Assembly: GCA_944325585.1 (NCBI GenBank)
Contig: CALVAS010000006.1
Span: 1 to 46,457 of the forward strand
DNA: 46,457 nucleotides
Origin: Candidatus Gastranaerophilales bacterium
GTDB taxonomy: Bacteria; Cyanobacteriota; Vampirovibrionia; Gastranaerophilales; Gastranaerophilaceae
Direction: 5' to 3'
The notes under the pieces are model-generated. The model saw nothing but the letters and a program-made list of their open reading frames with translations. It was not told the DNA's origin and made no database searches. Positions within the stretch are counted from its first letter, which is position 1. The number at the start of each line of letters is the position of its first letter. The position numbers were made by a program, and so were the translations under genes. This document shows positions 1 through 46,457 of this stretch, one piece after another.

Positions 1-780
1 GCGCATTATGAAATAGGTAAGAAAGCAAAAATTGATGTAACGACTGCAGAATACAACCTTGGCAACGCAAAGGTTAATCTAATCAAGGCAAAAAATACAC
101 TTGAACTTGCGGCAGCAGAACTAGCGAATGCTGTCGGTATTCCGGAACTTGAAGAGGTTGTTTTAAAAGACAAATTGAATACAAAAGCATATGATGTTAA
201 TTTTAAAGATTTGCTGGCAACAGCAGAGGCTTCACGACCGGCGCTTCTTTCCGCAAAGAAACAGATGGATGCTGCAGAAATGAATGTAAGAAGCGCTAAA
301 AGAGCGTTCACCCCGGATTTAACTGCATTCGGTTCTTACAATCAGGGCGGCCGCCAGATAGATTCGGATTACGGGTATCAATTCGGGGTACAGCTTAGTT
401 ATACCGGATTAAACCTGATGCTGTTGAAAAAGCAGGTTGATGAAGCTATGGCAACTTACAAAAAAGCAGTTGCGGATTATGAGCAGCAAAAACAAAATGT
501 TTATCTGGAAGTTAAAAGCGCTTATATAAGTCTTTTAAATTCACATGACAGTTTGGGTGTTTCAAAACTTGCGCTTCAACAGGCAAAAGAACGTCAATAT
601 CAGGCATTTAGAAGATATCAGGTAGGGTTAGGTGATGCAATTGAATTTAAGGATGCAGAAAACTCATATCTGAATGCACAATTGGATTATTATTCAAACC
701 TTCTTAATTATAATGTTAATGCAGCGGAAGTTGAACGTGTAATCGGTGCTCCGATTAAAGAATCTGATGTTGATTTATAG
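1..780 (+). CDS. TolC-family outer membrane efflux protein (5' truncated)
   Basis: The reading frame is open from the first base, so the window starts inside the gene and 259 codons are visible. The sequence is rich in long amphipathic helices with Ala, Gln, Asn and Lys, and shows the internal duplication of outer membrane efflux proteins. One stretch near the left edge (around AEYNLGNAKVNLIKAKNTLE, ending in ANAVGIP) is matched by a second near the end (around FKDAENSYLNAQLDYYSNLL, ending in RVIGAP). These are the periplasmic alpha-helical hairpins of the TolC trimer, which carries substrates of tripartite pumps or type I secretion across the outer membrane. The central part (DLTAFGSYNQGG, then YQFGVQLSYTGLN) looks like the membrane beta-strands. 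Pump partners are not in the window. Family assignment is firm; the substrate is unknown. Confidence 0.88.
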   Translation, partial: AHYEIGKKAKIDVTTAEYNLGNAKVNLIKAKNTLELAAAELANAVGIPELEEVVLKDKLNTKAYDVNFKDLLATAEASRPALLSAKKQMDAAEMNVRSAKRAFTPDLTAFGSYNQGGRQIDSDYGYQFGVQLSYTGLNLMLLKKQVDEAMATYKKAVADYEQQKQNVYLEVKSAYISLLNSHDSLGVSKLALQQAKERQYQAFRRYQVGLGDAIEFKDAENSYLNAQLDYYSNLLNYNVNAAEVERVIGAPIKESDVDL

Positions 781-816
781 TTTACCGGCAAAAATTTAAA
801 TTTTTAAGTTATAATA

Positions 817-868
817 AAACTACGATATTTACAGACGCAAATGCGGGGGTGAAATATCGTAGTTTTTT
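817..868 (+). terminator. Intrinsic terminator of the TolC-like gene
   Basis: A perfect 14-bp inverted repeat (AAACTACGATATTT at 817-830, matching arm 852-865) encloses a 21-nt loop, and the right arm runs into six T residues ending at 868. It lies 37 nt after the TolC-like stop codon and just upstream of the next start. Confidence 0.75.
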
Positions 869-885
869 AAAGGCTTTAAGATTAG

Positions 886-1500
886 ATGAAGATAAAACAA
901 AATGCACTAATCGGTTTAATGGGTTTGTCGTCAGCAATTGGCGGTCTGAATGCCCAAACGCCGGCAAAAATTACCCCGAAACTTTTCTCAGAAATCGGAG
1001 TGGCAGGATTTTTGAAACAGGATATGCTGTTATATAGAGGGGCAAATATCGGCTTGTCAAGCAAACGTAATGATTTCAATGCGTTTTTCGGAGCAACTTT
1101 AAATTCCGATAAAAAAAGTAATTTTATCAGTATTTTTACAAATACTTTCAAATGGAATAAATATTCACCGGTCAGCACCTGGGGGCGTACAATGTTTGCA
1201 TATTCAAAAAGAGTAAAGCAAATGGCATTAGAAGTTGCACCGGTAAGATTAAATTTTTCATCAGGGAAATTTGATTTTTCTTTTAATCCTGCAGCTGCTG
1301 TTATAAAAGATTTCAAAAATAAGACCGTAAAATTCGGAGTAAATACAATATTTCAGACAATATATTCTTTAAATCCCAAAAGCAAACTTTTTGTAGAGGT
1401 AAATTATCATTCGGCAGAGAGTGATAAAATAAAAAATATAAAATTCAACTCGCCTTTTGATAATACCTCATATAAAGTGACATATTTAAAGTATTTTTAG
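886..1500 (+). CDS. Small secreted, probably outer-membrane beta-barrel protein of unknown function
   Basis: The 204-aa product begins with a signal-peptide-like segment: Lys at residues 2 and 4, a hydrophobic run from about residue 7 to 20, and a likely cleavage near LNAQ at residues 21-24. The rest has alternating polar and aromatic residues in strand-like blocks, for example RNDFNAFFGATLNSDKKSNF and FDFSFNPAAAV. It ends in Tyr-Leu-Lys-Tyr-Phe, and a terminal aromatic residue after alternating hydrophobics is the usual signal for insertion of outer-membrane barrels. Its position after a TolC-type gene fits an envelope role but a terminator separates the two. The ribosome site is weak (AAAGG about 11 nt upstream). 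I do not recognise a family. The envelope location is inference from composition. Confidence 0.6.
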   Translation: MKIKQNALIGLMGLSSAIGGLNAQTPAKITPKLFSEIGVAGFLKQDMLLYRGANIGLSSKRNDFNAFFGATLNSDKKSNFISIFTNTFKWNKYSPVSTWGRTMFAYSKRVKQMALEVAPVRLNFSSGKFDFSFNPAAAVIKDFKNKTVKFGVNTIFQTIYSLNPKSKLFVEVNYHSAESDKIKNIKFNSPFDNTSYKVTYLKYF

Positions 1501-1540
1501 ATTTGTGTTTTTATCTAATAGAAAATATTCATTCAATACA

Positions 1541-1585
1541 AAATAAAGTCCTTTGATGAAATAATCAAAGGACTTTATTTTTATA
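1541..1585. terminator. Bidirectional intrinsic terminator
   Basis: A perfect 17-bp stem (1541-1557 with 1564-1580) with a six-base loop GAAATA is flanked by A-rich and T-rich ends. It can therefore stop transcription from the + strand gene at 886-1500 and from the minus-strand tRNA-Gln. Confidence 0.85.
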
Positions 1586-1589
1586 TACT

Positions 1590-1661
1590 CTGGGGCGAAA
1601 GGATTCGAACCTCTGAATGGCGGGACCAAAACCCGCTGCCTTACCGCTTGGCGACGCCCCA
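1590..1661 (-). tRNA. tRNA-Gln (anticodon TTG)
   Basis: On the minus strand the sequence folds as a complete cloverleaf. The acceptor stem is TGGGGCG paired with CGCCCCA. The anticodon stem is GCGGG/CCCGC around the loop TTTTGGT, giving anticodon TTG. The T-arm contains GGTTCGAATCC and the discriminator base is G, as usual for tRNA-Gln. The 3' CCA is not encoded. It has its own promoter just upstream and runs into the bidirectional terminator. Confidence 0.96.
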
Positions 1662-1679
1662 ATACCGGGTACATTTATT

Positions 1680-1707
1680 ATTCTAATCGCTGAAATTTCT
1701 TTGTCAA
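1680..1707 (-). promoter_or_regulatory. Promoter of tRNA-Gln
   Basis: Reading the minus strand, TTGACA (1707-1702) and TAGAAT (1685-1680) are separated by 16 nt. The predicted start, near 1673, lies about 12 nt before the tRNA. Confidence 0.75.
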
Positions 1708-1755
1708 TATTTTTCTTGCAATACTTATTGCCAATCTTGCAGGATACGACAAATG

Positions 1756-2445
1756 CTATTTTAACATTTGAAACGGGCTTTTTTCTTCTGCAAAAACAAT
1801 TTCAACCTTATCTTTTAAGAGCTTTTCAAAAACTTTTAAAACCAAAATTTCGCTTTCAAAATGTCCGATGTCAAATACAACGATTTTGCTGTCAAGTGCG
1901 GTATGGAATTTTAAATCTCCGGTTACAAACGCATCCGCTCCATCCTCCGTTGCAGCCTCAATAAAATCAGCGCCGCTGCCGGCACAAAATCCGATTTTTT
2001 TAATTCGTTCAATGTTGTTTGTGTTTACAAACCGCAAATTTGGTGATATTTTGCTTAATTTTAGAGCAAAATCTTTGACGGATATGGCTTCCGGCAGGTT
2101 GACATATCTCACAAACTCGTTTTCATTCGACTTTGTAAGCCCCAGCCGCTTAATAAGTTCATCTGTTGTCCCGCCTTCTGCCAGATCAAGGTTTGTATGA
2201 GCGGAAAAAATGTTTATCTTTTTATATTCAAACGGTACAAAAAACAGCGGATGATGACTGATTATCATATCGCAATCCTGTTTTATGGCCTGCTTGACAA
2301 CATCATCAGTAACCGTTAAAGCTAAAAGAACTTTATTAATCTCTGTTTTTCCGGTTTCAACAGCCGCTCCGGAGCAATCCCAGCTCTGGGCAAGTTCCGG
2401 CGGTGCAAAATTATTGATTAACGTATAAATTTCCGCTCTTTTCAT
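1756..2445 (-). CDS. NIF3/YbgI family dinuclear-metal protein
   Basis: The 229-aa product is a NIF3-like protein (DUF34), a family of hexameric toroids that bind two metal ions. Motifs seen in order are SHHPLFF near residues 63-69, AHTNLDLAEGG, GDLKFH and DIGHFESE near the C-terminus. The His, Asp and Glu residues in these supply the metal ligands. The family is often annotated as GTP cyclohydrolase I type 2, but its physiological reaction is not settled, so I do not assign one. The length is typical of the short form without the inserted domain. The start ATG lies inside the 3' end of coaBC (35-nt overlap) and has a good GGAG ribosome site 6 nt away, so it is the third gene of the gmk-coaBC operon and probably translationally coupled. 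Confidence 0.88.
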   Translation of the reverse strand: MKRAEIYTLINNFAPPELAQSWDCSGAAVETGKTEINKVLLALTVTDDVVKQAIKQDCDMIISHHPLFFVPFEYKKINIFSAHTNLDLAEGGTTDELIKRLGLTKSNENEFVRYVNLPEAISVKDFALKLSKISPNLRFVNTNNIERIKKIGFCAGSGADFIEAATEDGADAFVTGDLKFHTALDSKIVVFDIGHFESEILVLKVFEKLLKDKVEIVFAEEKSPFQMLK

Positions 2446-3649
2446 AAACTTCTCCGATTATTTCCTTTGCAATGAGCGATTTCTTTTGTTTTTCAAGTTT
2501 GAGAACATTCAAATTTTTGTCAATTATAAAGACCTCGTTTTCATCTGATGAAAATCCGATATCTTTCCGGCTGACATCATTTGCAACAAGAAAATCGCAG
2601 CCCTTTTCCGCAATTTTCTTTTTCGCATATTCAATTAAGTTTTCCGTTTCGGCACAGAATCCGACAATTACGGGTGCGTTATCCGCGGTTGTCTTTTTGG
2701 CGCAAATTCCTTTTAAAATATCAGGATTTTTTACGAGTTCAAGAGTCATTGAGTTCTCGTTTGTTTTTTTGATTTTTTGTGTGTTAAAAGTTTTCACTCT
2801 GAAATCAGCAACCGCCGCAGCCATAAAGATATAATCCGAATCGTCAAACTCTTCATTTATTGCAGTTTGCATCTCAAGAGCTGATTTTACTTTTACAACT
2901 TTGTAAGGTTTTTGAACATCCTTTGTTGTAATCAAAACGGTTTCAGCCCCTTGTTCAAAAGCGTTGTCAGCAATTGCAATTCCCATTTTGCCTGAGGAAT
3001 AATTGGAAATAAATCTCACTGGATCAATGTCTTCAATTGTTCCGCCGGCGGTTACGACAACTTTTTTACCGGTTAAAATTCTATTTTTATCGCATTCGTA
3101 ATTATTCTGACAGTTTAAAATCTCAACTGTTTTGTCAAAAATTTTGTCCAACGCCGCAAGTCTTCCTTCGCCGTTGGTTCCGCAGGCTAAAAATCCGCAT
3201 TCGGGAGCAACATTAACAAAACCGTTATCAACAAGTTTTTTCAGATTTTCCTGAACGAACGGGTTGTTCCACATATTTGAATTCATTGCAGGAGCCAGAA
3301 TAACGGGCTTTTTAAAAGCTGCTGCAATAGATGTTAAAAGATTGTCGCAAATTCCGTTAGCGATTTTTGAAATTGTGTTTGCAGTTGCGGGGGCAATTAC
3401 AAAAATATCCGCTTCATCAGCATATGAAATGTGTTCGGGTTTGAAATCACTGATTTCAAACTGTTCAACGGCAACGTTGTTACAGCTGAGGCTTTGAAGG
3501 GTAAGTTTTGTGACAAAGTTTAATGCATTCGGTGTTGTGACGACTTTTACATTTGCGTTTGCGCGTTTGTACATTCTGATAAGTTCACAAATTTTGTAAG
3601 CCGCAATTCCGCCGGTAATTCCGACAAGAATATTTTTACCTTTAAGCAT
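2411..3649 (-). CDS. coaBC: Bifunctional phosphopantothenoylcysteine decarboxylase/phosphopantothenate-cysteine ligase
   Basis: The 412-aa protein catalyses two consecutive steps of coenzyme A synthesis. The N-terminal CoaC domain (about residues 1-180) is a flavoprotein with GITGGIAAYK, the PAMNSNMW motif and the CGTNGEGRL loop holding the catalytic Cys. The C-terminal CoaB domain (about 190-400) carries VVTAGGTIEDIDPVRFISN, the KNPDIL segment and DFLVANDVSRKDIGF. Length and domain order are those of the standard bacterial fusion. It begins within the last codons of gmk (8-nt overlap: ATG inside the gmk tail) with a GGAG in the gmk end as ribosome site, and overlaps the NIF3-like gene downstream. 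An operon of gmk, coaBC and the NIF3 gene is very likely. Confidence 0.97.
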   Translation of the reverse strand: MLKGKNILVGITGGIAAYKICELIRMYKRANANVKVVTTPNALNFVTKLTLQSLSCNNVAVEQFEISDFKPEHISYADEADIFVIAPATANTISKIANGICDNLLTSIAAAFKKPVILAPAMNSNMWNNPFVQENLKKLVDNGFVNVAPECGFLACGTNGEGRLAALDKIFDKTVEILNCQNNYECDKNRILTGKKVVVTAGGTIEDIDPVRFISNYSSGKMGIAIADNAFEQGAETVLITTKDVQKPYKVVKVKSALEMQTAINEEFDDSDYIFMAAAVADFRVKTFNTQKIKKTNENSMTLELVKNPDILKGICAKKTTADNAPVIVGFCAETENLIEYAKKKIAEKGCDFLVANDVSRKDIGFSSDENEVFIIDKNLNVLKLEKQKKSLIAKEIIGEVYEKSGNLYVNQ

Positions 3650-4205
3650 TTTTCATTTCTCCGTTAATTACATCTGTAAGCTGCTGAATTGCATCATCCA
3701 GATTGTCGTTTACGATTCTGTAATCAAATTTTTCAGCACGTTCAAGTTCAATTTTCACCTGTTCAAGGCGTTTTTGAATTGTTGCTTCATCTTCTGTGTG
3801 GCGGCCGCGCAGTCTTGTCTCAAGCGCTTCGTATGACGGCGGGCAGATGAAAATCAGTACGGCTTCCGGCATTTGTTTTTTGACCTGAAGTGCGCCCTGA
3901 GTATCAATTTCAAGAATTATATCTTTACCTTCCGCCAGACATTGATTGATGTATTTTTTCTTTGTGCCGTAAAAGTTTCCTGCAAACTCGGCCCATTCAA
4001 GAAATTTATTGTTTTCAATACAGGTTTTAAATTCTTCTTTTGAAATGAAAAAATAGTTTACGCCGTCGACTTCACCGGGACGCGGGTTTCTTGTCGTGCA
4101 GGAGATTGAAAGCATAAAATTCGGATTTTTTTCTAAAAATCCTTTAAGAACGGTTCCTTTGCCGACTCCGGATGAACCGGACAATACAAATAATTTTTTG
4201 TTCAT
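3642..4205 (-). CDS. gmk: Guanylate kinase
   Basis: The 187-aa product phosphorylates GMP to GDP. The P-loop SGSSGVGKGTV, the GMP-binding segment SCTTRNPRPGEVDGVNYFF, the WAEFAGNFYGT stretch and the lid ETRLRGRHTEDEATIQKRL are all present, and the length is normal. I start it at the ATG at 4205 because the protein then begins MNKKLFVLSG, as family members do. A TTG five codons upstream is in frame but sits on a TATAAT box. That box would start transcription about one base before the ATG, so the message may be leaderless. It is the first gene of the gmk-coaBC-NIF3 operon. The rpoZ gene that often follows gmk is not present here. Confidence 0.95.
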   Translation of the reverse strand: MNKKLFVLSGSSGVGKGTVLKGFLEKNPNFMLSISCTTRNPRPGEVDGVNYFFISKEEFKTCIENNKFLEWAEFAGNFYGTKKKYINQCLAEGKDIILEIDTQGALQVKKQMPEAVLIFICPPSYEALETRLRGRHTEDEATIQKRLEQVKIELERAEKFDYRIVNDNLDDAIQQLTDVINGEMKNA

Positions 4206-4222
4206 ATTACAATTATACAATG
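4206..4222. promoter_or_regulatory. Divergent start region of gmk and the histidine kinase
   Basis: Only 14 bases separate the ATG of gmk (4205, minus) from the ATG of the kinase (4220, plus). A minus-strand TATAAT lies at 4218-4213, placing the transcript start at about 4206. A plus-strand TACAAT at 4208-4213 would place a start at about 4220. There is no room for a ribosome binding site on either side. The -35 regions are weak. Confidence 0.5.
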
Positions 4223-5410
4223 AATATTTCCAATGAAAAAAATATTTGTATATTTTTGAAGAAACTTAATACAATAACGGGGGCGAAAGAGCTTGCAAAA
4301 ACGGTTTTGCAGGGATTTTTAGAATTTACTCATGCAAGTGCTGTTTGTTTCTGCCTTTTGAGCAGTGCGGGTAACCATATTGAAATTAAACAATATGCGT
4401 TTGCGGACGGCAAAAAAAATAACAAACGGCTCGTTCATATAATCGAAAAGATTTCCAAAGTCGGAGTTGATATGTTGACAAACAATTTTGACAACGAAGA
4501 TATTATTGAATATTTCAACTCAATATCAAAAGACCAGATTATAATCGAGCCGATTTATTATAAAAATACGGTTTTAGGATTTATTGCACTGGCAAACAGA
4601 AATAAAAATTTTAACAGACGTAACGATACAATCGTTGAGATGCTTATGGAGTCTGTAAATTCCAGAATTGAAATTATTGCATTAAACGACGAGTTGAAAA
4701 GGACAAATCAGGAAAAAGTTCAATTTCTTGCAAGTATTTCTCATGAATATAAAACTCCCCTAAATTCCATAATCGGTTTTTCCGATATGTTGAAATCCTC
4801 TCTTGCGGGCTCTGATAATTTTAAATATATTGATAATATTTCAAAAAGTTCAAGATTTTTATTGAGTTTGATTCAGGATATTCTGGATATGGCGCGTTCT
4901 GAGTACAAACCGCTTGAATTGAAATATGAAACTTTCCGTCCGAAAGATGTGATAAAAGATATTATTTACAGTTTTGACGAAATTGTGAAAGAAAAAAATA
5001 TCAAATTGAGTTATACATTGATGGATGTTGAAGTGACTGCCGATTTAAAACGATTTAAGCAGTTAATTTTCAATTTGGTTTCGAATGCATTGAAGTTCAA
5101 CAAAGTCGGCGGTAAAATAACAATTGTGACATATGTTGACGAAAACAGAAATTATATTTTTGAGATTAAGGATTCCGGCGACGGGATAAGGAAGAAGGAT
5201 TACGATAAAATTTTCAATTTCTTTTCGCAGGTTAATCGTAACAAACTGAAACGCCAGCAGGGCTCAGGGGTGGGGCTGGCATTATGTAAGGTTATAGCTA
5301 AAGCTCACCACGGCGATATCGGTTTCAAGTCCAGATTGAATAACGGAAGTACATTCTGGTTCAGCCTTCCGCAGCAGGGATGCGCAGACACAACATATAT
5401 TGAATTTTAG
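4220..5410 (+). CDS. Soluble sensor histidine kinase with GAF-like domain
   Basis: The 396-aa product has no membrane segment. An N-terminal region (about residues 15-155) has the pattern of a GAF sensor domain. It is followed by a short helix and the dimerisation/phosphoacceptor segment SISHEYKTPLNSIIG with His175. The catalytic domain then shows the N box NLVSNALKF, the G1 box IKDSGDGI, the F box FNFFSQV and the G2 box GSGVGLALCKVI, ending in the usual GSTFWFSLP. It should autophosphorylate in response to a cytosolic signal I cannot identify. No response regulator is adjacent. An upstream in-frame ATG at 4172 would overlap gmk and adds an unlikely N-terminus, so I use the ATG at 4220. Confidence 0.9.
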   Translation: MNISNEKNICIFLKKLNTITGAKELAKTVLQGFLEFTHASAVCFCLLSSAGNHIEIKQYAFADGKKNNKRLVHIIEKISKVGVDMLTNNFDNEDIIEYFNSISKDQIIIEPIYYKNTVLGFIALANRNKNFNRRNDTIVEMLMESVNSRIEIIALNDELKRTNQEKVQFLASISHEYKTPLNSIIGFSDMLKSSLAGSDNFKYIDNISKSSRFLLSLIQDILDMARSEYKPLELKYETFRPKDVIKDIIYSFDEIVKEKNIKLSYTLMDVEVTADLKRFKQLIFNLVSNALKFNKVGGKITIVTYVDENRNYIFEIKDSGDGIRKKDYDKIFNFFSQVNRNKLKRQQGSGVGLALCKVIAKAHHGDIGFKSRLNNGSTFWFSLPQQGCADTTYIEF

Positions 5411-5461
5411 AGATGAAATTATTGCAGGTTATTGAAAAAGATTAAAGAGGATGTAAAAGAT

Positions 5462-5935
5462 ATGGCAATTGAAAAAGTAAAAGAATATTTTAAAAATTTC
5501 GGAAAAGATAAGGAAATTTTGGAGTTTCCTGTTTCAAGCGCAACTGTAGAACTGGCGGCCCGAGCTTTAAACACGGACGGTGCAAGAATTTGTAAAACAC
5601 TTTCATTTAAAACTGACGAGGGCTGTATTCTGGTTTGTGCGGCAGGGGATGCAAGAATTGATAACAAAAAGTTTAAAGCAGTATTCGGATTAAAGGCAAA
5701 AATGCTTTCGCCTGATGAAGTCGTAACTTTTACGGGACACCAAATAGGAGGAGTTTGTCCGTTTGCAATTGAAAATGATTCGGTAAAAGTTTATTGCGAC
5801 AATTCATTAAAACGTTTTACCACAGTATTTCCTGCCTGCGGAAGTGCAAATTCGGCAATTGAACTTACGCAGGATGAGTTGTTCAAATATTCAAACAGTA
5901 TTGATTGGGTTGATGTATCAAAACTTCCGGAATAA
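5462..5935 (+). CDS. YbaK/ProX-type aminoacyl-tRNA deacylase
   Basis: The 157-aa product belongs to the YbaK/prolyl-tRNA synthetase-associated domain family, stand-alone editing enzymes that remove wrongly attached amino acids from tRNA. Visible features are the early segment EILEFPVSSATVELAARAL, the invariant-type Lys in ICKTLSFK, the GDARIDNKKFK stretch, and the glycine-rich HQIGGVCPFAI loop followed by ACGSANSAIELT near the end. Length fits the free-standing domain. The ATG at 5462 is preferred because AAAGAGG lies 11 nt upstream; a TTG at 5432 would extend it by ten residues. It follows the histidine kinase gene by 51 nt on the same strand. Which mischarged tRNA it edits cannot be told from sequence. 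Confidence 0.88.
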   Translation: MAIEKVKEYFKNFGKDKEILEFPVSSATVELAARALNTDGARICKTLSFKTDEGCILVCAAGDARIDNKKFKAVFGLKAKMLSPDEVVTFTGHQIGGVCPFAIENDSVKVYCDNSLKRFTTVFPACGSANSAIELTQDELFKYSNSIDWVDVSKLPE

Positions 5936-5940
5936 TTAAG

Positions 5941-5970
5941 AAGAGCTACGGGCATGCGCCGATAGCTCTT
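5941..5970. terminator. Hairpin between convergent genes, possible terminator
   Basis: AAGAGCTA at 5941-5948 pairs with 5963-5970, and CGG/CCG extends the stem across a bulged A. It lies right after the deacylase gene and before the end of the minus-strand transporter gene. Neither side has a good T-run, so the terminator call is weak. Confidence 0.4.
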
Positions 5971-6000
5971 AAAATTGCAATCATTCCTTCTGCTGCAATA

Positions 6001-7392
6001 TCATTTGTGATTTTGCCGTTTCTTTTTCTCATCAAGCATAAGCACCGTACAAATTGCAATACAGATTACTGCTGACAAAACCCAGAACGCAATTGCGCCG
6101 TTCCATCCGAATTTGTCTACCATAAATCCTGTGCCCGTAGCTGATAAAACCGCTCCGATATATCCGAAAGTCCCTGTAAAACCTGTTGCGGCAGAAGCGA
6201 CCTTTTTGGAACTTGATTCAACCGCACACAGGCCGCCTATCATCATTTGCGGGCCGTATGTGAATGCTCCGAGAAGTCCGATTAAAACAAAATCAATGTT
6301 GCTGATTGTATTGAATTTCAATAAAACCAGACAAACTACAACGCCCAGAAGATAAATTAAATTAACAGGTGCGCGCTGGCCTTTAAAAATTTTATCAGAA
6401 ATCAAACCCGCACAAATTGTTCCTGCAATGCCGACCAGCGGAAGCGAACTTAACTTCATTGCCGCAAGCTCTAATGTATTGCCTTTTGATTCATGCAAAT
6501 ATTTTATCATCCAGTCTTCTGCGCCAAATCGGATTATGTAAACGAAAATGTACGCAATTGCAAGAAGCCAGATTGTTTTATTAAATAGAATGTTTTGTTT
6601 GAAAATTTCAACGTAAGTTCTGTTATCTTCTTCACAATTTGACTGCTTTGCGGCAGGTTCGTTGTTGTAGGTTTCTATATCCGGAAGCCCCAGAGACTGC
6701 GGACGGTCGCGTAATCTGTCAAACAACCAGATTGCCACAATTATTGCAATGGTTCCGGGAACAAAGAATGCCATTTTCCAGCCAAAGTGTGCGACAAGAA
6801 ATCCGGAAACAATTACGCTTAAAAATGTTCCGACCTGATGCGAACAAGACCATAAAGACCATTTTGTTCCGCGTTCGGAATTTGAATACCAGTATGTCAA
6901 ACTTTTTGCGACAGCCGGAAATCCTGCTGATTGAAACCATCCGCTTGCGCCCCAGAAAAATACGAAAAGCCATAGCAAAATCGTATTTGTCGGCAGTCCG
7001 AAGAATGAAACTTCACCGGGGGTGATAAAAACAGCCGACAATCCGAAACAGAGGTTTGCGATTGCGGTCATAATTAATGCTGTCGGTAAGAATTTTCTGA
7101 CATCAGAGCGGTCTGCAATAACACCGTTGACAAATTTGCCTATTCCGTATGTCAAATACAAAGAACTGCCCAAAAGTCCGAGTTCAGTGTTTGAATATCC
7201 ATATTCCGCGCTAAGTCCCGGAAGTGCGACCGCAATGTTCTTTTTGCAAAGGTAAAATACTGTGTAACCTATAAAACATGCGTAAAAAATTCTCAACCGC
7301 CAGTGAGAATACATTGATTTTACTTTTTCAGTATCCTGAATAACCTCTTTTGCGGGAGGTTCCAAAAAAAATCCAGCCAGTTTTTTTAACAT
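6001..7392 (-). CDS. MFS transporter of the organophosphate:phosphate antiporter (GlpT/UhpT/UhpC) type
   Basis: The 463-aa protein has about 12 hydrophobic segments and a central hydrophilic loop. Its N-terminus (RLRIFYACFIGYTVFYLCKKN, then LPGLSAEYGYSNTELGLLGSSLYLTYGIGKFVNG) closely follows the GlpT/UhpT/UhpC family, which exchanges organic phosphates for inorganic phosphate. The second substrate-phosphate arginine appears to be present in YIIRFGAEDW, the start of the second half. The first, normally Arg in a Y-x-x-R-K-N motif, is Lys50 here. It may transport a sugar phosphate or, like UhpC, act as a sensor; no two-component partner is adjacent. The ATG follows the DnaQ-type gene by 3 nt with AGGGA upstream, so the two are one operon. 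Confidence 0.87.
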   Translation of the reverse strand: MLKKLAGFFLEPPAKEVIQDTEKVKSMYSHWRLRIFYACFIGYTVFYLCKKNIAVALPGLSAEYGYSNTELGLLGSSLYLTYGIGKFVNGVIADRSDVRKFLPTALIMTAIANLCFGLSAVFITPGEVSFFGLPTNTILLWLFVFFWGASGWFQSAGFPAVAKSLTYWYSNSERGTKWSLWSCSHQVGTFLSVIVSGFLVAHFGWKMAFFVPGTIAIIVAIWLFDRLRDRPQSLGLPDIETYNNEPAAKQSNCEEDNRTYVEIFKQNILFNKTIWLLAIAYIFVYIIRFGAEDWMIKYLHESKGNTLELAAMKLSSLPLVGIAGTICAGLISDKIFKGQRAPVNLIYLLGVVVCLVLLKFNTISNIDFVLIGLLGAFTYGPQMMIGGLCAVESSSKKVASAATGFTGTFGYIGAVLSATGTGFMVDKFGWNGAIAFWVLSAVICIAICTVLMLDEKKKRQNHK

Positions 7393-7395
7393 AAT

Positions 7396-8313
7396 TTATT
7401 TCCCTGCTTTAATAATTTGAATATTTCTTGTTTCCGTCAATTCCTGACGTGCTTCTTTTATGATTTCTCTTTTTTCTTCGTCCAGACTGCATCCGCCGAC
7501 AAGTCTGTCCACAAATCCTGTATTAAGTTTGATTGCCTTTTCAAAAGCGCCGACTTCTTCAAGAACTTCCTTTATCCGGTGAATATCATATCCGAAAGAC
7601 TGCTTTGAATTGTAAACAAGTGTTTCTCCCGTTTGTGAACGGATAGGAGTTCCACCTTGTTCAAAATAAAGTTTAAATACTGATTTTAAATCCTGCAATT
7701 CTGATTGAAGAGTGTTTATGGTGTTTTGAATGCGTAAAAATCTTTCAAAAAGATATTCTACATTATCAAGCTGTTTAAGTTCCCAATCATACTTTTGAAG
7801 ATAAAGTTTTTTAAGTTTCGGATAAGCAAGAGCAAGTCCCATTGTGTCAGCCATTGCTCTATGATGATTGGTCAAATCAACGTGGAATTTTTTGGTTAAA
7901 GCCTCAAGTCCGTGTGAATCCAAATCAGGATAAACTTCTTTAAACATTTGCTGGCTGTCTATTCTTGTGTTTGTAATTTCTTTGCCTGTCGTTCTTATGC
8001 TTGCTTCATTAATGAAAGTCCAGTCAAATATTGCGTTGTGTGCAACAATCGGATAATCACCGATAAATTCCAGAATTTTCGGCATAATCTCTGCTTCAGT
8101 CGGGGCATCAGCCACCATATCTGCAGTGATTCCGTGTATTGCAATGCTTGATTTTCTAATGTGCTGCTGCGGATTAATTAGAGTTTGAAATTCGTCCTTT
8201 ATTTTGCCGTTTTCAAGCCTCACAGCCGCAAATTCCACCATTCGTTCTTTTGTGTAATCCAATCCCGTTGTTTCTGTATCCAAAACGATTTCAATAATTT
8301 TTTTTCTAGCCAT
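7396..8313 (-). CDS. DnaQ-family 3'-5' exonuclease with C-terminal extension
   Basis: The first 170 residues are a DEDDh exonuclease like the proofreading subunit of DNA polymerase III. Exo I is VLDTETTGL (Asp12, Glu14), Exo II is in AHNAIFDWTFI (Asp97), and Exo III is HHRAMADT (His151, Asp156). All catalytic residues are present. About 135 further residues form a mostly helical extension (YLFERFLRIQNTINTLQSELQDLK looks like a coiled coil) that I do not recognise. The protein may proofread, trim single strands or act on RNA; the extension makes a simple epsilon subunit less certain. The ATG has AGGA nine bases upstream. It is the first gene before the sugar-phosphate transporter, an association without obvious functional logic. 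Confidence 0.88.
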   Translation of the reverse strand: MARKKIIEIVLDTETTGLDYTKERMVEFAAVRLENGKIKDEFQTLINPQQHIRKSSIAIHGITADMVADAPTEAEIMPKILEFIGDYPIVAHNAIFDWTFINEASIRTTGKEITNTRIDSQQMFKEVYPDLDSHGLEALTKKFHVDLTNHHRAMADTMGLALAYPKLKKLYLQKYDWELKQLDNVEYLFERFLRIQNTINTLQSELQDLKSVFKLYFEQGGTPIRSQTGETLVYNSKQSFGYDIHRIKEVLEEVGAFEKAIKLNTGFVDRLVGGCSLDEEKREIIKEARQELTETRNIQIIKAGK

Positions 8314-8408
8314 TTTAATATCCTATAGAATTCTATTAAGATAATAGCACAAAAAAAAATTCTGTGTTAAAATGGCTTCTGTGAAAAAGGAATTTAAAGG
8401 AGATATAT

Positions 8409-8732
8409 ATGTCTAATGCAGCAGATATTAATGATGAGATTTTCGAATCGGAAGTTTTGAATTGTGAAACTCCGGTTGTTGTAGATTTTTGGGCGCCCTG
8501 GTGCGGCCCCTGCAGAAAATTAGGGCCGATTCTGGATGAAGTTGCCGGCGAATTCGGCGATAAAGTAAAGTTTGTAAAAATGAACACGGACGACAATCTT
8601 GAAACCGCTAAAAATTATTCTATCAGCGGTTTGCCGAGTCTTCTTGTTTTCAAAAACGGAAAAGCTGTTGAAAGATTGGTCGGATTGATGCCGAAATCTT
8701 CAATTATTTCCAATATTGAAAAGCATTTGTAA
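8409..8732 (+). CDS. trxA: Thioredoxin
   Basis: The 107-aa product is a complete thioredoxin. It has the FWAPWCGPCRK active site (Cys32, Cys35), the DEVAGEFGDKVKFVKMNTDDN stretch and the cis-proline loop SGLPSLLVF, and ends in the usual amphipathic helix. It reduces disulfides in cytosolic proteins using electrons from thioredoxin reductase, which is not in the window. An extra Cys19 lies near the N-terminus. An excellent ribosome site, AAAGGAG, sits just before the ATG. It is transcribed alone, divergent from the exonuclease-transporter operon, and ends in a terminator at 8794-8840. Confidence 0.98.
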   Translation: MSNAADINDEIFESEVLNCETPVVVDFWAPWCGPCRKLGPILDEVAGEFGDKVKFVKMNTDDNLETAKNYSISGLPSLLVFKNGKAVERLVGLMPKSSIISNIEKHL

Positions 8733-8793
8733 GCTCCGCAGGGTGCTTTAATTTAAGAGCTTGAACCCGAAGGATACAATTGTAAAATTTTAT

Positions 8794-8840
8794 AAAGCCG
8801 GATTTTAAAGTGATGAAAGTCGCTGTACATCCGGCTTTTT
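8794..8840 (+). terminator. Intrinsic terminator of trxA
   Basis: AAAGCCGGAT (8794-8803) pairs with ATCCGGCTTT (8829-8838) around a 25-nt loop and is followed by further T residues. The loop is long but the stem is perfect. Confidence 0.7.
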
Positions 8841-8937
8841 AGTGTTTTAAGCCGTCAAAATCAAAAATTTTTATTAAAGATTTGCCCTATATGTGCCGTC
8901 AGCTACACAAAGTATCATTAATGAAAGGTGCACTTTT

Positions 8938-10281
8938 ATGACAAGTCTTGAATCAATTAAAAACAAGGTTTATCCGGCAAAAATGGAATCTTATCAAAAT
9001 AGCGATTATTACGAGGAAACTCTTGAAGAATTGCGAAATAATCCGGATTTTGCTGGGTGGTCGGAAGAACAATTGGCCGATTATGCCTCAAGTTTGATTC
9101 TAAAGCATAATTCGGCGGCAAACAGTTTGAATTTGGATGCTGTATTTTCAACGCTAGGCAAACCGCTTGATCCTCAGTGGTCGCAATATTCATATGAAGA
9201 AATTTTGCAGATGGAAGATAACGGTGTTTTGATTCCGGAAGAATTTCTCGAATGGGCGCATTCAATGCAGTCTTCAAACACTGTTGAGTACCAGCTTGAC
9301 ACCGGAGATGTAAACGATATAAACGATGCGGAAGGTTTGCAGGCAGATATCGGTGATGCCGGTAATATGGGTAAAAAGAATGTTGCCATGGTTTTTAACA
9401 AGCAGGTTGCGGCTCAGGCTGAAATTATTCAGCAGGCGGAACAGGAGTTTCAACAGTACTCATCACAGCTGGAGAGTGCAACTGATGAAGCGCAGACGAT
9501 TCAAAACAACGCGTTGAAAAAAGTTCAGGAATTAATGAATGAGTGGCAGACGATTGATGCTAAGGTTAAAAGAGGTGAAGAACTGACTGAAGATGAAAAA
9601 TCCCGTTACGGGCAGCTTGGAATTTTGATGAATAATGAAGTGCAAAGTTCATCCGTACAGATTGAAAATTTCACATCTGATTTTGATGAAATTTCCAAAA
9701 AGATGCGTTCTGCCTCTAAAGAAGCGAAAGTTGCACAGGATTATGCTAACGATACAAGTTTTGTCGGAGGTCTGATTACCGAATATGAATCAGCACACAA
9801 ATCCAGAGTTGTAACAGGAAACAATCATATCTTCGATGGTACAACCGGCGTTGTTTCACTGCTTAAGGCAAACACGGTCGGCAAAAATCTTGCTGTAACA
9901 TCAATTAAGGAAAGCGGAGACCTTCAGGATGTAACATTCGGGTCTGATAAAGCAATCAAGAAAGTTTCGTCACAAATTAAAGGTCTTACGGCCGGTGTTG
10001 ACATAAGTAACGAACAAATAAGCGATACGGTTGTTGAAGGTCAAAACAAAGGTTCAGCAAAGGCACCGCAAAATCAAGAGCAAAATCAAAATCAGATAGA
10101 GCCGCCGCCAACAGAAGACAATCCTGAGGTTATAGCACAAATTAACCAAAGCAACGAAAATGACCGACAAAACGAGAATATTTTTGCTGATAACGAGGAT
10201 TTAAATAATATTAATACTATTTTGAAACGTCAGCAAAGACAGGCACCGAAAATTCAGCCGCAGGATGTAATCATTAATTAA
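8938..10281 (+). CDS. Coiled-coil protein of unknown function
   Basis: I do not recognise this 447-aa protein. It has no signal peptide or membrane segment. Residues about 155-280 are heptad-rich and Gln/Glu-rich (AEIIQQAEQEFQQYSSQLES and onward), a likely long coiled coil. A more globular part (about 285-370) contains SFVGGLITEYESAHKSRVV. The C-terminal 80 residues are a disordered Gln/Asn/Pro-rich tail. The segment KRGEELTEDEKSRYGQLG recurs almost unchanged in the 899-aa protein at 20611-23310. The ATG at 8938 has AAAGGTG about nine bases upstream; a GTG at 8893 has no such site. It is monocistronic, with a terminator on each side. It looks lineage-specific, possibly structural or surface-associated, but that is only inference. 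Confidence 0.75.
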   Translation: MTSLESIKNKVYPAKMESYQNSDYYEETLEELRNNPDFAGWSEEQLADYASSLILKHNSAANSLNLDAVFSTLGKPLDPQWSQYSYEEILQMEDNGVLIPEEFLEWAHSMQSSNTVEYQLDTGDVNDINDAEGLQADIGDAGNMGKKNVAMVFNKQVAAQAEIIQQAEQEFQQYSSQLESATDEAQTIQNNALKKVQELMNEWQTIDAKVKRGEELTEDEKSRYGQLGILMNNEVQSSSVQIENFTSDFDEISKKMRSASKEAKVAQDYANDTSFVGGLITEYESAHKSRVVTGNNHIFDGTTGVVSLLKANTVGKNLAVTSIKESGDLQDVTFGSDKAIKKVSSQIKGLTAGVDISNEQISDTVVEGQNKGSAKAPQNQEQNQNQIEPPPTEDNPEVIAQINQSNENDRQNENIFADNEDLNNINTILKRQQRQAPKIQPQDVIIN

Positions 10282-10294
10282 TTTTATAATTTAA

Positions 10295-10319
10295 GAGGCG
10301 CCCGCAGGGCGCCTCATTT
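10295..10319. terminator. GC-rich terminator between convergent genes
   Basis: GAGGCGCCC (10295-10303), loop GCA, and GGGCGCCTC (10307-10315) form a perfect 9-bp stem between the unknown + strand gene and the end of mutL. T-runs are short on both sides. Confidence 0.75.
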
Positions 10320-10320
10320 G

Positions 10321-12102
10321 TTAAGATTGTCTCTGGAAAAATGATGCAATTTGTTTATGCGGAATAACCTTAGAAATTGGGCGTCCGTGCGGACAGGTGT
10401 ATGGCATTTTGGTTTTCCGCCATTTTTTAATAATTTCCTGCATTTGCCAGGTTGAAAGTTTTTGTCCTGCTTTCACAGAGGCTTTACAGGAGGTTGTAAT
10501 AAGAATTTTTTCTTCCAATCCGTCGATGTCGCCTTCAATGTTTTCCAGAATATCGGACAGAATTTCCTGCGGATTTACTTTTGCAATCAGCTGCGGAACT
10601 TTTCTGAAAATGAGTTCGTTCTCTTTTGTAAATTCAATTCCATAGCCGAATTTTTCAAATTTTTGTATGTTTTCTTTTATAAGTTCGGCTTCCGCATTTG
10701 AAACAGTCAAAACATCAGATACAAAAAGCAATTGAGAAACGATATTTTTGTCTGATTTCAGTTTTTCGTAAATATATCTTTCTTCTGCTATATGCTGGTC
10801 GACTATCTCCAGTCCGTCGTCTTTTTCAATCAGAATGTAGGTGTTTTTATATTGTCCGATAATATTTTCCTCGGGTTCGGCTTCTTTTTCGATGTGAGTG
10901 ATAAGTTTTGGCTGAACGACTTCTTCTTTTCGCTGAAACGGAAGATTACTGCTTAATTTTTCCATCATATTATCCGTTATATACATGGAATCTTCCGTTT
11001 TATTCACAAAAAATTCGTTTTCAGACGGACGGTTAATGCTTACGACTTTTTCTCTTGTTTCAAAGTCAGGTTCTGCCGCAACAGTCATTGACGGGGATGA
11101 AATTTCGCGTTCAACGTAATTTGCCAAACCTCCCTGAATTGATGTGTAAATAAAATTGAAAACCATATTTGTATTTTTATAGCGTACTTCTTTTTTTGTC
11201 GGGTGTACGTTTACATCAACGTCAGCCGGAGGAATTTCAATGTTCAGAACAACAAAAGGATATTTCCCGCTTGCGATTAAGTTTTTGTAGGCTGTGTCAA
11301 TAGATTTTTGAAAAATCGGACATTTTACAGCACGTCTGTTTATATACATATAATAATTTTTCTTGCTGGAGCGCGTGAAATCAGGCGTGCTTACATAACC
11401 TGAAATCTTCATACCTGCAAGTTTGTCGGTTTTAAGAACTTCTTTCAAATTTTCAACAACATCAGAGCCGAAGATTTCTTTAATCGCTCTTTTTAAATCC
11501 CCCAGACCATTGGTTTTTAAAACACTTTTTCCGTCACGTTTAAGTTCAAATCCTATTTCAGGATATGAAAGCGCAATTGTCTGGACAAGTTCCTGAATAT
11601 ACGAAAATTCCGTAGATGCGCTTTTTAAAAACTTTAATCTTGCCGGAACATTATAAAAAAGTTCTTTAATATCCATAATTGTTCCGACAGCGCATCCTGT
11701 TTGAACCTGTTTTACTTCCGAGTTTTCGCATTGTACTTTTGTGCCTGTTTCAAATTCGGCAGTTCTGGTCGTACAGGTGAGTTTGGAAACTGAAATTATA
11801 CTTGCCAGCGCCTCTCCGCGAAACCCCATTGTTGTTACGGCAAACAAATCTTCGTCATTTTGAATTTTACTTGTCGCATGTTTGGTAAATGCAAGAAGAA
11901 TGTCGTCAGGATGAATTCCGCATCCGTTGTCTGCAATTCTTATGTTTCGGCAGTCATTTGTAATTTCAATGCTGATTTTTTTTGCACCTGCGTCAACAGA
12001 GTTTTCAACAAGTTCTTTTACGACGGATGCCGGACGTTCAATAACTTCGCCCGCTGCAATCTGGTTTATTAAATTTTTTGACAACTGTTTTATTCTTGCC
12101 AA
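10321..12102 (-). CDS. mutL: DNA mismatch repair protein MutL with endonuclease motif
   Basis: The 593-aa product couples mismatch recognition by MutS to strand incision. The N-terminal GHKL ATPase domain has IAAGEVIERPASVVKELVENS, DNGCGI, TKHATSKI and GFRGEALASI. The middle transducer domain ends with the conserved VDVNVHPTKKEVR. A linker of about 110 residues precedes the C-terminal dimerisation/endonuclease domain. There DQHIAEERYIYE matches the DQHA(X)2E(X)4E metal motif with Ile for Ala, followed by SCKASVKA and CPHGRP. It should therefore nick DNA itself, as in organisms without MutH. The start is a TTG with AAGGAG seven bases upstream. A gap of 34 nt separates it from the transporter gene downstream on the same map but upstream in transcription. 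Confidence 0.97.
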   Translation of the reverse strand: MARIKQLSKNLINQIAAGEVIERPASVVKELVENSVDAGAKKISIEITNDCRNIRIADNGCGIHPDDILLAFTKHATSKIQNDEDLFAVTTMGFRGEALASIISVSKLTCTTRTAEFETGTKVQCENSEVKQVQTGCAVGTIMDIKELFYNVPARLKFLKSASTEFSYIQELVQTIALSYPEIGFELKRDGKSVLKTNGLGDLKRAIKEIFGSDVVENLKEVLKTDKLAGMKISGYVSTPDFTRSSKKNYYMYINRRAVKCPIFQKSIDTAYKNLIASGKYPFVVLNIEIPPADVDVNVHPTKKEVRYKNTNMVFNFIYTSIQGGLANYVEREISSPSMTVAAEPDFETREKVVSINRPSENEFFVNKTEDSMYITDNMMEKLSSNLPFQRKEEVVQPKLITHIEKEAEPEENIIGQYKNTYILIEKDDGLEIVDQHIAEERYIYEKLKSDKNIVSQLLFVSDVLTVSNAEAELIKENIQKFEKFGYGIEFTKENELIFRKVPQLIAKVNPQEILSDILENIEGDIDGLEEKILITTSCKASVKAGQKLSTWQMQEIIKKWRKTKMPYTCPHGRPISKVIPHKQIASFFQRQS

Positions 12103-12136
12103 TTGAATGCTCCTTTTTTATAGTTGTGAGTTTATG

Positions 12137-13141
12137 TTACATAAAATGCGACATGAAGAAATGTTTTACAAGATCAAATTTTATTAAAACAATTACAACC
12201 GCAATTGAGACCACAAGTCCGAATGTTGCTTTTGTTAGGTCTTTAAGAATATGTTTGTACATTTTTTTAGGGCTTTCAAATCTCAATCTGTGATACAGCG
12301 CGATTTCCCGTCCGGCAAGAAGCCCGATAAATACCCAGGTCGTTGACATCGGAACATTGTTTAACTGAATAAAATAAAGCAGTAAAAACGCATAGATTAA
12401 ATCAATAATTGTTGCCGAACGCGGATCCTGAACATTTGTTTTCATTTTAACTATTTTTTGCACTTCGCCGCCGCGTTTGTATGCAACAATCCACATAAAT
12501 GCAGTGAAGGCAATTAAAACCAGAATCAAATCAAGCAGACTGGTTTTGCGCGGAAGATAAACAAACAGGTTCGCAGCGTCCTGCATAAGCCATTGCGACC
12601 AGAGAAAAGCAGTTGACAGCCATTTTGCGGCCATCCACCATTTAGAGATTTTTTTATCGGCAGTGTAATAAAAATATCTTTCAAGCGGTCGTGCGATTAT
12701 GTTGTAGATTATGATTGAAACAATAAGAGCAAGAACATAACCGATTAATGATTTTGATAAAATCATACCGATAACGCTGATATCCTGTGCCGAAAAGATA
12801 CTTAAAATCAGAAATGTTGTTGACACAGGGATTCCGTAGCGTGTCAGAAACAGCAGGATTATCGGCGGAAGAACATGAACGAGTGTAAAAGTTTCGGGAT
12901 ACGGGATTCTTTCAAGCCTGCCGAATGACATATCGCCGTTGTTAACTATCCAGCCTGTTGAAATCGTAATAATCAAAACGGCACTCGTAAATGCCCAGAT
13001 AAGCCAGGTCGGAAGTTTTTTACTTGCGGTTAAGTATGTTCCCAAAGTTTGAATAACGTCGTTTGAGACGCAGGAATACATTGAGATTAAAAAGCCCGTA
13101 ACCATGTAAATATTGCTTAAAGTCAAATATTCCGGGAACAT
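12137..13141 (-). CDS. PiT-family-like inorganic phosphate transporter
   Basis: The 334-aa protein is almost wholly membrane-embedded with about nine hydrophobic segments. Two signature-like stretches place it near the PiT (PHO4) family: CVSNDVIQTLGTYLT (residues 24-38), corresponding to the GANDVANA motif, and NNVPMSTTWVFIGLLAG in the second half, with a related PVSTTFLI in the first. PiT proteins import phosphate with Na+ or H+. The match is clear in architecture but divergent in the signature (Ile-Gln in place of Ala-Asn), so another anion is possible. The ATG at 13141 is chosen for its GGAGG ribosome site; an ATG seven codons upstream has none. It precedes mutL by 34 nt and may be cotranscribed with it. 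Confidence 0.78.
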   Translation of the reverse strand: MFPEYLTLSNIYMVTGFLISMYSCVSNDVIQTLGTYLTASKKLPTWLIWAFTSAVLIITISTGWIVNNGDMSFGRLERIPYPETFTLVHVLPPIILLFLTRYGIPVSTTFLILSIFSAQDISVIGMILSKSLIGYVLALIVSIIIYNIIARPLERYFYYTADKKISKWWMAAKWLSTAFLWSQWLMQDAANLFVYLPRKTSLLDLILVLIAFTAFMWIVAYKRGGEVQKIVKMKTNVQDPRSATIIDLIYAFLLLYFIQLNNVPMSTTWVFIGLLAGREIALYHRLRFESPKKMYKHILKDLTKATFGLVVSIAVVIVLIKFDLVKHFFMSHFM

Positions 13142-13186
13142 AATTCCTCCATACAAAATCAACTTACAACAAAAACAAATTCATCT

Positions 13187-13229
13187 AAACAATTGATTAC
13201 AAATTTGAAACAATTAAATAAAATTGTTT
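13187..13229. promoter_or_regulatory. Repeated AAACAATT half-sites in a divergent control region
   Basis: AAACAATT occurs at 13187-13194 and again at 13208-13215, exactly 21 bp apart (two helical turns). The second copy is also the left arm of an inverted repeat with AATTGTTT at 13222-13229. The region controls the PiT-like gene (minus) and the methyltransferase gene (plus). It could be an operator for a dimeric regulator, but no regulator is identified. Confidence 0.4.
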
Positions 13230-13256
13230 TGTAAAACTTGGCAGGGGAGAAGAATT

Positions 13257-14129
13257 TTGGCAAAAGTTAGAACAAATACAAAGCTAAAACCGTTAAAAAA
13301 GACGGATTTGCAGGTTGTAAAACCTGTTAAAACAACAAAATACAGTGATATAGATTTGAACAACTGGAAGGCGTACGATCATATCAAAACGGATACTCTC
13401 TGGGAGTTCCCGTCAAGATTAAAAGAAGGCGGACATTCAAACGAATATCACGGAAATTATATTCCACAGATAGCTCAACAGTTGTACGAAAGATTTACTA
13501 AAAAGAATGATGTGGTTTTGGATTTGTTTTTCGGTTCAGGAACCTCCGGTATTGAGGCGATTAATATGGGGCGCCGTTGTATCGGGGTTGAATTGAAAGA
13601 AGAACTTGCTGAAAAAGTTTCCGAAAAATTCACCCCAAAGCAGCTTGTAACTGATGTAAGAATTATATGCGGAGATTCTGCTTCCGAAAAAGTTAAAGAG
13701 AAAGTTCAGGCAGGGCTTGAGATTTTGCGTGAAGAAAAGGCGCAGTTTTTGATTCTTCATCCGCCATATGATGACATTATCAAGTTTTCAGATAAAAAAG
13801 AAGATTTATCAAATTGTGATTCAACAGACGAATTTTATGATTTGTTTGCAAAAGTTGCCAAAAACGGCTACGAATTGCTTGAAAAGGGCAGATTTGCGGC
13901 ATTGATAATCGGCGACAGTTATAAAAATTCCGAAGTTCAGCCGCTCGGTTTTGAATGTATGGCTCGAATGATGAATTTGGGATTTAAATTAAAAGGAATT
14001 ATTGTAAAAGATATTCAAGGCAATGAGCGCGCAAAAGGCAAAACAGCAAATCTGTGGCGTTATCGTGCTCTTGCCGGCGGATTCTATATATTTAAACATG
14101 AATATGTAATGATATTTCAAAAAGTGTAA
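13257..14129 (+). CDS. Orphan amino-type DNA methyltransferase with HPPY motif
   Basis: The 290-aa product has the fold order of N6-adenine/N4-cytosine methyltransferases. A motif X-like helix (GNYIPQIAQQLYERF) leads into motif I DLFFGSGTSGIEA, then GVELKEE as motif II. The catalytic motif IV is ILHPPYDDIIKFS. The usual (D/N/S)PPY is His-Pro-Pro-Tyr here. A later stretch, RFAALIIGDSYKN, fits motif V-VI. No restriction nuclease is adjacent, so it is an orphan enzyme that may mark DNA for regulation or protect against restriction; an RNA substrate is not excluded. The start is a TTG with GGGGAG seven bases upstream, preferred over an earlier in-frame ATG or GTG lacking such a site. It is divergent from the PiT-like gene. 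Confidence 0.82.
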   Translation: MAKVRTNTKLKPLKKTDLQVVKPVKTTKYSDIDLNNWKAYDHIKTDTLWEFPSRLKEGGHSNEYHGNYIPQIAQQLYERFTKKNDVVLDLFFGSGTSGIEAINMGRRCIGVELKEELAEKVSEKFTPKQLVTDVRIICGDSASEKVKEKVQAGLEILREEKAQFLILHPPYDDIIKFSDKKEDLSNCDSTDEFYDLFAKVAKNGYELLEKGRFAALIIGDSYKNSEVQPLGFECMARMMNLGFKLKGIIVKDIQGNERAKGKTANLWRYRALAGGFYIFKHEYVMIFQKV

Positions 14130-14142
14130 AATCGTAATTAAA

Positions 14143-14201
14143 ATCTCCATCATTTAACGGATAAAAAAGCGTAAAAAATGATTTATCCTAAAGTTGGAGA
14201 T
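14143..14201 (+). ncRNA. Candidate structured leader hiding a ribosome site
   Basis: An outer stem ATCTCCA (14143-14149) / TGGAGAT (14195-14201) encloses an inner stem GGATAAA (14159-14165) / TTTATCC (14182-14188). There is no T-run, so it is not a plain terminator. The right arm contains a GGAG that would serve the short frame starting at 14210, so the fold could switch its translation. It is part of the 348-bp gap between the methyltransferase and yggS. Confidence 0.4.
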
Positions 14202-14209
14202 ATCGTACA

Positions 14210-14293
14210 ATGACAACTTTCAAAAAAAATTTCGGGGCATGCCGAAGTCATGGAACTTTTCCCTTATTATTACAAATTGTTACCAAGATTTAA
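14210..14293 (+). CDS. Possible 27-residue leader peptide
   Basis: An ATG at 14210 opens a 27-codon frame (MTTFKKNFGACRSHG and onward) ending in TAA at 14291. Its GGAG ribosome site, 10 nt upstream, is the right arm of the hairpin at 14143-14201. The rest of the gap (to 14477) holds a small TTCGG/CCGAA hairpin at 14231-14246, repeated GTCATGG and ATTTCGGG words, and the yggS promoter. No homology supports the peptide and it may be chance. Confidence 0.3.
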   Translation: MTTFKKNFGACRSHGTFPLLLQIVTKI

Positions 14294-14377
14294 GAAATAT
14301 TAAATCGGCTGAAATCATGTCACCGTCATGGTTTTGGATAAGTTGAAAATTTCGGGATATTCCAAAAAATAAAATAG

Positions 14378-14406
14378 TTGTCCGCTATAACGGTATAGAG
14401 TACAAT
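14378..14406 (+). promoter_or_regulatory. Promoter of the yggS-sepF operon
   Basis: TTGTCC (14378-14383) and TACAAT (14401-14406) are separated by 17 nt. The predicted start, near 14413, leaves a leader of about 65 nt before yggS. Confidence 0.6.
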
Positions 14407-14477
14407 TAATTGTATATTCAAATGATTGTTCTATCCGCAAAGGACAAAACAGTCATAATTTCTTGTAAAAGGGTAAG

Positions 14478-15146
14478 ATGATTATGCAATTCACGGTAAA
14501 AGAGAATCTTTCGCGTATACAAGAAGAAATTGCACCTTATAGACCAAATATTATTGCAGTCACAAAGTACTTTGACGAAAACGCCATTGTTGCAGCTTAT
14601 CAGGCAGGCATGCGCGACTTCGCAGAGTCACGAACCATAGAGGCAATCGAAAAGATTAACAGGCTTCCTCAGGAAGTAAAAAATAATTCGACGTTCCATT
14701 TTATCGGGCATTTGCAGTCAAATAAAGTGAAAAAAACAGTTGAACATTTTGATTATATCCATTCGGTTGATTCGTTGAAACTCGCGGAACAAATTTCGGA
14801 TGCGGCAAAAATGTTCGGTAAAAAGCAAAAAATTCTGCTTCAGCTGAATAACGCAAACGAAGTTCAAAAGTTCGGTTTTTCAAAAGAAGAGCTGTTTAAT
14901 GTGTTCGCGGAAATTATAAAACTTGAAGGAGTTGAAGTTTCCGGTTTGATGAATATGGCACCTCTGGGAGCTGACGACAAAACTTTGTATGAATTGTTTA
15001 CAGATGTAAAAAAGACAAAAGAGATTCTTGAAAAACAGTTTGATTGCAATTTAAAAGAATTGTCCATGGGGATGAGTCAGGATTACAGGATTGCGGCTCA
15101 ATGCGGAGCCACAATGTTGAGAATAGGCAGAAAATTATTCAGTTAA
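14478..15146 (+). CDS. yggS: YggS/PLPBP pyridoxal-phosphate homeostasis protein
   Basis: The 222-aa product is the single-domain, alanine-racemase-like PLP carrier. Lys30 in NIIAVTKYF is the PLP-binding lysine. It is followed by the family stretches FAESR, FHFIGHLQSNKVK, GLMNMAPLG and LSMGMSQDYRIAAQCGATMLRIG, which binds the cofactor phosphate. It buffers the vitamin B6 pool and has no known catalytic turnover. The gene sits directly before sepF, the same order (ylmE-sepF) found in division clusters of Gram-positives and cyanobacteria. Two ATGs (14478 and 14484) are possible; AAAAGGG is 4 or 10 bases away respectively, and the second may be the better one. Confidence 0.95.
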   Translation: MIMQFTVKENLSRIQEEIAPYRPNIIAVTKYFDENAIVAAYQAGMRDFAESRTIEAIEKINRLPQEVKNNSTFHFIGHLQSNKVKKTVEHFDYIHSVDSLKLAEQISDAAKMFGKKQKILLQLNNANEVQKFGFSKEELFNVFAEIIKLEGVEVSGLMNMAPLGADDKTLYELFTDVKKTKEILEKQFDCNLKELSMGMSQDYRIAAQCGATMLRIGRKLFS

Positions 15147-15179
15147 GTAAGATAAATTAAAATAAACGGAGGAAAAACG

Positions 15180-15683
15180 GTGGCGATTGTAACAGACAAA
15201 ATTAAATCAGTAGTTGACTTTTTGGTAAAAGGTTTTGAACCGAGAGAAACTATCTTTGATGACATGGCAGAAGATGATATGGAAGGCAATTATGAAGTTC
15301 AGGATAATTTAGCAATTGATCCTGCATATTCATATCAGCCGAAAGTTGAAAAAACTCAAGATTTGAAAGTGGTAAATCATCCTAACTACAGAGGTTATGA
15401 AGTTAGAATTATGGAACCCCGCTCATTTGATGATGCGGCTCAAATAGTTCAAAATCTTAAAGACAGACAAACAATCGTCCTGAATCTTCACCTTCTTGAT
15501 AAAGAGCAGTCTCAAAGAACAATTGATTTTGTCTGCGGTGCAGCTCATGCGCTTAACGGTAAACCGCAAAAAGTCGGTGACCTTGTGTTTGTATTTACAC
15601 CGAGCAATGTAACTTTGTCTGTTGATATCAACGCTACACAAAATAAATTCAACGACTCTCTCTGGAGAGCACCTCTCCAGTAA
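15180..15683 (+). CDS. sepF: Cell division protein SepF
   Basis: The 167-aa product has an N-terminal amphipathic helix (IVTDKIKSVVDFLVKGF) that would tether it to the membrane. An acidic, flexible linker follows to about residue 70. The C-terminal SepF domain contains VRIMEPRSFDDAAQIVQNLKDRQTIVLNL, the core LDKEQSQRTIDFVCGAAHAL and VFVFTPSNVTLS. SepF anchors and bundles FtsZ filaments by binding the conserved FtsZ C-terminal peptide, which is present here in the ftsZ product (IPDFLKK). The start is a GTG with GGAGGA a few bases upstream. It lies 33 nt after yggS, in the same operon, and the unit ends at the terminator at 15727. Confidence 0.95.
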   Translation: MAIVTDKIKSVVDFLVKGFEPRETIFDDMAEDDMEGNYEVQDNLAIDPAYSYQPKVEKTQDLKVVNHPNYRGYEVRIMEPRSFDDAAQIVQNLKDRQTIVLNLHLLDKEQSQRTIDFVCGAAHALNGKPQKVGDLVFVFTPSNVTLSVDINATQNKFNDSLWRAPLQ

Positions 15684-15726
15684 GGTCTGTTCGTTTATAA
15701 AATATAATGAGAAGAGGATAGTTAGT

Positions 15727-15755
15727 AAAAAGGCGGCTAAATGCCGTCTTTTTTT
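15727..15755 (+). terminator. Intrinsic terminator of yggS-sepF
   Basis: AAAAAGGCGGC, loop TAAAT, then GCCGTC (with a G-T pair) and a run of T residues to 15755 form a textbook terminator. Confidence 0.85.
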
Positions 15756-15779
15756 ATGTTGTCTGTCCGGTTCGTATAT

Positions 15780-15808
15780 TTGCGTATTTGCTGCCTGCAT
15801 GGTATATT
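15780..15808 (+). promoter_or_regulatory. Promoter of nadK
   Basis: TTGCGT (15780-15785) and TATATT (15803-15808) are 17 nt apart. Transcription would start near 15815, only about two bases before the ATG at 15817, implying a leaderless message. Confidence 0.5.
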
Positions 15809-15816
15809 ACAAATGT

Positions 15817-16617
15817 ATGAAAAATAAAAAATTCGTAATCTGTTATAACAATCAAATTCAAAATTCTGTTGCAGTAAAAGATTTACTGGCAGCAATTCTG
15901 TTGGAATATAGTATATCTGCTGACATAGTTGATATTGACAACCTTAAAAACGGTTATGAATTTGCGTTTATAATAGGCGGTGACGGCACAATTCTGAAAG
16001 CTGCAAGATTTTTCGCCAAAACGGAAACAGCGATTTTCGGGGTTAATCTCGGCCGTTTAGGCTTTTTGTCTCAGTCATCCAAAGAACATATCAGAGAATC
16101 GGTTGAAAAAATTCTCAATAATCACTTTCATATTGAAGAGAGAATTATGCTTGAATGTGATAATGCAATCGCTCTGAATGATTTTGTGATAAAAGGCAAC
16201 TCGCACGGAAGAACCGCAAAATTGTCTCTCAAAATTAACGGAAAAGCTGTCTGTGATTATCTTGCCGACGGTTTGATAATTTCAACCCCCACAGGCTCTA
16301 CAGCATACGGGCTTTCAGCAGGAGGACCTGTGCTGGCACCGAATTTGGGTGCATTCGTGATTGTCCCGATTTGTCCCCATACGCTGACGGCGCGTCCGCT
16401 GGTAATTCCCGATAATGAAATAATAACGGTCTCAATGGAGGATTCGGAAGACGGTTTTGTCGTCTCAACCGACGGTCAAAATTTCTTCAACTATAAATCC
16501 GATATAATTATTAAAAAATCTTCATATAAAGCAAAACTAGCACTTCTTGACGATTCCGATTTTTATTCAATTCTTCGCGACAAGCTCCATTGGGGCACTT
16601 CTCCTGCAAATATCTGA
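15817..16617 (+). CDS. nadK: NAD kinase
   Basis: The 266-aa product phosphorylates NAD to NADP. It has the GGDGTILKAAR motif (residues 54-58 are GGDGT), NLGRLGFLSQ, and the NDFVIK loop that binds substrate. It also has HGRTAKLSLKING and the glycine-rich signature DGLIISTPTGSTAYGLSAGGPV. Length fits the compact bacterial enzyme. A longer reading frame begins at 15622, but it crosses the sepF end and terminator, so the ATG at 15817 (or 15799) is the real start. No ribosome site precedes it; the promoter sits so close that a leaderless transcript is likely. It lies between sepF and ftsZ with its own control, and nadA is elsewhere in the window. Confidence 0.95.
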   Translation: MKNKKFVICYNNQIQNSVAVKDLLAAILLEYSISADIVDIDNLKNGYEFAFIIGGDGTILKAARFFAKTETAIFGVNLGRLGFLSQSSKEHIRESVEKILNNHFHIEERIMLECDNAIALNDFVIKGNSHGRTAKLSLKINGKAVCDYLADGLIISTPTGSTAYGLSAGGPVLAPNLGAFVIVPICPHTLTARPLVIPDNEIITVSMEDSEDGFVVSTDGQNFFNYKSDIIIKKSSYKAKLALLDDSDFYSILRDKLHWGTSPANI

Positions 16618-16664
16618 TGTGTCAAATTTTTTATTAACTTTTGTTCATAATTAATGTAAAATTC

Positions 16665-16693
16665 TTGTACTTTTTTTCTATTTAAAATACTAT
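16665..16693 (+). promoter_or_regulatory. Promoter of ftsZ
   Basis: TTGTAC (16665-16670) and TACTAT (16688-16693) are 17 nt apart. A second TATAAT at 16701-16706 may serve as an alternative -10. The leader of roughly 85 nt contains a small CCGGT/ACCGG hairpin before the ribosome site. Confidence 0.6.
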
Positions 16694-16783
16694 GTTATTA
16701 TATAATTGGGGAGTCCGGTATAACTCAATCGGGCTGATTAACCGGGATTATGTAATTAATTTAAATATAAAAGAGGTAACAAA

Positions 16784-17965
16784 GTGGAAAATTTCGTATC
16801 AGATATCTTCGCAAAGAAAGAAGAACCAACAAACAATCAGACTCCGGCTGCTCGTTCTGCAGTTAACCCTACAAAAATTAAAGTTGTAGGTGTCGGCGGC
16901 GGCGGCGGTAATGCTGTTAACCGAATGATAAAAGCAGGACTCTCAGGTGTTGAGTTCTGGTTAATGAATACAGATTTACAAGTTTTAGAATTTGCTCAAA
17001 CTCCGAATAAAATTCAATTAGGTGCAAAATCAACCGCAGGTCTAGGCGCAGGCGGAGATCCGTCAGTAGGAGAAAGAGCTGCTGAAGAAGCTCAACAAGA
17101 AATTACACAGGCTCTTGACGGTGCCGATATGGTATTTATCACTGCCGGTATGGGCGGCGGAACAGGAACAGGAGCTGCTCCTGTAGTTGCTAAAATAGCA
17201 AAAGAACTTGGAATTTTGACTATAGCAGTTGTTACAAAACCTTTCTCATGGGAAGGCCGCAAACGCCAAAATCAAGCTGTTCAAGGTCTTGAAAAATTAA
17301 GAGAAGCCGTTGACGCCGTTATTGTTATTCCGAATGACAAACTTCTTCAAGTTGTTGACCGTCAGGTTTCACTTACAGAATCATTCATTATTGTTGATGA
17401 AGTTCTCCTCCGCGGTGTTCAAGGTATTTCCGATATCATTACCGTTCCGGGAACTATCAACGTTGACTTTGCAGATGTTAAAAATGTTATGCAGGCTTCA
17501 GGTTCTGCTCTTATGGGGATCGGCCGCGGTCAAGGCGAAGGCCGAGCTATTAAAGCTGCTGAAATCGCTATCAATTCACAACTTCTTGAAACTTCAATTA
17601 ACGGTGCATCAGGTGTAATCGTTAATATTACAGGCGGACCGGATATGACACTTCATGAAGTTACTGATGCCGCAAACATCATCCATGACGCTGTTCTTGA
17701 TGATGCAACCGTTATCATCGGTACTGCAATCAATGAAAATATTCAGGGTGAAGTTCAAGTTACGGTTATAGCAACAGGTTTTGAATTGAAAAATCAGCCT
17801 GTAGAACCGCCTAAAATGGATGTGAAACAAATGAGCGCATCAGACTTTTTCTCAGGCGCATTCAGCAATAACAATGTTTCTGCGGCACAACCAAGAAGAT
17901 CTTCAATGCCGCAAATGGGTTCAGGATTTACAAATATTGAAATTCCTGACTTTCTTAAAAAATAA
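16784..17965 (+). CDS. ftsZ: Cell division GTPase FtsZ
   Basis: The 393-aa tubulin homologue forms the division ring. Visible are the nucleotide-binding start [16 protein letters not shown], the tubulin signature [13 protein letters not shown], the [10 protein letters not shown] segment, and the T7-loop synergy region ending in GRGQGEGRA. The globular part ends near residue 330. A flexible linker then leads to the conserved C-terminal peptide IEIPDFLKK, the docking site for SepF and other anchors. No ftsA is present, consistent with SepF as the membrane tether. The start is GTG with AGAGGT about six bases upstream. It is monocistronic, ending at the terminator 18007-18034. Confidence 0.99.
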
Positions 17966-18006
17966 CTGAATACATTTTAATCACAATATAAGTTGGAAGT
18001 ATATAT

Positions 18007-18034
18007 AGTGACCGCGAAAACGGTCACTTTTATT
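18007..18034 (+). terminator. Intrinsic terminator of ftsZ
   Basis: AGTGACCG (18007-18014), loop CGAAAA, CGGTCACT (18021-18028) and a T-rich tail. Confidence 0.85.
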
Positions 18035-18110
18035 TTGCATCGAGAGTACCAATTTTGATAATTTCAACCCCGAATAGAGAAATATGCAGGATTACAATAG
18101 ATGCAAATTA

Positions 18111-18145
18111 AAAATAACACGGGAGCCGCATTGCGGCTCCCGTGT
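18111..18145 (-). terminator. Intrinsic terminator of fba
   Basis: A perfect 13-bp GC-rich stem (18117-18129 with 18133-18145, loop ATT) is followed on the minus strand by a T-rich tail. It lies 25 nt after the fba stop codon. Confidence 0.88.
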
Positions 18146-18170
18146 AAGACTTATAATATTGAAAAATTAA

Positions 18171-19130
18171 TTAGTCTTTAGCGTGTCCTGCAGTTCCCAA
18201 AACGTCTCTCATTTTGTGGATAACCATTTCTTTAACAGCAGTTCTGCCCGGTCCCATATATTCTCTTGGGTCGAATTTTTCCGGATGTTCAACAAAGAAT
18301 TCTCTGATTGTTGAAGTCATTGCAAGTCTTAAGTCTGTATCAATATTAATCTTTGCAACACCGTGTTTAGAAGCATAGTTAAGCATATCTTCCGGAACAC
18401 CTTGTGCATTAGGCAATTGACCGCCAAACTTGTTGCATTTAGCAACGAATTCAGCCGGAACTGATGATGAACCGTGAAGAACAAGCGGAAAATCATATCC
18501 AACAGCAGCATTAACTGCTTTTTTAATTTCAGCAAGTCTTTCAAAGTCAAGTTTTGCTTCGCCTGTAAATTTATATGCACCGTGAGAAGTTCCGATAGCA
18601 ACAGCTAATGAATCGCAGCCAGTTTCTTTTACGAATCTAGCAGCTTCTTCAGGATCTGTGTATGTAGAATCTTTTGCGTGAACTTTAACATCATCTTCAA
18701 CGCCGGCTAACTTTCCGAGTTCAGCTTCAACTGAAACGCCGCGCGGATGAGCGTAATCTACAACCTGTTTAGTTAATTTAATATTTTCTTCAAGCGGGAA
18801 TCTTGAACCGTCAATCATAACAGAAGAGAAACCGCCGTCAATACAAGCCTTACAAATTTCAAAATCTGCACCGTGGTCTAAGTGTAAAGCAATCGGTACA
18901 GTTGTTGTAGCTAAAGCAGCTTCAACAAGTTTGATTAAATAAGTTTGGTTAGCATATTTTCTTGCACCTGCAGAAACCTGTAAAATGATAGGTGATTGAG
19001 TTTCTTCTGCAGCTTCAGCTATACCTTGAAGAATTTCCATGTTGTTTACGTTGTAAGCACCGATAGCATAACCGCCTGCGAGTGCTTTTTTGAACATTTC
19101 TCCTGTTCCAACTAATTTTCTTTCACTCAT
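18171..19130 (-). CDS. fba: Class II fructose-bisphosphate aldolase
   Basis: The 319-aa zinc enzyme interconverts fructose 1,6-bisphosphate with dihydroxyacetone phosphate and glyceraldehyde 3-phosphate. Key stretches are IGAYNVNNMEILQGI and the HLDHGADFE metal-binding loop. Also present are VMIDGSRFPLEENI, SVEAELGKLAG, the AIGTSHGAYKF zinc histidine, LVLHGSSSVP and the phosphate loop AKINIDTDLRLA. A strong ribosome site, AAGGAGAA, precedes the ATG. It stands alone, convergent with ftsZ, and serves glycolysis or gluconeogenesis. Together with adhE in this window it fits a fermentative, sugar-using metabolism. Confidence 0.98.
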   Translation of the reverse strand: MSERKLVGTGEMFKKALAGGYAIGAYNVNNMEILQGIAEAAEETQSPIILQVSAGARKYANQTYLIKLVEAALATTTVPIALHLDHGADFEICKACIDGGFSSVMIDGSRFPLEENIKLTKQVVDYAHPRGVSVEAELGKLAGVEDDVKVHAKDSTYTDPEEAARFVKETGCDSLAVAIGTSHGAYKFTGEAKLDFERLAEIKKAVNAAVGYDFPLVLHGSSSVPAEFVAKCNKFGGQLPNAQGVPEDMLNYASKHGVAKINIDTDLRLAMTSTIREFFVEHPEKFDPREYMGPGRTAVKEMVIHKMRDVLGTAGHAKD

Positions 19131-19219
19131 TTGAGTTCTCCTTCTTTATGTAAACTTTTTATACACCATGAAAATTACTACAAAAATATTGTCGGCGCAA
19201 GTGTTAAGAATTATTAATA

Positions 19220-19261
19220 TTGTATATACAACTTTACAAACCGCCAAAAGCATTATATAAT
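19220..19261 (+). promoter_or_regulatory. Promoter with adjacent palindrome, upstream of the 375-aa gene
   Basis: TTTACA (19233-19238) and TATAAT (19256-19261) are 17 nt apart. Immediately before the -35 lies the perfect palindrome TTGTATATACAA (19220-19231), a possible operator. The start would be near 19268, giving a leader of about 108 nt. Confidence 0.65.
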
Positions 19262-19280
19262 CATAGCAAATTGGGAATTA

Positions 19281-19340
19281 ATGAAGCAAAATAAAAATCA
19301 AACTAGCAAAAAAATATTTTTGCAGGTTTGTCATGAATAA
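19281..19340 (+). CDS. Possible 19-residue upstream peptide
   Basis: Within the leader, an ATG at 19281 with GGGA five bases upstream opens a 19-codon frame (MKQNKNQTSKKIFLQVCHE) ending in TAA at 19338-19340. It overlaps the hairpin at 19299-19330. It could be a regulatory upstream frame, but only position supports this. Confidence 0.3.
   Translation: MKQNKNQTSKKIFLQVCHE
19299..19330 (+). promoter_or_regulatory. Leader hairpin
   Basis: CAAAC (19299-19303) pairs with GTTTG (19326-19330). Inside, GCAAAAA (19306-19312) pairs with TTTTTGC (19317-19323) around AATA, with a symmetric two-base internal loop. Confidence 0.45.
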
Positions 19341-19375
19341 ATAGTGTAGTGAATGGTTAAAATTGGAGTAAGATT

Positions 19376-20503
19376 ATGGCTATACAACCGATAACTTCTG
19401 CAAATTTTGTGATAAACAAAAATAATAATGTAGCATTTGGTAAAAAGGAAAATGATAAAAGAAATCAAACAGGATTTATAAAAGCATCAAGTATAGCAGT
19501 GCCTCTGGCAACTTTAATTGCAATGAGCCCTGTTAATTCAGCTGCTTCCGGCAGTATAAATTATAATGATAATGAAAAGGCTAATACGTCATTGTATATT
19601 GATGATCTTGATGATATTGAACAATCCGCCAAAGTTATAAATTCTAAAAAGTTTTATACAGGAAAAGGTATGAGTCCGGTAAATGGCGAGGTAACTCTAT
19701 TTGACACCTATGCAACCTTAAAATTTATTGATACAAACAGTATTAGAAATGATTTTGAAAGGGTTGAAACTGTTACAACGTCGCCAACCTTCAAAAATGC
19801 AAGCGTAACTGCAAATGTAGATGAACTTGCAAAATATAATTATACAATCACCTCTGATGACGGTTCAAGCAGTAATTCGTTTTCTTTTATGAGGGCTTAT
19901 TCAACAGATGCAAATGCTGAAAGAACTAAAACTGAAGCACAGGATCTTTGTCAAATGCTTGAGGAAGAACTAAATTCTATACGTAATAATACAAATATAA
20001 AACAGTCAACATATGACATTAAACTCAGAGCTTCAGCTACATCAGAAGGTTTGCAGAATGTTCCGAACAAAGATATTATGAAAAATGCGGCGCCTGTTGT
20101 ACGCCCGGATTATAAAAGGTTAGGAACTCAGGATTTTGAAGGTCAGAACGGCAAATATAAAATATCCTACTATGCAATAACAGAATCCGCAAAAAAAGCC
20201 GGAGACAATATAGAGTTTGTAACAGTTAAGAAAGAAGGATATCCGGAGTTAGCTGTTATGGCTAATTATCCAAGCAAAGGTAAAATTGTTAACAATTCAG
20301 GACAGGATTGGGTTTTTAATTACGGAATAACAATATTAAAAGACCAGAATAATAAAAAATATTGTATTTCTGATATGGCCTTATCACAGGCATTAACTAT
20401 AATATATAATAATGAAAAAACTGATGGGGATGCATACAAATGTGAACTTCTTGAAAAGAAATATGCATTTTCAGATAAAGGAATTATAGTACCGTTGGAT
20501 TAA
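19376..20503 (+). CDS. Unknown protein with N-terminal VAFGK motif and hydrophobic segment
   Basis: This 375-aa protein matches no family I know. A short N-terminal region contains the motif NNNVAFGKK at about residues 16-24. A hydrophobic stretch (SSIAVPLATLIAMSPVNSAAS, about 39-59) could be a membrane anchor or a late signal sequence. The remainder is polar, Asn/Ser/Thr-rich and strand-like, ending in a more compact region (YELAVMANYPSKGKIVNN-like, then GITILKDQNNKKYCISDMAL). The word MSPVN occurs twice. It has a GGAG ribosome site, its own promoter and a strong terminator. A surface or secreted role is plausible from composition but unproven. The 899-aa unknown protein follows as a separate unit. 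Confidence 0.75.
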   Translation: MAIQPITSANFVINKNNNVAFGKKENDKRNQTGFIKASSIAVPLATLIAMSPVNSAASGSINYNDNEKANTSLYIDDLDDIEQSAKVINSKKFYTGKGMSPVNGEVTLFDTYATLKFIDTNSIRNDFERVETVTTSPTFKNASVTANVDELAKYNYTITSDDGSSSNSFSFMRAYSTDANAERTKTEAQDLCQMLEEELNSIRNNTNIKQSTYDIKLRASATSEGLQNVPNKDIMKNAAPVVRPDYKRLGTQDFEGQNGKYKISYYAITESAKKAGDNIEFVTVKKEGYPELAVMANYPSKGKIVNNSGQDWVFNYGITILKDQNNKKYCISDMALSQALTIIYNNEKTDGDAYKCELLEKKYAFSDKGIIVPLD

Positions 20504-20532
20504 AAAAATATGTATAAATTGTAAACAATTGT

Positions 20533-20578
20533 AAAACATGTCAAAACATGGTGAAATCCATGATTTTGGCATGTTTTT
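20533..20578 (+). terminator. Intrinsic terminator after the 375-aa gene
   Basis: A long near-perfect stem pairs AAAACATG-CAAAA-ATGG at 20533-20551 with CCATGATTTTGGCATGTTTT at 20558-20577, followed by T-rich sequence. Confidence 0.8.
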
Positions 20579-20610
20579 ATAAATGTAATGAATAAAAATG
20601 AGAGAGTACA

Positions 20611-23310
20611 ATGTCAGAGCTTAATTTAAATTTAAATATCAGTGTGCAAGGAGCAAATCAATCGTCTAAGAGTCAGATGACAGCCAAATCAGGCTCAACC
20701 GATTCATCAGTTCCTATGGTTAAAAAACTGACCAAAGAAGAATTAATTAAAGAATTAGGAATAACACTAGAGCAATATAACGCAATATTAATGAAGCATC
20801 CGGATTTTGAATCAATGTCAAGAGAAGACAGATTGAAAATCGTATTATCATTCAACAATCCGGAAACAAAAGGATCCGAAAGCGTAAATACAGGTACATC
20901 TACAGTTCAAAATGCCGAACTTGATAAGTCATCATCAAGTTCTTTGCAAGATACATCTTTAAATTCCGAAAGCGAAGTTTTAAATTCTTCGGAATTTAAC
21001 AAAGCGGAATTTAATAAAGCAGACCTTAAAACTAAAGCACAGATGCTGACTGTTGAATATGCGAAAAACAAGTTTTTATATGGGGATGCTGAAAATCCAA
21101 AAACAGTTGAGGACTGGGATAATCTAAGCGAAGAAGAACGCCAGAATCTGATAAATAAAGTTGTAGAGTTCGGTAAAAAACATAAAGATGAATTCAGTAA
21201 AATGTTGAAACTTTTTACCGAAAACGGGCAGGCTTCGCTGGCAGATAAAACTATGTCTGCAATTCAGGCTGCCAATCTTGCAAACATGTCAATCTCAGAT
21301 TATGCAAAACTTCCTGCCGAACAAAAAGATGAACATTTATATAATTATTTAATGACAGTACAGGCTGATGATGAATATTATCAGAGAGAATCCTCATTCA
21401 GCACAGCTGATAAAGACTTCTGGGATAGAAACAGTTTTCTTGCGGAGTCTGTAAATCATTATTACAGAACGGTAAAACACGAAGATATAAATGTATGTCC
21501 AGGGGATGTAAAAAAGATTCTAAACAATAATAAAGATGAAAATGGAAACCCTGAACCTTTAAATCTACAAAAAATACAGCGGGAATACCTTGAAGCAAAG
21601 TTAGCAAAAGGTGAAGAACTGTCAGATTATGAAAAAAAACAGTATGATTTCTTTCAAAAATACGGAAATCAAAGCGCTGATGAACTGGCCTTGTTAGCAC
21701 AGAAAGAAGATTTGAAACCTTCAGATCCCCCGTCTTTATATTCTCAAATGATCAACGGGGAAAATGCTGATAAGTATTTTGATACAATAGAGCCGGAAAA
21801 TAAAGCCGATTTATTGAGTGATATGCTTGCCAAAAAGTATGAACTCGGTTCAGAGCAATGGTATAAAAGCATGATGGATTGTGCAAAAGATGCATATATT
21901 TCTGGTGATTATGCTCTGGCTCATGAATTTGCCTTAAATGCAACTCAAAATGCGCCGGAGTTAGCATCAGAAGTTTCTGAAGATGCCTCAAGCACAGAAC
22001 TCGCTGTAAAATCCACAACTATAAGTGCAATGAGTCCGGAAAGCGCAAAAGAATATACAGAAAATATTGACAGAATAAAAGATGATGAACTCAGACAAAT
22101 TGCGGGAGTTGCCTTAAGGCATGCCAATGACCTGACTGATGAACAGCGTATTTCAATATCTGAGGTTAAAGTAAAAGACGAAGATGTTCAGATGGCAAAT
22201 GTTGATATGCGAAATTCTGCTGCAACTGCTGAGGCTCAAACTAAGATTCATGAAAATATTATGGCCAATTCTTCCGAAAAGGTCAAAATCGAGGCAACAA
22301 GTCGTATTAATGAGTTAAAAAAAGAAGCTCAAATTTCGAGTTTAAAAATTTCGTTAGACCAAAAAAATGAAAATATTACAAGAGCGGCCTCTAATGTTGT
22401 ATCTAAATTGGATAAAGATAATCAGGTATCGGCTTTTAAAATGGTAAAAAGTTCTGTTCAGGATATGTCAGAAGACTTTGCCAAAGAAATAGAAATGAAT
22501 TTGTCCGACCAGATTGCAAAATCTCATAAGGACAACCAGCTTGCGATGCATGAAGAAATTATGCAATCTAAATTCAGCGAGGTTCAAGAGCATGCCGCTG
22601 CAAATATAAAAGATTATGACCATTCAATTCAATCGCGGGCTATTGATGCTGTTTATGAAACCGGTAATGAGAAGGCTGTAAAAGCTGTAATTGATAATCT
22701 GGAAAAAATGCCGCCGGAAGTTCAAAAAACTGAAGTAGCAAGGCTTATCGGAGAAGTGGTTCTTGACAATGCCATCTCTTCAGATAATCTTGCCGCTAAA
22801 ATCATGAATGGTGAATTGTCCGCTCAAGAGTTGCGAAGCCTTAGTGCTTCTGAGCGTCAAAAGTACTTCATGAAAATGTTTGACGAGGCTCCGCCTGCCA
22901 AAAAACTCGAAATTTTGATGAAGATTGCATCAGTTTCAAGCGGAATTCATCAGAGAACAATTTACACTGTAATTGCAAGATTTTCACCTTCGCTTTTGAA
23001 AGGTATGATTGACAGCGGTATGGGTAAAGCTATGCTTGAAACAGGCTTGCCTCTTGATGCCGTAAATAAAATTATTACAATTATGAAAACCTCAACTAAT
23101 AATGAAGTAATTCAACAGTTGAAGGAACTTCAAAAAGATTCAAGTTTTGAAAAATATTTTGTTAATGATGAACAATTTGAAGATTCCGAAAATAAGAAAA
23201 ACTCGGCAACTGTTCCAAATGATTTGAAAGGTGCATTTGCAGCACGGATTGACAGTCCGACATATGAAAAATTGAAAAAACACCGATCAACAATGTATAT
23301 CAAATCATAA
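20611..23310 (+). CDS. Large helical protein of unknown function (899 aa)
   Basis: I do not recognise this protein. It has no signal peptide or membrane segment. Residues about 1-140 are Ser/Asn-rich and probably disordered, with one compact piece (KKLTKEELIKELGITLEQYNAIL). Residues 140-470 are mostly helical and include AKGEELSDYEKKQYDFFQKYG, nearly the same segment as in the 447-aa protein at 8938. Residues 470-830 are a long series of regular helices with repeated Ala/Glu/Lys patterns (IKDYDHSIQSRAIDAVYETG; VKAVIDNLEKMPPEVQK), resembling a HEAT-like or other alpha-solenoid. It could scaffold protein contacts. A GAGAG ribosome site precedes the ATG. The gene stands alone between two terminators. 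Lineage-specific status is inference. Confidence 0.78.
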   Translation: MSELNLNLNISVQGANQSSKSQMTAKSGSTDSSVPMVKKLTKEELIKELGITLEQYNAILMKHPDFESMSREDRLKIVLSFNNPETKGSESVNTGTSTVQNAELDKSSSSSLQDTSLNSESEVLNSSEFNKAEFNKADLKTKAQMLTVEYAKNKFLYGDAENPKTVEDWDNLSEEERQNLINKVVEFGKKHKDEFSKMLKLFTENGQASLADKTMSAIQAANLANMSISDYAKLPAEQKDEHLYNYLMTVQADDEYYQRESSFSTADKDFWDRNSFLAESVNHYYRTVKHEDINVCPGDVKKILNNNKDENGNPEPLNLQKIQREYLEAKLAKGEELSDYEKKQYDFFQKYGNQSADELALLAQKEDLKPSDPPSLYSQMINGENADKYFDTIEPENKADLLSDMLAKKYELGSEQWYKSMMDCAKDAYISGDYALAHEFALNATQNAPELASEVSEDASSTELAVKSTTISAMSPESAKEYTENIDRIKDDELRQIAGVALRHANDLTDEQRISISEVKVKDEDVQMANVDMRNSAATAEAQTKIHENIMANSSEKVKIEATSRINELKKEAQISSLKISLDQKNENITRAASNVVSKLDKDNQVSAFKMVKSSVQDMSEDFAKEIEMNLSDQIAKSHKDNQLAMHEEIMQSKFSEVQEHAAANIKDYDHSIQSRAIDAVYETGNEKAVKAVIDNLEKMPPEVQKTEVARLIGEVVLDNAISSDNLAAKIMNGELSAQELRSLSASERQKYFMKMFDEAPPAKKLEILMKIASVSSGIHQRTIYTVIARFSPSLLKGMIDSGMGKAMLETGLPLDAVNKIITIMKTSTNNEVIQQLKELQKDSSFEKYFVNDEQFEDSENKKNSATVPNDLKGAFAARIDSPTYEKLKKHRSTMYIKS

Positions 23311-23339
23311 AAATCCTCAGGTGCAGAATTTGTGGTCAT

Positions 23340-23372
23340 AAAAAGCCGGTTTCTTGACGGAACCGGCTTTTT
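23340..23372 (+). terminator. Intrinsic terminator after the 899-aa gene
   Basis: AAAAAGCCGGTT (23340-23351) pairs perfectly with AACCGGCTTTTT (23361-23372). Confidence 0.88.
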
Positions 23373-23414
23373 AGATGAAAAAATTTAAAATCAGCCGGAA
23401 TATATTTTACGCTC

Positions 23415-23443
23415 TTGTCAATTTGTTTTTTTTGTAATTTAAT
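23415..23443 (+). promoter_or_regulatory. Promoter of ispH-rpsA
   Basis: TTGTCA (23415-23420) and TTTAAT (23438-23443) are 17 nt apart; an overlapping TAATAT two bases further is an alternative -10. Confidence 0.55.
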
Positions 23444-23459
23444 ATAGTTACAGCGGTTT

Positions 23460-24362
23460 TTGCCGCGAGTTCAAAAGAAAGAAGACAATTATAAATTGCC
23501 GAAAAAAATTAAATTAGCGAAATATGCGGGTTTTTGTTACGGAGTCAAGCGTGCCGTTGAAACCGCAAAAAAATTAAAGGCCGAAAATCCTGATAAAAAT
23601 GTTTTTGTTTTAGGTGAGCTTATACATAATGCTCATGTTATCAGAGAGCTTGAAACACTGGGGATTAAAACACTTTCTGAAATTCCGGATTCAGGCGACG
23701 GAATTTGTGTAATCAGAAGCCATGGCGAAAGTCCGGAAGTTATTGAAAAGATTAAACAAGCAGGCTTTACTCCTGTTGATTTGACCTGTCCTGATGTAAA
23801 AAAGGTTCAGCAAACGGCAATTGAGCTTGCAAAAGAAGGGTATTTCGTTGTAATCGTCGGCAAATCAGAACATCCCGAAGTTATTGCGATTAATGCAAAT
23901 GCGCGTCTCTGGAGTGATAAGATTGCGGTTGCGGAAAACATTGACCAGCTTAAGCCCTATGAAAACGCTATCAAATCTCACAGACGTGCAGGTGTTGTAG
24001 TTCAAACAACTCAGCGAATTTCGACATTAAATTCGATAGTAGAGTATTTGACTTCAATTGCAAAAGAAATTCATATAGCAAATACAATTTGCGCCAGTAC
24101 GTCTATGCGGCAGAATGAAGCAATGGAGCTTGCAAAAACAAGCGGGCTTATGGTTGTTGTAGGCTCTAAAAACAGTGCAAACACAACCCATCTTGCAGAA
24201 ATTTTGAAAAATATTACAACAACAATTCATATCGAAAACGCTGATGAACTGGATAGTTATAAAGATTTAATCGAAAAAAATGATGAGATTTCGGTTACGG
24301 CAGGCGCCTCAACCCCGCAGAATGTTATTGAAGCCGTAATTGAAAAATTGGAAAAGTTTTAA
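23460..24362 (+). CDS. ispH: 4-hydroxy-3-methylbut-2-enyl diphosphate reductase
   Basis: The 300-aa iron-sulfur enzyme makes isopentenyl and dimethylallyl diphosphate in the last step of the MEP pathway. The three cluster cysteines are Cys26 (KYAGFCYGVKRAV), Cys110 (DLTCPDV) and Cys211 (NTICASTSMRQ). The substrate histidines lie in IHNAHVI and IRSHGE, and SKNSANTTHL and SVTAGASTP close the active site. The start is uncertain. The TTG at 23460 gives 20 residues before the conserved KIKLAK. A second TTG at 23496 would begin MPKKIKLAK, closer to normal family length, with a weak purine-rich site upstream. It is followed by rpsA after 42 nt. The ispH and S1 genes are also linked, even fused, in some clostridia. 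Confidence 0.95.
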   Translation: MPRVQKKEDNYKLPKKIKLAKYAGFCYGVKRAVETAKKLKAENPDKNVFVLGELIHNAHVIRELETLGIKTLSEIPDSGDGICVIRSHGESPEVIEKIKQAGFTPVDLTCPDVKKVQQTAIELAKEGYFVVIVGKSEHPEVIAINANARLWSDKIAVAENIDQLKPYENAIKSHRRAGVVVQTTQRISTLNSIVEYLTSIAKEIHIANTICASTSMRQNEAMELAKTSGLMVVVGSKNSANTTHLAEILKNITTTIHIENADELDSYKDLIEKNDEISVTAGASTPQNVIEAVIEKLEKF

Positions 24363-24404
24363 AAAGTTATAAATTATAAACAAAACGAAAGGACAAAATA
24401 AAAA

Positions 24405-25481
24405 ATGACAACAACATTAGAAAAAACAAACATGGATGAATTCGAAAAATTATTGGAAGAATCATTCGCAAAAAGCAACACTGTTGCAGACATTGTAGAA
24501 GGAACAGTAATTAAAAAAGAACAGGACGGTTATTTAGTTTCTGTTCGCGGAGCAAAAACTGAAGCGTTTCTTCCTTCAAAAGAAATTTCATCTGCAGAAG
24601 GTGCAGAAACAGTTGATATCGGCGACGTTAAAGAATTTTATGTTTTAAAAGAAGAAAATGATGATGAAGGTATGCTTTTATCACTTAAACGTCTTGCTTT
24701 TGCACAAGCATGGGCACAATTAAATGATGCAAAAATTCAAGGCGATACAATCCTTGCAAAAGTTGACAAAATCGTAAAAGGCGGCGTTCTTGTTGATGTT
24801 GCTGACTTAAAAGGCTTTATTCCTTCATCACAATTAAGAACCGGCACACCGTTTGACGGTTTAATTGATACAAAAATCGAAGTTAAAGTTCTTGAAGCTG
24901 ATCCGAAGAAAAATAAACTTATTCTTTCTCAAAGACAAGCAGTTGCAGAACAAAGAGATCAAGTAGTTGATAACATTCTTTCAACACTTGAAGAAGATCA
25001 GGTTGTAAAAGGTGAAGTTGTAAGAATAGCTGATTTCGGCGCATTTGTTGATATCAACGGCATTGACGGACTTCTTCCGATTTCTGAAATTTCATGGTCA
25101 AGAATCAAACATCCGTCAGATGTAATTTCACTCGGCGAAACAATTGAAGTGAAGATTATTAAAATCGACAACGAATTAAAGAGAATTTCTCTTTCATTAA
25201 AAAGAATGGGTGAAGATCCATGGCAGCAAATCGAAGGCCAATTTGAAGAAGGTCAGGTAATCACAGGAACTGTAAACAAAGTGACAGGATTCGGCGCATT
25301 TATTAATATATTCCCGGGCGTTGAAGCGTTGCTGCCTGTATCAGAGATGGCTGAAGAAAATGTAAATCCGTTCAACAGATACAAAGTAGGAGACAGTGTT
25401 GAAGTTTTGATTAAAAAATTCACACCGCAGGAACACAGAATCGCGTTGAGCGTAAAAGACATTAACAAAGACGCTGAATAA
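24405..25481 (+). CDS. rpsA: 30S ribosomal protein S1 (four S1 domains)
   Basis: The 358-aa product has four S1 RNA-binding domains, at about residues 28-100, 114-182, 196-266 and 281-351. Each has the pattern of a VxGxV start followed by GAFV/I and LLPxSE. Domains 3 and 4 are closest to canonical (VVKGEVVRIADFGAFVDING and VITGTVNKVTGFGAFINIFP). S1 helps mRNAs with poor ribosome sites bind the 30S subunit. Four domains instead of six is the shorter type found outside Proteobacteria. The ribosome site is GAAAGGA before the ATG. It is cotranscribed with ispH and ends in a strong terminator. Confidence 0.94.
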   Translation: MTTTLEKTNMDEFEKLLEESFAKSNTVADIVEGTVIKKEQDGYLVSVRGAKTEAFLPSKEISSAEGAETVDIGDVKEFYVLKEENDDEGMLLSLKRLAFAQAWAQLNDAKIQGDTILAKVDKIVKGGVLVDVADLKGFIPSSQLRTGTPFDGLIDTKIEVKVLEADPKKNKLILSQRQAVAEQRDQVVDNILSTLEEDQVVKGEVVRIADFGAFVDINGIDGLLPISEISWSRIKHPSDVISLGETIEVKIIKIDNELKRISLSLKRMGEDPWQQIEGQFEEGQVITGTVNKVTGFGAFINIFPGVEALLPVSEMAEENVNPFNRYKVGDSVEVLIKKFTPQEHRIALSVKDINKDAE

Positions 25482-25497
25482 TTAAGAATGATAAAGT

Positions 25498-25536
25498 ATA
25501 CACGCCCGCTTGCATTGTAAGCGGGCGTGTATTTTA
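25498..25536 (+). terminator. Intrinsic terminator of ispH-rpsA
   Basis: A perfect 14-bp stem (ATACACGCCCGCTT at 25498-25511 with 25519-25532), loop GCATTGT, followed by TTTAATT. The 126 nt beyond it up to the rpoD end are very AT-rich and hold no gene I can support. Confidence 0.88.
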
Positions 25537-25662
25537 ATTAAATTACAATAAAAGTATATAAAGTTATTCAAATTTTTAACAAACTTGCCAAGTTTAAAAA
25601 ATGATATATTATTAATTTATGAAAAATCTGTTTAAAAAAAGAGTTGTAATTAATTTGTTCGT

Positions 25663-26664
25663 CTATTCTCCGAAATAATTCTTTAAACCGACAGTCAAAT
25701 GCTTGTTTTTACATAGCTTTTTAAGTTTTGCAATCGCACGGTTTTCAATCTGGCGGATGCGCTCTCTTGAAACTCCGTATTGAGAACCGATTTCATCTAA
25801 AGTTTTCTTTGCTCCGCTGTTATCAAGTCCGTAGCGCAAAATCAAAACATCACGCTCTTTCGGGCTCAGTTGATTGAGCATTTTTCTTATATCTTCAAAA
25901 AGATTTTCCTGTGAAACTCTGCTGTCAGGTGTAATTGTCGAATCGTCAACAATAAAATCCGCGATTTTAGAACTGTCTTCCGAGCTGTTAGCGGGTGTTT
26001 CCATGCTTATTGTACTTTGTGCTGACTTGATGATGGAGGTCAGTTTGTTAACAGAAACTCCGAGACGATATGCAATTTCCTGTTTGGTCGGTGTATGTCC
26101 GAGTTCTGTTGTCAGGTCAATTGTTGCACGTCTGATTTTTCCCAAAGATTCAATCATGTGAATCGGCAGTCGAATAATTCTTGCTTTGTCCGCAATAGCA
26201 CGGGTAATTGATTGCTGAATCCACCAGGTTGCATATGTTGAAAATTTGTACCCTTTAGTATAGTCAAATCTTCCGGCAGCCTTCATCAATCCGAGATTGC
26301 CTTCCTGAATTAAATCAAGAAATGAAAGCCCCCGTCCTATATATTTTTTTGCAATGCTCACTACAAGTCTTAAATTTGCATTCACAAGAAGATTTTTTGA
26401 AAATTCATCCTGTGTTTCATAAATTTTCTTTGCGACTTCAAGTTCCTGTTCAGGTGAAAGAAGCGGAATTTTCCCGATTTGCTGTAAATAAATTTTTACA
26501 CTGTCGTCCGAATTTACGGAAGCAAGACTCTCCTGAACTTTTGGATCTTCTACCGAGTGGATAATTTCATCTTCTTCATCCATCGGTTCAAGTTCATGAA
26601 AGTTAACGTCTTCATCCGATATTTCTTCTGATAACAACCCAAGTTTTTCTATTTCTTTTTTCAT
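25663..26664 (-). CDS. rpoD: Primary-type RNA polymerase sigma factor
   Basis: The 333-aa sigma-70 protein directs RNA polymerase to promoters. After a short acidic N-terminus, with no full region 1.1, come region 1.2 (DSVKIYLQQIGKIPLLSPEQE) and region 2 (LVVSIAKKYIGRGLSFLDLI, then KGYKFSTYATWWIQQSITRAI). Region 3 (IRLPIHMIESLGKIRRA) and region 4 (SPKERDVLILRYGLDN, then YGVSRERIRQIENRAIAKLK) complete it. The region 2.4 and 4.2 sequences match those recognising TTGACA/TATAAT, in line with promoters seen in the window. It could be the housekeeping factor or a group 2 paralogue; I favour the former. It is last in a run nadA-rlmB-rpoD, 72 nt after rlmB, with GGAGAG 11 bases before its ATG. Confidence 0.93.
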   Translation of the reverse strand: MKKEIEKLGLLSEEISDEDVNFHELEPMDEEDEIIHSVEDPKVQESLASVNSDDSVKIYLQQIGKIPLLSPEQELEVAKKIYETQDEFSKNLLVNANLRLVVSIAKKYIGRGLSFLDLIQEGNLGLMKAAGRFDYTKGYKFSTYATWWIQQSITRAIADKARIIRLPIHMIESLGKIRRATIDLTTELGHTPTKQEIAYRLGVSVNKLTSIIKSAQSTISMETPANSSEDSSKIADFIVDDSTITPDSRVSQENLFEDIRKMLNQLSPKERDVLILRYGLDNSGAKKTLDEIGSQYGVSRERIRQIENRAIAKLKKLCKNKHLTVGLKNYFGE

Positions 26665-26736
26665 AGACTATAAAACTCTCCATCTTCAAATTTATTATAA
26701 TATGAATTTTTTGATAAAACTATTTTTTTACTTTGC

Positions 26737-27477
26737 TTAACTTTTTTTATCTAATTTTTGCCGCAGACTTTCAAATATTATTACACATGCGGCGTTTGAA
26801 ACGTTAAGTGAGTTAAAGTCGTTCATCATTGGAATTTTTACCGTAAAATCCGACATTTTTAACAGTGACTTTGAAACCCCTGCATGTTCTGCGCCCATAA
26901 CAAGTGCAAAATTCATATCATTATATTTTATGTCATAATAATTATCTTTTGCGGATGCGTCCGTTGCAATTATCCACCAGTCGTGTTCTTTTAATTTTTG
27001 GACTGCGTTAACCAGGCTATTTACTTTTATAATCGGAATGTGATTTATTGCACCGGCGCTTGTTTTTTCAACAATTGAATTTACCTGAACATTTCGTCTT
27101 GAAGGAATTATAATTCCTTCAACTCCGGCGCAGACACAGGAGCGGATTATCGCTCCGAAATTGTGCGGATCCTCAATCCCGTCAAGAATTACAAGTGAGG
27201 AGTTGTTGTGTGATTTTTCCAGAAATTCATCCAGATCAGCGTATTTTAAAGGTGAAATCTGAGCGATAATTCCCTGATGATTAAACTCGGCATACTGCTG
27301 AAATTTTTCTTTTGCAACAAACTGAAAAACAATTCCTCTTTCTTTTGCAAGTTCTTTTATTTTGTTTATTTTTGCATCAGAGTGAATATTTTTTGAAATC
27401 AGAATTTTATTGATTTCTCTTTCTCCGCTTATCAGAGCTTCTGTTATTGCGTTTTTGCCGAAAATTATATCGTCCAT
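26737..27477 (-). CDS. rlmB: TrmH/RlmB-type rRNA 2'-O-methyltransferase
   Basis: The 246-aa SPOUT methyltransferase has an N-terminal L30e-like substrate domain (about residues 1-75, beginning DDIIFGKNAITEALISG). The C-terminal SpoU domain carries the three motifs LDGIEDPHNFGAIIRS, LVMGAEHAGVS and IPMMNDFNSLNVSNAACVIIFE, forming the knotted SAM site. It probably methylates a guanosine ribose in 23S rRNA (RlmB, G2251 in E. coli), though TrmH-family specificity cannot be read with certainty. The third motif has NAACV where VAAGI is more usual. It lies 13 nt after nadA and is likely cotranscribed with it. Confidence 0.88.
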   Translation of the reverse strand: MDDIIFGKNAITEALISGEREINKILISKNIHSDAKINKIKELAKERGIVFQFVAKEKFQQYAEFNHQGIIAQISPLKYADLDEFLEKSHNNSSLVILDGIEDPHNFGAIIRSCVCAGVEGIIIPSRRNVQVNSIVEKTSAGAINHIPIIKVNSLVNAVQKLKEHDWWIIATDASAKDNYYDIKYNDMNFALVMGAEHAGVSKSLLKMSDFTVKIPMMNDFNSLNVSNAACVIIFESLRQKLDKKS

Positions 27478-27490
27478 GATTTTTTATTTC

Positions 27491-28399
27491 CTATTTTGAA
27501 ACGTTAAGCATTCTTTCGATACATCTGAGAGCTTTTTTTGAAATTTCGTTATCAACTTTAATTTCATAAGTTTCGTTGTTTAAAGAGTCGTAAATATCTT
27601 TAAGATGATTTAATTTCATACTTTCACAGATAAGATTTTCTTTTACGATAACAAATTCTTTCTCAGGATAATCGCGTTCAAGTCTGTCAACAACACCTTT
27701 TTCCGTTGCAATAATAAATTTTTTATCAGAACTGTTTTTGACAAAATTCATAATTCCTGTTGTGCTTCCGACATAATCAGCGCGATCTGCGATTTCTTCT
27801 CTGCATTCGGGATGTGCCAGAAGTTTAACATCAGGATTTTCTTTTTTAACTTTTTCGATTTCATTAGTCCTAATATTATGGTGAATCGGACAATATCCGT
27901 CATATGTAATCACTTTTACATTGCCCAGCTTTTTTTCAACCCATCTGCCAAGATTTTTGTCAGGCAGAAACAAAACTTTTTCAGCGTTTAAACTTTCTAC
28001 TATTTTTACGGCGTTTGAACTTGTGCAGCAAATATCGCATTCTGATTTAACTTCTGCTGTTGAATTTATATAGCAGACTGTCGGAATGTTCGGGTATTTA
28101 TTTTTAAATTCTCTTAGCTGCCGTAAATTTATCATATCAGCCATTTCACATCCTGATTTCAAGTTCGGAAGCAGAACCTTTTTATCAGGACAAAGAATTT
28201 TCGCGGTTTGCGCCATAAAATATACACCAGCAAACACAATTATATCCGCATTTGTTTTTGCAGCCATCTGGCTCAAATATAAAGAATCCCCGACGTAATC
28301 CGCGACTTCATCAATTTCTGCGTTCTGGTAACAATGGGCAAGAATTACGGCATTTTTATTCTTTTTCAGCTCCTTAATTCTGTTTACAAGCTCTTTCAT
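27491..28399 (-). CDS. nadA: Quinolinate synthase
   Basis: The 302-aa iron-sulfur enzyme condenses iminoaspartate with dihydroxyacetone phosphate to quinolinate in de novo NAD synthesis. The three cluster ligands are at the expected spacing: Cys84 (LKSGCEMADM), Cys170 (DGYCPIHHNI) and Cys258 (NLICESMK). Substrate-binding stretches include AHCYQNAEIDEVADYVGDS near the start, CYINSTAEVKS and HPECREEIADRADYVGSTTG. No nadB or nadC is adjacent, so the pathway genes are scattered. GGAGG lies 11 bases before the ATG. It begins the nadA-rlmB-rpoD run and is divergent from the pilus genes. Confidence 0.97.
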   Translation of the reverse strand: MKELVNRIKELKKNKNAVILAHCYQNAEIDEVADYVGDSLYLSQMAAKTNADIIVFAGVYFMAQTAKILCPDKKVLLPNLKSGCEMADMINLRQLREFKNKYPNIPTVCYINSTAEVKSECDICCTSSNAVKIVESLNAEKVLFLPDKNLGRWVEKKLGNVKVITYDGYCPIHHNIRTNEIEKVKKENPDVKLLAHPECREEIADRADYVGSTTGIMNFVKNSSDKKFIIATEKGVVDRLERDYPEKEFVIVKENLICESMKLNHLKDIYDSLNNETYEIKVDNEISKKALRCIERMLNVSK

Positions 28400-28439
28400 C
28401 AGGGGTTAGTCCTCCATTTAGTGTAAATTTATGTTAAAT

Positions 28440-28469
28440 TTGCAACGTTGATAAAATATATTGTATAAT
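28440..28469 (+). promoter_or_regulatory. Promoter of the pilus gene pair
   Basis: TTGCAA (28440-28445) and TATAAT (28464-28469) are 18 nt apart, with the start near 28476 and a leader of about 37 nt. Confidence 0.6.
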
Positions 28470-28512
28470 AAAAATAAGAATTAAGTACATAGGAAGAGAA
28501 AATTTATAAATT

Positions 28513-30225
28513 ATGGGTTCATCAAATAGTATTTCAGACTTTTTAAGTAAGTTGTCAGCCGGTAATCGACCGGATATCTACTTATCTGTCACTCCCGGAA
28601 TCGGGCTTGAAATGATTGAAGTGGATGCAGCAAGTCATACGGTTAAAAGTTATACTTACAGACCGCTGGCATATAACGAATCTTTAAGAGAAATTGCGGA
28701 TTTGGAAGAATTTAAAAAAGATCTTGCAGAAATGTTTGAAGAGTTGAAAATTTCTCCCAAATGCAACGTTACATTAAGTTTACCGACGGTTTTGTTCGGC
28801 TCTATTGAAATGTCGCTTATGCTTGGTGATGATGCAATTACCGGAGCTATTACGTCAGAAGTCGAGCAATCCTATGTGTTTAAGCGTCATGATCCTATTG
28901 TTCAGTGGATGGATTCAAATACGAGTTCAGGCGAAAACAGAAAACTGTTTTATTCAGCTGTTCAACAACTTGTTATTGATAATATCAGTGCGGCATTGAC
29001 GGAAATGGGTGCGGCTCTTGTTGATGTTGAAATGTCACTGGCTTCAACATTAAGAGCACTGGATTACACAGGACTTGCTGCCGAGCAAATGAAAGACGGC
29101 ATTACCTGGAACTTGTTAACAGTTAACTCAAACGGTTACAACCTTGTTTCAATGTCAGGCAAAAACATTGTCGACTACTATGAAGAACCTATTGCCGTCA
29201 AATCTTATGAAGGCGATGAAATTTATAATGTAATTAATTCGTCTGCTCAAATTACATTAATGAGTTATCCGGCAAATTATCTTCTTATTATTTCAGATAC
29301 TGATTCCGTCAGCGCCGAAATGCTTGCTAAAAATTTGAGCGTTGAATATACGATTGAATATATTGAAAACAACAAGTTTAAACGTAAAGAATTTTTGCCG
29401 ACAAGTTTGGATGTATTGCCGGATAATATTTTAAAAATATCTTTACAGGCAATCGGTGCAGCCATTACAAAAACATCTGATTATCCGATTGCGTTTAATT
29501 TTCTTGCAACCGGCGAATCAGCTGTTGTTGAAGAAGTAATAAAAATTCCGATAGGCGAAAAAGAATATCAGATTACGCCGACGGCAGCAACACTCCTTGC
29601 AGGTGTGATAGCGGTAGTTATACTGATTCCGGTTATAATTGCTTTTCTGCTGCTTCCCAGAATACAGGCTGAAAAGCAGATGGAACTTGATGAATTAAAT
29701 GCAAATATTCAGCAGGTGGAAAAACAAATTGCAGACTTAAAAGAGCAGCAACAAATCGCCGGTAAGTTTAATATCAAAAGCGAAATTAACAAAGTTCTTC
29801 AAAATAACCGTATAAAATTAATGTCTTACAGCGCAATAGGCGAATCAGTTCCGCCGGAATTGTGGCTGACTTATTTCCTTGCTCAAGGCAGTGGTGAAAT
29901 TTCGATTAAGGGCGGTGCAAATACGGTTGAAGACGTTTATTTATTCTTCAAAAATGTCAAGGACTATTTGGTAAGCAGTGATATCCAGCTTCAAAAACTC
30001 GAAATGCAATCCGATAATGTAGATGAATTTATGGCTAATTTGCCTGTTACATATGACTTTGAAATCGGAAACGCAAAAGCTCCTGTTGCCGCTCCTGCTG
30101 ATGATAAAGCTAAAGGAAAAGGCGATAAAGGTGACAAAAAAGGCGGTAAAAAAGGTAAAACAACCGGGCAGGCCGCAAATTTAGCGCCTGATAATAAACT
30201 TTTAAGCGATAAACCTATAAATTAG
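28513..30225 (+). CDS. pilMN: PilM-PilN fusion of the type IV pilus inner-membrane platform
   Basis: The 570-aa protein joins two usually separate pilus parts. Residues about 20-320 are a divergent actin-like PilM domain (IYLSVTPGIGLEMIEV, LSLPTVLFGSIEM, then LLTVNSNGYNLVSMSG). At 326-333 the stretch IAFNFLAT resembles the INLLP peptide of PilN that normally docks into PilM. A single membrane segment follows (about 360-383), then a coiled coil (390-415) and a PilN-like ferredoxin fold (about 430-520). A Lys/Gly-rich low-complexity tail ends the protein. The PilO gene follows after 28 nt. In known systems PilM, PilN and PilO link the cytoplasmic motor to the outer-membrane secretin; no secretin gene is present here. 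The ribosome site is distant (GGAAGAG about 14 bases away). Confidence 0.8.
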   Translation: MGSSNSISDFLSKLSAGNRPDIYLSVTPGIGLEMIEVDAASHTVKSYTYRPLAYNESLREIADLEEFKKDLAEMFEELKISPKCNVTLSLPTVLFGSIEMSLMLGDDAITGAITSEVEQSYVFKRHDPIVQWMDSNTSSGENRKLFYSAVQQLVIDNISAALTEMGAALVDVEMSLASTLRALDYTGLAAEQMKDGITWNLLTVNSNGYNLVSMSGKNIVDYYEEPIAVKSYEGDEIYNVINSSAQITLMSYPANYLLIISDTDSVSAEMLAKNLSVEYTIEYIENNKFKRKEFLPTSLDVLPDNILKISLQAIGAAITKTSDYPIAFNFLATGESAVVEEVIKIPIGEKEYQITPTAATLLAGVIAVVILIPVIIAFLLLPRIQAEKQMELDELNANIQQVEKQIADLKEQQQIAGKFNIKSEINKVLQNNRIKLMSYSAIGESVPPELWLTYFLAQGSGEISIKGGANTVEDVYLFFKNVKDYLVSSDIQLQKLEMQSDNVDEFMANLPVTYDFEIGNAKAPVAAPADDKAKGKGDKGDKKGGKKGKTTGQAANLAPDNKLLSDKPIN

Positions 30226-30253
30226 CAAACACAATGGAGATTTTTTATAAATT

Positions 30254-30844
30254 ATGCCAGAAGAAACAAAAGAACTATTAGTAAAATTAAAAATACCTGT
30301 CGCAATATTAGTACTTGCACTGCTTATTGTTGTGTATTTAGTTGCTACAAAGATTGTTCCGACGGTTCAAAGTATTATGGATATGAATGAGCAATATGCG
30401 GCTCAGACTCTTGTGCTTGCAGAAAAGCAAAAAGAATTGCAGGATTTACAGTTGACTGTAAAAAAACAGGATGACTTATCCGGTATTGAAAAAGAGTTGT
30501 TCATTCCTGAAGAAAAAGGTCTTGATACAGAAGGCGTAATTGCAGGTGAATTCACTGAAATTCTGGATTTAATCCGTGCAAATACTATCAAAATGCGTTC
30601 TATAAATTATACATATGATCCTTCTGACGATACCTTTGTAAAAGGTGCTGCTGATAGATTTAACGTCGCGCAGCTTGATATGGAAATGATTGCTAATTAT
30701 AAAACTTTTGAAAATTTCTTGAAAGATTTATACAAACATGAGCATTTCCTTGATATCGCAAAAGTCGAAGTTGAACCGTACGAAAAAGATAAATCAGTTC
30801 TGTTAATCAACTTCACATTAAAACTTTACGCTAAAAAAGGTTAG
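30254..30844 (+). CDS. pilO: Type IV pilus PilO-like protein
   Basis: The 196-aa product has the PilO layout. A short cytoplasmic N-terminus is followed by a membrane segment (about residues 14-33, PVAILVLALLIVVYLVATKI), then a coiled coil (38-75). A periplasmic ferredoxin-like domain follows, ending in a strand-rich segment (SVLLINFTLKLYAKK). PilO pairs with PilN to form the periplasmic alignment complex. Immediate linkage to the PilM-PilN fusion supports the call, since sequence identity in this family is low. The start context TTTATAAATTATG is the same as in the gene before it, and GGAG is about 15 bases away. The stop codon overlaps the stop of the convergent radical SAM gene by 4 bases. 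Confidence 0.78.
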   Translation: MPEETKELLVKLKIPVAILVLALLIVVYLVATKIVPTVQSIMDMNEQYAAQTLVLAEKQKELQDLQLTVKKQDDLSGIEKELFIPEEKGLDTEGVIAGEFTEILDLIRANTIKMRSINYTYDPSDDTFVKGAADRFNVAQLDMEMIANYKTFENFLKDLYKHEHFLDIAKVEVEPYEKDKSVLLINFTLKLYAKKG

Positions 30845-31692
30845 GAAAAATTTTTAAAATCTATTGAAAATAATTGTTGTTTATTCTTGAGGCAGGTTGC
30901 ACAAAAATCAGTCTCAAGAATATTTTTATTTGAATAATCTTTGAAACTTGCGCCCGAACGTCCTCGGTGATCGTTTGCAAGAAACGGGCAGGTGTAAATC
31001 CCTTTTGATGTCAATATTCGTCCGTATTCACAGTCAAGAGACTGCCAGGAAGTATCAAGTTTTTTGTCAGAATCGGATTTTTTATACATTGTATTAATTT
31101 TAAAATTATTTTCTCCCGCTTCAAATCCAATCTTTCTGCAAACAGGTTCAAACCCTTCCAGAAGTTTTTTCCGGCCTTCGTTGTAATAGTCGGTTATGCA
31201 GAGAATCGGATTGAATCCGTATTTTACAAGACTTTTTATTGCGTGAAGCACCTGACGATAAGTGCCGCGGCCGCGGATGTCGTCGCTTTTAACTTCATCA
31301 TAATGGTCAATGCTTAATTGAAAAATAATTTCAAAATTGCTTTCGTCTTCAACTCTTTTTAAAAATCTTGCTTTCTTTTCATTGATGAAACTTCCGTTTG
31401 TGCAAATGCAAACATTCGTACGTTTCAGACAAAGTCTCAGTATGCTGTTAAAATCAGGGTGAGTCATAGGTTCTGCACCTGTCAGATAAATACATTCAAC
31501 AGGTTCGTTTTTTGTGTCATTAATGGCTTCTTTAATCAAATCAACGGATATAAAATCTTTTACGTTTTTCGAAAGCGGAAAATCTATGAAACAATGTTTG
31601 CAGCGTTGATTGCAATTTTTTGCGGTCAATTCAATAAAAAGATTGTTCAAATTTTTTAATTGGCAGGTTTGTGCCTGAAATAAATTGTTCAT
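30841..31692 (-). CDS. Radical SAM protein with Cys-rich C-terminus
   Basis: The 283-aa protein has the radical SAM cluster motif CxxxCxxC (Cys27, Cys31, Cys34 in KNCNQRCKHCFID). It also has the GxEP-like SAM motif LTGAEPMTHP and the strand CICTNGSFI. The C-terminal third has additional cysteines in DCEYGRIL, GIYTCPFLAND and DFCATCLKNKQ, which look like a reduced SPASM-type site for a second cluster. Such proteins modify peptides, maturate enzymes or act on small molecules. I cannot assign the substrate and no obvious precursor peptide is next to it. GGAG is about ten bases before the ATG. It may be the last gene of the kinase-comF-104-aa run (88-nt gap). Confidence 0.82.
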   Translation of the reverse strand: MNNLFQAQTCQLKNLNNLFIELTAKNCNQRCKHCFIDFPLSKNVKDFISVDLIKEAINDTKNEPVECIYLTGAEPMTHPDFNSILRLCLKRTNVCICTNGSFINEKKARFLKRVEDESNFEIIFQLSIDHYDEVKSDDIRGRGTYRQVLHAIKSLVKYGFNPILCITDYYNEGRKKLLEGFEPVCRKIGFEAGENNFKINTMYKKSDSDKKLDTSWQSLDCEYGRILTSKGIYTCPFLANDHRGRSGASFKDYSNKNILETDFCATCLKNKQQLFSIDFKNFS

Positions 31693-31780
31693 TTATGTTT
31701 GCTCCGTTAAAATCTCTAATCCATAAATATTTTAGATTTTAAAGAACAAATAAAATCCGACAACAAGGTATTTATGAGTG

Positions 31781-32095
31781 TTAGTTTTTAAAATCATGCG
31801 GATTTTTGTCATCAAGCCACTTTTGCATAATATAATGCTCATAACTAAGCGCAAAATTGTAAAGCGCTTTCACAAGTGTCCGGCCGCTTGCGGATTTTGC
31901 GGTTATAAAAAAATCACCTGCTTTGTTTTCAGCAAGCAGAATTTCTGTATGAATTATTTTGTCAACGTGGCCTTTGGGATTTTTTTTAATAACAAGTTTT
32001 ATCCAGTCACACAGAATTTTTGTGGCGGTTGTTTTTCCTGTCAAAATTTCTTCTTTTCGGCTCTGAATATATGTTGAAAATTCTTTTAAAATCAT
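31781..32095 (-). CDS. Unknown 104-aa protein
   Basis: The product is a small, Lys-rich, mostly helical soluble protein. It contains KIIHTEILLAENKAGDFFI and a tail rich in aromatic and charged residues (NFALSYEHYIMQKWLDDKN). I do not recognise a family. Its ATG overlaps the comF stop codon (TAATG), which strongly suggests it is a real, translationally coupled gene. A role linked to ComF is only inference from position. Confidence 0.65.
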   Translation of the reverse strand: MILKEFSTYIQSRKEEILTGKTTATKILCDWIKLVIKKNPKGHVDKIIHTEILLAENKAGDFFITAKSASGRTLVKALYNFALSYEHYIMQKWLDDKNPHDFKN

Positions 32096-32742
32096 TATTC
32101 CTCAAACGGGGTTGTCGCAGCTAAACATGTTATATCAGAAATATTATGTTTTTCAAATTCTTTAATCATTTCCTCAAATGTTGAACCAGTTGTGCAGATA
32201 TCGTCTATTATCAAAATTTTCATAGGCAGAAGGTTTTCTTCATTCACTTCAAAAGCATTTGCAAGATTTGTTATTCTTTCGGATTTTTTTAATTTATATT
32301 GAGGTTTTGTATCTTTTACGCGTTTTATCAAATCCGTGTTCAGTGTGCAGCCGGAAAGTTTGCAAAACTCTTCCGCGACAAGGTTCATGTGATTGTATTT
32401 TCGTTGTTTTTCGCGTTTTGGATAAATCGGAACCGGAACAACCTGAAAATTATTTTTGTCCGTAATTTTTTGCCAGTATTCATACATGAATTTTGCAAGA
32501 TAAAACGCAAGTTCTTTTTGATTGTGATATTTTAATCCGCGGATAAGTTTTTGGAGATTTTTTTCATAAACTCCCGCGCAATATACCGGTTTTCTTAAAA
32601 CAATGCGGTTGACGGAGCCTGAAAGATGAGACATTTCCGTGTAACATTTTGAACACATTTTTACGCATTCGCCTGAGGATTTGCAGAAATAGCATTTCTT
32701 TTTGTAAATCCAGTCTAAAAGCCCGATAAAAAACTCTTTCAT
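32095..32742 (-). CDS. comF: ComF-family phosphoribosyltransferase-like protein
   Basis: The 215-aa product has the ComF architecture. An N-terminal four-cysteine zinc site (Cys17, Cys20, Cys30, Cys33) is followed by a type I phosphoribosyltransferase domain. That domain carries VVPVPIYPKREKQRKYNH and the PRPP-binding motif KILIIDDICTTGSTF at about residues 175-189. ComF proteins are required for natural transformation in several bacteria, where they assist single-strand DNA uptake or handling. Type IV pilus genes nearby would fit DNA uptake, but they belong to another transcription unit. It lies between a membrane histidine kinase (23-nt gap) and the 104-aa gene (1-nt overlap). Confidence 0.92.
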   Translation of the reverse strand: MKEFFIGLLDWIYKKKCYFCKSSGECVKMCSKCYTEMSHLSGSVNRIVLRKPVYCAGVYEKNLQKLIRGLKYHNQKELAFYLAKFMYEYWQKITDKNNFQVVPVPIYPKREKQRKYNHMNLVAEEFCKLSGCTLNTDLIKRVKDTKPQYKLKKSERITNLANAFEVNEENLLPMKILIIDDICTTGSTFEEMIKEFEKHNISDITCLAATTPFEE

Positions 32743-32765
32743 ATTCTGATTATATTATAAAATTT

Positions 32766-34034
32766 TTAATCCGGCAGTTTTACACAAAATTCTGTTCGTA
32801 CATTTTCTTCACTCGTAACAGTTATCTCTCCGCCGTGAGATTTTATAATTTGCTGCGACAAATAAAGCCCCAAACCTGTTCCGATTTTTCGGAATTTCTT
32901 TGCAGCGGAATAATATTTGTTAAATATAAGTTTCAATTCATCCTGATGGATTCCCTGTCCGTAATCAATTACCGAAATAGTTACAAATCCCGGAATTTCT
33001 CCGACTTCTATATCAATATCTTTTTTGGTGTTGCTGTGGGAAATCGCGTTGGAAATAAGGTTCTTAATTACACGCTCAAGCTGCATAATGTCCGCAGAAA
33101 CGGTTATATTTTTTTTAGGTGTAAAGTTTATCGTGAGACCTGAGTTTGTTGCAATCGGCTGAACTTGATTAACAATATTTGTTAAAAATTCGTTGAGCTT
33201 GATGTTTTCTTTTAAAAGCGGAATGCCGGTTTCTTTTATCTTGTATGTCTCAAGCACTATTTGAACAAGTTCAATAAGCTCCTGATTTGATGATTTCATA
33301 TTTAAAAGCGCCACTTTTTGCCTGTCGTTTATCTCGCCGAATTTGCCGTCAATCAAAAAGTTTAAAATATTGGCTTCCGCAACAATCGGCACCTTCAAAT
33401 CATGCGTCAGCGTGGCAACAAAATCTTCTTTTAATGTTTCGATTTCTCTTTGGGTTGTCACATCTTTTATCAGCAGAACATAGCGTTTTTTATCATCAAG
33501 TGAAAGTCTTATTGAATTTATTATAAAATTGTTTGTCGGGGTGTGTTTTATAAAAATATCAACATCATTTAATTTTTCGACGGTGTTTTTTTCCGGAATT
33601 TCGACATAATCAAACACGTTTTTCCCTAAAATATCGTTTCCTTTCACGCCGAACCAGTCGATAATTTTCGGTGTGGCACGCAAAATATTCCCCTGCTCGT
33701 TTACGATTAATATCCCGTCTGAAAGCGAATTGATAACGTTTTCTAAAAGTTTGTTCTGCCTTATAAGTTCGGCCTGATATTCAACAATCATTTTTTCTCT
33801 GTCATTAAGAGTTTCAACCATTCTGTTAATACTTTCCGTTACGTTTTTGTAAGAAGAGTGTTCAATTTTGTCCATTTTGGTTGAAAGGTTCCCGTAACGT
33901 ACAGAGTTGACGGTATTTGTAACCATGCCTAAATAATCGTTGATTTTAGACCATCTTTTGTTCATCTGTCTTGTTATCAAAAAAAGTGCAATGAAAACAA
34001 GAATTATACATGCATTTATTATATACCAGAGCAT
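32766..34034 (-). CDS. Membrane sensor histidine kinase with PAS domain
   Basis: The 422-aa protein has one membrane segment at residues 2-21 and a linker that may be HAMP-like. A PAS domain follows (about 95-195: LSDGILIVNEQGNILRATPKI, then LLIKDVTTQREIE). The phosphoacceptor helix has His211 in ATLTHDLKVPI. The ATPase domain has ISNAISHSN, VIDYGQGI, FNKYYSA and GTGLGLYLSQQI, and ends in the usual EFCVKLPD. It senses an unknown signal, perhaps through PAS. No response regulator is adjacent. The gene leads the comF run and has a good promoter at 34084-34112. The ribosome site is weak (AAAGG about 13 bases away). Confidence 0.93.
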   Translation of the reverse strand: MLWYIINACIILVFIALFLITRQMNKRWSKINDYLGMVTNTVNSVRYGNLSTKMDKIEHSSYKNVTESINRMVETLNDREKMIVEYQAELIRQNKLLENVINSLSDGILIVNEQGNILRATPKIIDWFGVKGNDILGKNVFDYVEIPEKNTVEKLNDVDIFIKHTPTNNFIINSIRLSLDDKKRYVLLIKDVTTQREIETLKEDFVATLTHDLKVPIVAEANILNFLIDGKFGEINDRQKVALLNMKSSNQELIELVQIVLETYKIKETGIPLLKENIKLNEFLTNIVNQVQPIATNSGLTINFTPKKNITVSADIMQLERVIKNLISNAISHSNTKKDIDIEVGEIPGFVTISVIDYGQGIHQDELKLIFNKYYSAAKKFRKIGTGLGLYLSQQIIKSHGGEITVTSEENVRTEFCVKLPD

Positions 34035-34083
34035 TTAATCTTTTTTAACCTTTAGCTTTTCAATTCGTTTTATGATATGATTT

Positions 34084-34112
34084 ATTATACCAGAGATTTC
34101 AGCGGATGTTAA
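34084..34112 (-). promoter_or_regulatory. Promoter of the kinase-comF operon
   Basis: On the minus strand TTAACA (34112-34107) and TATAAT (34089-34084) are 17 nt apart, and TGG directly before the -10 makes an extended -10 element. The start is near 34077. Confidence 0.72.
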
Positions 34113-34138
34113 TAGTTTAAAATAAGGATTAAAGAATT

Positions 34139-34630
34139 ATGTGCAGCTTGAACCTGCCTGATACAATAAAAATGGTAATAACTGATTTTGACGGAGTTGT
34201 GACGGACAATTGCGTTTATATATCGGATAACGGCGATATGTCGCGCAAACTTAATTTTGCAGACGTAATGGGGTTTTCTATATTAAAGAAAAACGGTTTT
34301 GAAATAGCTGTCATTTCCGGAGAAAAAAATCGTGCAATTGATATTATGGCGCGTAAATTTGAGATAAAAGAAGTTCACACAAACATAAGAAAAAAAATAG
34401 ATGTTTTAAAAAGCATTGTGGAAAAATATTCGTTATCGCAGGATGAATATTTGTATATCGGTGATGACGTAAACGACCTGCAGAGTTTGGAGTATGCAAA
34501 GTACAAAATTACTGTGCCGCATGCACCGAAAGTTTTAAAAGAACTTCCGGATATTCAAATTACAGAGGCAGATGGCGGTTCCGGAGCATTCAGAGAGGTG
34601 GCGGATTGTCTGATTGGTTTGAAAAAATAA
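34139..34630 (+). CDS. KdsC-like HAD phosphatase
   Basis: The 163-aa protein is a small HAD phosphatase without a large cap. The nucleophile motif is ITDFDGVVTD (Asp16, Asp18), followed by motif II VISGEKN, the lysine of motif III, and motif IV IGDDVNDLQS (Asp109, Asp110, Asp113). The glycine-rich end ADGGSGAFREVAD is characteristic of KdsC (Kdo 8-phosphate phosphatase, lipopolysaccharide precursor synthesis). Related enzymes act on sialic or nonulosonic acid phosphates, so the sugar is not certain. It overlaps the TPR gene by 25 nt, which begins an operon continuing to aspartate kinase. A ribosome site AAGGA lies about nine bases upstream of the ATG. Confidence 0.85.
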   Translation: MCSLNLPDTIKMVITDFDGVVTDNCVYISDNGDMSRKLNFADVMGFSILKKNGFEIAVISGEKNRAIDIMARKFEIKEVHTNIRKKIDVLKSIVEKYSLSQDEYLYIGDDVNDLQSLEYAKYKITVPHAPKVLKELPDIQITEADGGSGAFREVADCLIGLKK

Positions 34631-36111
34631 TTGACAAAGTTAAAACGATAAATTCCAAAATTGACAATTATAAAAACGATTCGGTAATTCAATCGCTTCC
34701 GTCGGTTGCGTATGTCAATCGGGCCAAAAAACTTATTGACAAAGGACAGTATAAAGATGCGCTGGATATTCTGACAGCAGCTGAAAGCCTCCCGCAGGAA
34801 GATTCCCTTGTGTTCAAATATCAGGGAATTATTTATGACAAACTTTTCAGATTTGATGATGCAGTAAAAGCGTACAAAAAATCAGCAAACTTAAATCCGA
34901 ATGATAAAATAATCTGGAAAAATTTAGGTTATGCGCTTTTGAACGTTAAACTTTATGATGAAGCGGACGAAGCGTTTGAAAATGCGGACAAAATTACGCC
35001 GGCAAACTCCGAAGTCTTTCTCGGATGGGGCATGTCTTTAATGAAACAGGAAAAAATACCGGAAGCGCATGAAAAATTCATTCTTTCATCCAAATTCAAC
35101 CGCTACAATTCCAATGCGCTGTTTTTGGCTGCAGTTGCTGAAATTAAGTTAAAAATGTATGATGATGCGGAAAATAAACTTCAATTTCTGGCAAATGTTG
35201 CACCGAACGAGGGAAACTCTTACGAATATGCAAAATTAAAGTTTATTTTGAAGGATTATGACGCGGCAATATTTTTTGCCAGAAAAGCTCTGGATTTTAA
35301 CAAAAACATGCTTCCGTGCTATCTGCTTCTCGGTAAAATTTACAGATTAAAAAACGAAGAACAGCTTTCGCTTGAAAATTATCAAAAAGCAGAGGAGTTA
35401 TCTCTTATTATCGGCAGTCTTTATGTTGAATGGGCTTTGTCTTTGATTAAATTTGAAAAATACGACGAGGCTTTTGAAAAATTGCAAAAGGCCGAAAATC
35501 TTGACGGTGAAAATACGGAAATAAAAATAGCCAAAGCCTTTTTGAATGTTGTTCGCGGTGAAATTGATGAAAATAAACAGGTTATTGAGGAACTTTTAAA
35601 AGAAAATAATGAAAATGCTCTTTTGTTGCGTGCTTCTGGCATAATCATGTGTACAGAAGAAAAATACAGAGAGGGCATTCACAATTTCAAGTCCGCACTT
35701 AAATCAGAGCCGTCTGACGTAATAAATTATTATTATATTGCAAAAGCCTACATGCATTTAGGCGACAATTCAAATGCGGGCGAATATTTTGAATCATCAA
35801 TAAAAGAAAATCCGAAACATTTAAAAACTTATATTGATTATGCAAAGTTTCTGATTTCGGAAGAAGATTTTGCAAATGCCAACCGCAAACTTCGTAAAGC
35901 TCTCCGCCAGACAGAAACAAATACAGAAATTTTAAACATGTTGTTTTATGTTAATTACATACTTGTCAAGGATAACGTTTGTGAATATAATATAAAAGAA
36001 ACACTGGACTTTGAACAAAAGATTAAAGCCATTGATGAAAACGCGTTTAAATACCCTGACAAATCGGCAGAGTTAACGGAAATGTTAAAGAAACTCTCGG
36101 AAAAGGAATAA
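34606..36111 (+). CDS. TPR-repeat protein
   Basis: The 501-aa product consists almost wholly of about ten tetratricopeptide repeats after a short charged N-terminus. Examples are AVKAYKKSANLNPNDKIIWK, EADEAFENADKITPANSEVF and GIHNFKSALKSEPSDVINYY. It has no signal or membrane segment, so it should be cytosolic, and TPR arrays usually hold protein partners. The partner is unknown. The start is a TTG inside the end of the KdsC-like gene, with GAGAGGTGG upstream, giving translational coupling. The aspartate kinase gene follows after 2 nt. Confidence 0.85.
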   Translation: MSDWFEKIIDKVKTINSKIDNYKNDSVIQSLPSVAYVNRAKKLIDKGQYKDALDILTAAESLPQEDSLVFKYQGIIYDKLFRFDDAVKAYKKSANLNPNDKIIWKNLGYALLNVKLYDEADEAFENADKITPANSEVFLGWGMSLMKQEKIPEAHEKFILSSKFNRYNSNALFLAAVAEIKLKMYDDAENKLQFLANVAPNEGNSYEYAKLKFILKDYDAAIFFARKALDFNKNMLPCYLLLGKIYRLKNEEQLSLENYQKAEELSLIIGSLYVEWALSLIKFEKYDEAFEKLQKAENLDGENTEIKIAKAFLNVVRGEIDENKQVIEELLKENNENALLLRASGIIMCTEEKYREGIHNFKSALKSEPSDVINYYYIAKAYMHLGDNSNAGEYFESSIKENPKHLKTYIDYAKFLISEEDFANANRKLRKALRQTETNTEILNMLFYVNYILVKDNVCEYNIKETLDFEQKIKAIDENAFKYPDKSAELTEMLKKLSEKE

Positions 36112-36113
36112 AA

Positions 36114-37379
36114 TTGAGAAAGGTTATTGTACAAAAATTCGGCGGAACATCTGTCGCTGATACCGAAAAAATAAAAAATGTTGCCAAAACGGTTATAAAA
36201 GAGAAAAATAACGGAAATGATGTTGTTGTAGTGGTTTCTGCCATGGGGCATACAACGGATTATCTTGTAAAGATGGCAAAAGATTTGAGTCCGTCCCCAT
36301 CAGGCCGTGAAATGGACATGCTTTTGTCTACGGGTGAAGGTGTTTCAATTGCGCTGCTTGCCATGGCAATTCAGGCACAGGGTTATGAGGCGGTAAGTTT
36401 TAATGCAATGCAAATCGGAATAATGACGGAAAATGTCCACTCAAAAGCCAGAATCGTTGATATTAAAACAGATAAACTCAAAAAGAATTTAAAAGAAGGT
36501 AAAATTATTGTTGTTGCAGGATTTCAAGGTGTAACCGAAGATGGGGAGATTACAACTCTCGGACGCGGCGGCTCTGACACCTCAGCAGTTGCTCTTGCAG
36601 CAGCTTTAAATGCGGAACGATGCGATATTTATACGGATGTTGAAGGCGTTTATACGACAGATCCGAGAATCGTTCCTAAAGCAACAAAATTAAAAGAAAT
36701 TTCATATGAAGAAATGCTTGAATTAGCCCATGCGGGCGCAAACGTTCTTCATCCGAGAAGCGTCGAGACCGCAAAACAATTTAATGTTCCGCTTCGTGTC
36801 AGAAGCAGCTTTAAAACAGATAATTTAGGTACTTTAATATTAGGAGTTGATAAAATGGAGATTTATAAACCGGTTACAGGTGTTGCTGCTGATTTGTCAC
36901 AGGCAAGAATTGTTGTATGTGACGTTCCTGACGTTCCGGGGCAGGCTGCAAAAGTATTCGGCAGACTTGCTAAGGAAAATATTTCAGTTGACATGATTAT
37001 TCAATCTTATGCAAGAAAAGTTTCTAACACCAATGATATTGCATTCACTATTGACAGTGCTGATTTGGACAAAACAATCAAAACCCTTAATGAAATGAAA
37101 AAAGATTTGAATTGCGGCGACATTCAGATTAATGATAATATTGCCAAAGTTTCGATTGTTGGAGCCGGCATGATTGACAGACCCGGTATTGCCTCTACAA
37201 TGTTTGAAACCCTTGCAGAGCAAGGCGTAAACATTAAAATGATTTCTACAAGCGAAATAAAGATAAGCTGTCTGGTTGACAAAGACGATGCTCACAAAGC
37301 CTTAAAAGCCCTTCATAAAGTTTTCGAGCTTGAAGGCGATGAAACTGCAGAGGTAAAGGGCGATTTGCCTGATGTTTAA
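36114..37379 (+). CDS. lysC: Aspartate kinase
   Basis: The 421-aa enzyme phosphorylates aspartate, the first step to lysine, threonine and methionine, and to diaminopimelate for peptidoglycan. The start IVQKFGGTSVADTEKI, the STGEGVSIALLAMA stretch, LGRGGSDTSAVALAAAL and TDVEGVYTTDPRIVPKA are the kinase core. Two ACT domains follow (about residues 265-335 and 345-415: ARIVVCDVPDVPGQAAKVFG and KVSIVGAGMIDRPGIASTMF). They would give feedback inhibition by end products. The start is a TTG with AGGA seven bases upstream. No lysine riboswitch is possible in the 2-nt gap. It is unusual as a neighbour of a TPR protein, and the operon logic is not clear. Confidence 0.97.
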   Translation: MRKVIVQKFGGTSVADTEKIKNVAKTVIKEKNNGNDVVVVVSAMGHTTDYLVKMAKDLSPSPSGREMDMLLSTGEGVSIALLAMAIQAQGYEAVSFNAMQIGIMTENVHSKARIVDIKTDKLKKNLKEGKIIVVAGFQGVTEDGEITTLGRGGSDTSAVALAAALNAERCDIYTDVEGVYTTDPRIVPKATKLKEISYEEMLELAHAGANVLHPRSVETAKQFNVPLRVRSSFKTDNLGTLILGVDKMEIYKPVTGVAADLSQARIVVCDVPDVPGQAAKVFGRLAKENISVDMIIQSYARKVSNTNDIAFTIDSADLDKTIKTLNEMKKDLNCGDIQINDNIAKVSIVGAGMIDRPGIASTMFETLAEQGVNIKMISTSEIKISCLVDKDDAHKALKALHKVFELEGDETAEVKGDLPDV

Positions 37380-37408
37380 ACTTTAACTGCATTTAAAGGT
37401 AATTTTGT

Positions 37409-37606
37409 ATGAGAAAGTCAACTGTAAAGCTGATTTTACTGACAATAATCGGAATTATTATATCTTTCATATGTTATAATATGTTGGATGATGTTCAATT
37501 ATCTATTCCAAATTCAAGATCTGCGGAAAAATTGCATTTATTATGTTATATAGCACCCTTTATAGGTGTTTTTTACTGGCTTTTCCTCAGAAACTTTGAT
37601 GAATGA
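37409..37606 (+). CDS. Small two-helix membrane protein
   Basis: The 65-aa product has two hydrophobic segments (about residues 7-23 and 43-58) joined by a short polar loop (DDVQLSIPNSRSAEKLH), and a charged end. No family is recognised. A clear ribosome site, AAAGGT, precedes the ATG, and it lies 29 nt after aspartate kinase on the same strand, so it is probably the last gene of that operon. Confidence 0.65.
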   Translation: MRKSTVKLILLTIIGIIISFICYNMLDDVQLSIPNSRSAEKLHLLCYIAPFIGVFYWLFLRNFDE

Positions 37607-37898
37607 TTACAAATTTTTTATTGAAATACAGCACTACGCAAAGTTAAAACTTAAAAGTAAAAGCAGCGCTGGTGTCCGCAGGGCAACTGTCTTTATAAAA
37701 CGTGGCTTTTGGAATAAAAAAAAGGGAGCTGAATCGGCTCCCGTTGGAATTAAGAATAGCTGGAAGTATGAAAAAGATTTAATTATATTTAATCTAAACG
37801 GTGCAAAACCTGCAATTGCCCGATTATGCAATTTAAAAATACCATGCGATTAGTCTTTCGGGAGATAAATATCATAGAAGCATGGGTAATTTTTAGAG
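37607..37898. other. Gap without a supported gene
   Basis: No reading frame here has a ribosome site or recognisable product. A 95-codon frame crossing 37566-37853 lacks both and overlaps the small membrane protein. The stretch contains a minus-facing terminator-like hairpin (37715-37742) and is otherwise AT-rich, with scattered GC-rich words that look like decayed sequence. Confidence 0.55.
37715..37742 (-). terminator. Minus-facing terminator-like hairpin with no gene before it
   Basis: GGGAGC (37724-37729) pairs with GCTCCC (37737-37742). On the minus strand the hairpin is followed by a run of eight or more T residues, as in an intrinsic terminator. No minus-strand gene lies within 2 kb upstream of it. 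Confidence 0.5.
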
Positions 37899-38068
37899 AA
37901 AAGTGTAAAAAAAACACTTTAAAATAAGTGGAAAAACTACACTTTATCGCGAAAACAGCCTTGGGATAAGGTTTTTGCCTTCTTAATAAAAGTTCATAGT
38001 AGGGGTTGACAAATAAATTATTATAGTTTATAGTGAAATTGTAAGGATGAAGTGTTAAACAAACACTT
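37899..38068. repeat. Three AAGTG/CACTT palindromes around a promoter
   Basis: Stems AAAGTGT/ACACTTT (37900-37920), AAGTG/CACTT (37926-37944) and AAGTGTT/AACACTT (38050-38068) recur within 170 bp. Two lie before and one just after the promoter at 38006-38034. They may be regulator sites or RNA hairpins in the leader. Confidence 0.45.
38006..38034 (+). promoter_or_regulatory. Strong promoter of the 98-aa gene
   Basis: TTGACA (38006-38011) and TATAGT (38029-38034) are 17 nt apart. The start is near 38041, and the leader of about 56 nt contains an AAGTGTT hairpin and a GGAGG ribosome site. Confidence 0.75.
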
Positions 38069-38096
38069 AATAAGACCTCAAGAGAGGAGGATTACA

Positions 38097-38393
38097 ATGA
38101 AAGTAGATAGAATTCAATACGGATTAAACAGCAGAAAATATATATCATTCGGAGAAGGCAACATGAACAACATTACCCCGAGTGTTGCAATTCTCGCTTT
38201 ACAAAACCCCAACGCCAAAATCAACTTTGAAAACGATATGAATCGTTCTAAAAGAGCTGATATGGTACAAAACCCCAATATCCTCACTGCTTTTGCTAAC
38301 AAAGTAGGCAGAGCAATTGATGAATTTAAAAGATCAAACTATGATGCTAACATTCATCCGAGTGTTGCAAATCATATGAGTTACACAGCATAA
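38097..38393 (+). CDS. Small unknown protein with N-terminal ISFGE motif
   Basis: The 98-aa product has no signal peptide or membrane segment. Its N-terminus, SRKYISFGEG at about residues 12-21, recalls the NNNVAFGKK start of the 375-aa protein at 19376. The short phrase PSVA occurs twice (TPSVAILAL and HPSVANHM), encoded both times by the same DNA word CCGAGTGTTGCAA. The strong promoter and GGAGG ribosome site suggest high expression. I do not know a function. A lineage-specific, possibly exported or scaffold-associated small protein is a guess from the motif. Confidence 0.7.
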   Translation: MKVDRIQYGLNSRKYISFGEGNMNNITPSVAILALQNPNAKINFENDMNRSKRADMVQNPNILTAFANKVGRAIDEFKRSNYDANIHPSVANHMSYTA

Positions 38394-38484
38394 TTCAGAT
38401 ATGTGTATAAGACAAGAGTTATAATTAGACATTTACCCATCTTACTAAATTATTTTTACCCCAATAACCATACACTTTTTTCAT

Positions 38485-38529
38485 AACTTGATTTATCTTT
38501 TTCTTGAATAAAGAAAGGAAAATCAAGTT
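38485..38529 (+). promoter_or_regulatory. Hairpin covering the rhodanese ribosome site
   Basis: AACTTGATTT (38485-38494) pairs perfectly with AAATCAAGTT (38520-38529), ending one base before the ATG. Inside, TTTCTT (38500-38505) pairs with AAGAAA (38511-38516), which is part of the AAAGG ribosome site. The fold would block translation of the gene at 38530. Confidence 0.55.
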
Positions 38530-38910
38530 ATGGATGATAAAGTGACTAATCTGCGCCGAAACTCTCAAGAAGCGCAGAATTATTTTGAGAAAATTCTTGC
38601 ATTTACATTAGGTCCGGTCGAACTTAAAACACTTATGGAGGAAAATGAGGTTACACTGCTGGATGTTCGGCGTGCGGAGGATTATGAGATAAGCCATATT
38701 CCGGGGGCTGTATCCATCCCGAAAGATGAAATCGCTGATAATATTGACAAACTTTCAAAAGATAATATAACTGTGGTTTATTGTTACAATCAGCAGTGTC
38801 ATCTGGGGGCAAAAGCTGCATTGATTCTTGCGGATTACGGATATCCGGTCATGCTTTTAGACGGCGGCTTTCAAGTCTGGAAAGAGGATTTCAGATATGT
38901 AGTGACGTAA
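38530..38910 (+). CDS. Rhodanese-domain protein
   Basis: The 126-aa product is a single rhodanese domain after about 25 extra N-terminal residues. The conserved LLDVRRAEDYEISHIPGAVSI is followed by the active-site loop YCYNQQCHLGAKAA, with Cys85 as the likely catalytic cysteine and a second Cys90, and the end MLLDGGFQVW. Such domains move sulfur or act as persulfide carriers. A variant with a second cysteine in the loop could form a disulfide and be redox-controlled. No sulfur-metabolism gene is adjacent. Its ribosome site lies in a hairpin, so translation is probably regulated. Confidence 0.9.
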   Translation: MDDKVTNLRRNSQEAQNYFEKILAFTLGPVELKTLMEENEVTLLDVRRAEDYEISHIPGAVSIPKDEIADNIDKLSKDNITVVYCYNQQCHLGAKAALILADYGYPVMLLDGGFQVWKEDFRYVVT

Positions 38911-38974
38911 TACTGCTATTGTAACAAAATGTAAATATAAATTTTAAAATGCCTTAAACTCACTTATACTGCCC

Positions 38975-39007
38975 GATAGGATAAGATAGGATAGGATAGG
39001 ATAGGAT
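38975..39007. repeat. GATAG pentanucleotide tandem repeat
   Basis: About six consecutive copies of GATAG, with one GATAA variant, run from 38975 and end in GATG. The tract is 78 bp upstream of the start codon at 39085. Confidence 0.85.
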
Positions 39008-39084
39008 GTGTTGCGCTCATAGCAATATTTTGCAACTATTTTGTTTTAAATACCTGTGTAGGTAAAATCGTGAAAGGAAACAAA

Positions 39085-39852
39085 ATGTCAGTAGATAGTG
39101 TAAACGGAAACAACAATACAGCGTTGTATACAACCATAGGCGCAACTGCAGGTGCAGGAGCAGGTGTAGCTGCGGGTTATTTTACAAAACCGTTTTTGAA
39201 AGACGGGGCACCGACAGATGAGTTTGTCAAAAAGATAGAGCACAAATTAGAAACGTCGGACTCACCTGAGCTTAAGGCTAGTGTTGCTATTAGCAAAGAG
39301 AATCAAAAGGCAGTTATGGCAATTTTTGATAAAGCAAAAGATCCGGAGGAATTAAAAGGTTTATTTGTTAATAAGCTAATGGGCGATTTTAAAAAACTTG
39401 AAAGTGCGGGTATGGATATAGATAGTTTAAAGGAATTTACTGGAGAGCTGACTGAAATTTTTAAAGGAATTGGTATAGAAGCTGGTGATATAGAAAAGTT
39501 GCAGAATATAAAGGATTTTTCTGAACTGGAACAAATGTTAAAAGAGTCTTTTGATAAAGAATGGCAAGGTAAAACCGTTGAAGAAATAAAAAATTCAATG
39601 TTGACTGAAAGTAAAGAAGCCGATAAGAAAGCAGTAAAGTATCTTTTTGAAAGCGTATGGGACACAAAAGAAAAGAAATTTGTTAACTGTGAAGACGGTG
39701 TAGGAATAGCCATCAAAAATGCAGCCAGAAGCATACAGGGTAAATATGCTGCAATTTACGGAGCAATTGGCGCTGCTGTTGTCGGGCTTGGCACATACCT
39801 CTGCTGTGGTGGCAAAAAAGCTCCGGCTTCTGTGGAAAAAACACAGGGCTGA
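39085..39852 (+). CDS. Unknown protein with hydrophobic ends
   Basis: The 255-aa product has a Gly/Ala-rich hydrophobic stretch near the N-terminus (TTIGATAGAGAGVAAGYF, about residues 15-32). A second lies near the C-terminus (YAAIYGAIGAAVVGLGTYLCC, about 224-244). Between them is a helical, charged domain (for example LKEFTGELTEIFKGIGIEAG). A membrane protein with both ends anchored, or a late-anchored secreted protein, is possible. I know no family. The ATG at 39085 has AAAGGA upstream. The GATAG repeat lies in its presumed promoter region, and a terminator follows. Confidence 0.68.
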   Translation: MSVDSVNGNNNTALYTTIGATAGAGAGVAAGYFTKPFLKDGAPTDEFVKKIEHKLETSDSPELKASVAISKENQKAVMAIFDKAKDPEELKGLFVNKLMGDFKKLESAGMDIDSLKEFTGELTEIFKGIGIEAGDIEKLQNIKDFSELEQMLKESFDKEWQGKTVEEIKNSMLTESKEADKKAVKYLFESVWDTKEKKFVNCEDGVGIAIKNAARSIQGKYAAIYGAIGAAVVGLGTYLCCGGKKAPASVEKTQG

Positions 39853-39889
39853 CAATATTAAATTTAATACGCACTTTTATTTAAGAAAG

Positions 39890-39916
39890 GAACCAGCTCC
39901 GGCTGGTTCTTGTTTT
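39890..39916 (+). terminator. Intrinsic terminator
   Basis: GAACCAGC (39890-39897), loop TCCG, GCTGGTTC (39902-39909) and TTGTTTT close the unit of the 255-aa gene. The minus-strand gene ends just beyond it. Confidence 0.82.
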
Positions 39917-39923
39917 GTGGACA

Positions 39924-40628
39924 TTAAATATTTGCCCCGCCGTCGGTCTTAATTTTTTCAAGAACGTTTTTGCTGCCGTCAATAGATTTTGCGTAATTTA
40001 CCGTAAAACCAATCGCTTCATTATCCCTTGCAATTGCCTCTTTCAAACCGGTCATCTCATCAAGCGTTAGATTCTCCAAACCTTTTATATCAGCTGCGTT
40101 CAGGTATTTTCGGAACAGTTTTTGCGATTTGTAATCAAACCCCGGCAATCCCCTGTATAGCGAAAACCATTTGTAAAACTGATGAAGCATATAATAAGGG
40201 TCAATTTCTCCTTCTCTCAATATAAACATAGGTTTGCTTTTAAACGAAAAGCCGTTGTCAGTTAAAATATTTATATAAAGGGCTTCCAAACCCTTAAGTT
40301 CGCATACAAGCCCCTCATCTTCGTTAATTAATGCAAGAATTTTGTCTGCGTTTGGCAATTTGACGACTTTTGTGTTGTGTGTTTTGACGTATTCCAGAAG
40401 CATGTACGGATTGTTTTTTACTTCGGAAACTATTTCTCCGACTGTTTTTAATACAAGTTCTTTGTTTGTTTCCGTCTCTGATGTCAGAGTAATCATGACA
40501 TTAGATGCGAGAAAGGTTTTAGTCGTTTGATTTTTTGCGCTTGATTTAAGATGCTTGTCCAGCCGTATAGAAAGCTGTTTTTCCTGAATCTTTAGAATAA
40601 AATAAATGATTCTTTTTAAAATATTCAT
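39924..40628 (-). CDS. Unknown 234-aa protein
   Basis: The product starts with a hydrophobic stretch with Lys and Arg (MNILKRIIYFILKIQEKQLS), perhaps a membrane-associated helix. It continues as a soluble alpha/beta protein (NPYMLLEYVKTHNTKVVKLP, GLEALYINILTDNGFSF and KWFSLYRGLPGFDYKSQKLF). It contains no motif I can name. I use the ATG at 40628. In front of it a minus-strand TATACT (40641-40636) would begin transcription at about 40629, making a leaderless message. Longer frames up to 40715 have no ribosome site. It stands alone between two + strand genes. Confidence 0.68.
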   Translation of the reverse strand: MNILKRIIYFILKIQEKQLSIRLDKHLKSSAKNQTTKTFLASNVMITLTSETETNKELVLKTVGEIVSEVKNNPYMLLEYVKTHNTKVVKLPNADKILALINEDEGLVCELKGLEALYINILTDNGFSFKSKPMFILREGEIDPYYMLHQFYKWFSLYRGLPGFDYKSQKLFRKYLNAADIKGLENLTLDEMTGLKEAIARDNEAIGFTVNYAKSIDGSKNVLEKIKTDGGANI

Positions 40629-40749
40629 ACAAAACAGTATATAACACTTGCAGGATAAAGGTTTCATCCGAAAAGAGTAAATATTAAAATTGTATAAAGA
40701 TTGTAAAAAATACACTTGCTTTTTAAAAGTCTTTATTTTATAATGTAAT

Positions 40750-40765
40750 TGTGAAATAAATCACG
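40750..40765. promoter_or_regulatory. CRP/FNR-family-like site upstream of adhE
   Basis: TGTGA-AATAAA-TCACG closely resembles the TGTGA-N6-TCACA site of the CRP/FNR family. Its centre is about 45 bp upstream of the predicted adhE transcript start, near the class II activator position. Confidence 0.45.
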
Positions 40766-40767
40766 AA

Positions 40768-40796
40768 TTGATAATTTTATATTATCCTGTTAAAAT
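40768..40796 (+). promoter_or_regulatory. Promoter of adhE
   Basis: TTGATA (40768-40773) and TAAAAT (40791-40796) are 17 nt apart; the start is near 40803, with a leader of about 49 nt. Confidence 0.65.
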
Positions 40797-40851
40797 AGTT
40801 TCACGGAATAAAAAATAGCAATTGTCAAGTTAGATTAAGGAGAAAATAATT

Positions 40852-43524
40852 ATGACAACAAAAAGCAAAAAAACTGTTGAAAACCTTGAAAAGACTTTAA
40901 ATAAGTCTACACTGGTTGACAACGCCGAACAATTGGAATTGCTTATCGAAAGAGTTAAGAAAGCTCAAAAGATTTATGCAAACTTTTCACAAGAACAGGT
41001 AGATGCGATTTTTAAAGCTGCTGCAACAGCAGCTGACAAAGCTCGTATTCCTCTTGCAAGAATGGCTTATGAAGAAACAGGTATGGGTGTTCTTGAAGAC
41101 AAAATTATCAAAAACCACTTTGCTTCAGAATACATCTACAACAAACACAAAAACGCTAAAACCTGCGGAATTATCAAAGAAGACAAAGCTAACGGTATTA
41201 AAATTGTTGCAGAACCTCTCGGAGTTATTGCAGGTATCGTTCCGACAACTAACCCGACTTCAACTGCAATTTTCAAATCATTAATCGCTTTGAAAACAAG
41301 AAACGCAATTATCTTCTCACCTCACCCGAGAGCAACAAAATGTACAATCGAAGCTGCAAAAGTTGTTCTTGAAGCTGCTGTTAAAGCCGGTGCTCCGGAA
41401 GATATTATCGGCTGGATTGATGTTCCGTCAATCGATTTGTCAAACCAATTGATGAAACACGAATCAATCGCTTGCATTTTGGCAACAGGCGGTCCGGGAA
41501 TGGTTAAAGCTGCTTACTCTTCAGGCAACCCGGCTTTGGGTGTAGGCCCCGGAAACGCAGCTGCTGTTATTGACGAAACTGCTGATATCAAAATGGCTGT
41601 TTCTTCAATCATTATGTCAAAAACTTTCGACAACGGTATGATTTGTGCTTCAGAACAATCTGTTATCGTTGTTGACAAAGTTTATGAAGAAGTTAAAAAA
41701 GAATTCATCTACAGAGGTTCATATCTTTTGAGTGCTGCTGATGAAAAGAAAATGATTGCACTTCCTTTTATCGATCCGAAAAGAGGAACAGCACATCCGG
41801 ATATCGTAGGTCAGCCGGCTCACAGAATTGCAGAACTTGCCGGATTTGATGTGCCGGCAAACGCAAAGGTTCTTCTTGCTGAAAGACCAACAGTTGATTG
41901 GGAAGATCCGTTCTCAAGAGAAAAATTGTCTCCGATTTTGACAATGTACAGAGCAAAAGATTTTGACGAAGCAACTGAAATGGCTTACGAACTTGTATCA
42001 AAAGGCGGCGCAGGCCACTCTGCAGACCTTTATACAGATACTCGCCATCAGGAAAGAGTTGATAAATTCGCTGAAAAAATGCCGGCTTGCCGTGTATTGA
42101 TTAACTCACCTTCAGCTCAGGGCGGTATCGGCGACTTGTACAACTTCAAACTTGAACCGTCACTTTCACTCGGATGCGGATCATGGGGTAAAAACGCAAT
42201 TTCCGGAAACATCGGAGTTGAAAACTTATTGAACTACAAAACAGTTGCTGAAAGGAGAGAAAATATGCTTTGGTTCAAAGTTCCGCCGAAAGTTTACTTC
42301 AAAAGAGGCGCTGTTGATTTAGCTCTTCGTGAACTTCAAGGCAAAAAACGTGCTTTCATCGTAACTGACAGATTCTTATTCAACTCAGGTGCTGTTGACA
42401 GTATCGTTAACGTATTGGATGAAATCGGTATTGACCATCAAATCTTCTTTGATGTAAAACCGGATCCGACATTATCAACAATTAATCAGGCAATGGATAT
42501 CATAAGACCTTACGAACCTGATGTAATCATTTCATTGGGCGGCGGTTCTCCGATGGATGCTGCAAAAATTATGTGGTTGATGTATGAACAGCCTGATACA
42601 GTATTTGAAGATATCTCTATGAGATTTATGGATATCAGAAAGAGAATCTGCCGTATTCCTGAATTGGGCAAAAAAGCAACAATGGTTGCAATCCCGACAA
42701 CTTCAGGTACAGGTTCCGAAGTAACTCCGTTTGCGATTATTACTGATGACGAAACTCACGTAAAATATGCAATCGCAGATTACGCCTTGACACCGAATAT
42801 GGCAATCATCGACCCGAACTTTGTAGACGGTATGCCGAAAGGCTTGACTGCAGCTTCAGGTATTGATGCTTTAGTTCACTCAATTGAGGCTTATGTATCT
42901 TCTATGGCAACAAACTTCACAAACTCAAACGCTCTGGAAGCTACAAAATTAGTATTCAGATATTTGGAAAGATCATGGTCTGAAGGTGCAAACGATCCTA
43001 TCGCAAGAGAAAAAATGCACTATGCAGCAACAATTGCAGGTATGGCATTTGCAAACGCATTCTTAGGATTGTGCCACTCAATGGCTCACAAGTTGGGTGC
43101 TATGTTTAACGTACCTCACGGTGTTGCAAACGCATTGTTAATCAGACAGGTAATCAAATACAACGCAACAGATTGCCCGAAAAAACAATGTATCTTCCCG
43201 CAATACAAATTCCCGAATGCAAAAGCAAAATATGCACAAATTGCAGATGAATTGGGATTGGGCGGAAAGAATGACGACGAAAAAGTTCAATTGCTTGTTG
43301 ATGCTATTGACAAATTAATGAAAGCCGTAAATCTTCCGAATTCAATTAAAGATTTCGGTGTAACTGAAGCTGACTTTAACGCTAAGTTAGATGAAATGGT
43401 CGAACTTGCATTTGACGATCAATGTACAGGTGCAAACCCGGCTTATCCGTTGATGGAAGATATCAAGGCAATTTACAAAGATGCATTTAACGGTGTAGTA
43501 AGAGATTACTATCAAACTAAGTAG
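40852..43524 (+). CDS. adhE: Bifunctional acetaldehyde-CoA/alcohol dehydrogenase
   Basis: The 890-aa fermentation enzyme converts acetyl-CoA to acetaldehyde and then ethanol, regenerating two NAD. The N-terminal aldehyde dehydrogenase half (about residues 25-450) has VIAGIVPTTNPTSTAIFKSL, the NAD-binding segment and the catalytic Cys265 in NGMICASEQS. After a linker, the iron-dependent alcohol dehydrogenase half (about 470-880) carries SLGGGSPMDAAKIMW and IPTTSGTGSEVTPF. The metal ligands lie in DALVHSIEAY, GLCHSMAHKLGAMF and NVPHGVANA. Length and order are those of AdhE, which forms spirosomes in other bacteria. It has AAGGAG before the ATG, its own promoter, a CRP-like site upstream and a strong terminator. 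It marks the organism as capable of anaerobic fermentation. Confidence 0.98.
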   Translation: MTTKSKKTVENLEKTLNKSTLVDNAEQLELLIERVKKAQKIYANFSQEQVDAIFKAAATAADKARIPLARMAYEETGMGVLEDKIIKNHFASEYIYNKHKNAKTCGIIKEDKANGIKIVAEPLGVIAGIVPTTNPTSTAIFKSLIALKTRNAIIFSPHPRATKCTIEAAKVVLEAAVKAGAPEDIIGWIDVPSIDLSNQLMKHESIACILATGGPGMVKAAYSSGNPALGVGPGNAAAVIDETADIKMAVSSIIMSKTFDNGMICASEQSVIVVDKVYEEVKKEFIYRGSYLLSAADEKKMIALPFIDPKRGTAHPDIVGQPAHRIAELAGFDVPANAKVLLAERPTVDWEDPFSREKLSPILTMYRAKDFDEATEMAYELVSKGGAGHSADLYTDTRHQERVDKFAEKMPACRVLINSPSAQGGIGDLYNFKLEPSLSLGCGSWGKNAISGNIGVENLLNYKTVAERRENMLWFKVPPKVYFKRGAVDLALRELQGKKRAFIVTDRFLFNSGAVDSIVNVLDEIGIDHQIFFDVKPDPTLSTINQAMDIIRPYEPDVIISLGGGSPMDAAKIMWLMYEQPDTVFEDISMRFMDIRKRICRIPELGKKATMVAIPTTSGTGSEVTPFAIITDDETHVKYAIADYALTPNMAIIDPNFVDGMPKGLTAASGIDALVHSIEAYVSSMATNFTNSNALEATKLVFRYLERSWSEGANDPIAREKMHYAATIAGMAFANAFLGLCHSMAHKLGAMFNVPHGVANALLIRQVIKYNATDCPKKQCIFPQYKFPNAKAKYAQIADELGLGGKNDDEKVQLLVDAIDKLMKAVNLPNSIKDFGVTEADFNAKLDEMVELAFDDQCTGANPAYPLMEDIKAIYKDAFNGVVRDYYQTK

Positions 43525-43545
43525 TCATTTGTAAGTTAGAGAAAT

Positions 43546-43575
43546 AAAAGAACCGCCCGTTCGGGCGGTTCTTTT
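43546..43575 (+). terminator. Intrinsic terminator of adhE
   Basis: A 14-bp perfect palindromic stem, AAAAGAACCGCCCG (43546-43559) with 43562-43575, ends in TTTT. Confidence 0.9.
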
Positions 43576-43633
43576 GTCTAATAAGTTATATTACCAATAA
43601 AGAGGCTGTTTGATTTTGAATAAGTTTTGTACC

Positions 43634-43662
43634 TTGACATTGAAGCATGTCTTATTTATTAT
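43634..43662 (+). promoter_or_regulatory. Promoter of tRNA-Cys
   Basis: TTGACA (43634-43639) and TATTAT (43657-43662) are 17 nt apart. Transcription would begin near 43669, about eight bases before the tRNA. Confidence 0.8.
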
Positions 43663-43676
43663 AAAGAAACGAGGAC

Positions 43677-43748
43677 GGCGACATGGCCAAGTGGTAAGGC
43701 AGGAGCCTGCAAAGCTCTTATCCCCCAGTTCGAATCTGGGTGTCGCCT
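43677..43748 (+). tRNA. tRNA-Cys (anticodon GCA)
   Basis: The acceptor stem is GGCGACA/TGTCGCC with discriminator T. The anticodon loop CTGCAAA gives GCA, and the T-arm reads CCCAGTTCGAATCTGGG. CCA is not encoded. The TPM-domain gene begins 40 nt after it with no terminator between, so the two may share a transcript. Confidence 0.96.
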
Positions 43749-43788
43749 TTTTAAATTTAATAAGGGGTAATTATTTACAGGTAAGTTT

Positions 43789-44454
43789 ATGATTAAGAAA
43801 GTTTTAATTTCCACATTATTATTTTTAAGTATAGCGTCAGGAAGTGTCTTTGCATCAGTTACGGATAATTTGAAATTTGATGGTTATATTGCTGATGATG
43901 CAAAAATATTTACTGAAGAGACAATCGAGAATGTAAATAAAACGCTTCATGATTTGAATCAAAAAACAGATACTACAATTGCAGTTGTTACGATAAAATC
44001 TTTGGAAGGTATGACTATTGATAAAGCTAATGAAGAAATTCTGGCAAATTATCAAATCAGTGATGCCGAAAAAAATAACGGACTTGTGTTTTTAATTTCT
44101 ATAGATGACCATCAGCTGCAAATCCTTCTGGATAAAGGTTTGGTTGGTGAAATTAAGCCTGAAGAACTTAAAACGATAATAGATGATAATGTAATACCTT
44201 ATTTTCAAACAGCAGAATTTGAAAAAGGTATAATTCGCGGAACATATATTATCGCGGATAAAATAGCAGATCTTAAGGGGCAAAAAATTGAACATTTCGG
44301 TGTAATGCCCAAAAAGAAAACAGTTTTTGACAAAATTAACAAAAATTGGCTCTGGCTTTTGATTATACCTATCGTTGCGGTTATCGGCGGTTTTATAGGA
44401 TCAATGATAGCTTTGCGTCACAACAAGAATAACAAGCAAAATGAAGAGGGTTAA
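43789..44454 (+). CDS. TPM-domain protein with signal peptide and C-terminal anchor
   Basis: The 221-aa product starts with a signal peptide (MIKKVLISTLLFLSIASGSVFA). The TPM domain, about residues 30-165, reads GYIADDAKIFTEETIENVNK, then TTIAVVTIKSLEG, NNGLVFLISIDDHQLQI and GLVGEIKPEELKTII. A membrane segment at about 187-208 and a basic tail finish it. TPM domains occur in thylakoid Psb32 and in bacterial YgcG-like proteins; they are extracytoplasmic and some have phosphatase activity, but the role here is unknown. It lies after tRNA-Cys and one base before a small unknown gene. Confidence 0.87.
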   Translation: MIKKVLISTLLFLSIASGSVFASVTDNLKFDGYIADDAKIFTEETIENVNKTLHDLNQKTDTTIAVVTIKSLEGMTIDKANEEILANYQISDAEKNNGLVFLISIDDHQLQILLDKGLVGEIKPEELKTIIDDNVIPYFQTAEFEKGIIRGTYIIADKIADLKGQKIEHFGVMPKKKTVFDKINKNWLWLLIIPIVAVIGGFIGSMIALRHNKNNKQNEEG

Positions 44455-44455
44455 T

Positions 44456-44698
44456 ATGGGTAGTAAGATTTTCGGAATATCAAATAATCCTGTTTCAACA
44501 ATAGAATCAGCTTTAGGGTTAAAACCTTTTGTGATAAAGAATCCAAAGCAGTATCCGGATAGAATTTTAAAACCATTGATAAATACAAAGGACAGTTTTG
44601 TTTCATGTGAACGTCAGAAAGAAGCAAATGCTTTTATAAAGATGAGAAACGGAATGGGCAAGCTGATGCCTCAATTCAGCCATAAGAATAAAGTTTAA
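44456..44698 (+). CDS. Unknown 80-aa protein
   Basis: The small basic protein begins MGSKIFGISNNPVSTIESAL and contains the Pro-rich stretch FVIKNPKQYPDRILKPLIN. It has no signal or membrane segment and no family I recognise. The ATG is one base after the TPM-protein stop codon with AGAGGG just upstream, so the two are translationally coupled. The tRNA-Val-like repeat array begins right after its stop. Confidence 0.6.
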   Translation: MGSKIFGISNNPVSTIESALGLKPFVIKNPKQYPDRILKPLINTKDSFVSCERQKEANAFIKMRNGMGKLMPQFSHKNKV

Positions 44699-44700
44699 AA

Positions 44701-44990
44701 GGAAACTCGCAGGGCTCCGCTTTCAGGCTAAGTGTCGAAAAGAAGGAGAAAGGCGGCATAAGCTGTCGGCAAATCGAAAATTTTTGAAAATTGAATAAAA
44801 AAAAATGGGCGATTAGCACTCTGCCGAACAAACGATTGAGTATCGTTTGTGAGAGGGGTAGCGCATCGAAAACTAAAGAATAAATGGGCGATTAGCAAGG
44901 ACTCCGCTTTTCGACTGAGTGTCGAAAAGGAGGAGGGAAGGTAGCGCAAGCTGCCAACAAGCCCTAAACCTTGAAAGTTGAATAAAAAAT
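44701..44990 (+). repeat. Tandem tRNA-Val-like structured repeat array
   Basis: Three imperfect units precede the intact tRNA-Val. Units B (44807-44885) and C (44886-44990) start with GGGCGATTAGC and later contain GGTAGCGCA. These match the 5' end and D-arm of the tRNA (GGGCGATTGGC and GGTAGCGCA), but 38-43 bases fill the D-loop position. The insert folds as a 9-bp hairpin with loop TGAGT in both (arms ACAAACGAT/ATCGTTTGT in B, CTTTTCGAC/GTCGAAAAG in C), so the stems differ yet still pair. Unit A (44701-44806) is a more decayed copy of C. In C and A a second hairpin follows (GGTAGC-GCAA-GCTGCC; GGCGGC-ATAA-GCTGTC). Units end in GAATAAA-type A-rich tails. Nothing protein-coding is supported in this 292-bp stretch. 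Confidence 0.7.
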
Positions 44991-45063
44991 GGGCGATTGG
45001 CGCAGTTGGTAGCGCATCACATTGACGTTGTGAGGGTCACGTGTTCGAGTCACGTATCGCCCA
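44991..45063 (+). tRNA. tRNA-Val (anticodon GAC)
   Basis: The acceptor stem is GGGCGAT/ATCGCCC with discriminator A. The D-arm is GCGC-AGTTGGTA-GCGC, and the anticodon stem TCACA/TGTGA holds the loop TTGACGT, giving GAC. The T-arm reads CACGTGTTCGAGTCACGT. CCA is not encoded. It is the last and only complete member of the repeat series before it. Confidence 0.95.
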
Positions 45064-45096
45064 GTTACTTTTTCTTTACCGAAAAGAAAAAGTAAC
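45064..45096 (+). terminator. Hairpin after tRNA-Val, probable terminator
   Basis: GTTACTTTTTCTTT (45064-45077) pairs perfectly with AAAGAAAAAGTAAC (45083-45096), loop ACCGA. There is no T-run after it, so it may act as a processing signal instead. The next 70 nt hold no gene. Confidence 0.55.
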
Positions 45097-45163
45097 CAAA
45101 AAGAAAAGAATACATTAGTTGGATTTTGATACTTATTGAATATTCCTAAAGACTTTTGTTTTA

Positions 45164-45172
45164 TGCTATAAT
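45164..45172 (+). promoter_or_regulatory. Extended -10 promoter of the GNAT gene
   Basis: TGCTATAAT (TG-n-TATAAT) ends at 45172, placing transcription start at about 45179, the first base of the ATG. No -35 match is visible at normal spacing. Confidence 0.6.
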
Positions 45173-45178
45173 TATCCT

Positions 45179-45622
45179 ATGTTCAGAAAAATTACAGAAA
45201 AAGACAGAGAGTTTTATATTAGTTCAGTAAAAACATTCTATAATTCAGATGCGGTTGATCATCAAATTCCGGAAAGTTTTATTATCAAAACTTTTGATGA
45301 ATTAATGAAATCTGATACTTATGCAGAAGCATATATTATAGAACATGATGGCAGAAATGCAGGGTATGCACTGCTTGCCAAAACTTTTTCACAAGAAGCC
45401 GGCGGCATTGTTGTCTGGCTGGAGGAAATTTTTATTTTGCCAGAATTCCGTTCCTGCGGACTTGGCGGAGAATTTTTCAGATTTTTGAAGGAGACGTGTC
45501 CTGCAGCAAGATTGAGATTGGAGCTTTGCCCGTCAAATAATCGGGCGTGCGAAGTTTACAAACGGCACGGTTTTGAAGTTTTAAATTATAACCAGATGAT
45601 TTTTGATAAAAAAGAGTCTTAG
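45179..45622 (+). CDS. GNAT-family N-acetyltransferase
   Basis: The 147-aa product has the GNAT fold order. The N-terminus FRKITEKDREFYISSVKTFY is followed by GYALLAKTFS and WLEEIFILPEFRSCGLGGEFF, the acetyl-CoA-binding motif A (R-x-x-G-x-G). RLELCPSNNRACEVYKRHGFE completes motif B. The substrate may be a small molecule or a protein N-terminus and cannot be told. No ribosome site is present. The extended -10 just upstream predicts a leaderless mRNA. Its last codons form one arm of a bidirectional terminator shared with gcvPA. Confidence 0.9.
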   Translation: MFRKITEKDREFYISSVKTFYNSDAVDHQIPESFIIKTFDELMKSDTYAEAYIIEHDGRNAGYALLAKTFSQEAGGIVVWLEEIFILPEFRSCGLGGEFFRFLKETCPAARLRLELCPSNNRACEVYKRHGFEVLNYNQMIFDKKES

Positions 45623-45636
45623 CAAGACTCTTTTTT
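45608..45636. terminator. Bidirectional terminator inside both convergent coding ends
   Basis: AAAAAAGAGTCTT (45608-45620), loop AGC, AAGACTCTTTTTT (45624-45636) form a perfect 13-bp stem flanked by A and T runs. The left arm is within the GNAT coding end and the right arm reaches the gcvPA stop codon. Confidence 0.9.
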
Positions 45637-46457
45637 AAACATTCTGTACATATTTTTCTATATCACTGTCAGAAATCATTTCGGTCGCTGCAACCAGAAT
45701 TCTCTTTTCATCAAGTTTTATTCCGCCCAAAATACCGTTTGCTTTTAAGTTCGCAAGGGTTTTATCTGCATTCGGAACCTCAATTACAAACTCGTTGAAA
45801 AAGTTGGTGTTTAACGTTTTTATTCCTTTTACTGCGAGTTTTTCCGACAATTTGTGAGCCTGTTTTGCGCTTAAATAACCTGCCTGTTTAAATCCTTTTT
45901 CACCCAGAAGGCTCAGGTATAAAGTTGCACAAAGTCCGATTAATGCCTGATTTGAACAGATGTTACTTGTGGCTTTTTCGCGTTTTATGTGCTGTTCGCG
46001 TGTTTGAATTGTAAGACAGAATGCTTGATTGCCGTCAGCATCAACTGTTCTTCCTGCAAGACGCCCCGGAAGCTGACGCATATATTTTTCTTTGCAGGCA
46101 ATAAACCCGGCATGAGGTCCGCCGAATTCTTGAGGGATACCAAGTGGCTGAATATCTCCTACAACGATATCTGCTCCGTACTCTGATGGCGGTTTCAAAA
46201 TTGATAACGTTGAAATATCTGTGCAAATTATCAAAAGCGTATCAACAGCCTTAACGTCGATAATTTCGCCGAAATAATCCGGATTTTGAATTAGAACACA
46301 GGCATAATCAGAAGTATTTTCAGGTAAATTTTTGAAATACTCGACTTCAATTTCGTTTGCCCAGGAGTATGTGTCAATCACTTTTTTGTATTCAGGATTT
46401 AAATTCTCTGATACAAGCGTCTTTGATTTTTTAGAGATTCTTTTTGCCATCAAAATT
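45635..46457 (-). CDS. gcvPA: Glycine dehydrogenase (decarboxylating) subunit 1, C-terminal part
   Basis: The frame is open to the right edge, so the gene continues outside the window; 273 codons are visible. ILMAKRISKKSKTLVSENLN, PLGIPQEFGGPHAGFIACKE, RQLPGRLAGRTVDADGNQAF and LTIQTREQHIKREKATSNICSNQAL are characteristic of the PLP-fold N-terminal half of P-protein. The family ends with a small domain like the one here (NLKANGILGGIKLDEKRIL). Ending at this point shows it is the two-subunit form, where the PLP lysine resides in subunit 2. The glycine cleavage system splits glycine to CO2, ammonia and a one-carbon unit. An ATG at 46450 is internal, not the start. Confidence 0.94.
   Translation of the reverse strand, partial: ILMAKRISKKSKTLVSENLNPEYKKVIDTYSWANEIEVEYFKNLPENTSDYACVLIQNPDYFGEIIDVKAVDTLLIICTDISTLSILKPPSEYGADIVVGDIQPLGIPQEFGGPHAGFIACKEKYMRQLPGRLAGRTVDADGNQAFCLTIQTREQHIKREKATSNICSNQALIGLCATLYLSLLGEKGFKQAGYLSAKQAHKLSEKLAVKGIKTLNTNFFNEFVIEVPNADKTLANLKANGILGGIKLDEKRILVAATEMISDSDIEKYVQNV

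Follow-up and report, generated by a model that had tools for sequence, protein, structure and literature searches.

A tRNA-Val array in Gastranaerophilales as a candidate local product of DNA stem-loop repeats that settle in loops

The window analysed here (46,457 nucleotides; contig C6 in a draft genome from Candidatus Gastranaerophilales bacterium that comprises 1.76 Mb in 105 contigs) contains a tandem array of two partial tRNA-Val copies and one decayed unit upstream of an intact tRNA-Val gene; in both partial copies the D-loop is replaced by a hairpin of 39-43 nt. The pattern goes far beyond what chance would give: 38 of 40 relatives contain related copies, as do 259 of the 286 genomes sampled from the order. 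Judging by sequence, we lean slightly towards the view that the array is one local product of stem-loop repeats of DNA, confined to Gastranaerophilales, which spread into loops and are accompanied by tandem duplication of tRNA ends. Watson-Crick covariation of the stems, inversion of the loops and loss of the Val array in congeners favour a mobile palindrome acting at the DNA level over a functional RNA. This points to a form of mobile DNA that is very small, little known and tolerant of landing sites in essential genes. Searches of an open-licence library turned up no earlier description of the element.

The array at tRNA-Val(GAC)

All features of the array lie on the forward strand. Its downstream end is, as the earlier note had it, an intact tRNA-Val(GAC) gene at 44991-45063. 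Units B (44807-44885) and C (44886-44990) both start with GGGCGATTAGC, which corresponds to tRNA-Val nt 1-11 (44807-44817 and 44886-44896, respectively); a hairpin follows, tRNA sequence resumes with GGTAGCGCA at 44857 in B and at 44940 in C to give the 3' half of the D-arm (44857-44867 and 44940-44948), and an A-rich leader-like tail completes the unit. The insert of unit B (B-type, 39 nt, 44818-44856) reads ACTCTGCCGA-ACAAACGAT-TGAGT-ATCGTTTGT-GAGAGG; it is a conserved order-wide repeat and recurs, letter for letter, at this genome's tRNA-Leu(TAG). The insert of unit C (C-type) is 43 nt long and spans 44897-44939. The arrangement described in the earlier note for these two units, i.e., a tRNA 5' start, an insert with a 9-bp stem around a TGAGT loop, and the 3' side of the D-arm, is borne out, the inner stems and loops occupying 44828-44850 and 44907-44929. 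Unit C additionally has a second hairpin, GGTAGC-GCAA-GCTGCC (44940-44955), which is not seen in unit B. Both units are more stable than dinucleotide shuffles (z of -3.1 for B and -4.1 for C).

Unit A (44701-44806), directly preceded by the stop codon of a small ORF at 44698, is a decayed C-type unit that retains the A-rich leader-like tail and has no tRNA 5' fragment. Its hairpin is at 44715-44748 (loop TAAGT, 44729-44733). This unit had been thought to keep both its fold and the pairing of its second hairpin; the latter is indeed present in degraded form (44752-44767), but the stem is mismatched and the fold is no better than shuffles (z -0.6), so that kept pairing in unit A makes weak evidence. 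A search of the array with Rfam 15 covariance models gave tRNA as the sole match above threshold.

Two other features adjoin the tRNA gene and its partial copies. Directly 3' of tRNA-Val, at 45064-45096, there is a perfect 14-bp inverted repeat, A/T-rich and resembling a terminator hairpin. A leader motif, approximately TTGA(A/C)AA(C/T)TnAATA, lies 30 nt upstream of tRNA genes at many loci of the order; in the window it is seen at 44866-44885 and 44970-44990, duplicated along with each unit. The motif is found at 38 of 58 array-bearing tRNAs, at 19 of 68 other tRNAs, and at none of the shuffled leaders.

The make-up of the array at tRNA-Val differs between species of one genus, where the units follow one another as C-B-C, C-C-C, C-C or alternating C and B, or where there is just a single B or a decayed C. 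There is no array at tRNA-Val in two genomes of that genus (G007, G008), nor in one of another genus (G019). Such variability among congeners indicates that the array is dispensable and labile.

The hairpin element and its settings

The core of the element, about 39-43 nt, has the form ACTCTGCCGA-stem-TNAGT-stem-GAGAGG. The outer frame is near invariant across the order, which suggests that it is recognised by something, and the stems are variable. Among 20 aligned hairpins, 9 of the 10 inner-stem pairs vary on both sides, more than in any shuffle, and the changes are two-sided in 45 cases and one-sided in none; the covariation proposed in the earlier note is thus real. G-T pairs make up only 7 of the 858 stem pairs in 92 stem-verified copies. 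Since the evolution of an RNA helix is expected to go via G-U states, pairing seems to be maintained at the level of DNA, through copying or through correction of one arm by the other; part of the scarcity of G-T may come from copies being young and homogenised. The apical part may be exchanged or turned around. Loci L096 and L145 have one stem in common with loops TAAAT and ATTTA, respectively, locus L016 has the inverted loop ACTTA, the complement of TAAGT, and an apical hairpin of quite different kind can stand inside the conserved frame. Loop orientation is nonetheless heavily skewed (TNAGT in 208 cases vs 8 inverted), and the loop sequence may therefore serve some other purpose. A putative kink-turn-like reading of CTC-TGCC-GA/GA-GAG and a putative ACT/AGT loop pseudoknot are both possible. 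Bases flanking ACTC...GAGAGG differ by target; GTAG comes after the element mainly where the tRNA provides it.

Some matches of the Val array sequence among the relatives are to tRNA alone; the majority take in dispersed copies as well as hairpins beside other tRNAs. The genome of the window itself has further copies at tRNA-Pro, tRNA-Leu(TAG) and tRNA-Lys, with two more units at tRNA-Pro(GGG). The count for the order was obtained with a covariance model of the hairpin; in a sample of 292 genomes from the phylum, none of the matches listed lies outside the order, and class and phylum neighbours are listed without a match. A scan of named genomes with the B-type core gave at least 116 stretches, including the 92 stem-verified copies that form the set for the counts of pairs and of placement. 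Relatives that share this pattern go by the names Candidatus Gastranaerophilales or Melainabacteria; pattern matches in Sulfurovum, Nitrosomonas, Oscillatoria, Erythrobacter, Lachnospiraceae and others have no hairpin stem and were dismissed.

In this set, 45 of the 92 copies have a tRNA within 300 nt downstream on either strand, vs about 2.2 expected. The tRNA is on the same strand in 35 cases and on the opposite strand in 10, with about one expected for each. Together with the copies in relatives, this association refutes the alternative named in the earlier note, a local duplication in decay. Although unit A is decayed, a tandem duplication of the tRNA 5' end that is purely local is hardly credible given the spread across the order and recurrence at many different tRNAs and at non-tRNA sites.

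On the same strand, each unit repeats in tandem the leader and the tRNA 5' end; the hairpin occupies the D-loop, and an intact tRNA lies downstream. The left breakpoint could be placed in 43 tRNA units and follows tRNA nt 11-12 in 31 of them; where measurable, tRNA sequence mostly restarts at nt 17-20 and stops at nt 26-35. In tRNA-Ile units the breakpoint is at nt 26-27 instead. Most tRNA units are not clean insertions, in that tRNA nt 12-17 are substituted by the hairpin. At locus L120 (5083-5420), a near-complete copy with trailer stands in tandem behind an intact tRNA-Pro. In the D-loop of this copy, a 41-nt hairpin separates ...CAGTTTG precisely from GTAGC..., and no target bases are duplicated; the T-loop of the same copy holds an unrelated palindrome of 84 nt. 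At locus L052 the hairpin occupies the same position, between two conserved G residues, again cleanly and without target duplication. Units on the opposite strand copy the reverse complement of the tRNA 3' end and have the hairpin in or near the T-loop, as is the case with tRNA-Leu(CAA), Arg, Phe and Glu; the antisense unit at locus L148 carries the 3' end of tmRNA.

The remaining copies lie within other palindromic repeats, for example CCCTCCC...GGGTGGG and TCATCCTGAGC...GCGAAGGATC, and nested hairpins are seen at loci L092 and L077. One genome (G049) has at least 16 identical 41-mer hairpins whose flanks differ, some being CCCTCCC palindromes and others resembling tRNA in antisense. Of the three suggestions in the earlier note, a mobile hairpin targeting the tRNA 5' region comes closest: the hairpin appears to be mobile, but its targets are loops generally (D-loop, T-loop, loops of other palindromes), at both ends of tRNA genes.

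Some copies belong to larger assemblages. In G049, loci L221-L235 represent a composite dispersed repeat made of the CCCTCCC palindrome with the 41-nt hairpin and of a second hairpin (GAAATTTCTTAATGAGC... or GTCC..GGAC), these loci accounting for 16 of the identical 41-mers, and in G022 a larger dispersed repeat (GTCCGAGAAATTCTCGCGATAAGGAACGTGAGCGAG...) bears the hairpin in several near-identical copies (L025-L029). At loci L030, L031 and L038, contig ends cut into hairpin arrays; arrays that reach contig ends probably exceed their assembled length and break draft assemblies.

Possible routes of spread and competing explanations

The preferred reading would have the element spread as a hairpin that enters the loops of pre-existing genomic stem-loops. 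The targets would be the D-arm of tRNA genes entered from the 5' side, the T-arm entered on the other strand from the 3' side, and further dispersed palindromes, again in their loops. Insertions at tRNA genes would survive only if tandem duplication of the leader and the tRNA end leaves one intact tRNA, the visible result being partial, hairpin-bearing tRNA copies beside a working tRNA; further tandem duplication would give arrays. Transfer presumably goes via folded single-stranded DNA and may involve a trans-acting factor that recognises ACTCTGCCGA/GAGAGG; duplication would accompany or precede hairpin insertion, and the elements are probably selfish, or else neutral, and of no use to the host. 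The skewed loop orientation, the replacement of tRNA nt 12-17 in most tRNA units and the failure to find an enzyme count against this reading. The more specific proposal that Gastranaerophilales possess a novel transfer system for hairpins of single-stranded DNA, in which a host-encoded factor recognises the folded frame and hairpins are written into loops of DNA stem-loops, tRNA genes being safe harbours in that an intact tRNA is restored every time, is put forward tentatively, as a possibility that is on the whole rather unlikely.

No mobilising enzyme was found among Y1 transposases, IS110 transposases and reverse transcriptases, each of which is missing from several copy-rich carriers. Y1_Tnp was detected in 11 of the 40 relatives, but not in the genome of the window, G006, G009 or G022, all of which have many copies. 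Size, imperfect palindromy and insertion without target duplication do resemble a REP/RAYT-like or IS200/IS605-derived non-autonomous element moved by a Y1 (HUH) transposase, and in G018 a Y1 gene is followed, after about 260 nt, by one copy (L185:1193-1244); that is the only one of 18 Y1 loci with a hairpin, and the element has no fixed GTAG or CGTC tag. Such an origin is very improbable, and RAYT/Y1 was ruled out as the mobiliser for most carriers. IS110 was ruled out as well, PF02371 being found in 6 of 40 genomes, in none of genus g1, and missing from most carriers. The presence of the reverse transcriptase domain RVT_1 is inconsistent (16 of 40 genomes, not in G000, G009 or G018).

The failure to find a candidate enzyme is in line with what remains the main rival, namely that no dedicated element or enzyme exists: where DNA is folded, errors of replication such as slipped realignment or a switch of template from one hairpin to a similar one would swap apical hairpins between stems and duplicate the adjacent leader with the tRNA end, and this hairpin would be common only because exchange favours it. 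Nested hairpins, inverted loops, the interchangeable apical hairpins within the ACTCTGCCGA...GAGAGG frame and duplications adjoining hairpins all agree with such a process. Yet pure slippage would not preserve the outer frame across the order while stems vary, and under general snap-back the tail of a unit should be complementary to the tRNA 5' end, which holds for few units only. Among 55 units, 3 fell below 5% in a first test and 10 fell below 10% in a second, vs 5.5 expected; inspection of L163 and L158 had prompted the idea that whole units arose by snap-back (A-A'-A), which is unsupported in general. We regard this main rival as unlikely. The second rival, a role as RNA, would have the units transcribed in the tRNA leader, where a multi-hairpin fold controls tRNA processing or supply. 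The units do stand directly upstream of tRNAs, the stems covary, the second hairpins have small loops, arrays recur at tRNA-Val of many species, and a few units (L163, L123) have acceptor-like closing stems; the latter are not significant overall and were rejected as a general RNA feature. The rarity of G-T pairs, the inverted loops, the congeners with no array or a different one, and the copies antisense to tRNA 3' ends or inside non-tRNA palindromes all disfavour both this role and the structured RNA family built on a tRNA that the earlier note had offered, and to judge from these patterns a functional RNA would be distinctly unlikely.

Known systems and significance

Several known systems share some properties with the element. 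The rtT repeats of the E. coli tyrT operon are likewise a tandem array beside a tRNA gene with a tRNA fragment in each unit, but there the fragment is the tRNA 3' end and the locus is single, whereas the present units derive from many tRNAs, hold their 5' (or antisense 3') ends and contain an inserted hairpin, and Rfam gave no match other than tRNA. Integron attC sites are imperfect hairpins, recognised as folded single strands and arranged in tandem arrays; no R box consensus, cassettes or integrase association is apparent here by eye. Palindromic repeats also serve as insertion targets for IS elements, such as IS1397, ISKpn1 and the IS110/IS1111 class, which insert into REP palindromes but carry genes, unlike the geneless hairpin of about 40 nt inserted here (PMC1525189). 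REP/REPIN repeats are defined by a GTAG or CGTC tag, the GTAG repeats also by association with RAYT, and CGTC REPs have no dedicated transposase (PMC3733652). Imperfect palindromes of 20-40 bp, tens of dispersed copies, and stem variants with paired changes are common to REPs and our hairpin. The latter differs in having no terminal tag, in its near-invariant outer frame with an internal loop, in its placement within the loops of tRNA arms and of palindromes of other kinds, in the single adjacency to Y1_Tnp where GTAG REPs flank the RAYT gene, and in the rarity of G-T pairs, which are often observed in GTAG repeats (PMC3733652). REP is thus the nearest in style, but neither its defining tag nor its RAYT association was found.

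As a rule, the 3' end is the only part of an essential tRNA gene near which insertions are tolerated. In the present case, throughout a bacterial order, a palindrome of about 40 nt has repeatedly come to lie in D-loops and T-loops of tRNA copies, with an intact tRNA retained alongside. Many truncated tRNA copies arise in this way, and array ends are often contig ends, which matters for the annotation and assembly of gut genomes. If the DNA-level reading is true, the arrays would record the transfer of hairpins between loops of folded DNA, and it would become testable whether the unpaired loops of ordinary genes serve as targets in vivo.
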